NCBI GenBank assembly: GCA_018335925.1
Contig: JAGXRF010000111.1
Span: 32,469 to 96,468, forward strand
DNA from: Flavobacteriales bacterium
Lineage (GTDB): Bacteria; Bacteroidota; Bacteroidia; Flavobacteriales; Flavobacteriaceae
DNA: 64,000 nt
Reading direction: 5' to 3'
Below, one piece after another: positions 1 through 64,000 of this stretch. The notes beneath the pieces are model-generated. The model searched no databases and was not told the DNA's origin. It was given only the letters and a program-made list of their open reading frames with translations. Both the position numbers and the translations under genes were made by a program. Position 1 is the stretch's first letter, and every line of letters starts with the position of its first letter.

Positions 1-2582
1 AACTTATTGATGTCATGAAAATGCAATCCGGTGGTAGGTTCGTCAAACAAAAACAAGGTTTTTTCTTTGGCACTTCCTTTTCCCAAAAAGGTTGCCAACT
101 TAATTCGCTGTGCTTCTCCGCCAGACAAGGTAGAAGACGATTGCCCTAATTGTACATATCCCAACCCAACTTCTTGCAATGGTAATAGTTTTTGTACTAT
201 TTTTTCTTGTCCGTGTGCACGGAAAAAATCAATAGATTCGTCTATAGTTAAGGAAAGAATGTCGTAAATATTATGTGCTTCAAATTGCACTTCCAACACT
301 TCTTTTTTAAATCGTTTGCCTTGGCAAGTTTCACATTCCAAATGCACATCTGCCATAAATTGCATTTCGATAGTAACTTCACCTTCCCCTTTACACACTT
401 CGCATCTACCCCCATCTACATTAAACGAAAAATGTTTGGCTTGGTAGTTTCTAAGTTTAGAAAGTTTTTGTTTGGCAAACAAATCGCGGATTTCATCGTA
501 TGCTTTCACATAAGTCACCGGATTGGAACGTGAATTTTTACCAATCGGATTTTGGTCTATGTATTCTATTTTATGCAAGTGCTGAAAGTTTCCTTTCAGC
601 TCTGTAAACTGTCCCGGTTTGTCACCCACCCCTAAAATCTTTTTTTGTAAAGCAGGAACCACAATTTTTTTGAGCAAGGTGCTTTTGCCACTTCCCGAAA
701 CACCCGTAATTACCGTCATCACATCTAACGGAATGTTTACATCGATGTTTTTTAAATTATTTTCGCGAGCACCAATAATTTGTAAAACGTTTTTAAAAGT
801 TCTGCGTTTTTTGGGTACAGTAATTTCCTTTTGTCCGTTTAAATATTGGGCTGTTAACGATTTACTTTTTAAAATGTCCTGATAGGTTCCTTGTGCCACC
901 AAGTTACCTCCTAGGCTTCCTGCTTCCGGACCAATATCTAACAAATGATCTGCCATTTTCATGATGTCTTCGTCATGTTCAACCACAATCACCGTATTGC
1001 CTAATTTCTGTAAATTCCGCAAAACTTCAATTAATTGTATGGTATCTTTCGGATGCAAGCCAATACTAGGTTCGTCTAAAATATACATCGAGCCTACCAA
1101 GCTGCTTCCTAACGAAGTGGCCAATTGGATGCGTTGCGATTCTCCACCCGACAAACTATTGGAAGTCCGGTTAAGGGTTAAATATTCCAAACCAACTTTA
1201 CACAAATAGTCTAAGCGGTTGTTGATTTCGATAAGCAATCGTTTGGCTACTTGTTGTTCGTATTCGGTTAATTGAATTTTTAGGAAGAATTCCCGAATTT
1301 GTAAAATGGATAAATCTACCAATTCCGGTAAACTTTTGCCATTAACTTTTACATAAGAAGCTTCCTTTCGCAATCTTTTTCCTTCACATTCCGGACATTT
1401 GGTTTTGCCACGGTAACGCGATAACATCACCCGATTTTGGATTTTATAGTTGTTTTCTTCCAACTCTCTAAAAAAATCATGCAAACCGGTAAAGTATCGA
1501 TTGCCCTCCCACAAAAGCTTTTTTTGTTCCGCAGTAAGCAAATAATATGGCTTGTGGATAGGGAAATCAAATTTATACGCATGGTTGATGAGTTGTTCCT
1601 TATACCATCCCATCGATTCTCCTTTCCATGGGGCAATGGCATTTTCAAACACGGATAACCCGGTATTTGGCACTACCAATTCTTCATCAATTCCGATAAT
1701 ATTGCCATAACCTTCGCATTTTGGGCAGGCACCGTACGGGTTGTTAAAACTAAATAAATGGATGTTTGGCTCTAAAAAGTTCATGCCATCCAACTCAAAT
1801 TGGTTGGAGAATTCAAATTTTTCCTCCGTTTCCATCGATTGTAAAAAGCAAACGCCTTTTCCTTCGTAAAATGCGGTATCTACGGCATCTCCTAAACGAT
1901 GGTAAAAATCTTCTTCGTGCCTTATTACCAATCGATCTACTACCAACCAAATTTCGGTATTTTCAGGGATGGGCATGCCAATCAAATGCTCCATGTCTTG
2001 CACTTGGTTGCCAATAAATACCCGCTGAAAACCTTGTTGCAATAAGGTGTTTAACTTTTGCTCTAAGTTTCTGCCTTTTTCTAAAGAAATTGGAGCCAAC
2101 AACAACCATTTACTTCCTTCAGCATAAGCTTGGGCAGCTGTTATCACATCTTTTACCTGATGTTTTTGTACTTCTTGTCCGGAAATTGGAGAGAAGGTTC
2201 GGCCAATTCGGGCATACAGTAATTTTAAGTAGTCGTAAATTTCGGTAGAAGTTCCTACGGTAGAACGGGCATTGGTGGTATTTACTTTTTGCTCAATGGC
2301 TACAGCCGGAGCAATACCCTTGATGTATTCTACCTTTGGCTTGTCTAACTTTCCTAAAAATTGTCGGGCATAAGAAGACAAACTTTCTACATATCTCCGT
2401 TGTCCTTCAGCATACAAGGTATCAAATGCCAAACTCGACTTGCCGGAACCAGACAAACCTGTGATTACTACCAACTGGTTGCGAGGAATGGCCACATCTA
2501 AGTTTTTTAAATTGTGCAAACCAGCACCCTTTATGATGATGTATTTTTTAGGATCTAAATTGGCAAAATCTTCCACCTTCAT
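1..2582 (-). CDS. uvrA: Excinuclease ABC subunit A (UvrA), 3' end truncated by window edge
   Basis: Reverse-strand translation from ATG at 2582: MKVEDFANLDPKKYIIIKGAGLHNLKNLDVAIPRNQLVVITGLSGSGKSSLAFDTLYAEGQRRYVESLSSYARQFLG...; two Walker A motifs, CxxC zinc motifs, LSGGE signatures. Not in the ORF track because it runs off the window. Confidence 0.97.
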   Translation of the reverse strand, partial: MKVEDFANLDPKKYIIIKGAGLHNLKNLDVAIPRNQLVVITGLSGSGKSSLAFDTLYAEGQRRYVESLSSYARQFLGKLDKPKVEYIKGIAPAVAIEQKVNTTNARSTVGTSTEIYDYLKLLYARIGRTFSPISGQEVQKHQVKDVITAAQAYAEGSKWLLLAPISLEKGRNLEQKLNTLLQQGFQRVFIGNQVQDMEHLIGMPIPENTEIWLVVDRLVIRHEEDFYHRLGDAVDTAFYEGKGVCFLQSMETEEKFEFSNQFELDGMNFLEPNIHLFSFNNPYGACPKCEGYGNIIGIDEELVVPNTGLSVFENAIAPWKGESMGWYKEQLINHAYKFDFPIHKPYYLLTAEQKKLLWEGNRYFTGLHDFFRELEENNYKIQNRVMLSRYRGKTKCPECEGKRLRKEASYVKVNGKSLPELVDLSILQIREFFLKIQLTEYEQQVAKRLLIEINNRLDYLCKVGLEYLTLNRTSNSLSGGESQRIQLATSLGSSLVGSMYILDEPSIGLHPKDTIQLIEVLRNLQKLGNTVIVVEHDEDIMKMADHLLDIGPEAGSLGGNLVAQGTYQDILKSKSLTAQYLNGQKEITVPKKRRTFKNVLQIIGARENNLKNIDVNIPLDVMTVITGVSGSGKSTLLKKIVVPALQKKILGVGDKPGQFTELKGNFQHLHKIEYIDQNPIGKNSRSNPVTYVKAYDEIRDLFAKQKLSKLRNYQAKHFSFNVDGGRCEVCKGEGEVTIEMQFMADVHLECETCQGKRFKKEVLEVQFEAHNIYDILSLTIDESIDFFRAHGQEKIVQKLLPLQEVGLGYVQLGQSSSTLSGGEAQRIKLATFLGKGSAKEKTLFLFDEPTTGLHFHDINK

Positions 2583-2770
2583 GCGTTGAAATTTTCAGAA
2601 ACGCAAAGTTAGTTTTTTTTGGCTGGTGGAGTGTTACACGGTTTAGAATAAAAAATTAAATATTCAGAAAACCAATAACAGTTATAAAATTTATCAAATA
2701 AAAGATTTATTTTTAACTAATTAAATAATCTAAACTAGTTGCATATTCATTCTTGAAACTTCAAAAAAAC

Positions 2771-3529
2771 ATGAGAGCAAAGCTATTTATACCATCCTTT
2801 TATTACTTACTGATTTTTGCAAATTACACCTTTGCACAAGACACTTTTTCTATAATTGCAATGGATAGCATTACCAAAGAAATTGGCTCTGCTGGTGCAA
2901 CTTGTATTCAAGGTATTGGAGAAAGAGATTTGTCAGAAATCATTACACAAATCATTCCAGGTGTTGGAGGAATGAATAGCCAGGCATGGGTTTGTATTCC
3001 GAATGTGAATTTACAAAACGGGATGAAACAAATGGCATTGGGTAAAAATCCATCTGAAATAGTAGCTTGGTTAAAAGTAAACGATTCATGTGGTTCTCAA
3101 AATTTTAATGCTGCATACCGTCAGTATGGATTGGTAATGATGAACTCCAAAGGAAAAGTTGAAACTGCAGGCTATACCGGAAGTAGTGCAGATGATTATA
3201 AAGCAGATTTGCAAGGAAAAAATTACTGTATTCAAGGAAACATTTTACTAAACGAAACTGTTTTAAAAAAGATGGAACAAGGTTTTTTGCAAACGAATGG
3301 CAATTTAGCTGAAAAACTGATGGGTGCCATGCAAGGGGCAAACTTTGCAGGAGCAGATGCCAGATGTTTAGAAACTGGTACTTCCTCTACCATAGCCTAT
3401 TTGGTGGTATACAAAGCCACAGATGATCCGGAAAAGCCAAGCATTAAAATATGGGTGGGAGAACAACCTAAAGGGGTAGAACCAATTACAGAATTACAAA
3501 AAAAATGGGATGCTTGGAAGAAACCATAA
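2771..3529 (+). CDS. DUF1028 domain-containing protein with signal peptide
   Basis: ORF 2753..3529 (TTG); likely ATG at 2771 (MRAKLFIPSFYYLL). DTFSIIAMDSITKEIGSAGATCIQG.. resembles DUF1028 (Ntn-hydrolase-like). Confidence 0.8.
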   Translation: MRAKLFIPSFYYLLIFANYTFAQDTFSIIAMDSITKEIGSAGATCIQGIGERDLSEIITQIIPGVGGMNSQAWVCIPNVNLQNGMKQMALGKNPSEIVAWLKVNDSCGSQNFNAAYRQYGLVMMNSKGKVETAGYTGSSADDYKADLQGKNYCIQGNILLNETVLKKMEQGFLQTNGNLAEKLMGAMQGANFAGADARCLETGTSSTIAYLVVYKATDDPEKPSIKIWVGEQPKGVEPITELQKKWDAWKKP

Positions 3530-3597
3530 AAAAGATGTTTGAAAAAAAGTATTAGTGCCACTAAAAAATTTTGGATAAATAAATATTACAGCTAATA

Positions 3598-3631
3598 TTT
3601 TTAGAAGCTGAAATAAATTCAACTTGACAGT
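3598..3631. repeat. Half copy of the REP/MITE-like repeat
   Basis: TTTTAGAAGCTGAAATAAATTCAACTTGACAGTA, one mismatch to 46357-46389; no recognisable left end. Confidence 0.7.
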
Positions 3632-3656
3632 AATTGTTCTTTTCAAACACCTTAGT

Positions 3657-4508
3657 TTAGTCGTTTAAAACATGGTAGGCTATCAAACCATCAATTGGTC
3701 TGCGTAAAACGTTTCCAATTTTGATTCCATGACTAGCAAGTACTTGCTGTAACTCGTCTTTTAAATAAAAAGCAATAGAACCAACAAAATGTACTGGAAC
3801 TTGGGTACATTGATCATATTGCTTGATATAATTTTCAACAAAATCTTCCATTTCGCTTAAAATATATTTTTTACAAAACGGATTATCTTTATGCTTGATT
3901 AAAAATTTGGCATACTTTGCCAAATAGGCATTCGGATTAGGCTCTTTGTACAAATGATGCTTTACAATATCCGGATCGATGGAAAATTCTTTTTCAAATT
4001 CTGTTACCAATACTTCAGGCATTTTATTAAAGAAATACCCTCTGAGTAAATGTCTGCCAAATCTGTTCCCACTACAGTCGTCCATACAAATATATCCCAA
4101 CGATTGTACTTTTTGATGCAACTGAACACCATCAAAGTAACTGCAATTAGAACCGGTACCTAAAATACAAACTACTGCCTCTGCACCTTTTGGTGTGGTA
4201 GCAAAAACGGCTGCATAGGTATCTTCGTACACATTGATTTCGGCATTTACAAAATACTCTTGGAATACTTTTTTCAAGAAAAAACGCATTCTATCAGTAC
4301 CACATCCCGCACCATAAAAATACAATTGTTGTACTTTTTCTTTGTTGTGTTCGATATCAAACTTATCGTTTAATCGAGAAATGATTTCTTCTTTTTCTAA
4401 CACTTCGGGGTTTAAGCCAAGGGATTGGGTGGTAAAAAGAACTTTTCCGTTGCCATCTAAAGCAATCCAATCTGCTTTGGTAGAACCACTATCTACAAGT
4501 AATTTCAT
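3657..4508 (-). CDS. BadF/BadG/BcrA/BcrD-type ATPase / N-acetylglucosamine kinase-like
   Basis: MKLLVDSGSTKADWIALDGNGKV..., ILGTGSNCSYFDG phosphate-binding motifs typical of NagK/BadF family. Confidence 0.85.
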   Translation of the reverse strand: MKLLVDSGSTKADWIALDGNGKVLFTTQSLGLNPEVLEKEEIISRLNDKFDIEHNKEKVQQLYFYGAGCGTDRMRFFLKKVFQEYFVNAEINVYEDTYAAVFATTPKGAEAVVCILGTGSNCSYFDGVQLHQKVQSLGYICMDDCSGNRFGRHLLRGYFFNKMPEVLVTEFEKEFSIDPDIVKHHLYKEPNPNAYLAKYAKFLIKHKDNPFCKKYILSEMEDFVENYIKQYDQCTQVPVHFVGSIAFYLKDELQQVLASHGIKIGNVLRRPIDGLIAYHVLND

Positions 4509-4520
4509 TTGCTTATAATT

Positions 4521-4563
4521 AAAAAAAATGTCCCACCGAATTTATCGATAGGACATTTTTTAA
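4521..4563 (-). terminator. Hairpin terminator downstream of gapA
   Basis: AAAAATGTCC (4524-4533) / GGACATTTTT (4551-4560), T-tract on both strands. Confidence 0.75.
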
Positions 4564-4570
4564 GTAAGTT

Positions 4571-5581
<1,011 letters not shown>

Positions 5582-5606
5582 TTAATTTAATTGTTTATTG
5601 AATTTG

Positions 5607-6593
5607 TTATACTGACATGATATCAGAAACTCTTACTAATTCCATATCTATTTGGGTGTGCCCTTTGATGGCTTTTTCCAATGGTGTTAATTCGATTTTA
5701 TCGTTAATCAAACCCACCATATAATTTGATTTACCTTCTAACAGTGCTTCTACTGCTTTTACTCCCATACGAGAAGCCAAAACTCTGTCAAAACATGATG
5801 GTGCTCCTCCCCTTTGCATGTGTCCCAATACCGAAACTCTTACATCATAATCTGGTAAGTTTTGATCCACATAGTCTTTGAGTTCAAAAACATTTTTGCC
5901 CGTTTTATCTCCTTCTGCAACTACCACAATGCTAGAGGTTTTTCCAGACTTTCTACTTCTCTCTAAAGATTCTAACAATCTATCTAATCCCATATCTTCT
6001 TCCGGAATTAGAATTTCTTCAGCTCCTGAACCGATTCCGGCATTTAAGGCTATATGTCCTGCATCACGTCCCATGACTTCTATAAAAAACAATCGGTTGT
6101 GAGAGCTTGCAGTATCTCTGATTTTATCAATTACTTCAACCACTGTATTTAAAGCAGTATCATATCCCAAAGTATGGCTCGTACCGTTGATATCATTATC
6201 AATAGTTCCGGGAATTCCCAAAACCGGGATTCCAAATTCTTGGTTAAACACCATACCACCGGTAAAACTACCATCACCACCAATCACCACCAATGCATCA
6301 ATTTCGGCCTTTTGTAAGTTTTTAAAGGCTTTTTCTCTACCTTCTTTGGTCATAAACTCTTTAGAACGTGCAGACTTTAAAATGGTTCCACCTTTATTGA
6401 TAATATTTTGAACCGATCTTGGCCCCATTTCTTTAAAATCACCTTCAATCATCCCTTGGTAACCGCGATAAATTCCAGTACACTTAATTTGATGAAAAGT
6501 ACATGTTCTTACCACTGCTCTTATAGCAGCATTCATTCCGGGAGAATCTCCACCTGAGGTCAAAACCCCAATATTTTTAATATTTGATGTCAT
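5607..6593 (-). CDS. pfkA: 6-phosphofructokinase
   Basis: IGVLTSGGDSPGMNAAIRAVVR; GIPGTIDNDINGTSHTLGYDTA; MGRDAGHIAL. Confidence 0.97.
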   Translation of the reverse strand: MTSNIKNIGVLTSGGDSPGMNAAIRAVVRTCTFHQIKCTGIYRGYQGMIEGDFKEMGPRSVQNIINKGGTILKSARSKEFMTKEGREKAFKNLQKAEIDALVVIGGDGSFTGGMVFNQEFGIPVLGIPGTIDNDINGTSHTLGYDTALNTVVEVIDKIRDTASSHNRLFFIEVMGRDAGHIALNAGIGSGAEEILIPEEDMGLDRLLESLERSRKSGKTSSIVVVAEGDKTGKNVFELKDYVDQNLPDYDVRVSVLGHMQRGGAPSCFDRVLASRMGVKAVEALLEGKSNYMVGLINDKIELTPLEKAIKGHTQIDMELVRVSDIMSV

Positions 6594-6784
6594 AAATTTT
6601 CAACTAATAAACACGATTCCAAAGCATTGAAAAAATCCAAAAAACGTTAATTTTTCAACCTTAGATTGTAAAATTAGTAAAAAAGGATGGAAAAAAATAG
6701 CCAAAAAAGTCATTTTGGCAAGTTATGAAAGCTTCAATCGTTTTCGTTGATAAAAAACTTTACGAATAAAAAATTAAGAATTGC

Positions 6785-9700
6785 TTAGTCTATTTCCGGA
6801 GGGGTATCTTTTGGCTTTTCTGGTGTCTTTTTACGTTTATCTTCATTTCTAAAAGCATCAAATTCAGTTGGAAAACTTGAATCAGGCAATTCAGAATTAG
6901 AGTTGGTATTGGTGGAAACTGTGGTTTTCTTTAAGAATTTTTTTCGCAATTCTCTAAAATTGTTAAAATCGACTTGATAAGTCAAACCTATACCTTGGGT
7001 AAAGCCAATCCCTTCTCCAATAAAATTGATGTCATTTTCTCTGTTAAACACTCGTAAATTTAGGGAGCCATCGTCATTAACTCGGTACAATAATTCCACA
7101 TTTCCAACAATAGAGGTCTCATTTTGTCCTCCAACAGGCACCCCAAACTGACCATTTACAGAAACTCTATCGCTTAAATTAAAGGATGTTCCGAAATTTA
7201 CCGTAGCATCTTGTTGTACATCTGCAAATCGATTACCGGGATTATACCCCACATTAAAGGAAACCTTGCTATCGTTGTTATTAAACAAATTCCCGAAAAC
7301 ACTACTTGCCGACTCAAACAAATTGTTGTAAACCGCATCTTGGTTTAACAAACCATTATTGGCATTGTAAAAAGAGCCTGTGGCCAATAAATATATGGCC
7401 TGCTGGTTTCTGGTATCTTTATCTGCTAATTGGGTTTCAATTTCAGAGCGTAAGATAGAGGTTGCCGTTGGAAAATCAATAGTAAAATCCGGATTTGGAT
7501 TTTCTAAATTTCCGTTCAATACAATGCCAACTTCTACCGGTAATCTTCGATTAGAAGGAGCTGCACCTTGTAATAATAAAGACGGATTTACTTGGGCTTT
7601 GTATATTGCTTTTAAATCAAGTTGTGCCTTCATTGGGTCACCATCCCAAATAATGCTTCCGTATCTTTTCACATAAAAACGCTTATTAAAAATACCTCGA
7701 TAAATGTAATCGTAAGTACCTTCATACACCTGATAATCTCCCCACATATTAAACTTTCCGTTGGTATTAATTTCCATCAACACAGTACCTCTACCCTTTC
7801 CTTTCATCCCGTGACCTGATTCGGTATCTAAAATAACTTCAATTAATGCATTCTCATTGATGTCCAAATCAAATTTTAATTCCAACCCTCCAACATTTAC
7901 ACCTAGATTTTTAGAAATTTCGGTTTGGTATTTTTCTTGTGGAGATAAAAAATACATAAATGAATTCTCCCCCACACTTTGGTTGTTATTGATAGGAATT
8001 CGAATGTGAGTTCCTTTTTCCGATTTGGCATCAACCGTGATTAACAATGAATTTATTGGTCCACTAATTCGTGCACTTCCATCAATATAAGCGATACCAT
8101 AATACAAGCTTTCATCCGTTAATTCGGTATCCAATGCCAGCAAATTATTGGAGCGAATTCCAAAATCTAAATTCCAATTGCTAAAATTTCGATGTTGGAT
8201 GGCACCATTTAAAAAACCTTTGGTTTGATACTTGGTGTCTTTCATTTCGATGTTTCTAAATATAAACTGACGCTGTGTAATATCTACTACTGAATTTTCG
8301 GTAAACTCATAATCTACATTCAAATAAGGTATTTTAAGTCCGGCTTGGTTTAAAAACAACCTACCGTTTATTTCGGGTTGTTCCCAGTTTCCGGAAATAT
8401 TAGCAGTACCCGAAACCAATCCTCTGATATTTGAAATTACCTCAGCACCTAAGGTTTTAAAAGCTCCAATGTTAAATTCATTCATTTCTAAATCTAAATC
8501 CCAACTTGGGTTAGTTTTACTTGTAATGATATTGCCGTTCAACTTAAAATTTTCTTGTCCTGATCTGGTCAATATCGCTTCTACTTCAAATTGGTTTAAC
8601 GATTCATTTCCTTGAATGTTTGATTTTAATGTTCCGAAAGATATGTCATTCACATTCAAATCATTGATTTGGATGTCGGAATAAGGCTGGTAAATCCCTT
8701 CTTTTTGTTTGATTTTAAGAGCTCCATTCACAATCCCTTTCATCGAAAAATCATCTATTTCGGGTAGAATGTTTTGAAGTGTAACCTCTTTAAAATACAA
8801 CTGTAAATCCTTGTTGTTTTCCTCTAAAGGCCCTACCAACGAAATGGCTTGCTCATCGTGTACTAATTGAATTTGATCAAAATAAAAACGCTTCAGCTTT
8901 TTGTCAAAAATCACCCGATGTTTGTCGTCATTGTTCGGATTAATTTTCCAAATAAAATCACGAAGTGCAATTTCAGAATCTCTAAAACCAACCACATTTT
9001 CATTTTTTTGATTGATGGTATGATATAAGTTAAGCACATAATTGTCCTTGGCTTTTTTTCCTCCTTTAAACTCGGTTCGAACAAACAGACTGTCTTTTTC
9101 GGTAACATTTAAAATATTGATGTCATGCAAATCGTAAAACTTGGTTTTGAGGGAATCTACTGAAACGTATGCATTGTATAACGGATTTTTATTGTCAATT
9201 TGCAAATGGATTTTATGCAATTGCAAATCATCCACCTGTAATGATGGTGTTTTAAAATCTAAGCGAAAAGTATTTTCATTGCTTTGAATTCTTCCTCTTA
9301 AGGTGGTACTTTGTCCGAGTTCTATTTGCGGATAAAAAATCTCCACTGCATTGGAGTGAATGTTCAAATTAAAACCAACATATTGGTCTTGCTTTAATGG
9401 ATTTGGCTTGTAATTGGTATACATACTTCCTAAAGCATTTTCTACCATTTTACCAATTTGTTGAAAGCTATATTTTCCTACAATTCTTCCTTGAATAAAA
9501 TCATCCGAGTCAAACAAAATGGTTCGCACTTTGTTTTCATCAAAACTTGAAGTTAAAAACCATTCATGAAAAACATATACTTTTTTTGAGTTTTGATACG
9601 ACATTCCTTGAATATCTACCAAACCGTGTAAATTATCTATGCTGTTACCAATCAAATCAGACTTTACATAGCCTTTGAATATTCCTACGCTATCAGATTG

Positions 9701-11242
9701 GATCCATTTGGTGGCCACCAAATCGGCATAATCAATTTTTGCTTCAAACTGATAAGCATTCTCTTTTTTAGAAATATCAATTAGACCATCAAAATCCATA
9801 AATAAATTAGGGTCATTTACATGAAATACCCCTTGAAATATTGGCTTTTTGAGTTTTCCGTTCAAGCTAATATTTTGGTAAGGGTAATTGTTGAATTCAA
9901 ACAAATCTACTTTACCACTAATGATGGTATTTACAGTTTCAGGATTAAATCCTTTGCCATCAAAAAATGCATCAACAGATACCGATTGCACCATTGGCTC
10001 GTTGATTAATTTTCCTAAATGAAAATTATTTGCCTTTAAATTACCTTGGTAACTGGCATTTTCTATATCTGAAACTCCAGTAAAAACCAAATCTGATTCT
10101 ACGTAACCCAATGCACTTTCTACAACCACATCGGTAGTTAAGGTTTGGTAATTTAATGCAACATTTCCGGAAACAGACATGACACCAAATTTTTTGAGCT
10201 CTACAGGCAAACTTTTTCCTAAAATAGACGGAATTAATTGCGTTAACGAACCGTAATCAGATTGTAATTGCTTTAATTTGGCTTTGATTTGGTACGTGTT
10301 TTTTTTACGGTCAAATAAATTTTCAAAAGTTAAATCTCCAAGCAATTTTAATTGACTTCCTTGCACTAAGGAAATATCCACCAAATCAAATCGGTTAAGT
10401 GTTCCAGTTAAATTTCCTTTTAATTGAAAATCTAAATCAGCACCTAAATCTTCGTAAAAAAAACGAATATCATTAGAGTTTACATTAGAATTTGCTAATT
10501 GAATTTCAAACAATACTTTGTTGTTAAAATCCTGAAAATCTTCTCTTTGATACAACAAACTTACTTGTCCTTGGATGTTGGAACGACTCGTTTGTAGTTG
10601 CAAATCCTTTAATGTAATATGCGTTTTGGTGTAGTCAAAATCCGTTTGCATTTTGGTAATATCTAAACCTCTGTAATCTTTCATACTTAATTGGGCTATG
10701 TACCCATGCACATTAGGGCCTTTCACAGTAAAGTCTTTCACCAAAGCATTTAAATACCTAAAATCCACATCTTTTGGATTTTCAGTATTCAAATCGGTCA
10801 TTGCAAACCTAGAATTAATTATTTTAAGCTGATCCGAAGTCAATAAAAACTTTCCACTACCGGGTTTTCCATCATCAAAAACTGCAACAAATTGATCTAA
10901 GCTTGAATCTTTTTCGTTTGGATATTGGATGATGTTTAAAAACAAACGATTGGCTTCAATGGGGCCAAAAATCATTTTGCCATCCATCCATCTTTTCAAA
11001 TCCAATAAATTGGTTTTTAGTTGTCCAACAGCAATAAGAGTATCTTGATGATGATCTTTGATTAATATTTCTTTGATTTTAACTCCACCAAAAATATTGA
11101 TGGCAATTTTCTCTAAATGAATATCCACACCGGTATCTTTTTTTAAAGAAGTAGTTGCGATACCTGCTAAGTAGGTTTGCACTGGTGGCAGTAGCAATAA
11201 AATTCCTAGAAGGAATATCAAAGCAATGATTCCTCCAAACAA
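6785..11242 (-). CDS. tamB: Translocation/assembly module TamB (AsmA-like, DUF490)
   Basis: 1485 aa, N-terminal TM segment, long beta-rich body, C-terminal DUF490-like region (GTVLMEINTNGKFNMWGDYQVYEGTYDYIYRG); divergent from tsaD. Confidence 0.88.
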   Translation of the reverse strand: MFGGIIALIFLLGILLLLPPVQTYLAGIATTSLKKDTGVDIHLEKIAINIFGGVKIKEILIKDHHQDTLIAVGQLKTNLLDLKRWMDGKMIFGPIEANRLFLNIIQYPNEKDSSLDQFVAVFDDGKPGSGKFLLTSDQLKIINSRFAMTDLNTENPKDVDFRYLNALVKDFTVKGPNVHGYIAQLSMKDYRGLDITKMQTDFDYTKTHITLKDLQLQTSRSNIQGQVSLLYQREDFQDFNNKVLFEIQLANSNVNSNDIRFFYEDLGADLDFQLKGNLTGTLNRFDLVDISLVQGSQLKLLGDLTFENLFDRKKNTYQIKAKLKQLQSDYGSLTQLIPSILGKSLPVELKKFGVMSVSGNVALNYQTLTTDVVVESALGYVESDLVFTGVSDIENASYQGNLKANNFHLGKLINEPMVQSVSVDAFFDGKGFNPETVNTIISGKVDLFEFNNYPYQNISLNGKLKKPIFQGVFHVNDPNLFMDFDGLIDISKKENAYQFEAKIDYADLVATKWIQSDSVGIFKGYVKSDLIGNSIDNLHGLVDIQGMSYQNSKKVYVFHEWFLTSSFDENKVRTILFDSDDFIQGRIVGKYSFQQIGKMVENALGSMYTNYKPNPLKQDQYVGFNLNIHSNAVEIFYPQIELGQSTTLRGRIQSNENTFRLDFKTPSLQVDDLQLHKIHLQIDNKNPLYNAYVSVDSLKTKFYDLHDINILNVTEKDSLFVRTEFKGGKKAKDNYVLNLYHTINQKNENVVGFRDSEIALRDFIWKINPNNDDKHRVIFDKKLKRFYFDQIQLVHDEQAISLVGPLEENNKDLQLYFKEVTLQNILPEIDDFSMKGIVNGALKIKQKEGIYQPYSDIQINDLNVNDISFGTLKSNIQGNESLNQFEVEAILTRSGQENFKLNGNIITSKTNPSWDLDLEMNEFNIGAFKTLGAEVISNIRGLVSGTANISGNWEQPEINGRLFLNQAGLKIPYLNVDYEFTENSVVDITQRQFIFRNIEMKDTKYQTKGFLNGAIQHRNFSNWNLDFGIRSNNLLALDTELTDESLYYGIAYIDGSARISGPINSLLITVDAKSEKGTHIRIPINNNQSVGENSFMYFLSPQEKYQTEISKNLGVNVGGLELKFDLDINENALIEVILDTESGHGMKGKGRGTVLMEINTNGKFNMWGDYQVYEGTYDYIYRGIFNKRFYVKRYGSIIWDGDPMKAQLDLKAIYKAQVNPSLLLQGAAPSNRRLPVEVGIVLNGNLENPNPDFTIDFPTATSILRSEIETQLADKDTRNQQAIYLLATGSFYNANNGLLNQDAVYNNLFESASSVFGNLFNNNDSKVSFNVGYNPGNRFADVQQDATVNFGTSFNLSDRVSVNGQFGVPVGGQNETSIVGNVELLYRVNDDGSLNLRVFNRENDINFIGEGIGFTQGIGLTYQVDFNNFRELRKKFLKKTTVSTNTNSNSELPDSSFPTEFDAFRNEDKRKKTPEKPKDTPPEID

Positions 11243-11356
11243 CCAAAAGAATATTTTTTTAAATCTTCTGATAAGAAAAGTTTTAAATTTGCACGAAATA
11301 TAAGGATATTCTGCTCATATTTGATTCAGAATATACCTACAAATGTAACCAATATT

Positions 11357-12388
11357 ATGCCAAACCAAAACAGCGAAGAAACTTATATTTTAGCCATTGA
11401 AAGTTCGTGTGACGATACTGCTGCTGCAGTGCTAAAAAACCGAAAAGTTTTAAGCAATTTGGTTGCCAGACAAGCGATACATGAACAATATGGTGGAGTT
11501 GTTCCTGAATTAGCCTCCAGAGCACATCAACAAAACATTGTGCCTGTTATTGAAATGGCTTTAAAAAAAGCCGACATCGAAAAAAATCAAATAAATGCAG
11601 TAGCTTACACACAAGGTCCGGGACTTATGGGTTCTTTATTGGTTGGAGGAGCATTTGCCAAATCGTTTTCGCAAGCTTTAGGAATACCTTTATTGCCTGT
11701 ACATCATATGCAAGCACACATTTTAGCTCATTTTATTGAGGAAGAAACCCAAAAAACGCCTGAATTTCCGTTTATTGCATTGACTATTTCTGGTGGTCAC
11801 ACGCAAATTGTTCAAGTGAATGATTTTTTTGATATGGTTGTATTGGGAGAAACTACAGATGATGCAGTAGGTGAATGTTTTGATAAAACTGCAAAAATTC
11901 TCGGATTGCCTTATCCGGGAGGACCGTTGATTGACCAATTTGCGAAACAAGGAAATCCAAAAAAATTTACTTTTACCATCCCAAAAATTGCGGGATTGTA
12001 TTTTAGCTTTTCAGGATTAAAAACCCAAATCATGTATTTTGTACAAAAAGAAGTACAGAAGAATCCGAATTTTATAGAAGAAAATAAAAAAGACATATGT
12101 GCCTCTGTACAACACACCATCATTCAAGTACTGATGGAAAAGTTGCATATGGCTGTAAACCAAACCGGAATAAATCGAATTGCTATAGGAGGTGGTGTTT
12201 CTGCCAATTCGGGTATTAGAAACACTTTGATGCAAGCAGAAAAAGATTTTGGTTGGCAAACTTTTATTCCAAAATTTGAATATACTACCGATAATGCTGC
12301 CATGATTGGTATTGTAGGATATTATCAATATTTACAAGGAAACCATGCCAAAGTGAACGGAATTTCCAAATCCAGAATGCCTTTATAA
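11357..12388 (+). CDS. tsaD: tRNA N6-adenosine threonylcarbamoyltransferase TsaD
   Basis: ILAIESSCDDTAAAVL, HHMQAHILAHF, GGGVSANSGIR; ORF 11321..12388, likely start MPNQNSEETYILAIESSCDD at 11357. Confidence 0.96.
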   Translation: MPNQNSEETYILAIESSCDDTAAAVLKNRKVLSNLVARQAIHEQYGGVVPELASRAHQQNIVPVIEMALKKADIEKNQINAVAYTQGPGLMGSLLVGGAFAKSFSQALGIPLLPVHHMQAHILAHFIEEETQKTPEFPFIALTISGGHTQIVQVNDFFDMVVLGETTDDAVGECFDKTAKILGLPYPGGPLIDQFAKQGNPKKFTFTIPKIAGLYFSFSGLKTQIMYFVQKEVQKNPNFIEENKKDICASVQHTIIQVLMEKLHMAVNQTGINRIAIGGGVSANSGIRNTLMQAEKDFGWQTFIPKFEYTTDNAAMIGIVGYYQYLQGNHAKVNGISKSRMPL

Positions 12389-13086
12389 TGCAGTTATTTT
12401 ACAACGAACACTTATCGGAAAACGAAACTAATTTCACTTTTGACAAAGAGGAAAGTCGACATCTGTTCAAAGTGTTGCGAAAACAAACTGGAGATGTGAT
12501 TCACGTTACCAATGGTAAAGGATTTTTATTTACGGGTGAATTGACATTGGTTTCGGAAAAAAAATGTGCGGTACAAATTACAGATTCTAAATTTTTTGAG
12601 CGAAAAAATCCTACTATTTGTTTGGCCATTGCTTTCACCAAATCAATCGATCGTATCGAATGGATGTTAGAAAAAGTAACTGAAATTGGTATAAGTAGCA
12701 TCCAACCATTGCTTTGCGAAAGGTCAGAACGAAATGTCTATAACGAAGATAGGCTGCAAAAAATATTGATTTCTGCTATGAAACAATCTAATCAGTTTTG
12801 GCTTCCCGAATTAAAAACCATACTTCCGTTTAAAAAGTTTGTGGAACAAGCAGAAGGCATAAAATTCATAGCCCATTGTTTGGAAGAAGATAAAAAAGAA
12901 TTGAAAAACTGCATTTCAAAAGATTCCTGTTTTACTATTGCCATTGGCCCTGAAGGAGATTTTAGTACCAAAGAAATAGAGCTTGCCATTAAAAACGAAT
13001 TTATCCCTATTGCTCTTGGAGAAACCCGACTTAGAACTGAAACAGCGGGATTGGTAGCGGTTCATACCATACACATTTGCCAATAA
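12388..13086 (+). CDS. rsmE: 16S rRNA (uracil1498-N3)-methyltransferase RsmE
   Basis: SRHLFKVLRKQTGD, AIAFTKSIDRIEWMLEKVTEIGI, IAIGPEGDFSTKEI, LGETRLRTETAGL; TAATG overlap with tsaD. Confidence 0.94.
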   Translation: MQLFYNEHLSENETNFTFDKEESRHLFKVLRKQTGDVIHVTNGKGFLFTGELTLVSEKKCAVQITDSKFFERKNPTICLAIAFTKSIDRIEWMLEKVTEIGISSIQPLLCERSERNVYNEDRLQKILISAMKQSNQFWLPELKTILPFKKFVEQAEGIKFIAHCLEEDKKELKNCISKDSCFTIAIGPEGDFSTKEIELAIKNEFIPIALGETRLRTETAGLVAVHTIHICQ

Positions 13087-13115
13087 AAAAAAACTGCCCC
13101 GAAAGGCAGTTTTTA
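13086..13115. terminator. Bidirectional intrinsic terminator between rsmE and fasciclin gene
   Basis: AAAACTGCC-CCGAAA-GGCAGTTTT hairpin with flanking A/T tracts, convergent genes. Confidence 0.85.
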
Positions 13116-13131
13116 GTTATAATAATTATTT

Positions 13132-14112
13132 TTATGGCAATGGAGGTAATATAACTCTATTCAATACATGAATAACTCCATTATCTGCTTGTACATCTAC
13201 AGCAACAATTCCAGAAGCTCTATTGGAACCATCGGTTACATTAGCAATGTTTCCGTTTGTTCCAGGTAAAGTAATGGTAAAAAATGTATTTGACAACAGT
13301 GGATTAACAGTTGTATTACCATTAGGAGTTAATGCACTTGACAATACATTACCACTAGCAACATGGTATAACAACACATTAGTTAAAGTTGTTTCACTTA
13401 AACCTGCAATACCTCCAGGTTGCAATTCAGTATCTAAAGCGGTAAATGCTGCATTGGTTGGAGCAAACACAGTAAACGGACCAGTACCATTTAGTGTTGA
13501 AACAAAATCAGTATTAGGAGTTAAAGTGGTTAATGCTGCAACCAAAGTGGAGAAGTTTGGATCTGCTGTGGCAAAAGTAGTTACTTTAGGTAAAGTAATC
13601 ACAGCATCTACGATATGAATGACACCGTTGGAAGCTAAAATATCCGCAGTGGTTACATTAGATGTTCCATTAATTCTTACACCTGAAGCAGTACTAATAT
13701 ACATACTTAATGTATTTGTACTTGAAGCACTTCCTGTAGCCAATGTTTTTACATAACCGGTAGAAAGTCCACTTGAAATGTTATTTCCTAACACCACATG
13801 ATTTAATAAAATTTGAGTCAATACCGGAGTTGGTACTTGATCTAGAGAATTGAAGCCTAAATCTTGAAGCAAATTTTGGAAAGCTTGGTTAGTTGGTGCA
13901 AATACTGTGTAAGGCCCTCCAGTGCTTAAAGTATTCACTAAATCCGCTCTTTGTAACGCTTGTACCAAAATGGTCAAGTTAGAATTTCTAGAAGCCAAAC
14001 CAGCAATAGAATTGTCAATTGGTCCTGAAGTTTCGTCATCACTACATGCAGTGAAAACAGTCATGCTTAATCCTAAAAAAAGGAAAGCAACAAGTTTTAA
14101 GGTTTTTTTCAT
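13132..14112 (-). CDS. Fasciclin (FAS1) domain lipoprotein, two repeats
   Basis: GPYTVFAPTNQAFQNL and GPFTVFAPTNAAFTAL; lipobox LSMTVFTACSDD. Confidence 0.93.
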   Translation of the reverse strand: MKKTLKLVAFLFLGLSMTVFTACSDDETSGPIDNSIAGLASRNSNLTILVQALQRADLVNTLSTGGPYTVFAPTNQAFQNLLQDLGFNSLDQVPTPVLTQILLNHVVLGNNISSGLSTGYVKTLATGSASSTNTLSMYISTASGVRINGTSNVTTADILASNGVIHIVDAVITLPKVTTFATADPNFSTLVAALTTLTPNTDFVSTLNGTGPFTVFAPTNAAFTALDTELQPGGIAGLSETTLTNVLLYHVASGNVLSSALTPNGNTTVNPLLSNTFFTITLPGTNGNIANVTDGSNRASGIVAVDVQADNGVIHVLNRVILPPLP

Positions 14113-14218
14113 AGCTTGAAATGTTTTAAATTTTGTTTAACAAATTTATACAAAACATTAAACAATACAAAAATCTTTATAACAACCTTAACATTAATGA
14201 TTTGTTAAAAAAACACAA

Positions 14219-14800
14219 CTACTTGTACTTAAGCAAAAAAGAAATCAGCTGTTGAAAGGCTTTGCTACGGTGACTATACATATTTTTTTGTTCTAAAGTC
14301 ATTTCTGCAAAAGTTTTGGTTTGTCCCTTTGGAATAAATATTGGATCATAACCAAATCCCATTTGACCACGAGGTTGTAAAGTGATTGTTCCATCGATAA
14401 CTCCTTCAAACAAATGTATTTCTTGGATGTCGTGATAAGCAATTACTGTTCGAAAACGAGCATGTAGGTTACTTTTATCCTTTAGATTGTTTATCAATAA
14501 ATCCATGTTTTTTTTGTCATCTCTTGGTTCTCCTGCATACCTGGCAGAAAAAACTCCTGGAGCTCCGTTCAATACTTCTACTTCTAATCCAGAATCATCT
14601 GAAAAAACAGGCTGTTGAAAAGTATCAAAAATAGTTTGGGCTTTTAAAATAGCATTCCCTTCTAAAGTATTTTCGGTTTCAGGTATTTCAGTAAGATAGT
14701 TTAAATCGGATAAATTAATTATATGGAAAAAATCCGGTAAAAGTGAAGCAATTTCTTTTGATTTGTTGGAATTGTGTGTCGCAAAAATCAGGGAGGTCAT
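14219..14800 (-). CDS. rdgB: Non-canonical purine NTP diphosphatase (RdgB/HAM1)
   Basis: MTSLIFATHNSNKSKEIASLLP; VFSDDSGLEVEVLNGAPGVFSARYAGE; start at 14800 within a TAATG overlap with the upstream ORF. Confidence 0.94.
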   Translation of the reverse strand: MTSLIFATHNSNKSKEIASLLPDFFHIINLSDLNYLTEIPETENTLEGNAILKAQTIFDTFQQPVFSDDSGLEVEVLNGAPGVFSARYAGEPRDDKKNMDLLINNLKDKSNLHARFRTVIAYHDIQEIHLFEGVIDGTITLQPRGQMGFGYDPIFIPKGQTKTFAEMTLEQKNMYSHRSKAFQQLISFLLKYK

Positions 14801-15573
14801 TAGGAACTTCTCTTTTTCAATACTTTGTATTCTTCGTAACAATCGCTAATTGCATCTAAGATCTGCAAATCGTTTGCGGTTTTGATAAAGGTTTCAGAAT
14901 AGTTACAGCGTTGCAAAATTTCCGGGATTTCGTTTTTATCAATACCTAACAACACTGCAATGGTTTCTCTGTCAAATTTAGATTCCAACAACAAACGAAC
15001 GGAGTCGTCTTTTTTGGCATCTTTTAGTTTTTTCAATTCTCTTGGTTTTTTTCCGAACAAATTATACAATGCATCTGCTGGATTGAATATGGAGCCTAAA
15101 GTTTTGTTGATGGCATTTGGTGAGCTTTGCCCGGCTTCATATCCATACTTTAATCCTTGGATATCGTATCGATAATTTTCAGCTACCGGAATGTTTACAG
15201 CATCGATTTGCAAATACCCAGTAAGATTGTATCTGCTCACTACTACTTCTTCTAAAGCAACAGCTTTGCTGGTTAATTTTATCTCTGCAATTTTGTTTTT
15301 AACCCAGTCGTTGGTAACTCTTACTCTAAGTGATTGGTAACCTATATACGAAAAATGTAGGGTGTCATTTACTTCAGCAACAATTTCAAAATTACCTTTT
15401 TCATCAGTTATGGTTCCCTTCACAGCATTTACGTTTACTACGTGCACACTGGTTAAGGTTTTACCCGAAGTTTCGTCTTTTACCACCCCTTTTACCTCTA
15501 CTTTTACTGAAGCATTTTGTGCCAATAAGAAAATTGGTAGAAAAAGAAGGATATATAGCCAATGCTTTTGCAT
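14800..15573 (-). CDS. Carboxypeptidase-like regulatory domain (CarbopepD_reg_2) protein
   Basis: GVVKDETSGKTLTSVHVVNVNAVKGTITDEKGNFEI...LHFSYIGYQSLRV; signal peptide. Confidence 0.8.
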   Translation of the reverse strand: MQKHWLYILLFLPIFLLAQNASVKVEVKGVVKDETSGKTLTSVHVVNVNAVKGTITDEKGNFEIVAEVNDTLHFSYIGYQSLRVRVTNDWVKNKIAEIKLTSKAVALEEVVVSRYNLTGYLQIDAVNIPVAENYRYDIQGLKYGYEAGQSSPNAINKTLGSIFNPADALYNLFGKKPRELKKLKDAKKDDSVRLLLESKFDRETIAVLLGIDKNEIPEILQRCNYSETFIKTANDLQILDAISDCYEEYKVLKKRSS

Positions 15574-15776
15574 GAAGTTTAATTAGGTTATAAAAATACA
15601 AAAATAGGTAGCAGGTTAGAAAGCAACTTTCAATTTTTTAAAAAATTAACGAATTAGTTAAAAATATATCGAATAATTCTGATTTCAATTTAACTATAAA
15701 AAGCTTTTTTAATTGAAAATGAGAAGCTTAAATTGCAATAAGTTGCCCATTAGTAGCTTTTTTGATTATTATGACG

Positions 15777-15784
15777 TACCTTTG
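15777..15784 (+). promoter_or_regulatory. Bacteroidota -7-like element TACCTTTG upstream of the DEAD-box helicase gene
   Basis: TACCTTTG matches TAnnTTTG, 22 bp before the start codon; no well-spaced -33 TTG identified. Confidence 0.5.
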
Positions 15785-15805
15785 CACCGAATTTAAAAAA
15801 TACGA

Positions 15806-17602
15806 ATGAATTTATTTCAACAATTAGGTTTACAAGATACGATTTTGCAAGCCATCCAAGATTTAGGTTTTCAAACACCATCGGAAGTACAAGAAAAAGC
15901 AATTCCCCATTTACTAGAACACGATACCGACTTAGTCGCTTTGGCCCAAACAGGCACCGGGAAAACTGCAGCATTTGGTTTCCCATTGATTCAAAAAATT
16001 AGTCCTGACAACAGAAACACCCAGGCATTGATCCTTTCTCCTACCAGAGAATTGTGTTTGCAAATTACCCAAGAGTTAAAAAACTATGCCAAGTATGTAC
16101 CCGGTTTACATGTGGTTGCCATTTATGGTGGTGCAAGTATTACCGAACAAGAAAAGCAAGTGAAAAGAGGTGCACAAATTATTGTTGCAACCCCAGGGAG
16201 AATGAAAGACATGATGAGCAGAGGAATGGTAAACATTTCCAAAATCTCTTATTGTGTATTAGATGAGGCAGATGAAATGCTAAATATGGGCTTTTACGAA
16301 GACATTACTACCATTTTGTCAGATACTCCAAAAGATAAAAAAACTTGGCTATTTTCAGCTACCATGCCTTTTGAAGTGGCTCAAATTGCTAAGAAATTTA
16401 TGTACCAACCATACGAAATTACGGTTGGGACTAAAAACTCTGGTTCAGCAACCGTTTCGCATGAATTTTATGTGGTAAATGCAAAAGACCGATACGAAGC
16501 GTTAAAGCGTTTGGCAGATGCCAATCCGGATATTTTTTCGGTAGTTTTTTGTAGAACCAAAAGAGACACCCAAGCCATTGCAGATAAGTTAATTGAAGAT
16601 GGCTACAATGCAGCTGCTTTGCACGGTGACTTATCGCAAGCACAAAGAGATACGGTGATGAAAGCTTTCCGTAACAAACAGGTGCAAATGTTGGTAGCAA
16701 CCGATGTGGCTGCAAGAGGGATAGATGTAAGCGATGTAACCCACGTAATCAACTACCAATTACCAGACGAAATTGAAACCTACAACCACCGAAGTGGAAG
16801 AACCGGTAGAGCCGGAAAATCAGGTATTTCGATGGTCATAGTAACCAAAAGCGAAATAAGAAAGATACACGCTATTGAAAAAATTATCAAACAAAAGTTT
16901 GAAGAAAAAACCATTCCTTCCGGAATTGAAATTTGCGAAGTACAGTTATTCCACTTAGCGAATAAAATCAAAGACGTAGAAATTGACCACGAAATTGATA
17001 GCTACTTGCCTGCCATTTACGAATTATTAAAAGATTTAACCAAGGAAGAGTTGGTGAAGAAAATGGTATCGGTAGAGTTTAATCGATTTTTAAACTACTA
17101 CAAAAAGAAACGCGACTTAGTTGCAGATAGCAAAGGTGGAAATGTTAGTCATGAAGAAGTTGGGGATACCGTTAGATATTTTGTAAATATCGGATCGAGA
17201 GATCAATACGATTGGATGACTTTAAAAGACTTCTTGCGTGAACAATTACAAGTTGGTAGAGATGATGTTTTTAAAGTAGATGTGAAAGAAGGTTTTTCAT
17301 TCTTTAATACCAACCGCGAACATTTAGATACCGTAATGGGTAAACTAAACGGAATGGAATTAGATGGCAGAAGAATTAATGTAGAAATTTCTAAAAATGA
17401 TGGGGCTAGAAACAACAACAGAAGAGACCACAACGGACGTGAAGCGAAAAAATACTCTGGAGGCGGAGGCGGAAGCAGAAACGGAAGCGGAAGAGATTTT
17501 AAACGCAATTCCGACAAACCAAGAGGCGATAGAAAAGAAGGTAATTTCCCCGGAAAACGTTCTTTTGAAGAAGCTAAAAACAGAAGAAGCAGAAGAAGCT
17601 AA
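15806..17602 (+). CDS. DEAD/DEAH-box RNA helicase with basic RG-rich C-terminus (DeaD/CsdA-like)
   Basis: AQTGTGKTAAFGFP, VLDEADEMLNMGF, SATMP, HRSGRTGRAGKSG; DbpA-like RNA-binding domain and Gly/Arg/Asn-rich tail. Confidence 0.95.
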   Translation: MNLFQQLGLQDTILQAIQDLGFQTPSEVQEKAIPHLLEHDTDLVALAQTGTGKTAAFGFPLIQKISPDNRNTQALILSPTRELCLQITQELKNYAKYVPGLHVVAIYGGASITEQEKQVKRGAQIIVATPGRMKDMMSRGMVNISKISYCVLDEADEMLNMGFYEDITTILSDTPKDKKTWLFSATMPFEVAQIAKKFMYQPYEITVGTKNSGSATVSHEFYVVNAKDRYEALKRLADANPDIFSVVFCRTKRDTQAIADKLIEDGYNAAALHGDLSQAQRDTVMKAFRNKQVQMLVATDVAARGIDVSDVTHVINYQLPDEIETYNHRSGRTGRAGKSGISMVIVTKSEIRKIHAIEKIIKQKFEEKTIPSGIEICEVQLFHLANKIKDVEIDHEIDSYLPAIYELLKDLTKEELVKKMVSVEFNRFLNYYKKKRDLVADSKGGNVSHEEVGDTVRYFVNIGSRDQYDWMTLKDFLREQLQVGRDDVFKVDVKEGFSFFNTNREHLDTVMGKLNGMELDGRRINVEISKNDGARNNNRRDHNGREAKKYSGGGGGSRNGSGRDFKRNSDKPRGDRKEGNFPGKRSFEEAKNRRSRRS

Positions 17603-17622
17603 TTTAACAGCCTAGCTAAAAT

Positions 17623-17654
17623 AAAATGCTCATCCTTTAAAAGATGGGCATTTT
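17623..17654. terminator. Bidirectional terminator between helicase and flippase genes
   Basis: AAAATGCTCATC / GATGGGCATTTT hairpin (one wobble) followed by T tract. Confidence 0.75.
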
Positions 17655-19123
17655 TATTTTATAATCTTTACCCAACGCAATCCTTTTTGCAACAATTGAT
17701 GTAATTCCTCTGAATATTGCAAACGATATTGAAAGTACCAATAAAACAGGGTAAATAAAATAGACTTTGCAAGAATATTTAGTAAAGGATGCCAATTAAA
17801 ATCCCAAAAGTAAAACAAAACAAAACTTAAAGCTGTAAATAATAAGGTATATATGGTTTGCCAAGTAAAAGGGAACAAATGCATTTTGTTTACCACAAAA
17901 AGCAACTTTACCAAGCTGTACAAAAACATAGAGATTAAGGTAGCCATTGCCACTCCGTTAATGCCATACAACGGAATCAACCACCAATTCAAATATACGG
18001 TTACAAATACCAAACTCACCCCAATCAACAATACAGCTTTATAATATTTTGAATTAAAAATGATAGAATTGTTATTTCCTAAAATCAAATCGAAGTATTT
18101 GGAAAAAGCTATCAAAAAAACTACCCAAATGGCCTTACCATATTCTATAGGCAGCAAAGCATATACTTGATGGATATTGATAAAAATTCCAATCATGATC
18201 CAACCTCCAATAATTTGTAAATTGATAGAAGTTTTTTGATACAACTCTTGCAATTTTTCCCATTGGTTAGAGCTCATCAATTCTGCTGTAATAGGATGCG
18301 TGATTTGATGCATGGCCCTTAATGGTACCGAAATCGTAAGAGAAATAAAAATGGCTACCGAATAAAATGCATTCTCACCAATGTCTAAATATTTTCCAAT
18401 CATGAACTTGTCAATATCTAGTAACATTACTGCTATGCTTGAAGAAAAGACTATAAACACCGAATATACAATTACAGGATTCCATGGCATTTGCAATCCT
18501 GCTGAAATTTTTGGCATTCGAACTTTAAACGCATAAAAAGCAATTCCGATAGTTACTATTCCATACAATAAAACCAATAACCCAACAAAAGACTCTTTTG
18601 AAATCAATTCAACATAAACCAAAAACAATCCAAGGGAAATGAGAATTCTCAAAAAAACTTCTTTTAAAAAATTCCCAAAAACCGACTTTTTATGCACTTT
18701 CAACCAAGCATAAAAAATCTCAAAATAAGCCATCATGATGGCAACTCCCGGAATAATCCAAAAATAAGATTCAATAATCGGATTTCGCGAACTTAACCAT
18801 TGGATAATTTCCGATTGAAAAATAAAAAGTAGAATAAAAAATGGCACCATAAACAAGATAGGAAGCAACAACATGCCATTTAAAAACTTGCTTTTTTCCT
18901 CTTCCGTTCGGTAAGTTGGATAAAACTTAACCAAGGTATTTTGAAAACCAAATGCCAAAAACGGCATGAGCAAATTAGCTGTAGAAAGCACAAATGCAGT
19001 AAGTCCGTAAAAATCTTTTCCTAAAATTTGGGTGTACAACACCAAAGTATTTACTGCACCAATCACAAATCCGATAAAGGTGAACAGGGTATTTTGGATG
19101 CTTTGCTTTTGTACGATGCCCAT
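17654..19123 (-). CDS. Oligosaccharide flippase / polysaccharide biosynthesis protein (Wzx/MATE-like)
   Basis: 489 aa multi-TM protein: IQNTLFTFIGFVIGAVNTLVLYTQILGKDFYGLTAFVLS. Confidence 0.85.
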   Translation of the reverse strand: MGIVQKQSIQNTLFTFIGFVIGAVNTLVLYTQILGKDFYGLTAFVLSTANLLMPFLAFGFQNTLVKFYPTYRTEEEKSKFLNGMLLLPILFMVPFFILLFIFQSEIIQWLSSRNPIIESYFWIIPGVAIMMAYFEIFYAWLKVHKKSVFGNFLKEVFLRILISLGLFLVYVELISKESFVGLLVLLYGIVTIGIAFYAFKVRMPKISAGLQMPWNPVIVYSVFIVFSSSIAVMLLDIDKFMIGKYLDIGENAFYSVAIFISLTISVPLRAMHQITHPITAELMSSNQWEKLQELYQKTSINLQIIGGWIMIGIFINIHQVYALLPIEYGKAIWVVFLIAFSKYFDLILGNNNSIIFNSKYYKAVLLIGVSLVFVTVYLNWWLIPLYGINGVAMATLISMFLYSLVKLLFVVNKMHLFPFTWQTIYTLLFTALSFVLFYFWDFNWHPLLNILAKSILFTLFYWYFQYRLQYSEELHQLLQKGLRWVKIIK

Positions 19124-19130
19124 TTTGTTT

Positions 19131-19150
19131 GGTTGATGGTTGATGGTTTA
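19131..19150. repeat. Tandem heptamer GGTTGAT repeat in intergenic spacer
   Basis: GGTTGATGGTTGATGGTTTA read directly. Confidence 0.7.
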
Positions 19151-19151
19151 T

Positions 19152-20462
19152 TCACTTTTCACTAATAATCCCAGCCAATTTCTTAGAAATATTTCTTCGA
19201 TGATAAGCTTCCATATTGGCATTTTCATTGGCAATGTTTTCGTTTTTTTGATACTTTTTAAACCAATACAAGATTTGATTTTTCAAGGCTTGTTTTTGAG
19301 AATAATAAAAATAGTTTCCTCCTTTGGTTTCTTCTAATATACTGTGTACATCTGAACCTTCAGGTCCTAAAGCAATGATTGGCTTTTGAGAAGATAAATA
19401 CTCAAATAATTTTCCCGGAATGATGCATTTGGTTTCCGGACTATCAATTTCAATCAACAATAGTAATTTACTTGTTGCTTGAATAGCCCTTGCCTCGTGA
19501 TGAGAAACATATCCAAAAAAGCGAATGTGGTTGTGCAATCCATATTCTTTGATTGTTTCTACAATGTCTTCACTTACTTTTCCTGCAATTTGTAACAAAA
19601 AGTTTTTTGCAAATGTTTCCTGTTCTTGAATTAATTCTTGCAATACTTCCCATAAAATAATTGGGTTCCGATTGGTGAGCCATGAACCGATGTAGGAAAT
19701 TGTAAACTGCTTATTTTCGTATTTTTTTAATTCATCGGAAGTAAACGATGCTATTTCATATCCATTGGTTAATACATGAATTGGTTGCTTGGTCTTGGCC
19801 AAAAACTCTTTCTTAGTTGTTTCACTTGTAACAATTATTTCAGAAGCTTTTTGCAGCACTTTTTCTTCTAATTGCAGATGTTTTTTTTGAGCAAATTCAC
19901 TTAAATACAATGCCTGATGGTAGCCAATAGTTGTCCAAGGGTCTCTAAAATCTGCTATCCATCTTAAGTCAGGCTTTTTCTGTTGAAACTTTAAGCCAAT
20001 TAAATGTAAACTATGTGGTGGTCCGGTGGTAATGAATGCCTCAAATTTATGTGCCTGCATTAATTTATCCACCTCTTTTAAAACAGGTGCTATCCATCCT
20101 TTTCTGGCATCCGGAATAAAAAAATTACCTCGCACCCACAAGGCTATTTTTTGCATCATGCTTTGTTTTTGAGCAGAAGGAATCATTCCAGAGCTGATAT
20201 TGGTGACCTTTTTTGAAAAAAATTTTGTTAGCCATTGGTTGGGCTCAGAAATAGGAACCGGAATTACTTTACATTCAGAAGGAACATCCTTTACTAAAGC
20301 TTCATCTAATAATGGATAAGAAGCGTTTTTAGGGACAATTATCCAAGGTTCTACACCAAATTCAGGTAAATATTTCACAAACTTAAGCCAACGTTGCACC
20401 CCAGGGCCTCCGGCTGGTGGCCAATAGTAAGCAACAATCAACACTTTTGGCTTAGCCTCCAT
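19152..20462 (-). CDS. Glycosyltransferase (GT4-like)
   Basis: KVLIVAYYWPPAGGPGVQRWLKFVKYLPEFG; ETKCIIPGKLFEYLSSQKPIIALGPEGSD. ORF track start 20507; MEAKPKVLIVAYYWPP at 20462 is the more likely start. Confidence 0.87.
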   Translation of the reverse strand: MEAKPKVLIVAYYWPPAGGPGVQRWLKFVKYLPEFGVEPWIIVPKNASYPLLDEALVKDVPSECKVIPVPISEPNQWLTKFFSKKVTNISSGMIPSAQKQSMMQKIALWVRGNFFIPDARKGWIAPVLKEVDKLMQAHKFEAFITTGPPHSLHLIGLKFQQKKPDLRWIADFRDPWTTIGYHQALYLSEFAQKKHLQLEEKVLQKASEIIVTSETTKKEFLAKTKQPIHVLTNGYEIASFTSDELKKYENKQFTISYIGSWLTNRNPIILWEVLQELIQEQETFAKNFLLQIAGKVSEDIVETIKEYGLHNHIRFFGYVSHHEARAIQATSKLLLLIEIDSPETKCIIPGKLFEYLSSQKPIIALGPEGSDVHSILEETKGGNYFYYSQKQALKNQILYWFKKYQKNENIANENANMEAYHRRNISKKLAGIISEK

Positions 20463-20466
20463 AAAA

Positions 20467-22911
20467 TTATGGTTTGAGATGGTTTCTTTTCCAATAGAGC
20501 AAACCAAACATCAACAATAACAAAGTTATACTTGAAAACAAACTGATGGTGCTGCCTTTGGCAACTACTTCGGGTTCAAAAGAAAACATAATTTCATGCT
20601 TGCCAGCTGGTACTTCTAAAGCTCTTAAAACATAATTAGCTCTTAGTATGGATGCTTCTTTGCCATCAATAGTGGCTTTCCAACCTTTTGGATAATAAAT
20701 TTCAGAAAAAACTGCCAAACCTGCCTTGGAATTTACCGTAGTGTAAACCAATTTATTTGGTTCATACGAGGTTAAAGTAATTTGAGCAGTGCTATCCACC
20801 ACAAAAGATTTTTGAGTAATTTTTTCTGAAAAATCTTTACCAATAACAGCTTGCTTGTATGTATTGATATCGTTAAGAGCTAAAATCTCTTCGTTCGTAT
20901 TCTTTACTTTTTGTACTTCTTTTACAAACCAAGCATTCCCGTTAGCATCTGGGTTTTCGTTGTACATGGTTTGTCCTTGAGGGGTTTGTGTAATGTAATA
21001 CTTCATATTGAGCATGTTCATCACTTGTAAATTACTTTTTGCAATGTGAAAATCGTACAATTGTTGCATGCGTTGTGGCTTCACAGCACTATAACCTCCT
21101 AAATGTTTGTGATAATAAGAAGTACTGGCCCCATTCATCCCAACTTGTGGTTCAAATACTCTGTAATGCAAATCGGTATCTTTTAAAATTTGCTCATCTA
21201 CCGGACGTATCGGAAAGGGTTCTTCCATTTCGCGTGCAGCCACAAAAGAATCTTCATTTACATAGTTTTTGGCAATCCAAACCAAATCAGTTGTCATCAA
21301 TAAGCCAACCGCAAGAACTACGATTTGCTTGGTAATTTTTTCCCAATGATATCCTATTAACAATAAAGAAGCCAGCAAAATAAACAATCCGGAACGCAAC
21401 AAATCATTTACAAACATGGCTTTTCTGTCGTTTCGCAAGGCTTCTAACAAACTATCTGCAAATTCAACACCATACGGACGTTCAAAGTTATCTCTTAAAA
21501 TAGCATCTACACTTCCGGTAAAATCAAAGGAACTTTTGAAAACAAATAATCCCAACAACAATCCGAAGGCAATGTAGGCAGTTAGCTTAAAGGCCTTCCA
21601 TCTTTTTTCTTTATCAGATTGAAGGTAATGATATATTCCCATCGCAGCCATGATAGGCATGCAAAGTTCCAATATCACCTGTACAGAGGACACAGCTCTA
21701 AACTTGTTGTATAATGGTACATAATCAATAAAAAAGTTGGTAAGTGTAGGGAAATTTTTTCCCCAAGATAACAACAAAGAAAGCAAGATTGCAGCTAAAA
21801 ACACCCATTTGATTCGGTTTCGAACCACAAAAAATCCCAGCAAAGCCAAGAAAAAAACCACAGCTCCAATATATGCTGGGGCAGCAACGATGGGTTGATC
21901 TCCCCAATAAGTTGGCATGGATGAAGCAAAATCTAACGCATCTTCCGGACTTGCACCTACATCTAATAAAAACGCATACACTTCACTTTTTTGGTCTAAT
22001 TTTTCGTTGTTGGAACCTCCAAATAATCTCGGAACAATTAAGTTCAGGCTTTCCGCTTTGCCGTAGCTATACTCGGTGATGTACTCATAACTCATTCCGG
22101 TTTTATGGCTTACCGGCTTTCCGTTAGGTTGAATGGTTAGTTCGTTGGCACCTCTGGTACTAAAAGAAGTATATTCGGAGGTAGCTAAAATATTGGTGGC
22201 GTTTAATGCAACCGATAAAAAAGCTGCTAAAATTAAAGTTCCGGAAATCCAACCAATGCTTTGCCAATCTTTCTTTTTAATTAGTAAAACATAATAATAA
22301 ATCGCCACCAAAGCAAGCAAAAACAATAAATAATAGGTCATTTGAAAGTGATTGGCTTGGATTTCTAATGCTGCTGCAATAGTAGTTAATACACCACCCC
22401 AAATATATCGGTGTTGAAAAACCAATAAAATTCCAGCCAAAACCATTGGCATATAAGCTATTGCATGGGCTTTGGCATTGTGTCCGACTCCTAAAATAAT
22501 GATTAAATAAGTAGAAAAACCAAAAGCCAAGGCACTTACAAATCCGGTTAAAGGATCTATTTTTAATACCATCATCAGCACATAAAAACCAAGGAAATAC
22601 AAGAATAAATAATCTGCTGGTCTAGGTAAAAACCGCAGAGTTTGGTCTAATTTCTTGATATAATTATGCGGATATTGAGCCCCTAATTGGTAGGTCGGCA
22701 TGCCACCAAAAGCACTATTGGTCCAATAGGTCTCCTCCCCTTTTTCAGCTCTAAAATCTTTTAATTCTTTTGACATGCCAATGTATTGCACAATGTCCGA
22801 CTGAAATATTTGCTTGCCTTGCAATACGGGATAAAAATACATCAACGCAACAACCACAAAGCCAATAAAAGCAAATGCATGTGGTTTGATTTTACTAAAA
22901 ATTGCTTGCAT
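20467..22911 (-). CDS. YfhO family membrane protein
   Basis: 814 aa multi-TM; LNMKYYITQTPQ, IYYPKGWKATIDGKEASILRANYVLRALEVPAGKHEIMFSFEP. Confidence 0.88.
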   Translation of the reverse strand: MQAIFSKIKPHAFAFIGFVVVALMYFYPVLQGKQIFQSDIVQYIGMSKELKDFRAEKGEETYWTNSAFGGMPTYQLGAQYPHNYIKKLDQTLRFLPRPADYLFLYFLGFYVLMMVLKIDPLTGFVSALAFGFSTYLIIILGVGHNAKAHAIAYMPMVLAGILLVFQHRYIWGGVLTTIAAALEIQANHFQMTYYLLFLLALVAIYYYVLLIKKKDWQSIGWISGTLILAAFLSVALNATNILATSEYTSFSTRGANELTIQPNGKPVSHKTGMSYEYITEYSYGKAESLNLIVPRLFGGSNNEKLDQKSEVYAFLLDVGASPEDALDFASSMPTYWGDQPIVAAPAYIGAVVFFLALLGFFVVRNRIKWVFLAAILLSLLLSWGKNFPTLTNFFIDYVPLYNKFRAVSSVQVILELCMPIMAAMGIYHYLQSDKEKRWKAFKLTAYIAFGLLLGLFVFKSSFDFTGSVDAILRDNFERPYGVEFADSLLEALRNDRKAMFVNDLLRSGLFILLASLLLIGYHWEKITKQIVVLAVGLLMTTDLVWIAKNYVNEDSFVAAREMEEPFPIRPVDEQILKDTDLHYRVFEPQVGMNGASTSYYHKHLGGYSAVKPQRMQQLYDFHIAKSNLQVMNMLNMKYYITQTPQGQTMYNENPDANGNAWFVKEVQKVKNTNEEILALNDINTYKQAVIGKDFSEKITQKSFVVDSTAQITLTSYEPNKLVYTTVNSKAGLAVFSEIYYPKGWKATIDGKEASILRANYVLRALEVPAGKHEIMFSFEPEVVAKGSTISLFSSITLLLLMFGLLYWKRNHLKP

Positions 22912-22912
22912 A

Positions 22913-23158
22913 CTATTTGGTTTCTTTTACTTCTTCAAAATCGATATACTCTCCTACCACTTTGGTTGTAGTTTGTTTAGATTTTGGAGTTTTATTCACA
23001 AACTCGTCAGAAGTGTTTTGGTTAGGTTGGTACGATTGGTAATTTTTTTGAGCTTTTTTTACCAATAATTTTAAAAAGATTGGAAATAAAATACGAGCTG
23101 CAAATTTAAACAGGTAATAAAACAGAATTATAAACGCGATGGTTCTTAAAAAACCCAT
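22913..23158 (-). CDS. DUF4834 family small membrane protein
   Basis: 81 aa with N-terminal TM, directly upstream of YfhO gene on the same strand; family call from overall look. Confidence 0.55.
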   Translation of the reverse strand: MGFLRTIAFIILFYYLFKFAARILFPIFLKLLVKKAQKNYQSYQPNQNTSDEFVNKTPKSKQTTTKVVGEYIDFEEVKETK

Positions 23159-23259
23159 AAATCATTTTTTTGGTAAAAATAATAATTCAAGGACAACTAC
23201 CTCTTAAAATCCCAATAAAAATAGTATTTTTGGGAGACAAAATTTGAAATAAATCGCTT

Positions 23260-24225
23260 ATGCATCGCATCTTTTTTAGATTCATACCCTGCTTCTTTTT
23301 CGTACTTTCATTTCATGCCCAGCATACCGACATCATCAATTCTAACAGACCAGGAGAAAGTATGACAGCTTTTTCGGTTGGTAAAAATGTCAGTCAGATT
23401 GAAACCGGTATTTATGGAATTTCTGAAAAACATCAATTATTACAATACGATGCTAAAGGAATGGGAATTGATTTGGCCATTAGATACGGTTTGTTTTTGG
23501 AACAATTAGAATTTATTGGAAACATTCAATACCAATTGGATAAATACAACTCTCCTATTACTAACGAGGATAGAAGTGCGATTAAATACGCAGTAATTGG
23601 AGCCAAATATTTGGTATACGACCCCTACAAATACTATGAAGAAAAGGTTAATATTTATAGTTGGAAAGCTAATCAAAAATTCAAATGGCGACAACTAATC
23701 CCGATTATAGCGGTGTATGCAGGTGCGAATTTAAATTTTACCAACAATCCTTTTTATGCTTTGCCCGTAGAAGAATCTAACGTGAGTGCCAAAGCTATGT
23801 TGGTGACCCAAAACCATTTCGGACAAAGATGGGTACTGGTTACCAACACTTTTATGGATAAAATTGGCTCAGAAACTCAAAATTTTGGATACCTCATTAC
23901 ACTTACTCATGCCTTTAATCAGAAATTTTCAGGATTTTTAGAGAACAAAGGCATTATGGGAGATTTTTATAGTGATCAAATTCTTACCACTGGCTTGGCA
24001 TATCTAATGGGGACCAACATGCAAGTAGATATATCGGTGAGTAAAAACTTTAAAAACACTCCAGATATTTTATATGGCGGGGTTGGTTTTTCGATTCGTT
24101 TTGATAAAAAACACAAACCTGTGGTATTACTAGGTCCGGACAAATCGCAAAAACCAAGTAAGCAAGACAAGAAAAAACAAAAAGAAAAAGAGCGAGTAAA
24201 AGAAGCCATCGAAAACAATCCATAA
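23260..24225 (+). CDS. Outer-membrane transporter-like protein (Phenol_MetA_deg-like)
   Basis: Signal peptide, NRPGESMTAFSVGKNVSQIETGIYG..., beta-rich, Lys-rich tail. Confidence 0.6.
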   Translation: MHRIFFRFIPCFFFVLSFHAQHTDIINSNRPGESMTAFSVGKNVSQIETGIYGISEKHQLLQYDAKGMGIDLAIRYGLFLEQLEFIGNIQYQLDKYNSPITNEDRSAIKYAVIGAKYLVYDPYKYYEEKVNIYSWKANQKFKWRQLIPIIAVYAGANLNFTNNPFYALPVEESNVSAKAMLVTQNHFGQRWVLVTNTFMDKIGSETQNFGYLITLTHAFNQKFSGFLENKGIMGDFYSDQILTTGLAYLMGTNMQVDISVSKNFKNTPDILYGGVGFSIRFDKKHKPVVLLGPDKSQKPSKQDKKKQKEKERVKEAIENNP

Positions 24226-24234
24226 AGCAAACTT

Positions 24235-25383
24235 ATGATTCGTATTGTTCCTGTTGTAACCAAAAAAGAAATCAAAACTTTTGTTCAATTTCCTTTTCAG
24301 TTATACCAAAATCATCCTTATTGGGTGCCTCCTATTGTAAAAAATGAAATGGAGACATTTGACCCAACCAAAAACCCCGTGTATGAACACGCAGAATCTC
24401 ACTTATTTTTGGCTTACAAGGAAGATAAAATAGTTGGACGGATTGCAGCCATCATCAATTGGCAAGAAGTAAAAGAACAACAAAAAAGTAAGATCCGTTT
24501 TGGGTGGTGGGATGTGATAGACGATATAGAAGTAACCAAAAAATTAATTGAAAAAGTTATTGAAATTGGTAAAAACAACAAATTAGAACACATCGAAGGC
24601 CCTATGGGGTTTTCGAACTTAGACAAAGTAGGAGTGGTTACCGAAGGTTTTGACGAGATAGGTTCCATGATTACTTGGTACAACTACCCATATTATGCTG
24701 AACACCTAGAAAAATTAGGATTTCAAATAGAAAAGAAATACCAGGAAAGTAAATTTTCATTTTCAAATGTACAACCCGAAACCTTTGAAAAAGCTTGCAC
24801 TGTTATTGAAAAAAGATATGGTTTAAAAGCTGTTAGCTTTAAAAAAAACAAAGATATTTTGCCCAAAGTAAATGAAATGTTTGAAGTGTTTAACCAAAGC
24901 TATGCTTCATTAGCCTCATTTGTTGCAATTACAGAAAGAGAAAAGACTTATTATAAAGAAAAATACATTTCCTTTATCAATCCGGAATACATCAAATTTG
25001 TATTGAATGAAGAAGGAAAAATGGTGGCATTTAGCATCGTGATGCCTTCTTTTTCCAAAGCTTTGCAAAAAGCAAATGGAAACTTATTTCCGTTTGGATT
25101 TTACCAACTACTCAAAGCCAAAAAAGAAAGTAAAGACGTTTTGTTTTATTTGATTGGAATTTTACCTGAATTCCAAAACAAAGGAGTTACAGCACTTATT
25201 TTTAAAGAATACTACTACACATTTACCCAAAAAGGAATCAAAAACTGCATTAGAACTCCCGAACTAGAGGAAAATATTGCCATTCAAAATATATGGAAAA
25301 ATTTTAACCCTCAAGTTTTTAGAAGAAGAAGAACTTTTTCAAAAAATATAGTAGGATTAAAAGAAAATCAAATATCCAAATAA
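24235..25383 (+). CDS. GNAT-like hypothetical protein
   Basis: 382 aa; QNHPYWVPPIVKNEMETFDPTKNPVYEHAESHLFLAYKEDKIVGRIAAIINW. Confidence 0.6.
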   Translation: MIRIVPVVTKKEIKTFVQFPFQLYQNHPYWVPPIVKNEMETFDPTKNPVYEHAESHLFLAYKEDKIVGRIAAIINWQEVKEQQKSKIRFGWWDVIDDIEVTKKLIEKVIEIGKNNKLEHIEGPMGFSNLDKVGVVTEGFDEIGSMITWYNYPYYAEHLEKLGFQIEKKYQESKFSFSNVQPETFEKACTVIEKRYGLKAVSFKKNKDILPKVNEMFEVFNQSYASLASFVAITEREKTYYKEKYISFINPEYIKFVLNEEGKMVAFSIVMPSFSKALQKANGNLFPFGFYQLLKAKKESKDVLFYLIGILPEFQNKGVTALIFKEYYYTFTQKGIKNCIRTPELEENIAIQNIWKNFNPQVFRRRRTFSKNIVGLKENQISK

Positions 25384-25596
25384 GGACAAGAATACATACA
25401 GTACCAACAGTAATAGTTCCAGACGGTAAGATTTTACAAAATTTTTCATAAGCGTAATATATTTACTCAAAAGTAAAAATTTCAAAATGTATTAAAAAAT
25501 AATTTTCATGAAAATAGCTTCTGAGTTTGTGAAAGTTTATTTTCAATCAACGAAATAGCTACCTTAATCCTTTAACAAAAAAATATTTTGAATCCT

Positions 25597-26433
25597 ATGC
25601 TAAATGTTCAAAAATTTTCGGGAGAATTAATTGAGTTTGACGAAAACAAATTAAGAAAATCTATGCTCAAATCGGGTGCAGAGGCATTGCATGTAGAGGA
25701 AATTTTAGCTGAAATCATGCCTATTCTATACGATGGAATACCAACCAAAAAAATATATCGAATTGCATTTAATCTTTTAAAAAGAAAATCAAATGCCTTG
25801 GCAGCAAGGTATCATTTAAAAAAGTCGTTGCAAGAGTTAGGTCCTGATGGTTTTTTATTTGAACAATTTTTAGCTCAAGTATTTCTAAGAAAAGGGTACC
25901 AAGTTTATACCAATCGTTTTTTGCAAGGAGCATGCTTGACACATGAAACTGACTTGATTTTAATAAAAAACAACCAAAACACTTTGGTAGAATGCAAATT
26001 CAGTAGTTATGACAAAGTAATGGACGTTAAAATTCCGATGTATATTTTGTCAAGATTTAATGATTTGGAGGCAGTAACACAAAAAATAGATGCACATACT
26101 TTTCAGTTCCATGCTTGTTGGTTAATTACCAATAATCGTTTTTCAAAAGATGCTGAAATATTCGGTACATATTACGGAATAAAATTATTTTCTTGGAATT
26201 ACCCACAAGGCAATAGTTTAAAAAACTGGATAGATGAAGGAAAATTTTATCCAATTACTACTTTAACCACCATCACCAAAGATGAAAAATTTTTGTTGTT
26301 ACAGCAAAATATCTTATTAGTACATCAATTACGTGAAAATCAAGAATCATTAAAGCTACTAAATTTATCTATCAACCGAAACCGCAAAGTTTTACAAGAA
26401 ATTCATGAATTGTGTTATTTAAAATTGGAATAA
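25597..26433 (+). CDS. ATP-cone domain fused to restriction-endonuclease-like (Mrr/PD-(D/E)XK) domain
   Basis: N-term VQKFSGELIEFDENKLRKSMLKSGA...IYRIAFNLLK (ATP-cone); C-term GPDGFLFEQFLAQVFLRKGYQVYTN...HETDLILIKNNQNTLVECKF (E/D..ECK). ORF track start 25588 (TTG); ATG 25597. Confidence 0.8.
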   Translation: MLNVQKFSGELIEFDENKLRKSMLKSGAEALHVEEILAEIMPILYDGIPTKKIYRIAFNLLKRKSNALAARYHLKKSLQELGPDGFLFEQFLAQVFLRKGYQVYTNRFLQGACLTHETDLILIKNNQNTLVECKFSSYDKVMDVKIPMYILSRFNDLEAVTQKIDAHTFQFHACWLITNNRFSKDAEIFGTYYGIKLFSWNYPQGNSLKNWIDEGKFYPITTLTTITKDEKFLLLQQNILLVHQLRENQESLKLLNLSINRNRKVLQEIHELCYLKLE

Positions 26434-27798
26434 ATGGAAAAATTGATTCATATAAAGTTTTTAGGAGCAGCCCATACAGTGACTGGTTCCAAAACATGGA
26501 TAAGTTATTTACAAACACAATTTTTAGTAGATGCTGGTTTGTTTCAGGGAAACAAAGAACTTCGATTACTCAATTGGCAAACTCCCGAAATGGACTGCTC
26601 TAAAATTAATTTTGTACTACTTACCCATGGCCATTTAGACCATTGTGGCTGGTTGCCATTATTGGTAAAAAATGGTTTTCACGGAAAAATTTACTGTACC
26701 GAACCAACCAAAAAAATAGTGCAACTTATTTTACTGGATAGTGCCAAAATTCAGGAGGAAGAAGCTGCCAAAGCAAATAGAGAAAATTATTCCAAGCATC
26801 ATCCTGCCAAAGCTTTGTATACGTTGGAGGATGCCAAAAAAGTATTCCCGTTATTGCAAGTAGTAAAGCCTAATGAAATGGTTTCTATTGGAGCAATACA
26901 AGCCAAATGGATTTTATCCGGACATATTTTAGGAGCATCGAGTATACAAATTTGGATTAGAGATGAAATTTTGGTTTTTTCGGGAGATATCGGTCAAAGA
27001 AAAGATGCTTTACTGTATCCTCCACAAATTCCGGAAGCCGCTACGTATTTATTTTCAGAAAGTACTTATGGCAACCGATTACATATTAGCACCAATCCAG
27101 TCATTGCTTTAGAAAGGTATATTCATGAAGCTTTTCAAAGAAAAGGCACCATCATTATCCCAAGTTTTGCAGTGGAAAGAGCCCAATTAATCATGTATTT
27201 CTTGTGGCAATTAAAAAAAGAAAATAAAATTCCGAATTTTCCTATGTATTTGGATACTCCAATGGGAATTAGTGTATTGGATTTGTTTGCAGAATTTCAT
27301 CATTGGCACCGATTGGAATTACACGAATACGAAGAAATGTGTGCTTCTTTTGAAATAATAACTACTTATGAAGATACAGTTTCTGTTATTGAAAACCCGA
27401 ATCCGAAAATTGTGATTGCAGCAAGTGGCATGGCAACCGGAGGAAGAATTTTAAGTTACTTTGAAAGGTATTTATCCGACGAAAAAAGCTGCATTCTATT
27501 GGTTGGCTATCAAGCAGAAGGTACCCGTGGAAAAAGGTTATTAGATGGCGAGAAAAGCATCAAAATGTATGGCAATTGGTATCAAGTAAAAGCAATCATT
27601 CGGCAAATTGATGGGTTGTCTGCCCATGCTGACCAACAAGAATTAATCGATTGGGTAAACCAAATACCAACACCACCAAAACAAATATTTTTGGTACATG
27701 GTGAAGAGGATGCTTTATTTACTTTAAAAGAAAAATTAGAGGATGATTTTAAAGGAGAAATCATCATTCCTAAACTTATGGAAAGCTTTCAGATATAA
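26434..27798 (+). CDS. MBL-fold, beta-CASP RNA-specificity-domain hydrolase
   Basis: LTHGHLDHCGWLPLLV, FSGDIGQRKDALL, SESTYGNR, IIIPSFAVERAQ, AASGMATGGRILSY, IDGLSAHADQQEL, VHGEEDAL. Confidence 0.93.
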   Translation: MEKLIHIKFLGAAHTVTGSKTWISYLQTQFLVDAGLFQGNKELRLLNWQTPEMDCSKINFVLLTHGHLDHCGWLPLLVKNGFHGKIYCTEPTKKIVQLILLDSAKIQEEEAAKANRENYSKHHPAKALYTLEDAKKVFPLLQVVKPNEMVSIGAIQAKWILSGHILGASSIQIWIRDEILVFSGDIGQRKDALLYPPQIPEAATYLFSESTYGNRLHISTNPVIALERYIHEAFQRKGTIIIPSFAVERAQLIMYFLWQLKKENKIPNFPMYLDTPMGISVLDLFAEFHHWHRLELHEYEEMCASFEIITTYEDTVSVIENPNPKIVIAASGMATGGRILSYFERYLSDEKSCILLVGYQAEGTRGKRLLDGEKSIKMYGNWYQVKAIIRQIDGLSAHADQQELIDWVNQIPTPPKQIFLVHGEEDALFTLKEKLEDDFKGEIIIPKLMESFQI

Positions 27799-27800
27799 AA

Positions 27801-27830
27801 AACCCCCATGCAAAAACATACATGAGGGCA
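27801..27830. terminator. Hairpin terminator after MBL gene
   Basis: CCCCCATG..CATGAGGG hairpin between convergent genes. Confidence 0.55.
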
Positions 27831-27852
27831 ATCACATAACTACTACTAAAAA

Positions 27853-29487
27853 TTACTTCACAATTTTTTGACTCTTTTGGTTTCCATTGCTATCAGAAAT
27901 TAGAAGCAAATAAATTCCTTTATGTAATTGATCTAAATGATCAATAATAAAATTTGGTTGGTTTGAAGTTCCATGAAGAATGCTTTTACCTGTTAAATCT
28001 ATCACTTCATAACGTATATCACCAATAAACTCCGATTTTACTAATACATGACTTGTAAACGGATTAGGAAACACATTCACATCTATACTTGCCATATCAA
28101 GGCTATGATTTGACAACGTACTGGCATTTTGGTATCTAATGGCCATAATTTCAGGTACAGTAAGTGCCCTATTAAATATATACAATTCATCAAGAACCGA
28201 TTGGGCATATTTAATTGCTGCAGGAGCACCTGAAGAACTAAGCTGAGTGCCTGTACCAATAGAAAATACGGAATTAAATCGATGAATTGATGAGTTGTCT
28301 GTTACTTGTTCTGCTGCAACAAATTCACCATCTATAAAATACAATAAAAAACGATTATTACCAGAATTCACAAACTGAATTGCCACATGATGCCATTGGT
28401 TCAAACTCTTTAAAAACAATCTTGTCAAAACATCTTCAGATGCTGAATTTCTAAAGTAGGCTAGTCTTTCAATAGGGTTTGCATCAGTGCTTAATTTTCT
28501 TTCTCTAACACCAAAACTTCCAAATGCTTCAACGAGAGCCTCACCGTTTTGACCTACCGCTGTATTTGGTATTACACTTCTTTTTTGCCAATAACAAATT
28601 GTTAAATTATTATTGTTCATAGAATTTGCCATACTGGTATTCATAAAACCTTGTCCTAAATCAAAAGAAACCCCTTGTCCACTATAACCAGTAACAAATG
28701 TTCCACCAGGAAAAGCACTTGGGAAGTTTGAAAAGGCATGCTCTCCATCAAAATCAGTCAAATTACCATCAAAAGGAAAATAAGCAACCAAGCCAGTTGT
28801 ATCAAAAATAACTTGTGAGGCGTACATATTTTGAATATCGGTTTCTGTTAAAACTGTATCAAAAATTTCTAAATCATCATAAACCACTGTTCTATTGACT
28901 GAATTTGGTGTAGATAAACTGCTACCTAATTGAAAAGTTGTACCAACTGTATTCCAGGCAGATGGTGGTAAAGCATTGATATATAAATTTCCGTTTCTAT
29001 AAACTTTGCATGTTGTACCATCATAAGTCATCACATAGTGGTACCAATTATTACCATAAGTTCTATATCTATATCTTTCTGAAACAGCAGTATTAATATC
29101 ACTAGCCCATCCAAAAGCAGTCATTTGAGCAGGTGCTTGAACCAAACCAAATGCTTGGTTAGTTGATTGTGTTCCGTATTGGAATAAAAAAATTCTGTCT
29201 GCTGCTGGAGAACCATTTCTAAAACTCATCCAAAAAGAAACAGATCTTGTAGATGTTCCAACTGGTAATAGAGGTAGGTTAACTGAAGTAGGATCCATAA
29301 AACTCATTTGCAAAGCTTGATTTGCAACCCCAAATCTGTCTGCTACAAATGAGGAGCCAGGTATGGTTGAAAAAGTGTGATTTCCTGATGCATCTGTTCT
29401 TGAATTATTAAATTCAAACTTGTAAATTGGGGTTTGAGCCCAAAAAATAGCAAAACTAAAAATACTAAAAAGTAACTTATTTTTCAT
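27853..29487 (-). CDS. LamG-like domain protein with T9SS type A sorting domain
   Basis: Two concanavalin/LamG-like modules (WHHVAIQFVNSGNNRFLLYFIDGEFV); C-terminal VNVFPNPFTSHVLVKS...LHKGIYLLLISDSNGNQKSQKIVK. Confidence 0.9.
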   Translation of the reverse strand: MKNKLLFSIFSFAIFWAQTPIYKFEFNNSRTDASGNHTFSTIPGSSFVADRFGVANQALQMSFMDPTSVNLPLLPVGTSTRSVSFWMSFRNGSPAADRIFLFQYGTQSTNQAFGLVQAPAQMTAFGWASDINTAVSERYRYRTYGNNWYHYVMTYDGTTCKVYRNGNLYINALPPSAWNTVGTTFQLGSSLSTPNSVNRTVVYDDLEIFDTVLTETDIQNMYASQVIFDTTGLVAYFPFDGNLTDFDGEHAFSNFPSAFPGGTFVTGYSGQGVSFDLGQGFMNTSMANSMNNNNLTICYWQKRSVIPNTAVGQNGEALVEAFGSFGVRERKLSTDANPIERLAYFRNSASEDVLTRLFLKSLNQWHHVAIQFVNSGNNRFLLYFIDGEFVAAEQVTDNSSIHRFNSVFSIGTGTQLSSSGAPAAIKYAQSVLDELYIFNRALTVPEIMAIRYQNASTLSNHSLDMASIDVNVFPNPFTSHVLVKSEFIGDIRYEVIDLTGKSILHGTSNQPNFIIDHLDQLHKGIYLLLISDSNGNQKSQKIVK

Positions 29488-29551
29488 GTTTTATTTTTTT
29501 AAATACAGGCACAAAACTATTATTACAACAAGTCAACGGTTTATAGAATAC

Positions 29552-29579
29552 GGTGAAACACTAATTTGAGTTTGTAAAA
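29552..29579 (-). promoter_or_regulatory. Putative operator copy B: TTTTACAAACTCAAATTAGTGTTTCACC (minus strand)
   Basis: 21/28 identical to copy A (31473-31500); TTTYAC direct repeats with 21-bp period; ends 64 nt upstream of the ATG at 29487. Confidence 0.6.
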
Positions 29580-29618
29580 AAAGAATGTTTTAGCTTCCTC
29601 CTTATTAAAAATCATTTA

Positions 29619-31409
29619 CTATAGTTTGATAATTTTTTTGGTAATCGATTTTCCAGATTCTACTTCAATTTTTACAAAATAAACTCCTGGATATAGATTT
29701 TCCATATTTATCAAGCTTTGGTTGGATTCCATAATTTTCTTACCAGTTAGATCGAAGATTTCAATGCCTTTTAAAACTTCATTTGAAACTTGAATCTTTA
29801 GGTAGGAAGTTGCAGGGTTTGGAAAAATGGAGACGTTAGTCAATGGATTAAAATCAACCGACAAGGTTTCTGTAACAGTAAGATTTTTAAAGGCAAGAGA
29901 TGTTGTAAATGTTAAGTTTTTAAATTCTAAATAATAGTTATCCGTAACCATAGGAGTAAAAACAGCAGAAAAATTACTAAAGTTATCATTTAAAGAATTG
30001 CTGCTAAAATCGAATAAGTTTTGTTCAAAACTTGAGTCGCCATCTCTTTTAACTTTAATAAATCCTAATTGAATTGGATCATTAAAAGAAACAGAAAAAA
30101 CGGTTCTTGCATCAATTTGAAATGCATACTCTTGGTTTCCTTGTAAAGCCATTTTTCGTGAGTTTAAAAAATAATTTGCACTTACAGCTGGAAGTCTAAG
30201 TTCATTGTTTGTGATAGTTGCAGCATTAAAAATTTGACTATATCCAAGGTTACAAAGCGTTAATCCATCATCAAAAGGTTCGGTAAACGGAACGCTTAAT
30301 GGAGTTGTGGTGCCAGTTGCAGTGGTAAAATTTGTAAAACGCCAAGCATCAGTAGTTGAACACGCACTTTTTACTCTTACCGTGTAATCTGTACAAGGAT
30401 TTAAATTGGAAATTTCCTGAAAAAATATGGTTGTGTTATTGGCTCCTGGATTGGATGTATTGATATTATTGATTGTTGTTCCAGTTCCTTCTGCAAAACC
30501 AATTGGTCCATATTCCAAAACGTAGTTTGACCCACTAAGTCCCGACCAATTAACAGTTGTACTACTTGAAGTAATATTTATTAACTGTGGATTGTTCAAA
30601 ATTTGAGGTCTTCTCCCTCTTAAGCTCCATGGACTGGTAGTTGTACCACAGTTTGCTCTTACATAAACATCATAACTATTACAATTAAAGTCTGGATTTG
30701 TAAAGCTATTCCCTGTTAAACCAGTTACCAATGTCCCAGTTCCTTGAATAAAATCAATTGGTCCATATTCAATATCATACGTTCCTGAAAATCCGGTAGG
30801 TGTAGTCCATGTTACTTCCGGCACAACACTTGATATGGATGGTGTTCTGCAAGAAGAAACATTTACAAAAAACAATTGAAAGGAATTTTGACCAACATTC
30901 AGACTATGTACAACAGACTTAAAGTTAAATTTTATCTTTACTTGACTGTTTCCGGTTCCAGTGTAGGATGCTAAATCTAAATTGATAGATTCCGTAAAAG
31001 AAAGATTCGTACCATAATCAATTTGTGAATCATCCCAAATAGGTGTCCACGTAACACCATTGTTAGTAGATACGCTAACAATAAATTCTGCTATATTAAA
31101 ATCAACAAAAAGATTTTTTCTGAAAATTCCTCTAAAATCTAAATAACAAACAGTAGTATTGCTTAAATCTATTGCAGGAGTTATCAATTCCTCATTTTGA
31201 GCAATGGAACTACTCTCAATAATTGCAATACTCTGATTTGGAACGGAACCGAAGCGAAAAAACGTGAAGTTGCCAGAACCAACACTATTTAGTGTCCATC
31301 CTGATGGAGGAAAAGTTGGGTCTGCAAAACTTTCTGCAATAAACAATTGGCTAAAACCTAAGTTGATACTGCAAAGCAACAACATGAACTTTGTAAATTT
31401 GATATGCAT
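29619..31409 (-). CDS. Secreted fibronectin-III-like protein with T9SS type A sorting domain
   Basis: Signal peptide MHIKFTKFMLLLCSINLGFSQ at 31409 (ORF track start 31454); Fn3-like YDIEYGPIDF/YVLEYGPIGF repeats; VSIFPNPATSYLKIQVSNE...GVYFVKIEVESGKSITKKIIKL. Confidence 0.9.
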   Translation of the reverse strand: MHIKFTKFMLLLCSINLGFSQLFIAESFADPTFPPSGWTLNSVGSGNFTFFRFGSVPNQSIAIIESSSIAQNEELITPAIDLSNTTVCYLDFRGIFRKNLFVDFNIAEFIVSVSTNNGVTWTPIWDDSQIDYGTNLSFTESINLDLASYTGTGNSQVKIKFNFKSVVHSLNVGQNSFQLFFVNVSSCRTPSISSVVPEVTWTTPTGFSGTYDIEYGPIDFIQGTGTLVTGLTGNSFTNPDFNCNSYDVYVRANCGTTTSPWSLRGRRPQILNNPQLINITSSSTTVNWSGLSGSNYVLEYGPIGFAEGTGTTINNINTSNPGANNTTIFFQEISNLNPCTDYTVRVKSACSTTDAWRFTNFTTATGTTTPLSVPFTEPFDDGLTLCNLGYSQIFNAATITNNELRLPAVSANYFLNSRKMALQGNQEYAFQIDARTVFSVSFNDPIQLGFIKVKRDGDSSFEQNLFDFSSNSLNDNFSNFSAVFTPMVTDNYYLEFKNLTFTTSLAFKNLTVTETLSVDFNPLTNVSIFPNPATSYLKIQVSNEVLKGIEIFDLTGKKIMESNQSLINMENLYPGVYFVKIEVESGKSITKKIIKL

Positions 31410-31472
31410 AAAATTGAATTTAAAATTTACACAAAAGTGAAATTTGTGAATCAATCAAATAGTTATCAATAA

Positions 31473-31500
31473 GGTGAAATGCTCGATTGGGTTTGTGAAA
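31473..31500 (-). promoter_or_regulatory. Putative operator copy A: TTTCACAAACCCAATCGAGCATTTCACC (minus strand), in divergent intergenic region
   Basis: TTTCAC-N15-TTTCAC (21-bp period); ends 63 nt upstream of ATG 31409 and ~42 nt upstream of the divergent kinase start 31542. Confidence 0.6.
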
Positions 31501-31541
31501 TAAATATGTAGTGAACATATAAGTGATAAATTTGCAATAAC

Positions 31542-34358
31542 ATGAAACCAAAATTTTTTCACCTATTTATTCTATTCGTATATTGGCAAAATTGGTATGC
31601 ACAAAACGTACATTTTGAACACATTACCTTATCTTCCGGATTGCCAAGTGAACAGATTTACGACATTTTTAAATGCTCTAGAGGTTTTATTTGGCTTGCT
31701 ACCAACGATGGTTTAATCAAATTTGATGGAACCAACTACCATGTTATTGTAAATGCATCAGAATTATCTTCCATTGGTTCCAATTTAAAGCAAGATGAAA
31801 CTGGAAAAATATGGTTACAAAACTTTGACGGCTATTTTTTATACGTTCAAAATGATAGTTTAAAACAATACAAAACCATTAAAAGTGGAGTTTTTCAACC
31901 GTATGTAATAGAAAAAGACCAACTAATTTACGGTTCCAACAACCAACTAATCATAAGAAATTTAAGAAGCGACCATCAAATAAAACACCCAAAAACATTT
32001 GATATCTTATTTTGTCATGCTTTGGGAAATTATTGGGTTATTGGAGGAAACAAAATCGAAATTATCTACAAAAAAACACTGAAGCCATACCGAAAATTCC
32101 AGTTTACTGAAAAATTTAATTCTTTAGCTACTTTTTCAAACGGAATGAATATGGTAATTGTGGATAAGTCAAAAAACGACACCCCCATAATTCTTATAAA
32201 CTCCAAAGGTGATTTGAAAAAAGGCAAAATCACATTGCAAAGTACTATTCAAAATGTGTATTTATTATCAAATGAAATTTGGTTTTTTACAAAAAATGGA
32301 ATTGAAGTTTTTAACAATAACTTTCAACCATTAAAACATAAAAACTTTCTACATGGTAAAAATGTAGCTTCATTTACAAAAGATGAAAACAACTTCCTTT
32401 GGGTGGCATCTCCAAAAAACGGAATATATTGGATTAAAAGTATGGATGCCAAAGAAACTTCATTACCTAACGATGATTTTTCAGCCATTACACACAACAA
32501 CCAATATATTTACACAGGAAGTAATCAAGGAAATATCTATCAACATCATTTAAACTTGCAAACAGATTTGGTTGAAAGTACTGAGGACAATACCCAAATT
32601 TTGTTCATGAATTTTAACCAATTTCAAAATTATCATTTGTTTACAGGCAATGGTTTTTACATAAAAAATTTAAGCAACTCTTCCGTTATAAGAAATTACT
32701 CTTCTGTTAAAGACATTTGCTTTATCCAACCAAATGCCATAGGAGTTGCAGCAACAGGATTTGCAGGTGTATTTGATATTAATCAATCTGCATTGATAAA
32801 CAACTGGTATGATTTGGCCTTTTTAAAAAATATTAGAGCTAAATCGGTTGCTTATGATGCAGTTAACCAAAAATTATACATTGCAACCAACAATGGGTTA
32901 TATGCATACCAACATCAAAAATTATTTCAAATTTTAAAAAACAAGAAAAGCATTTTTGCGAAAAATATTCAATTTGTAAACCAACAATTAATCGGAATAA
33001 ACATTCAAAATCGTGCATTTGTCATTTCAAATAAACAGTACCATACCATCCATCCAATTGCAAACTTTCAAAAGTTAAAAACATCTAACGATAAAATCTA
33101 TTTATCTACAGCTAATGCAGTTTACCAACTTTTAAATAATCGTTTAATCAAAGTAGTAGAAATTAGCAAATACGAGCCATTGATAGATTTTGAAATATTA
33201 AACGGTAAATGTTATGCCATCACCAAAAACAAATTAATTAAAGCTGCTTTAAATCAGGAATTTCCGAATGGAGAAAAACCAAAAGTGTATATCAATCAAA
33301 TAGTGGTACAAGATAAACTCCTTAAAAAATTTGAAGATATTTCATTAAATTATAACGAAAAAGATGTTACTATTTACTTTGATGCGGTAAACTTTGATTA
33401 TTTTAACGATTATGAATTACAATATACCATCAACGATCAAATTTATCCGATTAACAAGCAACAACGTGAAATAGTATTGGCTAATTTAAAACCTGATCTA
33501 TACCAAATATCTATAAGGTTTTTTGATGCAAAAAACAATTTATTTTACCCTTCAAACCAAATAATTTCTTTTAAAATAAATCCTCCTTTTTGGAAAAGAC
33601 TATACTTTATCTTACCCATGCTTTTAGCTTTAAGTTTGATAGTAATATTATTTTATCGAAAAAAACTTAAGAGCATTCAGTTAAAAAATCAATTGATGAT
33701 TGATAAATTAGAGCTAGAAAATAATTTAAAAGAATCCAAACTCCAACTTATCAAGTCGCAAATGAATCCGCATTTCTTTTTTAATGCCATCAATAACATA
33801 CAATCCTATATTGTGAGTAACGAAACCAAAGAAGCATCAAATTACTTACATAAATTATCAGACTTAACCAGAAAAATTTTAGAATTTTCAGAAGTTGAAT
33901 CTGTTAGACTTGAAGAAGAATTAGAATCGTTGATTTTGTATTTAGAACTTCAAAAAATGAGGTTTAAAGATTTGAGCTACACCATTTATTTAGAACCTGA
34001 AATAAACCCCAAACAAATCAAAATCCCAACCATGCTATTACAACCTTATGTTGAAAATGCCATATTGCATGGGCTGAGCCATAGCAATCAAGAAAAACTC
34101 CTATCCATCCATTTAAAAATAATAAACCAAGAGGTGTTAGAAATTGAAATTGCTGACAATGGCATAGGTAGAATTAAATCAGTAGAGATTAACAATAAGA
34201 GCAGCACCAAAAAAAAATCGTTTGCAACAAAAGCCAATTTAGAACGAATCATGCTTTTGAACAAAAATAAATATTGGATTGATGTTAGCTACCATGATTT
34301 ATATGATATTCATAGTGAGGCAAATGGCACCATTGTTTTGGTAAAAATTAAATTGTAA
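31542..34358 (+). CDS. LytS-type sensor histidine kinase with periplasmic two-component-regulator propeller
   Basis: N-term LPSEQIYDIFKCSRGFIWLATNDGLIKFDG propeller repeats, Y_Y_Y-like region, TM, His_kinase: LKSQMNPHFFFNAINNIQSYI; IPTMLLQPYVENAILHG. Confidence 0.93.
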   Translation: MKPKFFHLFILFVYWQNWYAQNVHFEHITLSSGLPSEQIYDIFKCSRGFIWLATNDGLIKFDGTNYHVIVNASELSSIGSNLKQDETGKIWLQNFDGYFLYVQNDSLKQYKTIKSGVFQPYVIEKDQLIYGSNNQLIIRNLRSDHQIKHPKTFDILFCHALGNYWVIGGNKIEIIYKKTLKPYRKFQFTEKFNSLATFSNGMNMVIVDKSKNDTPIILINSKGDLKKGKITLQSTIQNVYLLSNEIWFFTKNGIEVFNNNFQPLKHKNFLHGKNVASFTKDENNFLWVASPKNGIYWIKSMDAKETSLPNDDFSAITHNNQYIYTGSNQGNIYQHHLNLQTDLVESTEDNTQILFMNFNQFQNYHLFTGNGFYIKNLSNSSVIRNYSSVKDICFIQPNAIGVAATGFAGVFDINQSALINNWYDLAFLKNIRAKSVAYDAVNQKLYIATNNGLYAYQHQKLFQILKNKKSIFAKNIQFVNQQLIGINIQNRAFVISNKQYHTIHPIANFQKLKTSNDKIYLSTANAVYQLLNNRLIKVVEISKYEPLIDFEILNGKCYAITKNKLIKAALNQEFPNGEKPKVYINQIVVQDKLLKKFEDISLNYNEKDVTIYFDAVNFDYFNDYELQYTINDQIYPINKQQREIVLANLKPDLYQISIRFFDAKNNLFYPSNQIISFKINPPFWKRLYFILPMLLALSLIVILFYRKKLKSIQLKNQLMIDKLELENNLKESKLQLIKSQMNPHFFFNAINNIQSYIVSNETKEASNYLHKLSDLTRKILEFSEVESVRLEEELESLILYLELQKMRFKDLSYTIYLEPEINPKQIKIPTMLLQPYVENAILHGLSHSNQEKLLSIHLKIINQEVLEIEIADNGIGRIKSVEINNKSSTKKKSFATKANLERIMLLNKNKYWIDVSYHDLYDIHSEANGTIVLVKIKL

Positions 34359-34374
34359 ACCGAGAAAAACTAAA

Positions 34375-35118
34375 ATGAAAGCAATCATTATAGAAGACGA
34401 AAAAAGAGCACAAATATATCTTGAAAATACCCTACTTGATGTAGCCCCAATGGTTGAAGTAGTAGAGATTTGTGATGATTTGCCTTCGGGTGTTGTAGCT
34501 ATTAAAAAGCACCTACCTGATTTGGTATTTTTAGATATTGAAATGCCAAAATTTAGCGGACTGGACATCGTTAAGTTTTTTAATTTAGAAGAAATCAATT
34601 TTAAAATCATTTTTACTACAGCTTACAATCAATATGCCATTGAAGGTTATCAAGTAATGGCTTTAGATTATTTGCTAAAACCAATTAATCCGGAGAAGTT
34701 AAAAATTGCTATAGATCGAGCTTGCAAAATGCAAAAAATTGATTTTGAAAAAATAAGCCAATTACAAAACACGGTAAACAATACTACTAAAATTGCATTT
34801 CCTGATGGCAATCAAGTGGTTTTGATTGACCCAAACGAAATTGTTTATTTAAAAGCTGACAATAGTTATACACAAATCAACCTAGCGTCTGGAAAAAAAA
34901 TGATAACTAGTAGATTTTTAAAAAACTTTGAAGAAAGCTTGCAATACAATTCCGACTTCTTTAGATGCCATAAATCTTATATCATCAACACCCAATATTT
35001 AGAAAGTTTTTCAAAGTCAAACGGTGGTACAGCAATTTTACAACAACAAATTGAAATTCCGGTCTCTATTGATAAAGTTGAAGAACTTTTAAGCAAATTT
35101 GTAAAAGTAAACCGATAA
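34375..35118 (+). CDS. LytTR-family response regulator
   Basis: Receiver KAIIIEDEKRAQ..LVFLDIEMPKFSGLD..FTTAYNQYAIEGYQVMALDYLLKPI; LytTR IVYLKADNSYTQINLASGKKMITSRFLKNFEESL...FFRCHKSYIINTQYL. Confidence 0.96.
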   Translation: MKAIIIEDEKRAQIYLENTLLDVAPMVEVVEICDDLPSGVVAIKKHLPDLVFLDIEMPKFSGLDIVKFFNLEEINFKIIFTTAYNQYAIEGYQVMALDYLLKPINPEKLKIAIDRACKMQKIDFEKISQLQNTVNNTTKIAFPDGNQVVLIDPNEIVYLKADNSYTQINLASGKKMITSRFLKNFEESLQYNSDFFRCHKSYIINTQYLESFSKSNGGTAILQQQIEIPVSIDKVEELLSKFVKVNR

Positions 35119-35143
35119 AAAAATCCCGGACATTGCCGGGATT
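35115..35143 (-). terminator. Intrinsic terminator of the SPT/KBL gene
   Basis: AATCCCGG-CAATGT-CCGGGATT followed by TTTTTT on the minus strand. Confidence 0.8.
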
Positions 35144-35168
35144 CTAACTATTTTAAATTATAAAAAAA

Positions 35169-36428
35169 CTACTCTACATTCTGTACATTGGCTTCTGCCC
35201 ACTGCTTGTAGGTGCCGTTTTCTAATTTCTCTCTTATAGCTTCAAATGCTGCCAAAGTTTCGTCAATATCTTCTTGGGTATGCGAAGCAGTTGGAATCAT
35301 ACGCAACAAAATAATCCCTTTCGGAATTACCGGATACACCACAATGGATAGGAAAATACCGTAATTTTCACGCAAATCGTTTACCATCATCATAGCTTCT
35401 GGGATGCTACCTTTTAAATAAACTGGTGTTACACAAGTGTTGGTATCCCCTATATCAAAACCACGCTCTTTTAAGCCATTTTGTAATGCATTTACGTTTT
35501 GCCATAATTTATCTTTTAACTCAGGCATATTTTTTAGCATTTCCAATCGCTTTAATGCTCCAATTGTTTGAATCATTGGCAACGATTTGGCAAACATTTG
35601 CGAACGTAAATTGTATTTTAAAAAGTCGATGATATCTTTATCCCCAGCAATAAATGCACCAATGCTTGCCATGGATTTGGCGAAAGTAGAAAAATACACA
35701 TCAATGCCATCCTGGCAACCTTGCTCCTCCCCTGCTCCTGCTCCTGTTTTTCCTAAAGTTCCAAAACCATGGGCATCGTCCACCAATAAACGGAAATTGT
35801 ATTTCTTTTTCAATTCTACAATTTCCTTTAGTTTACCTTGTTGCCCTCGCATTCCGAAAACGCCTTCGGTAATAAACAATATACCACCTCCTGTTTCTTC
35901 TGCCATCTTGGTAGCACGTTGTAAATTTTTCTCCATGCTCTCAAGGTCGTTATGCTTGTAGGTAAAACGCTTACCCATGTGCAAACGAACCCCATCAATG
36001 ATACATGCATGGGCATCTACATCGTACACAATCACATCGTTTTTAGATACCAATGCGTCTATGGTAGACATGATTCCTTGGTACCCAAAATTCAATAAAT
36101 AAGCAGCTTCTTTACCTACAAAAGCTGCCAATTCTTGCTCCAATTGTTCGTGGTAATTGGTTTGACCACTCATCATTCTGGCTCCCATCGGATAAGCTGC
36201 ACCATACTGTTGGGCTACTTCTGCATCAATTTTTCTAATTTCCGGGTGGTTGGCCAATCCCAAATAATCATTGATACTCCAGTTTAATATTTTCTTTCCA
36301 TGAAATAGCATTCTAGGACCAAGTTCTCCTTCTAACTTTGGAAACACATAATATCCTTCTGCTTGAGAAGCCCATTTGCCTAACGGACCTTTATTTTGTT
36401 GAATTCTTTCGAATAAATCTTTTACCAT
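35169..36428 (-). CDS. Alpha-oxoamine synthase family PLP enzyme (serine palmitoyltransferase/KBL-like)
   Basis: LNWSINDYLGLANHPEIRK, LLVDDAHGFGTLGKTGAGAGEE, DVYFSTFAKSMASIGAFIAGD (PLP lysine). Confidence 0.9.
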   Translation of the reverse strand: MVKDLFERIQQNKGPLGKWASQAEGYYVFPKLEGELGPRMLFHGKKILNWSINDYLGLANHPEIRKIDAEVAQQYGAAYPMGARMMSGQTNYHEQLEQELAAFVGKEAAYLLNFGYQGIMSTIDALVSKNDVIVYDVDAHACIIDGVRLHMGKRFTYKHNDLESMEKNLQRATKMAEETGGGILFITEGVFGMRGQQGKLKEIVELKKKYNFRLLVDDAHGFGTLGKTGAGAGEEQGCQDGIDVYFSTFAKSMASIGAFIAGDKDIIDFLKYNLRSQMFAKSLPMIQTIGALKRLEMLKNMPELKDKLWQNVNALQNGLKERGFDIGDTNTCVTPVYLKGSIPEAMMMVNDLRENYGIFLSIVVYPVIPKGIILLRMIPTASHTQEDIDETLAAFEAIREKLENGTYKQWAEANVQNVE

Positions 36429-36439
36429 AATAAATTGTA

Positions 36440-36480
36440 ATAAAAACGTGACAAAATTAGAGAAAACGGAACGTTTTTAT
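36440..36480 (-). promoter_or_regulatory. Inverted repeat ATAAAAACGT / ACGTTTTTAT upstream of the SPT/KBL gene
   Basis: Perfect 10-bp arms (36440-36449 and 36471-36480) with 21-bp spacer, 12-52 bp before the start codon. Confidence 0.5.
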
Positions 36481-36525
36481 ACTAAAATTGAACTATATTT
36501 TATTGGAATTATCCAAAATAAAAAA

Positions 36526-36568
36526 AAGATGCCATCTGTTTTCTTTTCTTTCAGATGGCATGCCCTTT
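36526..36568 (-). terminator. Hairpin terminator of mutase gene
   Basis: ATGCCATCTG (36529-36538) / CAGATGGCAT (36552-36561), flanking A and T tracts. Confidence 0.75.
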
Positions 36569-36577
36569 TTTTAATAA

Positions 36578-39500
36578 TTACATATTTCTTCGATACTGTC
36601 CACCAACCTCAAATAAAGCCTTGGTAATTTGACCTAAGGAACAATACTTGGTTGCCTCCATCAAACGCTCAAAAATATTTTGGTTTTGAATGGCTGCCTC
36701 TTGAATTACAGCAATTTGTTGCTCTGCATTTGTTGCTTGCACATGGTGCAAGTTTTGCAAAGTGTGAATTTGGTATTGCTTTTCCTCCTCGGTGGCACGA
36801 ATGACTTCTGCAGGAATTACTGTTGGTGATCCTTTTGAACTCAAAAACGTATTTACACCGATGATTGGGAATTCTCCTGTATGTTTCAAGGTTTCGTAAT
36901 ACAACGATTCTTCTTGAATTTTACTTCTTTGATACATGGTTTCCATTGCACCAAGAACACCACCTCTTTCTGTGATTCTATCAAACTCAGCTAAAACCGC
37001 TTCTTCAACTAAATCAGTTAATTCTTCAATGATGAAAGAACCTTGAATTGGATTTTCGTTTTTAGCTAAACCTAATTCTTTATTAATAATCAACTGAATT
37101 GCCATTGCACGACGTACTGATTCTTCTGTTGGAGTTGTAATCGCTTCATCGTAGGCATTCGTGTGTAACGAGTTACAGTTATCGTAAATCGCATATAACG
37201 CTTGTAAAGTCGTACGAATATCATTGAAATCAATCTCTTGAGCGTGTAACGAACGTCCAGAGGTTTGGATGTGATACTTCAGCATTTGGGCTCTTTCGTT
37301 GGCACCGTATTTATTTTTCATGGCTTTTGCCCAAATTTTACGAGCCACTCGTCCAATCACCGCATATTCAGGGTCAATTCCGTTTGAGAAGAAAAACGAT
37401 AAATTCGGACCGAAGTCGTTTATGTTCATCCCTCTACTCAAATAATATTCCACGTAAGTGAAACCATTCGCTAATGTAAACGCCAGCTGTGTAATTGGAT
37501 TCGCACCAGCTTCTGCTATATGATAACCTGAAATGGAAACCGAATAGAAATTACGCACATTTTGTTGGATGAAGTATTCTTGCACATCACCCATCAAACG
37601 CAAAGCAAATTCTGTGGAGAAAATACAAGTATTTTGTGCTTGATCTTCTTTCAAAATATCCGCTTGAACTGTACCACGAACTTGTGCTAACGTTTTCACT
37701 TTAATATCTTGATAAATATCTGCTGGTAACACTTGGTCTCCTGTTACTCCTAATAACAACAATCCTAAACCATTGTTTCCTTCTGGTAATTCGCCGTTGT
37801 ATCTTGGTCTTTCTAAGCCTTTATCGTCGTAAAGTTCTTTTTTCTTTTTCTCAACTTCGGCTTCTAAACCGTTTTCTTTAATGTATTTTTCACAATTTTG
37901 ATCGATTGCCGCATTCATGAAAAACCCTAACAACATTGGAGCTGGACCGTTAATGGTCATAGAAACTGAAGTCGCTGGGTGACTCAAATCGAAACCAGAG
38001 TATAATTTTTTCGCATCGTCTAAACAACAAATAGAAACTCCTGCATTTCCAATTTTACCATAAATATCTGGTCTGTGATCTGGGTCATTTCCGTATAACG
38101 TTACCGAGTCAAAAGCAGTAGACAAACGTTTTGCTGGCATTCCCAAAGAAACGTAATGGAAACGACGATTCGTTCTTTCTGGACCACCTTCTCCAGCAAA
38201 CATACGTGTTGGGTCTTCTCCTTCACGTTTGAATGGATATAATCCGGATGCAAAAGGGAATTCCCCTGGTACATTTTCTTGTAAATTCCATTTTAAGATA
38301 TCTCCCCAAGCTTGGTATTTTGGTAAGGCAACTTTTGGAATTTGAGAATGCGATAACGATTCGGTATGCGTTTGAATTTTGATTTCTTTATCACGAACTT
38401 TGAACGAATATACTGGATTTTTGTATTTGTTTACTTTTTCTTCCCAAGTCAATAAAATCTCCCAATTGTATGGGTCTAAATTCATTTTCACTCGATCGAA
38501 TTCTTTTAATAATAAACCTAAGAAATCTATCTTTTCTTTGTCATTCTGAACTTGTTTCAGAATCTCCTCTTGATTTAAACCAGACTTAATTATCAAAGCA
38601 TTCTCGACTTCGCTCGAATTGACATCAGCAACGGTACAAATAGTTTTGAAAATTCCGTATAACTTTTGAGCTACTTCTACCTGTGTTAAAGCAGTTTCGT
38701 CATATTTTCTATTGTTTTCTGCAATTTCAGATAAATAGCGAGTTCTGTGAGGCGGAATTACAAAGATTTTCTCGCTCATTTCACGCGTAATTTCGAAGGT
38801 CGATTTTAAATCAGCACCAGTTTTCTCTACAATCTTATCCATGATAGATTTGTACAATGTATTCATTCCTGGATCGTTGAATTGAGAAGCGATAGTTCCG
38901 AAAATAGGCATCTTATCGGTATCTACATCCCAAAGATTGTGGTTACGTTGGTATTGCTTTTTCACATCGCGAATCGCATCTAAAGCCCCCCGTTTATCGA
39001 ATTTATTTAATGCTACCAAATCAGCAAAATCCAGCATATCGATTTTCTCTAACTGTGTTGCAGCACCAAATTCTGGTGTCATTACGTACAAAGAAACATC
39101 TGAATGATCTAAAATTTCAGTATCCGATTGTCCAATTCCAGAAGTTTCTAAAATGATTAAATCATATTTAGCCGCTTTCAACACTTGAATGGCTTCTGCT
39201 ACATATTTCGATAATGCTAAATTCGATTGACGAGTTGCTAACGAACGCATATACACACGAGAATTGTTGATGGCATTCATGCGAATTCTGTCACCCAACA
39301 AAGCACCACCTGTTTTTCTTTTCGAAGGATCCACCGAAATTAATCCGATGGTTTTTTCAGGGAAATCGATTAAGAAACGACGCACTAATTCGTCTACTAA
39401 AGACGATTTTCCAGCCCCACCAGTTCCAGTGATACCTAAAACTGGAATTTTAGAAGTTTCGTTTGCAGTGTGAATTTTATCTAACGTATCTTTAGCTATT

Positions 39501-40033
39501 TCAGGGAAATTTTCAGCAGCAGAAATTACACGAGCAATCGCTCTTGGATTTTTCTCTTCTAAATGATCCGCTTCTCCGTTTAACACATCTCCGACAGGAA
39601 AATCTGCTTTTTGAACCAAGTCGTTAATCATGCCTTGTAATCCCATAGCACGACCATCGTCTGGCGAATAAATTTTAGTGATTCCGTACGCATGTAATTC
39701 CTCTATTTCTGATGGAAGAATGACACCTCCACCACCACCAAATATTTTGATATGACCGGCTCCTTTTTCTTTGAGCAAATCGTACATGTATTTGAAATAC
39801 TCCATGTGTCCGCCTTGGTATGAAGTCATCGCAATGGCATTCGCATCTTCTTGAATAGCAGTATTTACAACTTCTTCCACACTTCTATCATGACCCAAGT
39901 GGATTACCTCTACACCCGTAGCTTGGATAATTCTACGCATGATATTAATGGCTGCGTCATGGCCATCAAACAGAGAAGCCGCAGTTACAATTCTTACTTT
40001 ATTTTTAGGAAAATAGGGTTGTGATTGATCCAT
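36578..40033 (-). CDS. Fused acyl-CoA mutase, IcmF/methylmalonyl-CoA mutase family (B12 domain, MeaI-like GTPase, mutase)
   Basis: B12 motif ([25 protein letters not shown]), GTPase [21 protein letters not shown], mutase [43 protein letters not shown], in one 1151-aa ORF. Confidence 0.92.
38539..38624. repeat. REP/MITE-like intergenic repeat embedded in frame in the mutase gene
   Basis: TGTCATTCTGAACTTGTTTCAGAATCTCC...TTCTCGACTTCGCTCGAATTGACA; TGTCA-type inverted ends; two internal hairpins (TCTGAA-CTTGT-TTCAGA, TCGA-CTTCGC-TCGA); encodes [26 protein letters not shown]. Confidence 0.75.
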
Positions 40034-40165
40034 TTTTAATTTTTAGATAAAATCAATAGCTTATTTTGCGAAATTACTATTTTTCTTGCAATTCAAAAGT
40101 TTAAATTGACTTAAAAAGCAAAAGCTTGCAAAAAATTAATCGATATATTAGCAAATAAAAACGAC

Positions 40166-40864
40166 ATGAAAAAAGCAACCATATTAATTCTTCTATTTTT
40201 TGTGAGTTCTTGTGTAGAAATGCAACAAGTAATGCAACAAATGCCCATCAATGAAAACGTTGATATTGCAAATGGTTTAAGGCAGGCTTTAGACTTTGGT
40301 GTTCAAAAACAAGTATTCAAACTTACACAACCTAACGGTTTTTTTCAAAATAATTTGGTTCGAATTGGTTTCCCAAGCGAATTGCAACAAGTAGAACAAG
40401 GACTCAGAAAAGTAGGCTTAAACTCCTTGGCAGATGACGGCATTAAAGCACTCAACAGAGCTGCAGAAAATGCCGTGAAAGAAGCAACTCCCATTTTTGT
40501 TAATGCCATCAAGCAAATCACCTTTGAAGATGCCCGAGCCATTTTAATGGGTGACAAAAGAGCAGCTACACAATATTTAGAAAAAACCACCCAAACAGCA
40601 TTATACAACCAATTTTATCCGGTGGTACAACAATCATTTCAAAAAGTAGGAGCTGACCAAATTTGGCAAAATTTAATTCAAAAATACAATAGTTTGCCTT
40701 TGGTGACTAAAGTAAATCCGGATTTGACAGACCATGTAACCAAGCAAGCTTTAGTGGGGGTTTATGAAATGATTGCATTAGAAGAAATTGCCATCAGAAA
40801 TGATTTATCTGCAAGAACTACCGATGTGTTAAAAAGAGTTTTTGCCATGCAAGACAAAAAATAA
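40166..40864 (+). CDS. DUF4197 domain lipoprotein
   Basis: Lipobox FFVSSCVE; VDIANGLRQALDFGVQKQVFKLTQPNGFFQNNLVRIGFPSELQQVEQGLRKVGL. Confidence 0.85.
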   Translation: MKKATILILLFFVSSCVEMQQVMQQMPINENVDIANGLRQALDFGVQKQVFKLTQPNGFFQNNLVRIGFPSELQQVEQGLRKVGLNSLADDGIKALNRAAENAVKEATPIFVNAIKQITFEDARAILMGDKRAATQYLEKTTQTALYNQFYPVVQQSFQKVGADQIWQNLIQKYNSLPLVTKVNPDLTDHVTKQALVGVYEMIALEEIAIRNDLSARTTDVLKRVFAMQDKK

Positions 40865-40970
40865 ACTTAAAATTTTAATAATCAATAACATATATATAAC
40901 ACGAACTTAACACAAAGTCCACCAAAAAGTTTGGATATTTGCATTAACATATAAGTTTGTTTGGTTAGAG

Positions 40971-41837
40971 TTAGTTAAAAAAGTCGGTAGTTGTGAATGC
41001 CGGCTTTTTTTGTTGCAAATAATGCAAAACCAATTGGTTAAAAATTTCGGGTTTTTCAACATTTACCACATGTCCGCAAGCAGGAATAATGGCTAACTTA
41101 GAAGATTGAAAATGATCTGCCACTACTTTTTTTACTGCTGGTAAAAACATATAATCCTCCTCACCCATGACGTATAAAGTCGGAATTTTAATCTCCACTT
41201 GTCTAAACCATTTGAGTAATGGATTGATTTCTGCTGTAAGTTTAAACCATTTGATGAACTCTTTTTGGTATAATTTTTTTGCTTCATTAACAAACAACAA
41301 TCTTGATTGTTGGTGGTTCTTTTTTGGCATGATAATAAAGGCAAACAATTTATACAACACCAAATAAGGCAACACATATTTAAATAAATTTCCGACACGC
41401 ATTAATATTTGCGAACGAAAATTCATCTTTAAAATGGCTCCACCCAAAATCATGGAGGAAACTCTTTGAGGTTGCATTTCTGCCAATTGTCTGATGATAA
41501 TTGAACCTAGAGAGATTCCAACAAAATGAGAAGATTGGATGTTTAAATGATCTAACACTTCTACAATATCATTTGCAATGCTATGAAAAGAGTACTTTTT
41601 TCCCCACGATACCTTTTTCTCAGCTTTGGAATTGCCATGTCCACGCAAATCTAACAACAATACATTGTAGTGTTTTGCAAACTCACGAACTTGTCTGAAC
41701 CAAATGGTAGAACTCCCTCCAGCACCATGTACAAAGGTGACCCATTCGGATTGGCTAGGATGCAAATATGTTTGAAAGTGTAACAAGAAAACAAATATTA
41801 ATTCGTAAAAATAGAGTTTTTCCAGTAAAACAAGCAT
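40971..41837 (-). CDS. Alpha/beta hydrolase
   Basis: FVHGAGGSSTIWFRQVREFAKHYNVLLLDLRGHGNS, FVGISLGSIIIRQLA, PACGHVVNVEKPEIF; 5' start uncertain. Confidence 0.9.
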   Translation of the reverse strand: MLVLLEKLYFYELIFVFLLHFQTYLHPSQSEWVTFVHGAGGSSTIWFRQVREFAKHYNVLLLDLRGHGNSKAEKKVSWGKKYSFHSIANDIVEVLDHLNIQSSHFVGISLGSIIIRQLAEMQPQRVSSMILGGAILKMNFRSQILMRVGNLFKYVLPYLVLYKLFAFIIMPKKNHQQSRLLFVNEAKKLYQKEFIKWFKLTAEINPLLKWFRQVEIKIPTLYVMGEEDYMFLPAVKKVVADHFQSSKLAIIPACGHVVNVEKPEIFNQLVLHYLQQKKPAFTTTDFFN

Positions 41838-41848
41838 TAATAATATTA

Positions 41849-41878
41849 AAAAAGGAAGCTTTTAGGGGCTTCCTTTTT
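41849..41878 (-). terminator. Hairpin terminator downstream of universal stress protein gene
   Basis: AAAAAGGAAGC / GCTTCCTTTTT. Confidence 0.75.
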
Positions 41879-41881
41879 AAA

Positions 41882-42721
41882 TTACAAAACTTTTTCGTGG
41901 ATGGACAATACCGGAATTTTAGAGTGGTAAGACAATTTTTGCGTTAAGCTTTGTTGGAACAACTCTTGGAAAAATCCTTTTTTATAATGCAGCATCGCAA
42001 CCATGTCTACTTCGTAGGAATCAATGAAATTCAAAATAGTTTGATAGGTATTTTCGTCTTTAAATTGATGAAAAACTACCCCTAATCCTTCAAAATCGTC
42101 TTTCCATTGGTTTACAATGCTCGCATCTACGATATTTTTTGAATTTTCTACATGTACCAAATGCACTTGAGCACCTAAAGCATTCGCAATTTTTAATACT
42201 TTTTGTAAAGCCAAACGATCTTTTTCACGGAAGCGTGTAGTGAATACAATTCTTTTCAAGTCATTAAATGCAGAATCTTCCGGAACGGCAACCACCACAC
42301 TTTCTACTTCAGAAATAACCGCACCTGCATTAGATCCTAAAAACATTTCTTTTAAACCACTTGCCCCCTTGGTTCCCATGATGATAAAATCAAAGGTATC
42401 CTCTTTAATAAGTTCTTGAATGGCATAAATCAAATCGCCATGTTTTAAAACATTAGAAATTTTAACTTGATCTAACTGATGTTCTTTCGCAATTTGATGC
42501 AAAGCAGGTATTTGAGATTTAAAATTTTCAAAGGTTTCCAACTCAATGGTATCATACACATCTTTTAGTGTAGATGGCAATCCACCTACATGAATGGTTG
42601 GCAAATCGTACTGATGTAGTACCACAATTTCTGCCTGAAATTGATTGGCAAACTGCAATGCATATACAAAAGCATTATTGGCAGCATTTGAAAAATCGGT
42701 TGGGAATAATATCTTTTTCAT
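41882..42721 (-). CDS. Universal stress protein, tandem UspA domains
   Basis: MKKILFPTDFSNAANNAFVYALQFANQF..., IIMGTKGASGLKEMFLGSNAGAVI. Confidence 0.92.
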   Translation of the reverse strand: MKKILFPTDFSNAANNAFVYALQFANQFQAEIVVLHQYDLPTIHVGGLPSTLKDVYDTIELETFENFKSQIPALHQIAKEHQLDQVKISNVLKHGDLIYAIQELIKEDTFDFIIMGTKGASGLKEMFLGSNAGAVISEVESVVVAVPEDSAFNDLKRIVFTTRFREKDRLALQKVLKIANALGAQVHLVHVENSKNIVDASIVNQWKDDFEGLGVVFHQFKDENTYQTILNFIDSYEVDMVAMLHYKKGFFQELFQQSLTQKLSYHSKIPVLSIHEKVL

Positions 42722-42787
42722 AGCTATTTACTTTATATTGTTTCACGTTTTCTGTGTTAAAGATACCCGTTTTTACTTGAATGAAGA

Positions 42788-42801
42788 TTGATAATTATCA
42801 T
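42788..42801 (-). promoter_or_regulatory. FNR/CRP-like palindrome TTGATAATTATCAT upstream of usp gene
   Basis: TTGAT-N4-ATCAT, 67-80 bp upstream of the usp start; adjacent second palindrome ACAAATTACGAATTTGT (42807-42823). Confidence 0.5.
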
Positions 42802-42846
42802 GTTTGACAAATTACGAATTTGTGTAATTTGGTTTTAATATAAATA

Positions 42847-42874
42847 AAAACATCCTCCAAATGGAGGACGTTTT
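42847..42874 (-). terminator. Hairpin terminator of lpdA
   Basis: AAAACATCCTCC / GGAGGACGTTTT. Confidence 0.75.
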
Positions 42875-42896
42875 GATAATTTAATCTCAACAAAAC

Positions 42897-44300
42897 TTAT
42901 ATGTGTAAAGCTCTATTTTCAGTAGCTGCTAAAGCAGCTTCCTTGGTAGCTTCTGCAAAAGTTGGATGTGCGTGACTCATTCTTGCAATATCTTCCGCAC
43001 TAGCTTTGTATTCCATAGCAGTAACTGCCTGTGCAATCAAATCTGCACAACGTGGACCAATCATATGAACACCTAAAACCTCATCGGTTTTGGCATCTGC
43101 CAATATTTTTACAAAACCATCGGTATCACCACCAGCTCTAGCTCTTCCTAATGCCTTAAACGGAAACGACCCTGATTTAAAAGCAACACCTGCTTCTTTT
43201 AATTGCTCTTCGGTTTTACCAACAGCTGCAACTTCTGGCCAAGTATATACCACACCTGGAATTAAGTTATAATCAATATGTGGTTTTTGACCCGCTAAAT
43301 ATTCTGCCACCAAAACACCTTCTTCTTCTGCTTTATGGGCCAACATGGCTCCACGAACCACATCTCCTATCGCATAAATATTTGGTGCAGTGGTTTGCAA
43401 ATGATCATTGACTTCAACTTGTCCTCTTTCGGTAACTTTTACTCCTGCATTTTCTGCTTGCAATCCATCGGTATAAGGTCTTCTTCCTACAGAAACCAAG
43501 CAGTAGTCGCCTTCAAAAGAAACGATTTCTCCTTTTGCATTAGCAGCTTCAACCAATACTTGGGCACCATTTCTTTCTACTTTTTTTACTTGGTGCGAAG
43601 TGTAAAATTTCATTCCTTGTTTTTTCAACACTTTGGTCAACTCTTTGCTCAAAGCTCCATCCATACCAGGAATGATTCTGTCTAAATACTCAATTACAGA
43701 AACCTGAGCTCCCAAACGCAAGTACACTTGTCCTAATTCAATTCCAATGACCCCTCCACCAATAATTACCAAATGTTTTGGTACTTCGGTTAATTTTAAA
43801 GCCTCTGTAGAGGTGATGATTCTTTCTTTGTCAATAGTAATGAATGGCAAACTAGATGGCTTGGAACCTGTAGCAATGATGCTGTATTTTGATTCGATAG
43901 TTTCTACGGAACCATCTGCTTTGGTAATATTTACATGCGTAGCATCTTTAAAACCTCCAACACCATTAAAAACGGTAATTTTATTTTTATCCATCAAATA
44001 CTGAATTCCACCAGTCGTTTGGTCTACAACCGACTGTTTTCGGGCAATCATTTGTGCTAAGTTTACTTTTGGTTGCGAAACTTCAATCCCGTGCTCTGCA
44101 AAATGAGCTACTGCATCGTGGTAATGATGCGAAGAACTTAACAGTGCTTTAGAAGGGATACATCCAACATTTAAGCAAGTACCACCTAATACATTGTATT
44201 TTTCGATAATTGCAGTTTTAAAACCCAATTGGGCACAACGAATAGCTGCAACATATCCACCAGGACCAGAACCGATTACCGTAACATCAAATGAACTCAT
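42897..44300 (-). CDS. lpdA: Dihydrolipoyl dehydrogenase
   Basis: VTVIGSGPGGYVAAIRCAQLGFKTAIIEKYNVLGGTCLNVGCIPSKALL; C-term HAHPTFAEATKEAALA. ORF track start 44342; MSSFDVTVIG at 44300 is likelier. Confidence 0.96.
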   Translation of the reverse strand: MSSFDVTVIGSGPGGYVAAIRCAQLGFKTAIIEKYNVLGGTCLNVGCIPSKALLSSSHHYHDAVAHFAEHGIEVSQPKVNLAQMIARKQSVVDQTTGGIQYLMDKNKITVFNGVGGFKDATHVNITKADGSVETIESKYSIIATGSKPSSLPFITIDKERIITSTEALKLTEVPKHLVIIGGGVIGIELGQVYLRLGAQVSVIEYLDRIIPGMDGALSKELTKVLKKQGMKFYTSHQVKKVERNGAQVLVEAANAKGEIVSFEGDYCLVSVGRRPYTDGLQAENAGVKVTERGQVEVNDHLQTTAPNIYAIGDVVRGAMLAHKAEEEGVLVAEYLAGQKPHIDYNLIPGVVYTWPEVAAVGKTEEQLKEAGVAFKSGSFPFKALGRARAGGDTDGFVKILADAKTDEVLGVHMIGPRCADLIAQAVTAMEYKASAEDIARMSHAHPTFAEATKEAALAATENRALHI

Positions 44301-44494
44301 AATTGAAATTTTTAGGAATAAAATTGAAATAAAACTTTGCAAAATTACAACTAAATTTCATTAAACTAAGGGAATATTCCGACTTAATTTACAAAAATCA
44401 ATGCATTTATTGCATATTTCACAAAAATGAATTTAAAGTTATTTTACTGCGATTTTCTGCAGGATTTTCGCTTTGAATTTCAATCTATTGCGTT

Positions 44495-44538
44495 GGAAAT
44501 CGTTTTCGTAACTTTCTGTAATTCATGATATTTATCAT
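44495..44538 (+). promoter_or_regulatory. Composite promoter element of pckA: GGAAATCGTTTTCG + FNR-like ATGATATTTATCAT
   Basis: 34/44 gapless identity with the reverse complement of 55448-55491 upstream of the DASS transporter gene. Confidence 0.6.
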
Positions 44539-44638
44539 CCAAATCCTATTTTTTTCATCGGACATTTGAAGTAGAAATTTCATCTATAAGTAGATTATTA
44601 ATAACACGTGAAAGTTCAATTTTCTAAAAATTTATCTC

Positions 44639-46255
44639 ATGAAAAACATCAAAATCATCCAAGAGCTACACGATTTAGGTATCACAGGATACCATGAAGT
44701 GATTTACAATCCGAGTTATGAAGAGCTTTTTAAAGCAGAGATGTCAGAAAAAAATCGTGGTTTTGAAAAAGGTGCCCAAACCGAAACCGGTGCTGTTGCA
44801 GTGAAAACCGGAGTTTTTACCGGAAGATCACCAAAAGACCGTTTTATTGTAAAAGACGACGTTACCAAAGATACTATTTACTGGGATGGCAAAGTAAACA
44901 AACCAACCAGTACAGAAACTTTTAACACTTGTAAAAAATTGGTTTTAAAACAATTGTCTACTTCAAAAAGATTGTATGTGGTAGATGCTTTTTGTGGTAC
45001 CAATCCGGATACCAGATTAAAAGTTCGTTTTGTGATGGAAGTTGCTTGGCAAGCCCATTTTGTGACCAATATGTTTATCCGACCTTCTCATTATGAATTG
45101 GCACAATTCGGAAAACCTGATTTTGTGGTAATGAATGGTTCTAAAACCACTTGCGAAAATTGGAAAGATTTAGGTTTGAATTCTGAAAACTTTGTATTGT
45201 TTAACCTTACCGAAAAAATACAAATCATTGGAGGTACTTGGTATGGTGGTGAAATGAAAAAGGGTATGTTTGCCATGATGAACTACTACTTGCCATTACG
45301 AGGTATTGCCAGTATGCACTGCTCTGCCAATGTGGGAGAAGATGGAGATGTGGCTTTGTTTTTTGGGCTATCAGGTACTGGAAAAACTACCTTATCTGCC
45401 GATCCTAAACGTTATTTGATTGGAGATGATGAACACGGTTGGGACAACCAAGGTGTTTTTAACTACGAAGGTGGTTGCTATGCCAAAGTAATTGATTTAA
45501 CTGAAGAAAACGAACCAGACATTTGGAGAGCCATCAAACGTGATGCATTGCTAGAAAATGTAGTGGTTAATGAATACGGAGAAGTGGATTACAACGACCA
45601 TTCCATTACTGAAAACTCAAGAGTTTCTTATCCAATTTACCATATCAACAAAATTGTGTTGCCTTCTAAAGCGGGTCATGCCAATAAAATCATTTATTTG
45701 TCTGCAGATGCTTTTGGAGTACTTCCACCGGTTGCTATTTTAGATGAAGATCAAGCACAATACCATTTCTTATGTGGTTATACCAGTAAATTGGCTGGAA
45801 CCGAAAGAGGTATTACCGCTCCAGAGCCATCATTCTCTCCTGCTTTCGGAGAAGCTTTCCTTACCCTTCATCCAACCATGTATTCTAAAACATTGATTGG
45901 AAAAATGCAGGAACACGGAGCCAAAGCCTATTTGGTAAATACCGGATGGAACGGTACAGGAAAAAGAATTTCTATCAAAGATACCAGAGCCATTATTGAT
46001 GCCATTTTAAATGGTACCATTGAAGAAGCTCCTACCACACACCTTCCGTTGTTGAACCTAACCATACCAACCTCTTTGCCCGGAGTAAATGAAAAATTGT
46101 TAGACCCTCGAAACACTTACCTAAATGTAGAAGAATGGGAAGAAAAAGCCATTGATTTAAGCAAAAAATACATCGATAACTTTACCCAATACACCGATAC
46201 CGAAGAAGGTAAACGATTGGTAAACGCAGGTCCGCAATTAGAAGTATTTGCATAG
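44639..46255 (+). CDS. pckA: Phosphoenolpyruvate carboxykinase (ATP)
   Basis: [44 protein letters not shown]. Confidence 0.97.
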
Positions 46256-46268
46256 CTTGCAAATAAAA

Positions 46269-46410
46269 AAGTTGACCGAGAAGTCGTTAAATGTCAATCC
46301 GAACATGCTATCAAAGACTATATGCTTGGGTGGATTCGGAATCTAAAAAAAATGATTTTAGAAGCTGAAATAAATTCAGCTTGACAGTATGGAACTTTTC
46401 GGTCAACTTA
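46269..46410. terminator. Putative bidirectional terminator stem (AAGTTGACCGAGAAG / CTTTTCGGTCAACTT) split by an intervening repeat
   Basis: 15-bp arms with one mismatch between convergent pckA and cytochrome c gene; A tract on the left, insertion-like element 46292-46386 in the loop. Confidence 0.55.
46292..46386. repeat. REP/MITE-like intergenic repeat, related to 38539-38624 and 3598-3631
   Basis: TGTCAATCCGAACATG...GGATTCGGAATCT...AGAAGCTGAAATAAATTCAGCTTGACA; imperfect terminal inverted repeats TGTCAATCCGAA / TGTCAAGCTGAA. Confidence 0.75.
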
Positions 46411-46818
46411 TTTCAATACCGCTTTTACTTCTTGTTCTGTAACTATCTTTTTTGATTGGTTACCCCAAGAATTTAAAATGTAATTCATCACATCTGCAAC
46501 TTCTTGATCGGTTAAATTCATGTTGGGCATTTGGCTATCATATTTGATCCCATTTACCACAATTTTTCCGCTTTGCCCGAATTTGATTGCATGTATGCTT
46601 TCTTTTCTTTTATTAAACAACCAATCTGATTTGGCTAATGGTGGCACTACCCCTTTGGTTCCTTTGCCATCTCCCAAATGGCATTGCATGCAAAATTCTT
46701 CATACACAATGGCACCCCTATCCATACTGACTTTTAAAGGAGTCGTTTGCTCTTCCGTTTTATCTAAAGATAGTAATGCAAACAAAAGCAACCATATTTT
46801 ACTAATTCCTAAATACAT
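46408..46818 (-). CDS. Cytochrome c (class I, CxxCH)
   Basis: VYEEFCMQCHLGDGKGTKGVVPPLAKSDWL...MPNMNLTDQEVADVMNYI. Confidence 0.9.
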   Translation of the reverse strand: MYLGISKIWLLLFALLSLDKTEEQTTPLKVSMDRGAIVYEEFCMQCHLGDGKGTKGVVPPLAKSDWLFNKRKESIHAIKFGQSGKIVVNGIKYDSQMPNMNLTDQEVADVMNYILNSWGNQSKKIVTEQEVKAVLK

Positions 46819-46819
46819 T

Positions 46820-47941
46820 TTAATTTTTGGTTGGTTCTATTTTAAAAATTCCTTTGCCTTCCACAGCAACGTAAATAAATCCATCCGGACCTTGACGAAC
46901 ATCACGAACTCTCCCGATATTTTCCGCAATTTTTTCGCGATAAACCACTTGATTATTTTCAATTTTTAAAAATTCAACATATTGAAAAACCAACGACCCA
47001 ACCAACAAATGGTTTTTCCACTCCGGATAATTATTTGAAGTGACAAAAGTCATTCCCGAAGGTGCAATAGAAGGCACCCAATAATACAAAGGCTGCTCCA
47101 TGCCATCTTTTTTGGTTTCGTTGGTAATAATGGTGCCATTATAATTGATGCCATAAGTAATTACTGGCCAACCATAATTCGCTCCTTTTTTAATCACATT
47201 AATTTCGTCTCCTCCTCTTGGTCCATGCTCGTGTACCCATATTTCACCGGTTACCGGATGTACGGTCATTCCTTGCGGATTGCGATGACCATAACTATAA
47301 ACAGCAGGTTTGCTATTTTCTACATGAACAAACGGATTGTCGGTAGGAATGCTGCCATCCTCTTTCAAACGATATACTTTTCCACCATCTCTTGAGATAA
47401 ATTGTGGATTTTCGTCATGGTTTCCTCTATCTCCAACAGTAAAATACAAATCTCCTTTGGCATCAAAAACAATTCTGGAACCAAAATGATGGCTTCGCGA
47501 AGTATTTGGAGTTGCTTTGTATAAAGATTGAATTTCCACCAATTGGTTGTTATTTATTTTTGCACGAATCAGTTCTGTGTTGGCACCTTGGTCGTCTCCT
47601 TTGGTAGATGAAAAAGTAAAATAAATCCAACCGTTTTCTGCATACTTTGGATGCACTTTTACATCTAGCATCCCACCTTGGTTTCGAGCATATACTTTAA
47701 TTGGGTGCGAAACCTCTGTTTTAACCCCATCTTTCACCAAAAAAATGCCTCCACTTCGCTCTGTAACTATCATCGTTTTATCGTCTAACCAATCCATTCC
47801 CCATGGCACCTCTATGCCAGTTACTATCGGAGTAAGTACATGTTTTTTTTGATCGGGAGTCAACGGTACATCTTGCTCTTTTTTCTGGGCTTTGCAAGCG
47901 AATAAAGCAACTAAAAATACTAGTGAAAAAATTGGTTTCAT
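46820..47941 (-). CDS. PQQ-dependent sugar dehydrogenase (YliI/Gdh-B-like)
   Basis: EVPWGMDWLDDKTMIVTERSGGIFLV, SYGHRNPQGMTVHPVTGEIWVHEHGPRGGDEINVIKKGANYGWP. Confidence 0.93.
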   Translation of the reverse strand: MKPIFSLVFLVALFACKAQKKEQDVPLTPDQKKHVLTPIVTGIEVPWGMDWLDDKTMIVTERSGGIFLVKDGVKTEVSHPIKVYARNQGGMLDVKVHPKYAENGWIYFTFSSTKGDDQGANTELIRAKINNNQLVEIQSLYKATPNTSRSHHFGSRIVFDAKGDLYFTVGDRGNHDENPQFISRDGGKVYRLKEDGSIPTDNPFVHVENSKPAVYSYGHRNPQGMTVHPVTGEIWVHEHGPRGGDEINVIKKGANYGWPVITYGINYNGTIITNETKKDGMEQPLYYWVPSIAPSGMTFVTSNNYPEWKNHLLVGSLVFQYVEFLKIENNQVVYREKIAENIGRVRDVRQGPDGFIYVAVEGKGIFKIEPTKN

Positions 47942-48053
47942 GAGTTAAAATTTGAGTAAAAGTAAAAAGTACGAAGGTTATTTTTCTGAAAAAAATGATA
48001 AAATGCCTATTCCTTAAAATCAAAAATGCAATTTTGTATGTCTAAAACTATCC

Positions 48054-50141
48054 ATGAAAATCTATTATATTTTCCATAAATTACATTTGTTTTTCAAAAT
48101 CATTGGTTTGGTTTGCATTACTTTGATGATCGATTTCGGATATGCACAAGTAAATACAGACACCATTACCTTGAAAGAAGTGGTACTTACCAATGCCAAT
48201 GTAATTGCTCCCTACTTTGAAAAATCTGCTAGTGTGAGTGTGTTGACCAAACAACAATTGGAAAAAGTTTCAGGTGCCATACTTACTCCTTTATTAAATC
48301 AAATTCCGGGAGTACAAATGCAACAAGGCAATTGGAATACCAATCGAATTACTATCAGAGGAATTGGAGCTCGAACCCCATTTGGCACCACCAAAATCAA
48401 GTCGTATTGGAACGACATTCCAATGACTTCAGCCGAGGGGGAAACGGTAATTGAGGACATTGACATGAATTTATTACACCAAGTACAAATACTAAAAGGA
48501 CCAAATGCTGTAAATTATGGAGCAGGTATGGGTGGCGTAATTGTATTGCAAAGCAAAATACCCAATACCAATCATAGAAATTGGAACATCCATCAGGAGG
48601 TGGGTGACTTTGGTCTATGGAGAAATAGCATCAGCTTTCAGGAAAAAAAAGGAACTACCGGAATTCAATTAGGCTACCAACACCAATCGATAAATGGGTT
48701 TAGAGAAAATAGCAATTACCGAAGAGACCAATGGAGTTTGCTAGCAGAGCAAAAAATCAACAACAAACACAACTTACAAATTCAAGGATTATTTACAGAT
48801 GTTCGAGCTTACATTCCAAGTTCCATTAACTTAAATGATGCCACCAACCAACCAAATGTTGCTGCTGCCAATTGGAGAGCAGCTAAAGGTTTTGAAGATT
48901 ACCAAAAAAATGCGTTGGGAATTACCCATCAATATTTTATTGATACCAATTGGTTGTCAAAACTCACATTATTTCATCAAAGCAAAAAAGCTTATGAACC
49001 CAGACCTTTTGATATACTAAGTGAAATTCAGTGTAGCTATGGGTGGAGGTATGTACTGCAGCATTTCGGAAACATCAAAAATATTCCTTTGCAAGTTCAA
49101 TTGGGATGGGAGCATCAAAAAGAGGATTATCAATTTGACTTATTCCGAAATTTGTATACCCAATTTCCGGGACAAGGTAGTGTGAAAGGTGATTGGTTTC
49201 AAAACGGAAAACAAAACAGAAGTTACCACCATTGGTTTTTACAAACTACAATAGAATTGTCTGACAAATGGAACGTAAATGCTGATGCAGCTTACCATAT
49301 TTCCAATTACAACTTAACCCAAGGGAGTATTACTTCTGCCCATTCTTTTCGTCCTTTTTTTGCTCCTAGAGTTTCCTTTACTTATTTCTGGAAAGAGCAT
49401 CAAATGTTATTTACTTCTTTCAGCAAAGGATTCTCCACCCCAACCGTAGCAGAATCACTTACTGTAGATGGAATCTTTAATACCAATTTAAAACCAGAAG
49501 TTGCCGAAAATTGGGAAATTGGATATAAGTGGAAACATTCGGAAAGTAAATGGAGCGGACAAATAAATTACTACTACATGCCTGTAAGCAATTTACTGGT
49601 AGCAAAGCGAATTGCAGAAGATCAATTTGAAGGTAGAAATGCAGGAGAAAGTTTACACCAAGGACTGGAATGGGAAACCCAATGGAAAAAAACTCTTTTA
49701 AATAGAGAAATCACCATTCAATATTCCGGTAATTGGAACCGAATGCGATTTACAGATTTTATAGATGCTGATCAAAATTATTCAGGCAATCTTTTACCAG
49801 CAGTACCCTCTTGGCAACATAGCTTAAATATAGGTATAGAAATCGTCCAAAATTTACATTTGCAAAGCAATTACCGTTACATAGATTCCATGCCTTTAAA
49901 TGACCGTAATGATGCTTCTACCCGTGCTTTTGGATTACTAGACATCCATACAAGCTACAAACTTAGTTCAACTAATTTCTGGAGATCAATACAATTGTAT
50001 GTTGGAGCACACAATTTGACTAATGTAAACTACACCGCAAGTATAGTTCCAAATGCAATAGGTATTAACCAAAATACACCAAGGTTCTTTTATCCGGGCA
50101 TGCCAAGACAATGGTATTGTGGTGCAAAATTTCAATTTTAA
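48054..50141 (+). CDS. TonB-dependent receptor
   Basis: LTPLLNQIPGVQMQQGNWNTNRITIRGIGARTPFG plug; ILKGPNAVNYGAGMGGVIVL; beta-barrel C-terminus ending in F. Confidence 0.92.
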   Translation: MKIYYIFHKLHLFFKIIGLVCITLMIDFGYAQVNTDTITLKEVVLTNANVIAPYFEKSASVSVLTKQQLEKVSGAILTPLLNQIPGVQMQQGNWNTNRITIRGIGARTPFGTTKIKSYWNDIPMTSAEGETVIEDIDMNLLHQVQILKGPNAVNYGAGMGGVIVLQSKIPNTNHRNWNIHQEVGDFGLWRNSISFQEKKGTTGIQLGYQHQSINGFRENSNYRRDQWSLLAEQKINNKHNLQIQGLFTDVRAYIPSSINLNDATNQPNVAAANWRAAKGFEDYQKNALGITHQYFIDTNWLSKLTLFHQSKKAYEPRPFDILSEIQCSYGWRYVLQHFGNIKNIPLQVQLGWEHQKEDYQFDLFRNLYTQFPGQGSVKGDWFQNGKQNRSYHHWFLQTTIELSDKWNVNADAAYHISNYNLTQGSITSAHSFRPFFAPRVSFTYFWKEHQMLFTSFSKGFSTPTVAESLTVDGIFNTNLKPEVAENWEIGYKWKHSESKWSGQINYYYMPVSNLLVAKRIAEDQFEGRNAGESLHQGLEWETQWKKTLLNREITIQYSGNWNRMRFTDFIDADQNYSGNLLPAVPSWQHSLNIGIEIVQNLHLQSNYRYIDSMPLNDRNDASTRAFGLLDIHTSYKLSSTNFWRSIQLYVGAHNLTNVNYTASIVPNAIGINQNTPRFFYPGMPRQWYCGAKFQF

Positions 50142-50165
50142 CTACACTTAAAAGACATTTAACAT

Positions 50166-50266
50166 CTTTTTGTCGATATTATTGTAAGTTTATTCTGTAA
50201 TTATAAAATATTAATTGCATTTCATCGATTTTATATAACACTTTATCTGTTTTGAATATACATTTG
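50166..50266 (+). promoter_or_regulatory. Promoter block of first CAP gene, ending in -7-like TACATTTG (50259-50266)
   Basis: Aligns without gaps to 50907-51007 (47/64 identical over the distal 64 nt, same 30-nt offset to the -7-like element). Confidence 0.6.
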
Positions 50267-50289
50267 AATCAAGTTTAAAAGAAATGATT

Positions 50290-50373
50290 CCCCAAATCTA
50301 TCTAAAAGACTTAAAAAAACTGTTGGTCTGATTGCCCCAAATCTATCTAACAGGAATCCCAAATCTACCAAAA
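50290..50373 (+). repeat. Three direct repeats CCCCAAATCTATCTAA (x2 exact) and tCCCAAATCTACCAAA
   Basis: Start positions 50290, 50335, 50357: spacings 45 and 22 bp; between predicted -7 element and ATG. Confidence 0.7.
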
Positions 50374-50390
50374 ACTTAACCTACATTGTT

Positions 50391-50882
50391 ATGAGTGTAA
50401 AGAATCTTTTATGGACGTTGTCCGTAGTGTTTTCGTTGGCTATTACTTCTTGTAGCTCAGAGGATTCTGTTTCTGAAAAAACAGAAATATCATTAAAAAC
50501 TTATCAATACACCAATACCGAGTTAGATTTAATGGATCGTATCAATCAGTACCGTGCAGGGAAAGGGTTGCCTAATTTACAACAAATAGAACATGTTTCG
50601 TACAAAGCTTATGAGCACAATTTGTTTATGATCGAAAACAATCAGGTAAGTCACCAAAACTTTGAAAACCGTTCCAATCACCTTCGACAAGCACTTCCTG
50701 CAAGCAGAGTTGGCGAAAACATAGCCTATAACTTTCAAAGTAACAATGGGGTTTTAAATGCTTGGTTGGCAAGCGAGGGTCATGCTAAAAATATAGAAGG
50801 AGATTTTACTCATTTTGGAATTTCTATTTCTACGGATAGCAACGGAAAAAAATATTACACCAACATTTTTATAAAAAAATAA
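50391..50882 (+). CDS. CAP/SCP-domain lipoprotein (copy 1)
   Basis: Lipobox LAITSCSS; LMDRINQYRAGKGLPNLQQIEHVSYKAYEHNLFMIENNQVSHQNF, RVGENIAY, LNAWLASEGHAKNI. Confidence 0.9.
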   Translation: MSVKNLLWTLSVVFSLAITSCSSEDSVSEKTEISLKTYQYTNTELDLMDRINQYRAGKGLPNLQQIEHVSYKAYEHNLFMIENNQVSHQNFENRSNHLRQALPASRVGENIAYNFQSNNGVLNAWLASEGHAKNIEGDFTHFGISISTDSNGKKYYTNIFIKK

Positions 50883-50906
50883 ATACATTACATCTTACTT
50901 TATTAG

Positions 50907-51007
50907 CTTTTTATCGATTATGTTATAAGATTTTTCATAAATTATAATGTTTTTAATGCTTTTCATCGACTATTTTTACTTTTTGTCGTATTTAAGGTAT
51001 ACCTTTA
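50907..51007 (+). promoter_or_regulatory. Promoter block of second CAP gene, ending in -7-like TACCTTTA (51000-51007)
   Basis: See 50166-50266. Confidence 0.6.
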
Positions 51008-51050
51008 CTATGTAAAAAAGAAAGGAAGTTGGAAATTAAAAAATGTAGTC

Positions 51051-51536
51051 ATGAAAACTTTAAGTCAAATATTCGGAATCATCGCTTTCGCATTATTTAT
51101 TCAATGTACACCTGAAGCAACCACTGGAAATGAAAAAGTATACATCAAACATACCTACGATTTTAAAGCAAACGAAACAGAATTGATTGATTTAGTAAAC
51201 CAATACAGAGCTGGATACGGCTTAAATAGATTAGAAACTGTGGAACATGCAGCATATTTAGCACATGAACACAACCAATACATGATGACAAACAATGTGG
51301 TAGCACATACCGGTTTTGTAGAAAGAGCCGACAACCTTAAAACAACTGAAAATGCAATGAGAGTGAGCGAAAACATCGCTTACGGTTTAAGAACAAATGA
51401 GGGAGTAATCAAAGCATGGAACGAAAGTGAAGGACACCAAAAAACTTTGGTTGGAGATTTTACCCACATAGGATTAGCAATTACCACCAACAATGATAAC
51501 AAAACATACGTAACCGCAATTTTCCTTAAAAAGTAA
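51051..51536 (+). CDS. CAP/SCP-domain lipoprotein (copy 2, paralogue)
   Basis: LIDLVNQYRAGYGLNRLETVEHAAYLAHEHNQYMMTNNVVAHTGF, RVSENIAYG, IKAWNESEGHQKTLVGDFTHIGLAIT. Confidence 0.9.
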   Translation: MKTLSQIFGIIAFALFIQCTPEATTGNEKVYIKHTYDFKANETELIDLVNQYRAGYGLNRLETVEHAAYLAHEHNQYMMTNNVVAHTGFVERADNLKTTENAMRVSENIAYGLRTNEGVIKAWNESEGHQKTLVGDFTHIGLAITTNNDNKTYVTAIFLKK

Positions 51537-51558
51537 AGAGAAACCCATTTTGTCCCCC

Positions 51559-51607
51559 ATCGGAAAGCTGAACCCGGTTACGTATCTCAGCTTTCCGATT
51601 TTTTTTG
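51559..51607 (+). terminator. Strong intrinsic terminator after CAP gene pair
   Basis: ATCGGAAAGCTGA / TCAGCTTTCCGAT 13-bp perfect stem followed by T tract. Confidence 0.88.
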
Positions 51608-51668
51608 TGCATAACTAAGATTAAATGCGAAACAAAATCAACTACCTTTGCACTCAATTTAATACCAA

Positions 51669-52880
51669 ATGAGATTACACCGAAATTTAGTTTTTGCAAC
51701 TATTAATGCTTTAAATGAGATTTTTAACGAAGGAAATTATGCTGATAAAGTAGTTGCAAAATATTTAAAAACTGATAAACGTTGGGGAAGCAAAGACCGA
51801 AAGTTTGTTGCAGAAACCATTTACGATATTGTTCGTTGGAAAAGATTGTATGCAGAAATAGCAGAAGCCAAAGAGCCTTTTGATCGAGACAACTTATGGA
51901 GATTGTTAGCTGTTTGGGCTATATTGAGAGGATACAACTTACCTGACTGGAAACAACTAGAGGGTACCCCTGCCAGAAAAATCAAAGGTCGTTTTGATGA
52001 ATTATCTAAAATTAGAAAATACCGAGAATCTATTCCAGATTGGATGGATGCTGTAGGAGTTGCAGAATTGGGAGAAGAAACTTGGACCAAAGAAATTGCA
52101 GCCCAAAACGAACAAGCTCAAGTGATATTAAGGGTCAACACACTTAAAATTTCTGTACAAGAACTCCAAAAAAAATTAGCAGCCGAAGAAATTGCTACCC
52201 AAACTTTAAAAGATCAGAAAGATGCATTGGTTTTAGAGGAAAGAGCCAATGTGTTTATGAGTCCCTTATTTAAAGAGGGCTTTTTTGAAGTTCAAGATGC
52301 TAGCTCCCAATTGGTAGCTCCGTTTTTAGAAGTAGAACCCGGTATGCGGGTGGTAGATGCTTGTGCAGGTGCAGGTGGCAAAACTTTACACTTGGCTTCG
52401 TTAATGCAAAACAAAGGACAAATTATTGCAATGGATTTGTACGAAAGCAAAATGAAACAGCTTAAATTAAGAGCCAAACGAAACGGAGCTTTTAATATTG
52501 AATACCGCATAATTGATAGCACCAAAGTTATTAAAAAACTACATGACAAAGCAGACAGAGTATTGATTGATGCTCCATGTAGTGGTTTGGGGGTTTTAAA
52601 AAGAAATCCAGACAGCAAATGGAAATTACAAGAAACTTTTATTGAAGACATCAAAAAAACCCAACAAGAAATTTTACAAAACTATTCTAAGATGGTTAAG
52701 CCTGGTGGATTGGTAGTATATGCTACTTGTTCGGTTTTACCTTCTGAAAACCAATTGCAAATAAAAAAATTCCTACAAACAGAATGGGGTAAGAATTTTA
52801 CCTTTGTAGAAGAAAAAATTTTACTAGCCCATCAAACTAGTTTTGATGGTTTTTATATGGCTAAATTGAAAAGAAAATAA
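51669..52880 (+). CDS. RsmB/NOP-family rRNA (cytosine-C5) methyltransferase
   Basis: VVDACAGAGGKTLHLASLM, RVLIDAPCSGLGVLKRNPDSKW, VVYATCSVLPSENQ. Confidence 0.94.
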   Translation: MRLHRNLVFATINALNEIFNEGNYADKVVAKYLKTDKRWGSKDRKFVAETIYDIVRWKRLYAEIAEAKEPFDRDNLWRLLAVWAILRGYNLPDWKQLEGTPARKIKGRFDELSKIRKYRESIPDWMDAVGVAELGEETWTKEIAAQNEQAQVILRVNTLKISVQELQKKLAAEEIATQTLKDQKDALVLEERANVFMSPLFKEGFFEVQDASSQLVAPFLEVEPGMRVVDACAGAGGKTLHLASLMQNKGQIIAMDLYESKMKQLKLRAKRNGAFNIEYRIIDSTKVIKKLHDKADRVLIDAPCSGLGVLKRNPDSKWKLQETFIEDIKKTQQEILQNYSKMVKPGGLVVYATCSVLPSENQLQIKKFLQTEWGKNFTFVEEKILLAHQTSFDGFYMAKLKRK

Positions 52881-52887
52881 TTACCTT

Positions 52888-53955
52888 ATGTTGAAAGCAA
52901 AAATTACCTCTCTCCTATTTTTATTTGTTTCATTTGTAGTTGCTCAAATTCCTGCTTATTACAATGGCATTGATTTTACCAGTAATGGACAGGCACTAAA
53001 AAATGAATTAGCTGCCAGAATATCTGATTCACATGTAAACCAATTAACTTACTCACAAATTTGGGAAGCACTAAAAATTGTGGATTTAGATCCTAACAAC
53101 AGCAATAATGTACTATTAATTTATGGATGGGAAAACGGTTCCGATGGGGATGCTACCAACGACAGAAGTAGAAATAAAGATAATAATGGAGGAAATAATG
53201 GTCAGTGGAATAGAGAACATACCTATCCGCAATCTGTAGGAACTCCTGATTTGGGTCAAGTTGGCCCTGGAGCTGATGCCCATATGTTAAGAGCCTGTGA
53301 TGTACAAAGAAATAACTCAAGAGGAAATAGAAGATTTGCTAATGGTAGTGGTTCTAATTCCTATAGTATTGGTACAAATAGTTGGTATCCTGGTGATGAA
53401 TGGAGAGGTGACATTGCAAGAATGATGATGTACATGTATTTGAGATATGGAAATCAATGTTTACCAACCAATGTTGGTGTTGGCTCTACAGCAGGTACTG
53501 GTGACGATATGATAGATTTATTTTTAAATTGGAATGTACAAGATCCTGTGTCAACTTTTGAAATTAATAGAAATAACTATTTGGCCAACTCCAACAATAC
53601 ATGGGGACAAGGCAATCGAAACCCGTTTATTGACAATCCTTATTTGGCTACCAAAATTTGGGGAGGAGTACCAGCACAAGATACATGGGGAACATTATCT
53701 ACAGAAATTCCTGTTTTTGAATCAACCGTTTCAGTATATCCTAATCCTGTAAAAGACCAAATAGTTTATATTCAAACAGAAAACACTGTAGAAGAAATCG
53801 TTTTGATGAACATCAACGGACAATACATTCAAAAAGTAAACCATCCAACCAAAGTACAAAATACCTATAGCTTAGATGGTTTACAATCAGGATTTTATTT
53901 CTTACAAATCACTTCTAACAACCAAACGGTTACTAAAAAGATTGTGGTACAGTAA
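52888..53955 (+). CDS. Endonuclease I family secreted nuclease with T9SS type A sorting domain
   Basis: WNREHTYPQSVGTPDLGQVGPGADAHMLRACD; VSVYPNPVKDQIVYIQTEN...SGFYFLQITSNNQTVTKKIVVQ. Confidence 0.93.
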   Translation: MLKAKITSLLFLFVSFVVAQIPAYYNGIDFTSNGQALKNELAARISDSHVNQLTYSQIWEALKIVDLDPNNSNNVLLIYGWENGSDGDATNDRSRNKDNNGGNNGQWNREHTYPQSVGTPDLGQVGPGADAHMLRACDVQRNNSRGNRRFANGSGSNSYSIGTNSWYPGDEWRGDIARMMMYMYLRYGNQCLPTNVGVGSTAGTGDDMIDLFLNWNVQDPVSTFEINRNNYLANSNNTWGQGNRNPFIDNPYLATKIWGGVPAQDTWGTLSTEIPVFESTVSVYPNPVKDQIVYIQTENTVEEIVLMNINGQYIQKVNHPTKVQNTYSLDGLQSGFYFLQITSNNQTVTKKIVVQ

Positions 53956-53957
53956 AT

Positions 53958-55400
53958 TTAAAACAACCAAGAGTATAACATCGTAAAAGCGATAATCACC
54001 AAAGGCCCTATCAAGCCTATTCCGATACCTCCCATTCTAAAGTCTTGTTGTTGGATAATTCCTGTGCTGTATGCAATTGCATTTGGTGGTGTAGAAACTG
54101 GCAATAACAGAGCACAAGAGGCACTCAACCCAATTACCAACGGGAAAATCACCGGATCAAAATCGGCATTCAAACCAATTAAAGAAATCGCTATCGGAAT
54201 AAATATGGTAGTAGCTGCGGTATTGCTCATAAAATTAGAAAACACAACTGTTACCAACGAAAATATCACTACCAAAGCGTATAAATTGATGTCGTAATGA
54301 CTTACTTGGTCCACAAAATAAGTAGCCAAACCTTGCTCTTGTATAGCCATTCCTAATGCCAAACCACCTGCTACCAACATCAAAGTATCCCAAGGCAAAC
54401 TTCTTACATCGTCTGCATCAATAATACCTAATAATGTTAATGCCACAATCGGAATACCCGAAACTGCAGCTACCGGAATTTTGGTCAATTGAGAGGTCAA
54501 CCACAAAAGCAAAGTTACCCCCATCACAACCAAAACAATTTGCTTTTTGATTTTACTTTCCTCTAATTTTTCCATTTCTTCTTCGCTAGATGCAGGTGCA
54601 TCTAATAAAAAATCCAAAGAAATGGTTTGATTTTTTAGTTGATATTTATGCAACAGCATTCTCCAAAAAACAAAGAGTAAAATCAACGAAACAGGCACTC
54701 CAACCAACATCCATTCAATAAATGAAATTTTAATTCCGATAGATTCCATCGCACCAACAGCAATAGCATTGGGTGCAGAACCAATAATGGTGCCCATCCC
54801 TCCTATGGCAGCAGCTGTAGGAATACCTAACACCAATGCTTTGGAAAAATTAGACTCCTTTCCTGCCATTAAAAATAACGGACTCACCGTAGCTATCATC
54901 ATGGCTGTGGTAGCAGTATTGCTCATCAACATAGATAATATAGCCGTAACCAACATCAAACCAAATAATATCATTTTTTGTTGGTTACCAAACTTAGGAG
55001 CTGCTAACTTGAGCAAACTTACATCCAAATTGGTTTTTTTCATTCCTTCTGCTAAAAAGAATCCTCCTAAAAACAACCATATCACCCCATCTGACCAAAC
55101 TTGGGCATAGCGTTTGGCATCCATGCCTTCATCTCTTCCCATGGTAAACACCAAAAACCCAACAATTAAAATTCCAACCGCAAAAGGGGGTACAGCCTCG
55201 GTAATCCATAAACCAATGGCAAAAAACAAAATAAATAACACTGATTGTTGGGTTACGGTAAAAGTTGGTGCACTTAAAAAATACATGAGTACATAAGCAA
55301 CAATTAATATAGTTAAAAATAGAATGGTTCTACTTTGTCGAGCTACTTTTTGCTCCATTTTCGCAAGTTGCTTGATGGAATAATTTCTAGAATCAGACAT
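53958..55400 (-). CDS. SLC13/DASS family (di)carboxylate:sodium symporter
   Basis: 480 aa, 11-12 TM; ITEAVPPFAVGILIVGFLVF, SNTATTAMMIATVSPL, SNTAATTIFIPIAISL, SCALLLPVSTPPNAIAYSTGII. Confidence 0.93.
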   Translation of the reverse strand: MSDSRNYSIKQLAKMEQKVARQSRTILFLTILIVAYVLMYFLSAPTFTVTQQSVLFILFFAIGLWITEAVPPFAVGILIVGFLVFTMGRDEGMDAKRYAQVWSDGVIWLFLGGFFLAEGMKKTNLDVSLLKLAAPKFGNQQKMILFGLMLVTAILSMLMSNTATTAMMIATVSPLFLMAGKESNFSKALVLGIPTAAAIGGMGTIIGSAPNAIAVGAMESIGIKISFIEWMLVGVPVSLILLFVFWRMLLHKYQLKNQTISLDFLLDAPASSEEEMEKLEESKIKKQIVLVVMGVTLLLWLTSQLTKIPVAAVSGIPIVALTLLGIIDADDVRSLPWDTLMLVAGGLALGMAIQEQGLATYFVDQVSHYDINLYALVVIFSLVTVVFSNFMSNTAATTIFIPIAISLIGLNADFDPVIFPLVIGLSASCALLLPVSTPPNAIAYSTGIIQQQDFRMGGIGIGLIGPLVIIAFTMLYSWLF

Positions 55401-55447
55401 GGCTTTTAATTTTTACCAAAGTTAGTACGAATTTAAGAGGTATTGAC

Positions 55448-55491
55448 ATGATAAATATCAATATTTAAAGGCATTTACGGAAACGTTTTCG
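55448..55491 (-). promoter_or_regulatory. Composite promoter element of DASS gene: CGAAAACGTTTCCG + FNR-like TTGATATTTATCAT
   Basis: Minus-strand CGAAAACGTTTCCGTAAATGCCTTTAAATATTGATATTTATCAT; 34/44 gapless identity to 44495-44538. Confidence 0.6.
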
Positions 55492-55541
55492 GAAAATCAA
55501 TTACATTTGCATTACGTTTATGATGATAAAAATAGTACAAA

Positions 55542-56813
55542 ATGACTACAACTACTACATCCAATTATTTTATTGAAATAGAAAATCAATACGGTGCACA
55601 TAATTATCATCCTTTACCAGTGGTTTTGGAAAAAGGAGAAGGAGTTTATTTGTGGGATGTAGAAGGCAAAAAATACTTCGATTTTTTATCTGCTTATTCT
55701 GCTGTTAATCAAGGACATTGCCATCCAAAAATTATTGATTCTTTAATCCATCAAGCACAAAAGCTTACCCTAACTTCTCGTGCTTTTTACAACAATCGGT
55801 TGGGAGAATACGAAAAATTTATGAGTGAGTACTTTGGTTTTGACATGGTACTTCCTATGAATACTGGAGCAGAAGCTGTAGAAACTGCCATTAAAATTTG
55901 CAGAAAATGGGCTTATGAAAAAAAGGGAATTGCCGAAAACAATGCCCAAATTGTGGTAGCTGATAACAACTTTCATGGCAGAACTACTACCATCATTTCT
56001 TTTTCTAATGACCTTAATGCCCAGAAAAATTTTGGTCCTTATACCGGTGGATTTATCATGGTTGCTTACGATAATATAGCAGCGTTAGAACAATTATTTC
56101 AAACCCACCCGAATATTGCAGGCTTTTTGGTGGAACCAATCCAAGGAGAAGCTGGAGTGTATACTCCAAACGAATCTTACTTAATGCAAGTAAAAGATTT
56201 GTGCAACCAATACCAAGTGTTGTTTATTGCAGATGAAATTCAAACCGGAATTGCACGAACAGGTTCTTTATTGGCCGTGTGTGGCAATTGCAATTGTGCC
56301 AACCAATGCGAACAACAAGAAACTTACAGCAAACCTGATATTTTAATCTTAGGAAAAGCTTTGTCGGGTGGTGTGTATCCTGTTTCTGCGGTTTTGGCTG
56401 ATAAAGCCATTATGGAAGTAATCAAACCTGGGCAACACGGTTCTACATTCGGTGGTAACCCGTTAGGTGTTTCGGTAGCCATGACTGCTTTAGAAGTGGT
56501 TTATGAAGAAAAACTAATACAAAATGCTCGCAAACTAGGCCATTTGTTTCGTGCTAAAATGCGAGAATACATCCAACACAGCAACATAGTTCAATTAGTA
56601 CGAGGCAAAGGTTTGTTAAATGCCATAGTGATTAACGACTCCGAACACGGACAAACTGCTTGGAATATTTGCATGAAATTAGCAGAAAATGGCTTGTTGG
56701 CAAAACCAACCCATGGCAATATTATTCGTTTCGCACCACCTTTGGTGATGACGGAAGATCAGTTATTGGAATGTATAGATATTATCACCAAAACTTTAAA
56801 AGAATTTGAATAA
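55542..56813 (+). CDS. rocD: Ornithine--oxo-acid transaminase
   Basis: [92 protein letters not shown]. Confidence 0.95.
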
Positions 56814-56841
56814 AAAAGTCTGGCAGTTGCCAGACTTTTTT
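56812..56841. terminator. Bidirectional intrinsic terminator
   Basis: AAAAAAGTCTGGCA-GT-TGCCAGACTTTTTT between convergent rocD and CCC-motif gene. Confidence 0.9.
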
Positions 56842-56856
56842 GTAAGATTTGAAAAA

Positions 56857-57186
56857 TTATCCTCCAAATTTTTCTGTCATAATTCTTCTTACAGCATCTT
56901 GGTCTTGTAAGTTTTCAAAACCAACCGTAGCAATTAACCATATGGCAAATAATAAGTAGATTATATTAATTACCAAACCTATGATGGCTAAAATTTTTCC
57001 GGTTTTAATTTGACCGTAGTTTGCATACCCTTCAGGATTTTGGTTGTACAAAGCGGTGTCTTTTTTGGCAAGTACCAATGCCACAATTGCCAAAATTAAT
57101 CCGATGCCATAAAAGCAACAAGATAAGATAGAAGCAATACCAAGAATCAATACTGCAATGCCATTAGGTAATTTTTGTTTTTCCAT
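56857..57186 (-). CDS. CCC-motif (DUF4190-like) membrane protein
   Basis: IASILSCCFYGIGLILAIVALVLAKKDTALYNQNPEGY...KTGKILAIIGLVINIIYLL. Confidence 0.85.
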   Translation of the reverse strand: MEKQKLPNGIAVLILGIASILSCCFYGIGLILAIVALVLAKKDTALYNQNPEGYANYGQIKTGKILAIIGLVINIIYLLFAIWLIATVGFENLQDQDAVRRIMTEKFGG

Positions 57187-57210
57187 GAGTTTTAGTTTTA
57201 AAGGTTTATA

Positions 57211-57492
57211 TTAAGCGTAATTAAAAAATTTATAAAAATAAGACACCACCATCGTAATTGCGGTAATGGTTCCGAAAAATACGATATACGGATGCAAGTT
57301 TATTTTTTTTTGCAATTGCTGCATCCCAATAAGCCCAAAGAAAATCAACATCGGATATATGGCAGGATACATCAAAAAGGCATCGTAAAACTCACCTTTT
57401 ATCAATAACACCAACGAACGTTGCATGCCACAACCCAAGCAGTCGATGCCAAACAGCTTTTTACTCAAGCAAGGAATCATGTATTCTTCCAT
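57211..57492 (-). CDS. DUF2752 domain membrane protein
   Basis: MEEYMIPCLSKKLFGIDCLGCGMQRSLVLLIKGEFYDAFLMYPAIYP; start chosen at internal Met of ORF 57211..57513. Confidence 0.85.
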   Translation of the reverse strand: MEEYMIPCLSKKLFGIDCLGCGMQRSLVLLIKGEFYDAFLMYPAIYPMLIFFGLIGMQQLQKKINLHPYIVFFGTITAITMVVSYFYKFFNYA

Positions 57493-57558
57493 CACAAAAA
57501 TATCTAACAACAATTTTACAACATTTTATGGTTTTGTAAAAATTTCTACCTTTGAAAC

Positions 57559-57738
57559 ATGCAAAAAATAATTTCTACTATTTTCACTATCATAAGTGTG
57601 GTTCTTTTGTTATTGCCAAAATTTGAAAATCCCTACCTACAAGGCATCAAATACCTAGGTTTGGTATATTTGATGTGGCAATTGCGAAAATTGATGCAAA
57701 AAGTTCCAAGTAAAAACTCCAACGATGGCAATGCATAA
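57559..57738 (+). CDS. 59-aa small membrane protein overlapping the Smr gene start (missed by the ORF track length cut-off)
   Basis: Translated by hand: MQKIISTIFTIISVVLLLLPKFENPYLQGIKYLGLVYLMWQLRKLMQKVPSKNSNDGNA*; TACCTTTG at 57547-57554 just upstream. Confidence 0.6.
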   Translation: MQKIISTIFTIISVVLLLLPKFENPYLQGIKYLGLVYLMWQLRKLMQKVPSKNSNDGNA

Positions 57739-58279
57739 ATTTCAAGTAGGAGACCGTGTACAAAGCTTAGACGAACCTATGGAAGGCATCGTGAGCAAAA
57801 CAGACGGAAGTACCATTTGGGTAACCACTTCTGATGGATTCGACATGCCTTTTACAGCAAAGGAAATCATTCCAATTTCAGGAACTAGTTTGTTGGCAAA
57901 AGCTCCTATTTCTTTTACAGAAGTGCAACAAAAAGTAGAACCTAAAAAGAAAAACTCAGCACCAACTTCTAAGCGAAAAGAGCTGTATACGGTAGAAGTA
58001 GATTTGCACATCGAAAAATTAGTGCCTTCTACTAGAGGGCTGGACAATATCGATATTTTGAACATCCAAATCGGCACTGCCCAACGAAGCATAGAACATG
58101 CCATTAAAAATCGTATTCCGAAATTGGTGTTGATCCACGGAGTTGGTGAAGGAGTATTGAAAAGCGAATTGGGCTATTTATATCGAAAATACCCTAATGT
58201 GGTGGTTCAAGAAGCCAATTACCAAAAGTATGGTTTGGGAGCTACCGAACTTTACTTCCAGCAAAATCCGTTGAAATAA
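57731..58279 (+). CDS. Smr-domain DNA/RNA-binding protein (MutS2 C-terminal-like)
   Basis: VDLHIEKLVPSTRGLDNIDILNIQIGTAQRSIEHAIKNRIPKLVLIHGVGEGVLKSELGYLYRKYPNVVVQEANYQKYGLGATEL. ORF track start 57725. Confidence 0.88.
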   Translation: MHKFQVGDRVQSLDEPMEGIVSKTDGSTIWVTTSDGFDMPFTAKEIIPISGTSLLAKAPISFTEVQQKVEPKKKNSAPTSKRKELYTVEVDLHIEKLVPSTRGLDNIDILNIQIGTAQRSIEHAIKNRIPKLVLIHGVGEGVLKSELGYLYRKYPNVVVQEANYQKYGLGATELYFQQNPLK

Positions 58280-59245
58280 TTACTGGGTAATGATTTGTCC
58301 GAACAAATAATTCTCTCCCAACAAAAAGTCTACTTGATCGGCATTTCTTACCAATCGTAAACGTTTTAATACAATGTCGTGTACCCAAATTACTTGTGCA
58401 GTATTCGGATCGTTGGTTTGAACGGTAGTAATTTCAATCCATCCATCTTGGTCGATAGTACCATTGGCAGCTTGCCATTGCTCTAATGGCGAAACCGAGC
58501 TTGTACCACACAAAGCTGCATTGGTAACGGCATTGGCAAACACTTGGTAACGCAATTGGTTGGTAGCATCTATAGCTGCTTTTCTGGGAGCTCCGGCAGG
58601 AGTTGCTTCATTAGCTAACAATGTTAGTGGTATTTGTAAGGTTAACGCTTGGTTGTTGTTAATTTTTAACTTTTGGTCGGTAGTAGTACAACTAAAAATA
58701 GGCACCGAAGTAAAATCTGCAAAACCTTGTGCCGTGGTTTCATAAATTCCTACATCAAATTCATCTTGCGTTTGCAATTGTCCATCGCGTAAAAAGGTCA
58801 AATTCAAAACACGTACTCGATGACGGTAACGTATTACTCTGGTAGCTAAATTAGCATCTGCCGGACTTTTAATAGCTTCGGTAGTCACTTCTACAACTCC
58901 CGATTGCGATACCCATTCTTGCGACACCATCAAATCGGCCGGAGGTAAAATAGTACATATATCTTGGTTACCCAAATCGCGATTGTACACACGGTAAGTA
59001 AGCAAATTGCTTCCTCCTAGTGGAACCAACCTGGGCTGATCGGTAGCAAAATTTACAAAATTGCTTTGCGGAATTCGCAAAACCAACGATTTATTTTGAT
59101 CGGTTTTAAACAAATAAAAATTGCTTTCGTTATTGTTGCAAACTTGCAAGGTATTGTTGGTAAAATCTATGGTTTCAAAAGGCAAATCGCCATCATCACA
59201 TTGCCAAAATAAAACACTCACCAGCACCAAAAAGAAATACTTCAT
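58280..59245 (-). CDS. Hypothetical lipoprotein
   Basis: Lipobox LFWQCDDG; 321 aa, no domain recognised. Confidence 0.6.
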   Translation of the reverse strand: MKYFFLVLVSVLFWQCDDGDLPFETIDFTNNTLQVCNNNESNFYLFKTDQNKSLVLRIPQSNFVNFATDQPRLVPLGGSNLLTYRVYNRDLGNQDICTILPPADLMVSQEWVSQSGVVEVTTEAIKSPADANLATRVIRYRHRVRVLNLTFLRDGQLQTQDEFDVGIYETTAQGFADFTSVPIFSCTTTDQKLKINNNQALTLQIPLTLLANEATPAGAPRKAAIDATNQLRYQVFANAVTNAALCGTSSVSPLEQWQAANGTIDQDGWIEITTVQTNDPNTAQVIWVHDIVLKRLRLVRNADQVDFLLGENYLFGQIITQ

Positions 59246-59312
59246 CGCAAAGAAATTTGAAAAGCAAATATAGAATTATTCCACCACTACAAACGGCATG
59301 ACTAGGTAACTT

Positions 59313-59345
59313 TTGCAAAAAATTAAGTTGTAAAGCCTATCTTTG
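59313..59345 (+). promoter_or_regulatory. Bacteroidota-type promoter TTG-N22-TATCTTTG for GH97 gene
   Basis: TTG 59313-59315, TATCTTTG 59338-59345. Confidence 0.5.
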
Positions 59346-59366
59346 TTTCATTCAATTCCAATAAAT

Positions 59367-61487
59367 ATGCGTTATTTTTCTTCTTCAGCCTTTTTGTTGT
59401 TTGTTTTGGTTGGGTTGTTATATGGGTTAACTTCAACAGCCCAAGCCCAACAATGGGAAATTACTTCTCCAAACCAGCAAATAAAAATTGCCATTACTTG
59501 CGATGCCCAGGGCATTATTTCGTACCAACTCTTTCACCAAAACCAATTGGTTATCCAGCCAAGTACATTACACTTAGCCATTGAGGGAAAAGAAGGTTTG
59601 GACAAAAATTGGAAAGTACTAAAAAAAAACACTACCATGACCAACGAAACTTGGAAACCAGTTTTAGGGGAGCAAGCAGAAATAAGAGATCATTTCTATG
59701 AAATCATCCTACATGCAGAAAACGCGAATGGGGTTAAAATGGATTTCCAATTTAGAGCTTATAACGAAGGAATGGCTTTCCGTTATCATCTTCCAAAACA
59801 AGAAAATCTGAATTATTTGGTGGTAACAGCGGAACATTCATCTTTTAACTTAACCCAAGATTACAAAGCTTTTTGGATACCGGGAGATTTTGATAGCAAC
59901 GAATACGCCTACAACGAAACCATGCTTTCGGAAATAGACACCCGAAACATCGATTTAAACAATGGCATTGGTTTTAAAGGTCCGATGACACCCCACCGCA
60001 TCCAAAGTCCGGTAATGATGAAAAGCAAAGAAGGGCTATATCTTAATCTTTTTGAAGCAGCGGTAGTCAACTATCCTGTAATGCATTTAGAGGTAAACCC
60101 GAAAACATTTCAAATTACTTCTGCTTTGGTGCCGGATGCTTTGGGTAAAATGGCTTATGTGCAAACCCCATTTCATACCCCATGGAGAACCATTATGGTG
60201 AGCAAAGATGCCCGAGATATTTTAAAATCAAGACTCATTTTAAACCTCAACGAACCCTGTGCCATTGCAGAAACCAGTTGGATCAAACCCATGAAATATG
60301 TGGGTATTTGGTGGGAAATGCACGTAGGAAAATCCACTTGGGATTATGCCGGAAGCCAAAACGCTCAAAACCAATCCGGAGAAGGACATGGCAAGCATGG
60401 TGCTACTACTGAAAATACGATGAAGTACATCGACTTTGCAGCCAAGCATGGCATGGATGGGGTATTGATTGAAGGCTGGAATGTAGGTTGGGAAGATTGG
60501 TTTGGCAATTGGAAAGACAAAGTATTTGATTTTCAAACGCCTTATCCGGATTTTGATTTGCCCAAACTTAGTGCCTATGCCAAAAGTAAGAACGTAAAAT
60601 TAATCATGCACCACGAAACTTCCGGGTCGGTGACCAACTATGAACGTCACTTCCATCCTGCATTTCAGTTGATGCAACAATATGGCTATCCGGCAGTAAA
60701 AACCGGTTATGTAGGAAGAATTATCCCAAGAGGAGAATGGCACGATGGCCAATACATGGTAAATCATTTTCATTGGACAGTGGAAGAAGCGGCCAAATAC
60801 CAAGTATTGGTGAATTCGCACGAAAGCCATCGACCAACAGGCTACCATCGAACCTATCCGAATTACATTGCAGCAGAAGCTGCCAGAGGAAACGAATTCA
60901 ATGCGTGGAGTGTGGGCAACCCACCATCACACGAAACTATTTTGCCTTTTACCCGTTTGTTGGGTGGTCCAATGGACTACACTCCCGGTATTTTTGAAAT
61001 CAAAATGAGTGCTTATGCACCAGGTAAAAAAGAACAAGTACACACCACTTTGGCCAAGCAATTGGCATTGTATGTTACCATGTATAGTCCGTTGCAAATG
61101 GCTGCCGACCTACCGGAAAACTACGAAAAACACTTGGATGCCTTTCAGTTTATCAAAGACGTGACCATGGATTGGGACCAAACCGAAATTTTGGAAGCCG
61201 AACCTGGGGATTACCTTACCATAGCACGTAAAACCAAAGGCAAAGACGAATGGTTTGTAGGGGCCATTACCGATGAAAATGCTAGAAATACCGAAATTTC
61301 CTTGGCTTTTTTATCTCCTAACAAAAAATACAAAGCCATCATTTACCAAGATGCTTCTAATGCCCATTGGGAGAGCAACCCTAAAGCGTATGAAATTAAA
61401 ACCGTGCGAGTAAATCATAAATCAAAGTTAAAGTTGCGTTTGGCAGCAGGTGGAGGTACTGCCATTCACTTGGTAACCGAAGATTAG
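59367..61487 (+). CDS. Glycoside hydrolase family 97 (SusB-like alpha-glucosidase/galactosidase)
   Basis: WEITSPNQQIKIAITCDAQGIISYQLFHQNQLVIQPS; KYVGIWWEMHVGKSTWDYAGS; HGMDGVLIEGWNVGWE; NSHESHRPTGYHRTYPNYIAAEAARGNEFNAW; MDYTPGIFEI. ORF track start 59343; MRYFSSSAFLL at 59367. Confidence 0.93.
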   Translation: MRYFSSSAFLLFVLVGLLYGLTSTAQAQQWEITSPNQQIKIAITCDAQGIISYQLFHQNQLVIQPSTLHLAIEGKEGLDKNWKVLKKNTTMTNETWKPVLGEQAEIRDHFYEIILHAENANGVKMDFQFRAYNEGMAFRYHLPKQENLNYLVVTAEHSSFNLTQDYKAFWIPGDFDSNEYAYNETMLSEIDTRNIDLNNGIGFKGPMTPHRIQSPVMMKSKEGLYLNLFEAAVVNYPVMHLEVNPKTFQITSALVPDALGKMAYVQTPFHTPWRTIMVSKDARDILKSRLILNLNEPCAIAETSWIKPMKYVGIWWEMHVGKSTWDYAGSQNAQNQSGEGHGKHGATTENTMKYIDFAAKHGMDGVLIEGWNVGWEDWFGNWKDKVFDFQTPYPDFDLPKLSAYAKSKNVKLIMHHETSGSVTNYERHFHPAFQLMQQYGYPAVKTGYVGRIIPRGEWHDGQYMVNHFHWTVEEAAKYQVLVNSHESHRPTGYHRTYPNYIAAEAARGNEFNAWSVGNPPSHETILPFTRLLGGPMDYTPGIFEIKMSAYAPGKKEQVHTTLAKQLALYVTMYSPLQMAADLPENYEKHLDAFQFIKDVTMDWDQTEILEAEPGDYLTIARKTKGKDEWFVGAITDENARNTEISLAFLSPNKKYKAIIYQDASNAHWESNPKAYEIKTVRVNHKSKLKLRLAAGGGTAIHLVTED

Positions 61488-61499
61488 TTCGTACCTTTG
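61470..61499 (+). promoter_or_regulatory. Bacteroidota-type promoter TTG-N19-TACCTTTG for T9SS type B gene
   Basis: TTG 61470-61472, TACCTTTG 61492-61499, 29 bp before ATG 61528. Confidence 0.55.
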
Positions 61500-61527
61500 T
61501 GCTCCATTTTTTCGGATATGATATCGC

Positions 61528-63813
61528 ATGCCTTTAACTAAATTTTTTTTCTTCAGCAGTTGTTTGTTATTCCTCTTTTTCGGAATCACTTCCAAAATAC
61601 ATGCCCAGGTAATATCTGTGAACGATCAGTTTACTGCCCAACAATTGGTGGAAGACTTTTTAGTGAATAGTCCGTGTGCCAATGTTTCCAATTTTCAAGT
61701 AAGTGGTTTTACCTTTCCTAATGGCAATAAAAGCTATGGGGTATTTCAGAGCAATGGCAGTGGCTTTCCGTTTGAAGAAGGCGTGATCATTACCAATGGT
61801 AGAGCAGTTTCGGCAGTTGGCCCAAACACTTCTTTGTTAAGTGAAGGACCAGCTTCTTGGGGAGGAGACCCCGATTTGGAGGCTGCCATTGGAGAAACCA
61901 ACACCATCAATGCTACGGTGTTGGAATTTGATTTTATTCCGCTGACCAATAAAATTAGTTTTGAATACTTGTTTGCATCAGAACAATACTTAAGCAATCC
62001 TACTTCAGGTCAATGCAATTTTTCCGATGGATTTGCCTTCTTGTTGCGTGAGGCAGGAGCAAGTAGTTTTACCAATTTGGCTTTGGTACCCGGCACCAAT
62101 ATTCCGGTAAAGGTTACCACCGTTAGAGGAAGTGGTACTATTTGTCCGCCTGCCAACCAAGCTTTTTTTGATGCTTTTAATGGCAGCAACCATCCTACCA
62201 ATTACAACGGGCAAACCAAAATACTCAAAGCAGAAGCACAAGTAACTCCGGGAGTTACCTACCAAATGAAATTGGTGATAGCCGACCAAGGCAACCAGCT
62301 GTACGACTCCGCCATATTTTTTGGAGCAGGTTCTTTTAAAGTAGAAATTGATTTGGGGGAAGACCGATTGTTTGCGACCAACAATCCACTATGTAGCAAC
62401 GAGAGTTTGACCTTAGATGCCTCATCTTCAGGCGGAACTACCTTTGCATGGTTTCGAAATGGGGTGTTGATTCCGAGTGCTACCCAAGCCACCTATACTG
62501 CTACCCAAGAAGGAACTTACGAAGTAAAAACTACGATTGGTGGTTGTGAAATTACCGGAAAAATAGTTATTGAAACTGAAAATCCTCCGGTGGTGGGTCC
62601 GCAAACCTTAAGCAATTGTGGAGCCAACAACAGCAGCATCTTTAACTTAAACCAAGCCATTAGCAATTGGAACCAAGGGCAAAACTACTACATTACTTTT
62701 CACACCAATCCTGCCGATGCCCAAGCCCAACAAAATGCCATTGCCAATGTGGCCAACTACCCGAGTGGGAATGCCACTTTATTTGCCAACATTAGCACCA
62801 ATAGCGGCTGTGCGGTGGTAACTGCCTTGCAATTGGTAGTGAATCAAAGTTCGGTAACTATTCCTACCATTTTGGTATGCGACAATGATGCGATAAAAGA
62901 TGGCTTTACCACGATGAATTTAACCAATGTGGTAACCCCGAGCATCTTAGCCAATTTTACTTCGAGCCATACGGTTGCTTACTACACTTCTTTTGAAAAT
63001 GCGGTGTTAAACCAACAGGTACTGCCTAACCTATTTACCAATACCTCTACCCCAACACAAACGATATTTGCCAGAGTTTCTTTGCTTTCTGCTTGCGAAG
63101 GGATTCTTCCGGTTACTATCCAAGTGAATGCCTTAACCGGAACGGCTTTTCAACCAGAGAGCATTACCTTCTGTCCGTTGCAACCGCTACTGTTACAAGC
63201 ACCTGCTATAGCCAATACCACTTATCTTTGGAACAATGGAAACACCACTCCTACCCTTTTGGTGTCGCAAGCAGGCACCTATGAAGTTACCGTGACTACT
63301 TCCTCTGGATGTAGCAATACCAAAACATTTACAGTAGATGCCATTCCTGCTCCGCAAATTCAAGACATTGTGGTACAATCGTTTCAGGGAAATCAAAATA
63401 GTATCGAGGTAGTATTTACCGGAAGTGGTTCGTATGAATTCTCTATTAATGGAAGTACCTTTCAAAGCAGTCCGCTATTTACCAATGTGCCGATGGGCAT
63501 TTACTTGGTGACCTTACGTGATGAGAACAATTGCTATGTATTGCAACAAAGGATAACCGTGTTAGATTACATGCGATATTTTACCCCGAATGGCGATGGC
63601 ACCAAAGACATTTGGAACATTCCGTTTTTACGTCCAAGAGATGAAGTGCGTATTTACGACCGCTACGGAAAATTGCTCCACCAATTTTTTGGCAATGCCA
63701 CCGGTTGGAATGGCACCTTTCAGGGCAATGCCCTACCTGCCACGGACTATTGGTTCCACCTGCTTTTAGAGGATGGCACGGAGATTAAAGGGAATTTTTC
63801 GTTGCTTCGTTGA
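61528..63813 (+). CDS. Choice-of-anchor L domain protein with gliding-motility-associated (T9SS type B) C-terminal domain
   Basis: GVIITNGRAVSAVGPNTS...NTINATVLEFDFIPLTNKISFEYLFASEQYL; C-term YFTPNGDGTKDIWNIPFLRPRDEVRIYDRYGKLLHQFFGNATGWNGTFQGNALPATDYWFHL. Confidence 0.92.
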   Translation: MPLTKFFFFSSCLLFLFFGITSKIHAQVISVNDQFTAQQLVEDFLVNSPCANVSNFQVSGFTFPNGNKSYGVFQSNGSGFPFEEGVIITNGRAVSAVGPNTSLLSEGPASWGGDPDLEAAIGETNTINATVLEFDFIPLTNKISFEYLFASEQYLSNPTSGQCNFSDGFAFLLREAGASSFTNLALVPGTNIPVKVTTVRGSGTICPPANQAFFDAFNGSNHPTNYNGQTKILKAEAQVTPGVTYQMKLVIADQGNQLYDSAIFFGAGSFKVEIDLGEDRLFATNNPLCSNESLTLDASSSGGTTFAWFRNGVLIPSATQATYTATQEGTYEVKTTIGGCEITGKIVIETENPPVVGPQTLSNCGANNSSIFNLNQAISNWNQGQNYYITFHTNPADAQAQQNAIANVANYPSGNATLFANISTNSGCAVVTALQLVVNQSSVTIPTILVCDNDAIKDGFTTMNLTNVVTPSILANFTSSHTVAYYTSFENAVLNQQVLPNLFTNTSTPTQTIFARVSLLSACEGILPVTIQVNALTGTAFQPESITFCPLQPLLLQAPAIANTTYLWNNGNTTPTLLVSQAGTYEVTVTTSSGCSNTKTFTVDAIPAPQIQDIVVQSFQGNQNSIEVVFTGSGSYEFSINGSTFQSSPLFTNVPMGIYLVTLRDENNCYVLQQRITVLDYMRYFTPNGDGTKDIWNIPFLRPRDEVRIYDRYGKLLHQFFGNATGWNGTFQGNALPATDYWFHLLLEDGTEIKGNFSLLR

Positions 63814-63872
63814 GTCGACTTTCGAACAGCGATGTTCTACCATCGAAAAGCGGAAATCGGTTAACGAAAAGC

Positions 63873-63980
63873 ATTTTCAAATTTTCAAATTGATTCATTT
63901 TCAAATTAAAGTCGTTGAATCGAAAATTGGTTGATGGAAAAGTTTCAGGTTTCAAGTTTAAAGTTTAAGGTTCAAAGTTT
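63873..63980. repeat. Low-complexity intergenic repeats (ATTTTCAAATT units, then AGTTTMA heptamers)
   Basis: ATTTTCAAATTTTCAAATTGATTCATTTTCAAATT and AGTTTCAGGTTTCAAGTTTAAAGTTTAAGGTTCAAAGTTT read directly. Confidence 0.65.
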
Positions 63981-64000
63981 GTCCTCTCATGATTTCGGTT

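Follow-up and report, generated by a model that had tools for sequence, protein, structure and literature searches.

Two related 28-nt sequences in the window, the whole 64,000-nucleotide stretch of flavobacterial DNA analysed here, are very probably two-site operators of the LytTR regulator encoded beside them, through which two genes for type IX secretion system (T9SS) surface proteins would be activated. We strongly favour this explanation of the data as a whole, with binding and activation inferred. The initial annotation had proposed a self-contained LytS/LytTR regulon acting on two T9SS genes, and conservation and promoter geometry now support that proposal; binding, the direction of regulation and the signal have not been shown. 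The genes and sites concerned are as follows.

31542..34358, plus strand: sensor kinase, 938 aa, with a Reg_prop beta-propeller, a His_kinase domain (LytS type) and an NPHFFFN motif
34375..35118, plus strand: response regulator, 247 aa, with a receiver domain (D54) and a LytTR DNA-binding domain
29619..31409, minus strand: target gene A, 596 aa, with fn3 and Por_Secre_tail (T9SS sorting) domains
27853..29487, minus strand: target gene B, 544 aa, with two Laminin_G_3 domains and Por_Secre_tail
31473..31500, minus strand: operator A, upstream of the fn3/T9SS gene A, between the divergent gene A and kinase gene
29552..29579, minus strand: operator B, upstream of the LamG/T9SS gene B
31432..31439, minus strand: -7 box of gene A, CACTTTTG, one mismatch, 33 nt after operator A
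29512..29519, minus strand: -7 box of gene B, TAGTTTTG, perfect, 32 nt after operator B

The kinase and regulator qualify as a LytS/LytTR two-component system (TCS), their His_kinase (PF06580), Response_reg and LytTR (PF04397) domains all scoring above the Pfam cut-offs. Genes A and B both encode the C-terminal Por_Secre_tail domain (PF18962) of T9SS substrates, again above the cut-off; secretion itself is inferred. A further ORF with a T9SS-like tail (52888-53955, plus strand; home-made profile, E 3e-11) does not carry this operator. The source genome also carries a second propeller-LytS/LytTR pair (C18:61832-64693; L126) that lacks both a neighbouring T9SS gene and a clear operator, and in an F. 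covae record (L061:5944-8796) the kinase gene is apparently split into two ORFs.

Read on the minus strand, operator A (31500-31473) is TTTCACAAACCCAATCGAGCATTTCACC and operator B (29579-29552) is TTTTACAAACTCAAATTAGTGTTTCACC. As first annotated, the two are identical at 21 of 28 positions, each holds TTTYAC half-sites 21 bp apart, and they stand 63 and 64 nt from their respective start codons, ATG 31409 and ATG 29487. With up to three mismatches allowed, the pattern occurred four times in the window versus 0.05 times expected from shuffles. Operators A and B are the two perfect matches, and the remaining two are at 20373 and 25534-25507; the former falls within a glycosyltransferase-like coding sequence and was dismissed as a chance match. 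The genome-wide scan suggested by the initial annotation returned A and B as the only perfect matches in the source genome (3.58 Mb in 132 contigs, of the same genus as many Flavobacterium genomes). There, a profile built from 12 sites scored them at 29.3 and 28.6 bits and no other site above 15.6. With a matrix trained without the window sites they were still the two top-scoring sites of the window, at 34.9 and 33.1 bits, followed by 25534 at 16.7 bits. Counting against the operator reading, little beyond TTTCAC is kept in the second repeat of the window operators.

The spacing of the repeats was examined in 33 non-redundant T9SS promoters adjoining related propeller-LytS/LytTR TCSs. At a period of 21, 73% of these promoters reached at least 8/10 for the best 10-nt direct repeat, versus 14% of 132 control promoters judged by the same criterion; other periods gave 0-12%, leaving 21 as the sole peak in the spectrum. 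A separate set of loci, fetched later for the micropeptide described below, showed the period-21 repeat in 67% of 12 T9SS promoters linked to a LytTR regulator (within 5 kb) versus 19% of 21 unlinked ones. The initial annotation was right that a promoter element follows each operator, but its TTTTGTG has to be read as the flavobacterial -7 box TAnnTTTG, which is the sigma-A -7 box, at -12 to -5, in F. psychrophilum (PMC9723704). In an unrestricted search, 29 of 32 promoters had their best such box 31 or 32 nt past the operator. The 21-bp period and the fixed -7 spacing are shown by these comparisons. Two features expected of a LytTR operator are present: two repeats of 9-11 nt with a gap of 11-13 nt (PMC4847170), met by the unique 21-bp period (the unit in relatives is about 12 nt, as in TTTCACAAACTC, found twice in L058), and a position just upstream of the core promoter, met by the 31-33 nt between operator end and TAnnTTTG in nearly all cases. 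That a LytTR protein binds is inferred from co-occurrence and clade-wise letter change alone.

The geometry also bears on the direction of regulation. With the -7 box at a fixed spacing, the operator would span about -72 to -44 and be centred near -58. TTTG was found at the -33 position in 3% of operator promoters versus 16% of controls, and its near-absence fits what is expected of activator-dependent promoters. It remains possible, if unlikely, that the regulator binds the operators yet represses the T9SS genes, since LytTR proteins can repress at some sites, as AgrA does at bsaA (PMC4227749). The operator, however, ends about 44 nt short of the expected start, without covering the core promoter. 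The -7 box keeps a rigid spacing and -33 elements are depleted, both usual marks of activation. Activation by the adjacent regulator remains our preferred reading; it is an inference, there being no binding or expression data.

Relatives of the kinase were gathered from named genomes and from further Flavobacterium genomes. Lack of conservation in related genomes had been set as a refutation of the regulon; instead, the operator was kept at orthologous loci with fixed geometry, 62-76 nt before LamG/T9SS genes adjoining the same kinase/LytTR pair, and it recurred from Flavobacterium to Chryseobacterium. Related 28-mers were found either between the divergent genes or ahead of additional T9SS genes (L037-L041, L043-L045, L047, L058, L059), and the genes downstream mostly encode LamG/T9SS proteins (Laminin G, Por_Secre_tail). 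Sites above 25 bits occurred in six of 300 Flavobacterium genomes, all adjoining this TCS. Several of the genomes in which matches were later counted had contributed to the training of the profile used (R1); sites outside the training set were those in G169 and at C54 of Flavobacterium sp. 9AF, a genome searched through its locus. In G317, G331 and G267, sites scoring 23-25 bits were discarded, as they lacked a -7 box or lay inside coding sequence. T9SS genes made up 25 of 56 neighbours of the TCS versus 3 of 108 distant ORFs (p=4e-11). An adjacent T9SS gene was absent at 9 of 32 related TCS loci, some owing to contig ends, and at other propeller-LytS loci, in Chitinophagaceae-like genomes, operators were weak or missing. 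At the level of sequence comparison, both the conservation of the operator and the link between LytTR systems and T9SS genes can be considered established. A second class of genes with the operator encodes proteins of about 400 aa that look secreted and match no Pfam family (L203 was not scanned).

L038:4622-5833, L039:4385-5839, L047:4653-5804, L189:7969-9186 and L203:2400-3617: targets of the second class

A clade-wise change in the letters of the operator was also shown by comparison. The repeat unit has the scaffold TTTC-NNN-AACTC, and the variable letters differ by clade, usually in both repeats.

Type ACA: the window clade, L047, L058, L059
Type TCA: GTTCTCAAACTC
Type GTT: TTTCGTTAACTC, TTTGGTTAACTC
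Type AGM: TTTCAGAAAGTC
Form in L317 and L325: TTTCATGAAA

On the kinase tree, only 3 changes explain the 4 operator types, and several genomes (G191, G096, G125) hold two types side by side. Because the operator sequence follows the TCS clade, with both repeats often changing together, the paralogous systems look insulated, and the window module would be one of a family of such circuits in Flavobacterium that each use different operator letters; paralogous systems with different letters had escaped the initial annotation. The LytTR residues that track operator type most closely are those at about 164-167, close to the residue that aligns with AgrA His169, a DNA contact. Since each operator type is nearly one clade, this association is only suggestive of residues 164-167 as determinants of operator type.

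These data also speak to the possibility that another, global transcription factor binds the repeat and that the LytTR TCS is merely a neighbour. No binding data exclude such a factor, and the genome encodes 8-9 LytTR proteins; however, among 300 genomes the sites above 25 bits stand solely beside this TCS, the operator letters follow the TCS clade, and the 21-bp period of LytTR-linked T9SS promoters is much rarer in unlinked ones, so that we consider a global factor very improbable. Scarcely tenable is the idea that the likeness of the A and B promoters reflects gene duplication or chance: the genes are adjacent and share a sorting domain, but their other domains differ (fn3 in A, LamG in B), the site is kept in other genera with different flanks, and chance would give only about 0.05 such matches per window. 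We retain the adjacent LytTR regulator as the protein that would bind the operators.

Operator A is shared with the divergent kinase gene, which has a -7 box of its own.

31527..31534, plus strand: kinase -7 box, TAAATTTG, lying 26 nt beyond the outer end of operator A

In the ACA (window) and TCA clades the kinase -7 box keeps a distance of 26-27 nt to the outer end of the shared operator, whereas its distance to the start codon varies. In the GTT clade, and in most members of the AGM clade, a separate forward operator precedes the kinase gene, and its -7 box stands at +31 to +33. Autoregulation, raised earlier as a possibility, gains support from the fixed shared-operator distance and from the separate operators of two clades. 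The kinase gene is probably co-regulated by the TCS; for the window clade this is inferred, and the direction of regulation is not shown. In this family the start codon of the kinase gene follows the -7 box at a short distance (near-leaderless) and is frequently TTG or GTG (31542, L037-L039, L240-L254).

The match at 25534-25507 is a plausible third operator, overlooked in the initial annotation together with the 30-aa micropeptide gene that it precedes.

25507..25534, minus strand: third, weaker operator, TTTCACAAACTCAGAAGCTATTTTCATG, 16.1-16.7 bits, with a perfect -7 box at +31
25468..25475, minus strand: -7 box of the micropeptide gene, TACTTTTG, 31 nt after the third operator
25357..25449, minus strand: micropeptide gene, 30 aa, MKNFVKSYRLELLLLVLYVFLSLFGYLIFF, ATG 25449, previously unannotated, single copy in the source genome

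By score alone this site is not distinct genome-wide. Simulated windows contained 0.13 sites of its score each, and none of 60 also had the -7 box; in Flavobacterium sp. 9AF, a similar 32-aa ORF follows a site whose -7 box is likewise at +31. The micropeptide belongs to a family (Y[RKQ]LE...LY) of 28-33 aa with one helix, found at 25357-25449 (minus strand) and at L039, L040, L041, L047, L244, L250, L263 and L281-L307. Peptides combining Y[RKQ]LE with a hydrophobic tail were encoded at 16 places across 1.0 Mb of real loci, a few of these being double-counted, and nowhere in 0.55 Mb of shuffled sequence. Y, L, E and Y are invariant among 13 aligned members. In four pairs the nucleotide changes fell mainly at third codon positions, and in the three with computable dS, dN was 0.13-0.23 versus a dS of 0.63-1.26. 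Judged from these substitutions, the family is under purifying selection. Matches at E <=0.05 were obtained in 25 of 150 Flavobacterium genomes, the source genome matching once (E 6e-11); in a 247-genome sample of the class, the source genome alone matched at 0.001. Searches of Pfam, NCBIfam and the PDB gave only chance-level matches and no known family.

The start of most strong copies of the micropeptide falls between -8 and +27 nt, counted from a T9SS stop codon; other copies follow a LytTR regulator (L308) or kelch-like genes. A TCS (LytTR or NarL-like) was nearby at about 12 of 20 larger loci, by a manual count without matched background. At L309, L323 and L312 a T9SS gene and the micropeptide lie beside NarL-like regulators (named from protein starts only); the micropeptide is thus not tied to a single regulator type. 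We propose, tentatively and at a little under even odds, that it is an undescribed, dedicated partner of single T9SS surface proteins and their private TCSs in Flavobacterium, made together with its cargo. It might report synthesis or secretion of the cargo back to the membrane sensor kinase, or it might help its one cargo through the envelope; we give these two inferred functions about equal weight.

A working model can be put together from these elements. The periplasmic beta-propeller of the kinase would read an external cue, itself an inference, and the kinase would phosphorylate D54 of the regulator. Two regulator molecules could then occupy the two repeat units on one DNA face, two helical turns apart, with the operator centred near -58 from the expected transcription start. 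Once bound, they would replace the missing -33 element and recruit sigma-A polymerase, activating transcription of the two T9SS-secreted surface proteins and probably of the 30-aa membrane peptide at 25449-25357 too. With operator A at a fixed distance from the kinase -7 box, the TCS would probably also regulate its own synthesis.

The system resembles E. coli YpdA/YpdB-yhjX, which also pairs a LytS-type kinase with a LytTR regulator (PMC4847170). The YpdB operator, GGCATTTCAT-N11-GGCATTTCAT (PMC4847170), likewise has two direct half-sites with a 21-bp period, its half-site contains TTTCAT, and YpdB has one dedicated target (PMC4847170). Unlike YpdA/YpdB, the window system has a propeller sensor, T9SS targets, clade-varying letters, a divergent TCS promoter and the micropeptide. 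S. aureus AgrA, the LytTR fold of which is related by sequence, also has at P2/P3 direct repeats with a spacing of about two helical turns and a centre near -60 (PMC4227749); in the window, however, no peptide-processing system was found, the half-site letters differ and the promoter is of the flavobacterial -7 type. The AgrA-type half-site consensus fits the opposite strand only and was not used as evidence. PorXY-SigP similarly links a TCS to the type IX secretion system in Bacteroidota (PMC4800418). PorXY reportedly acts on secretion-machine genes through an ECF sigma factor, whereas in the window a LytTR operator stands before individual cargo genes. The operator is a variant of known LytTR direct repeats; in open-access papers, subscription papers being outside the scope of the search, we found no description of the regulon, with its T9SS cargo cassette, or of the micropeptide.

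Several consequences follow for LytTR regulators of Bacteroidota. A 21-bp repeat of a TTTC-NNN-AACTC-like unit with a -7 box 31-32 nt on is a readable operator rule, from which the targets of many orphan TCSs become predictable, and the natural operator variants make the insulation of paralogous TCSs testable. The micropeptides form a conserved family, below the usual annotation length, tied to T9SS cargo genes. To our knowledge, T9SS work has mostly concerned the secretion machine, and little is known of how single surface proteins are switched. The layout described here, repeated in relatives with their own versions of the switch, points to self-contained circuits that choose surface content.
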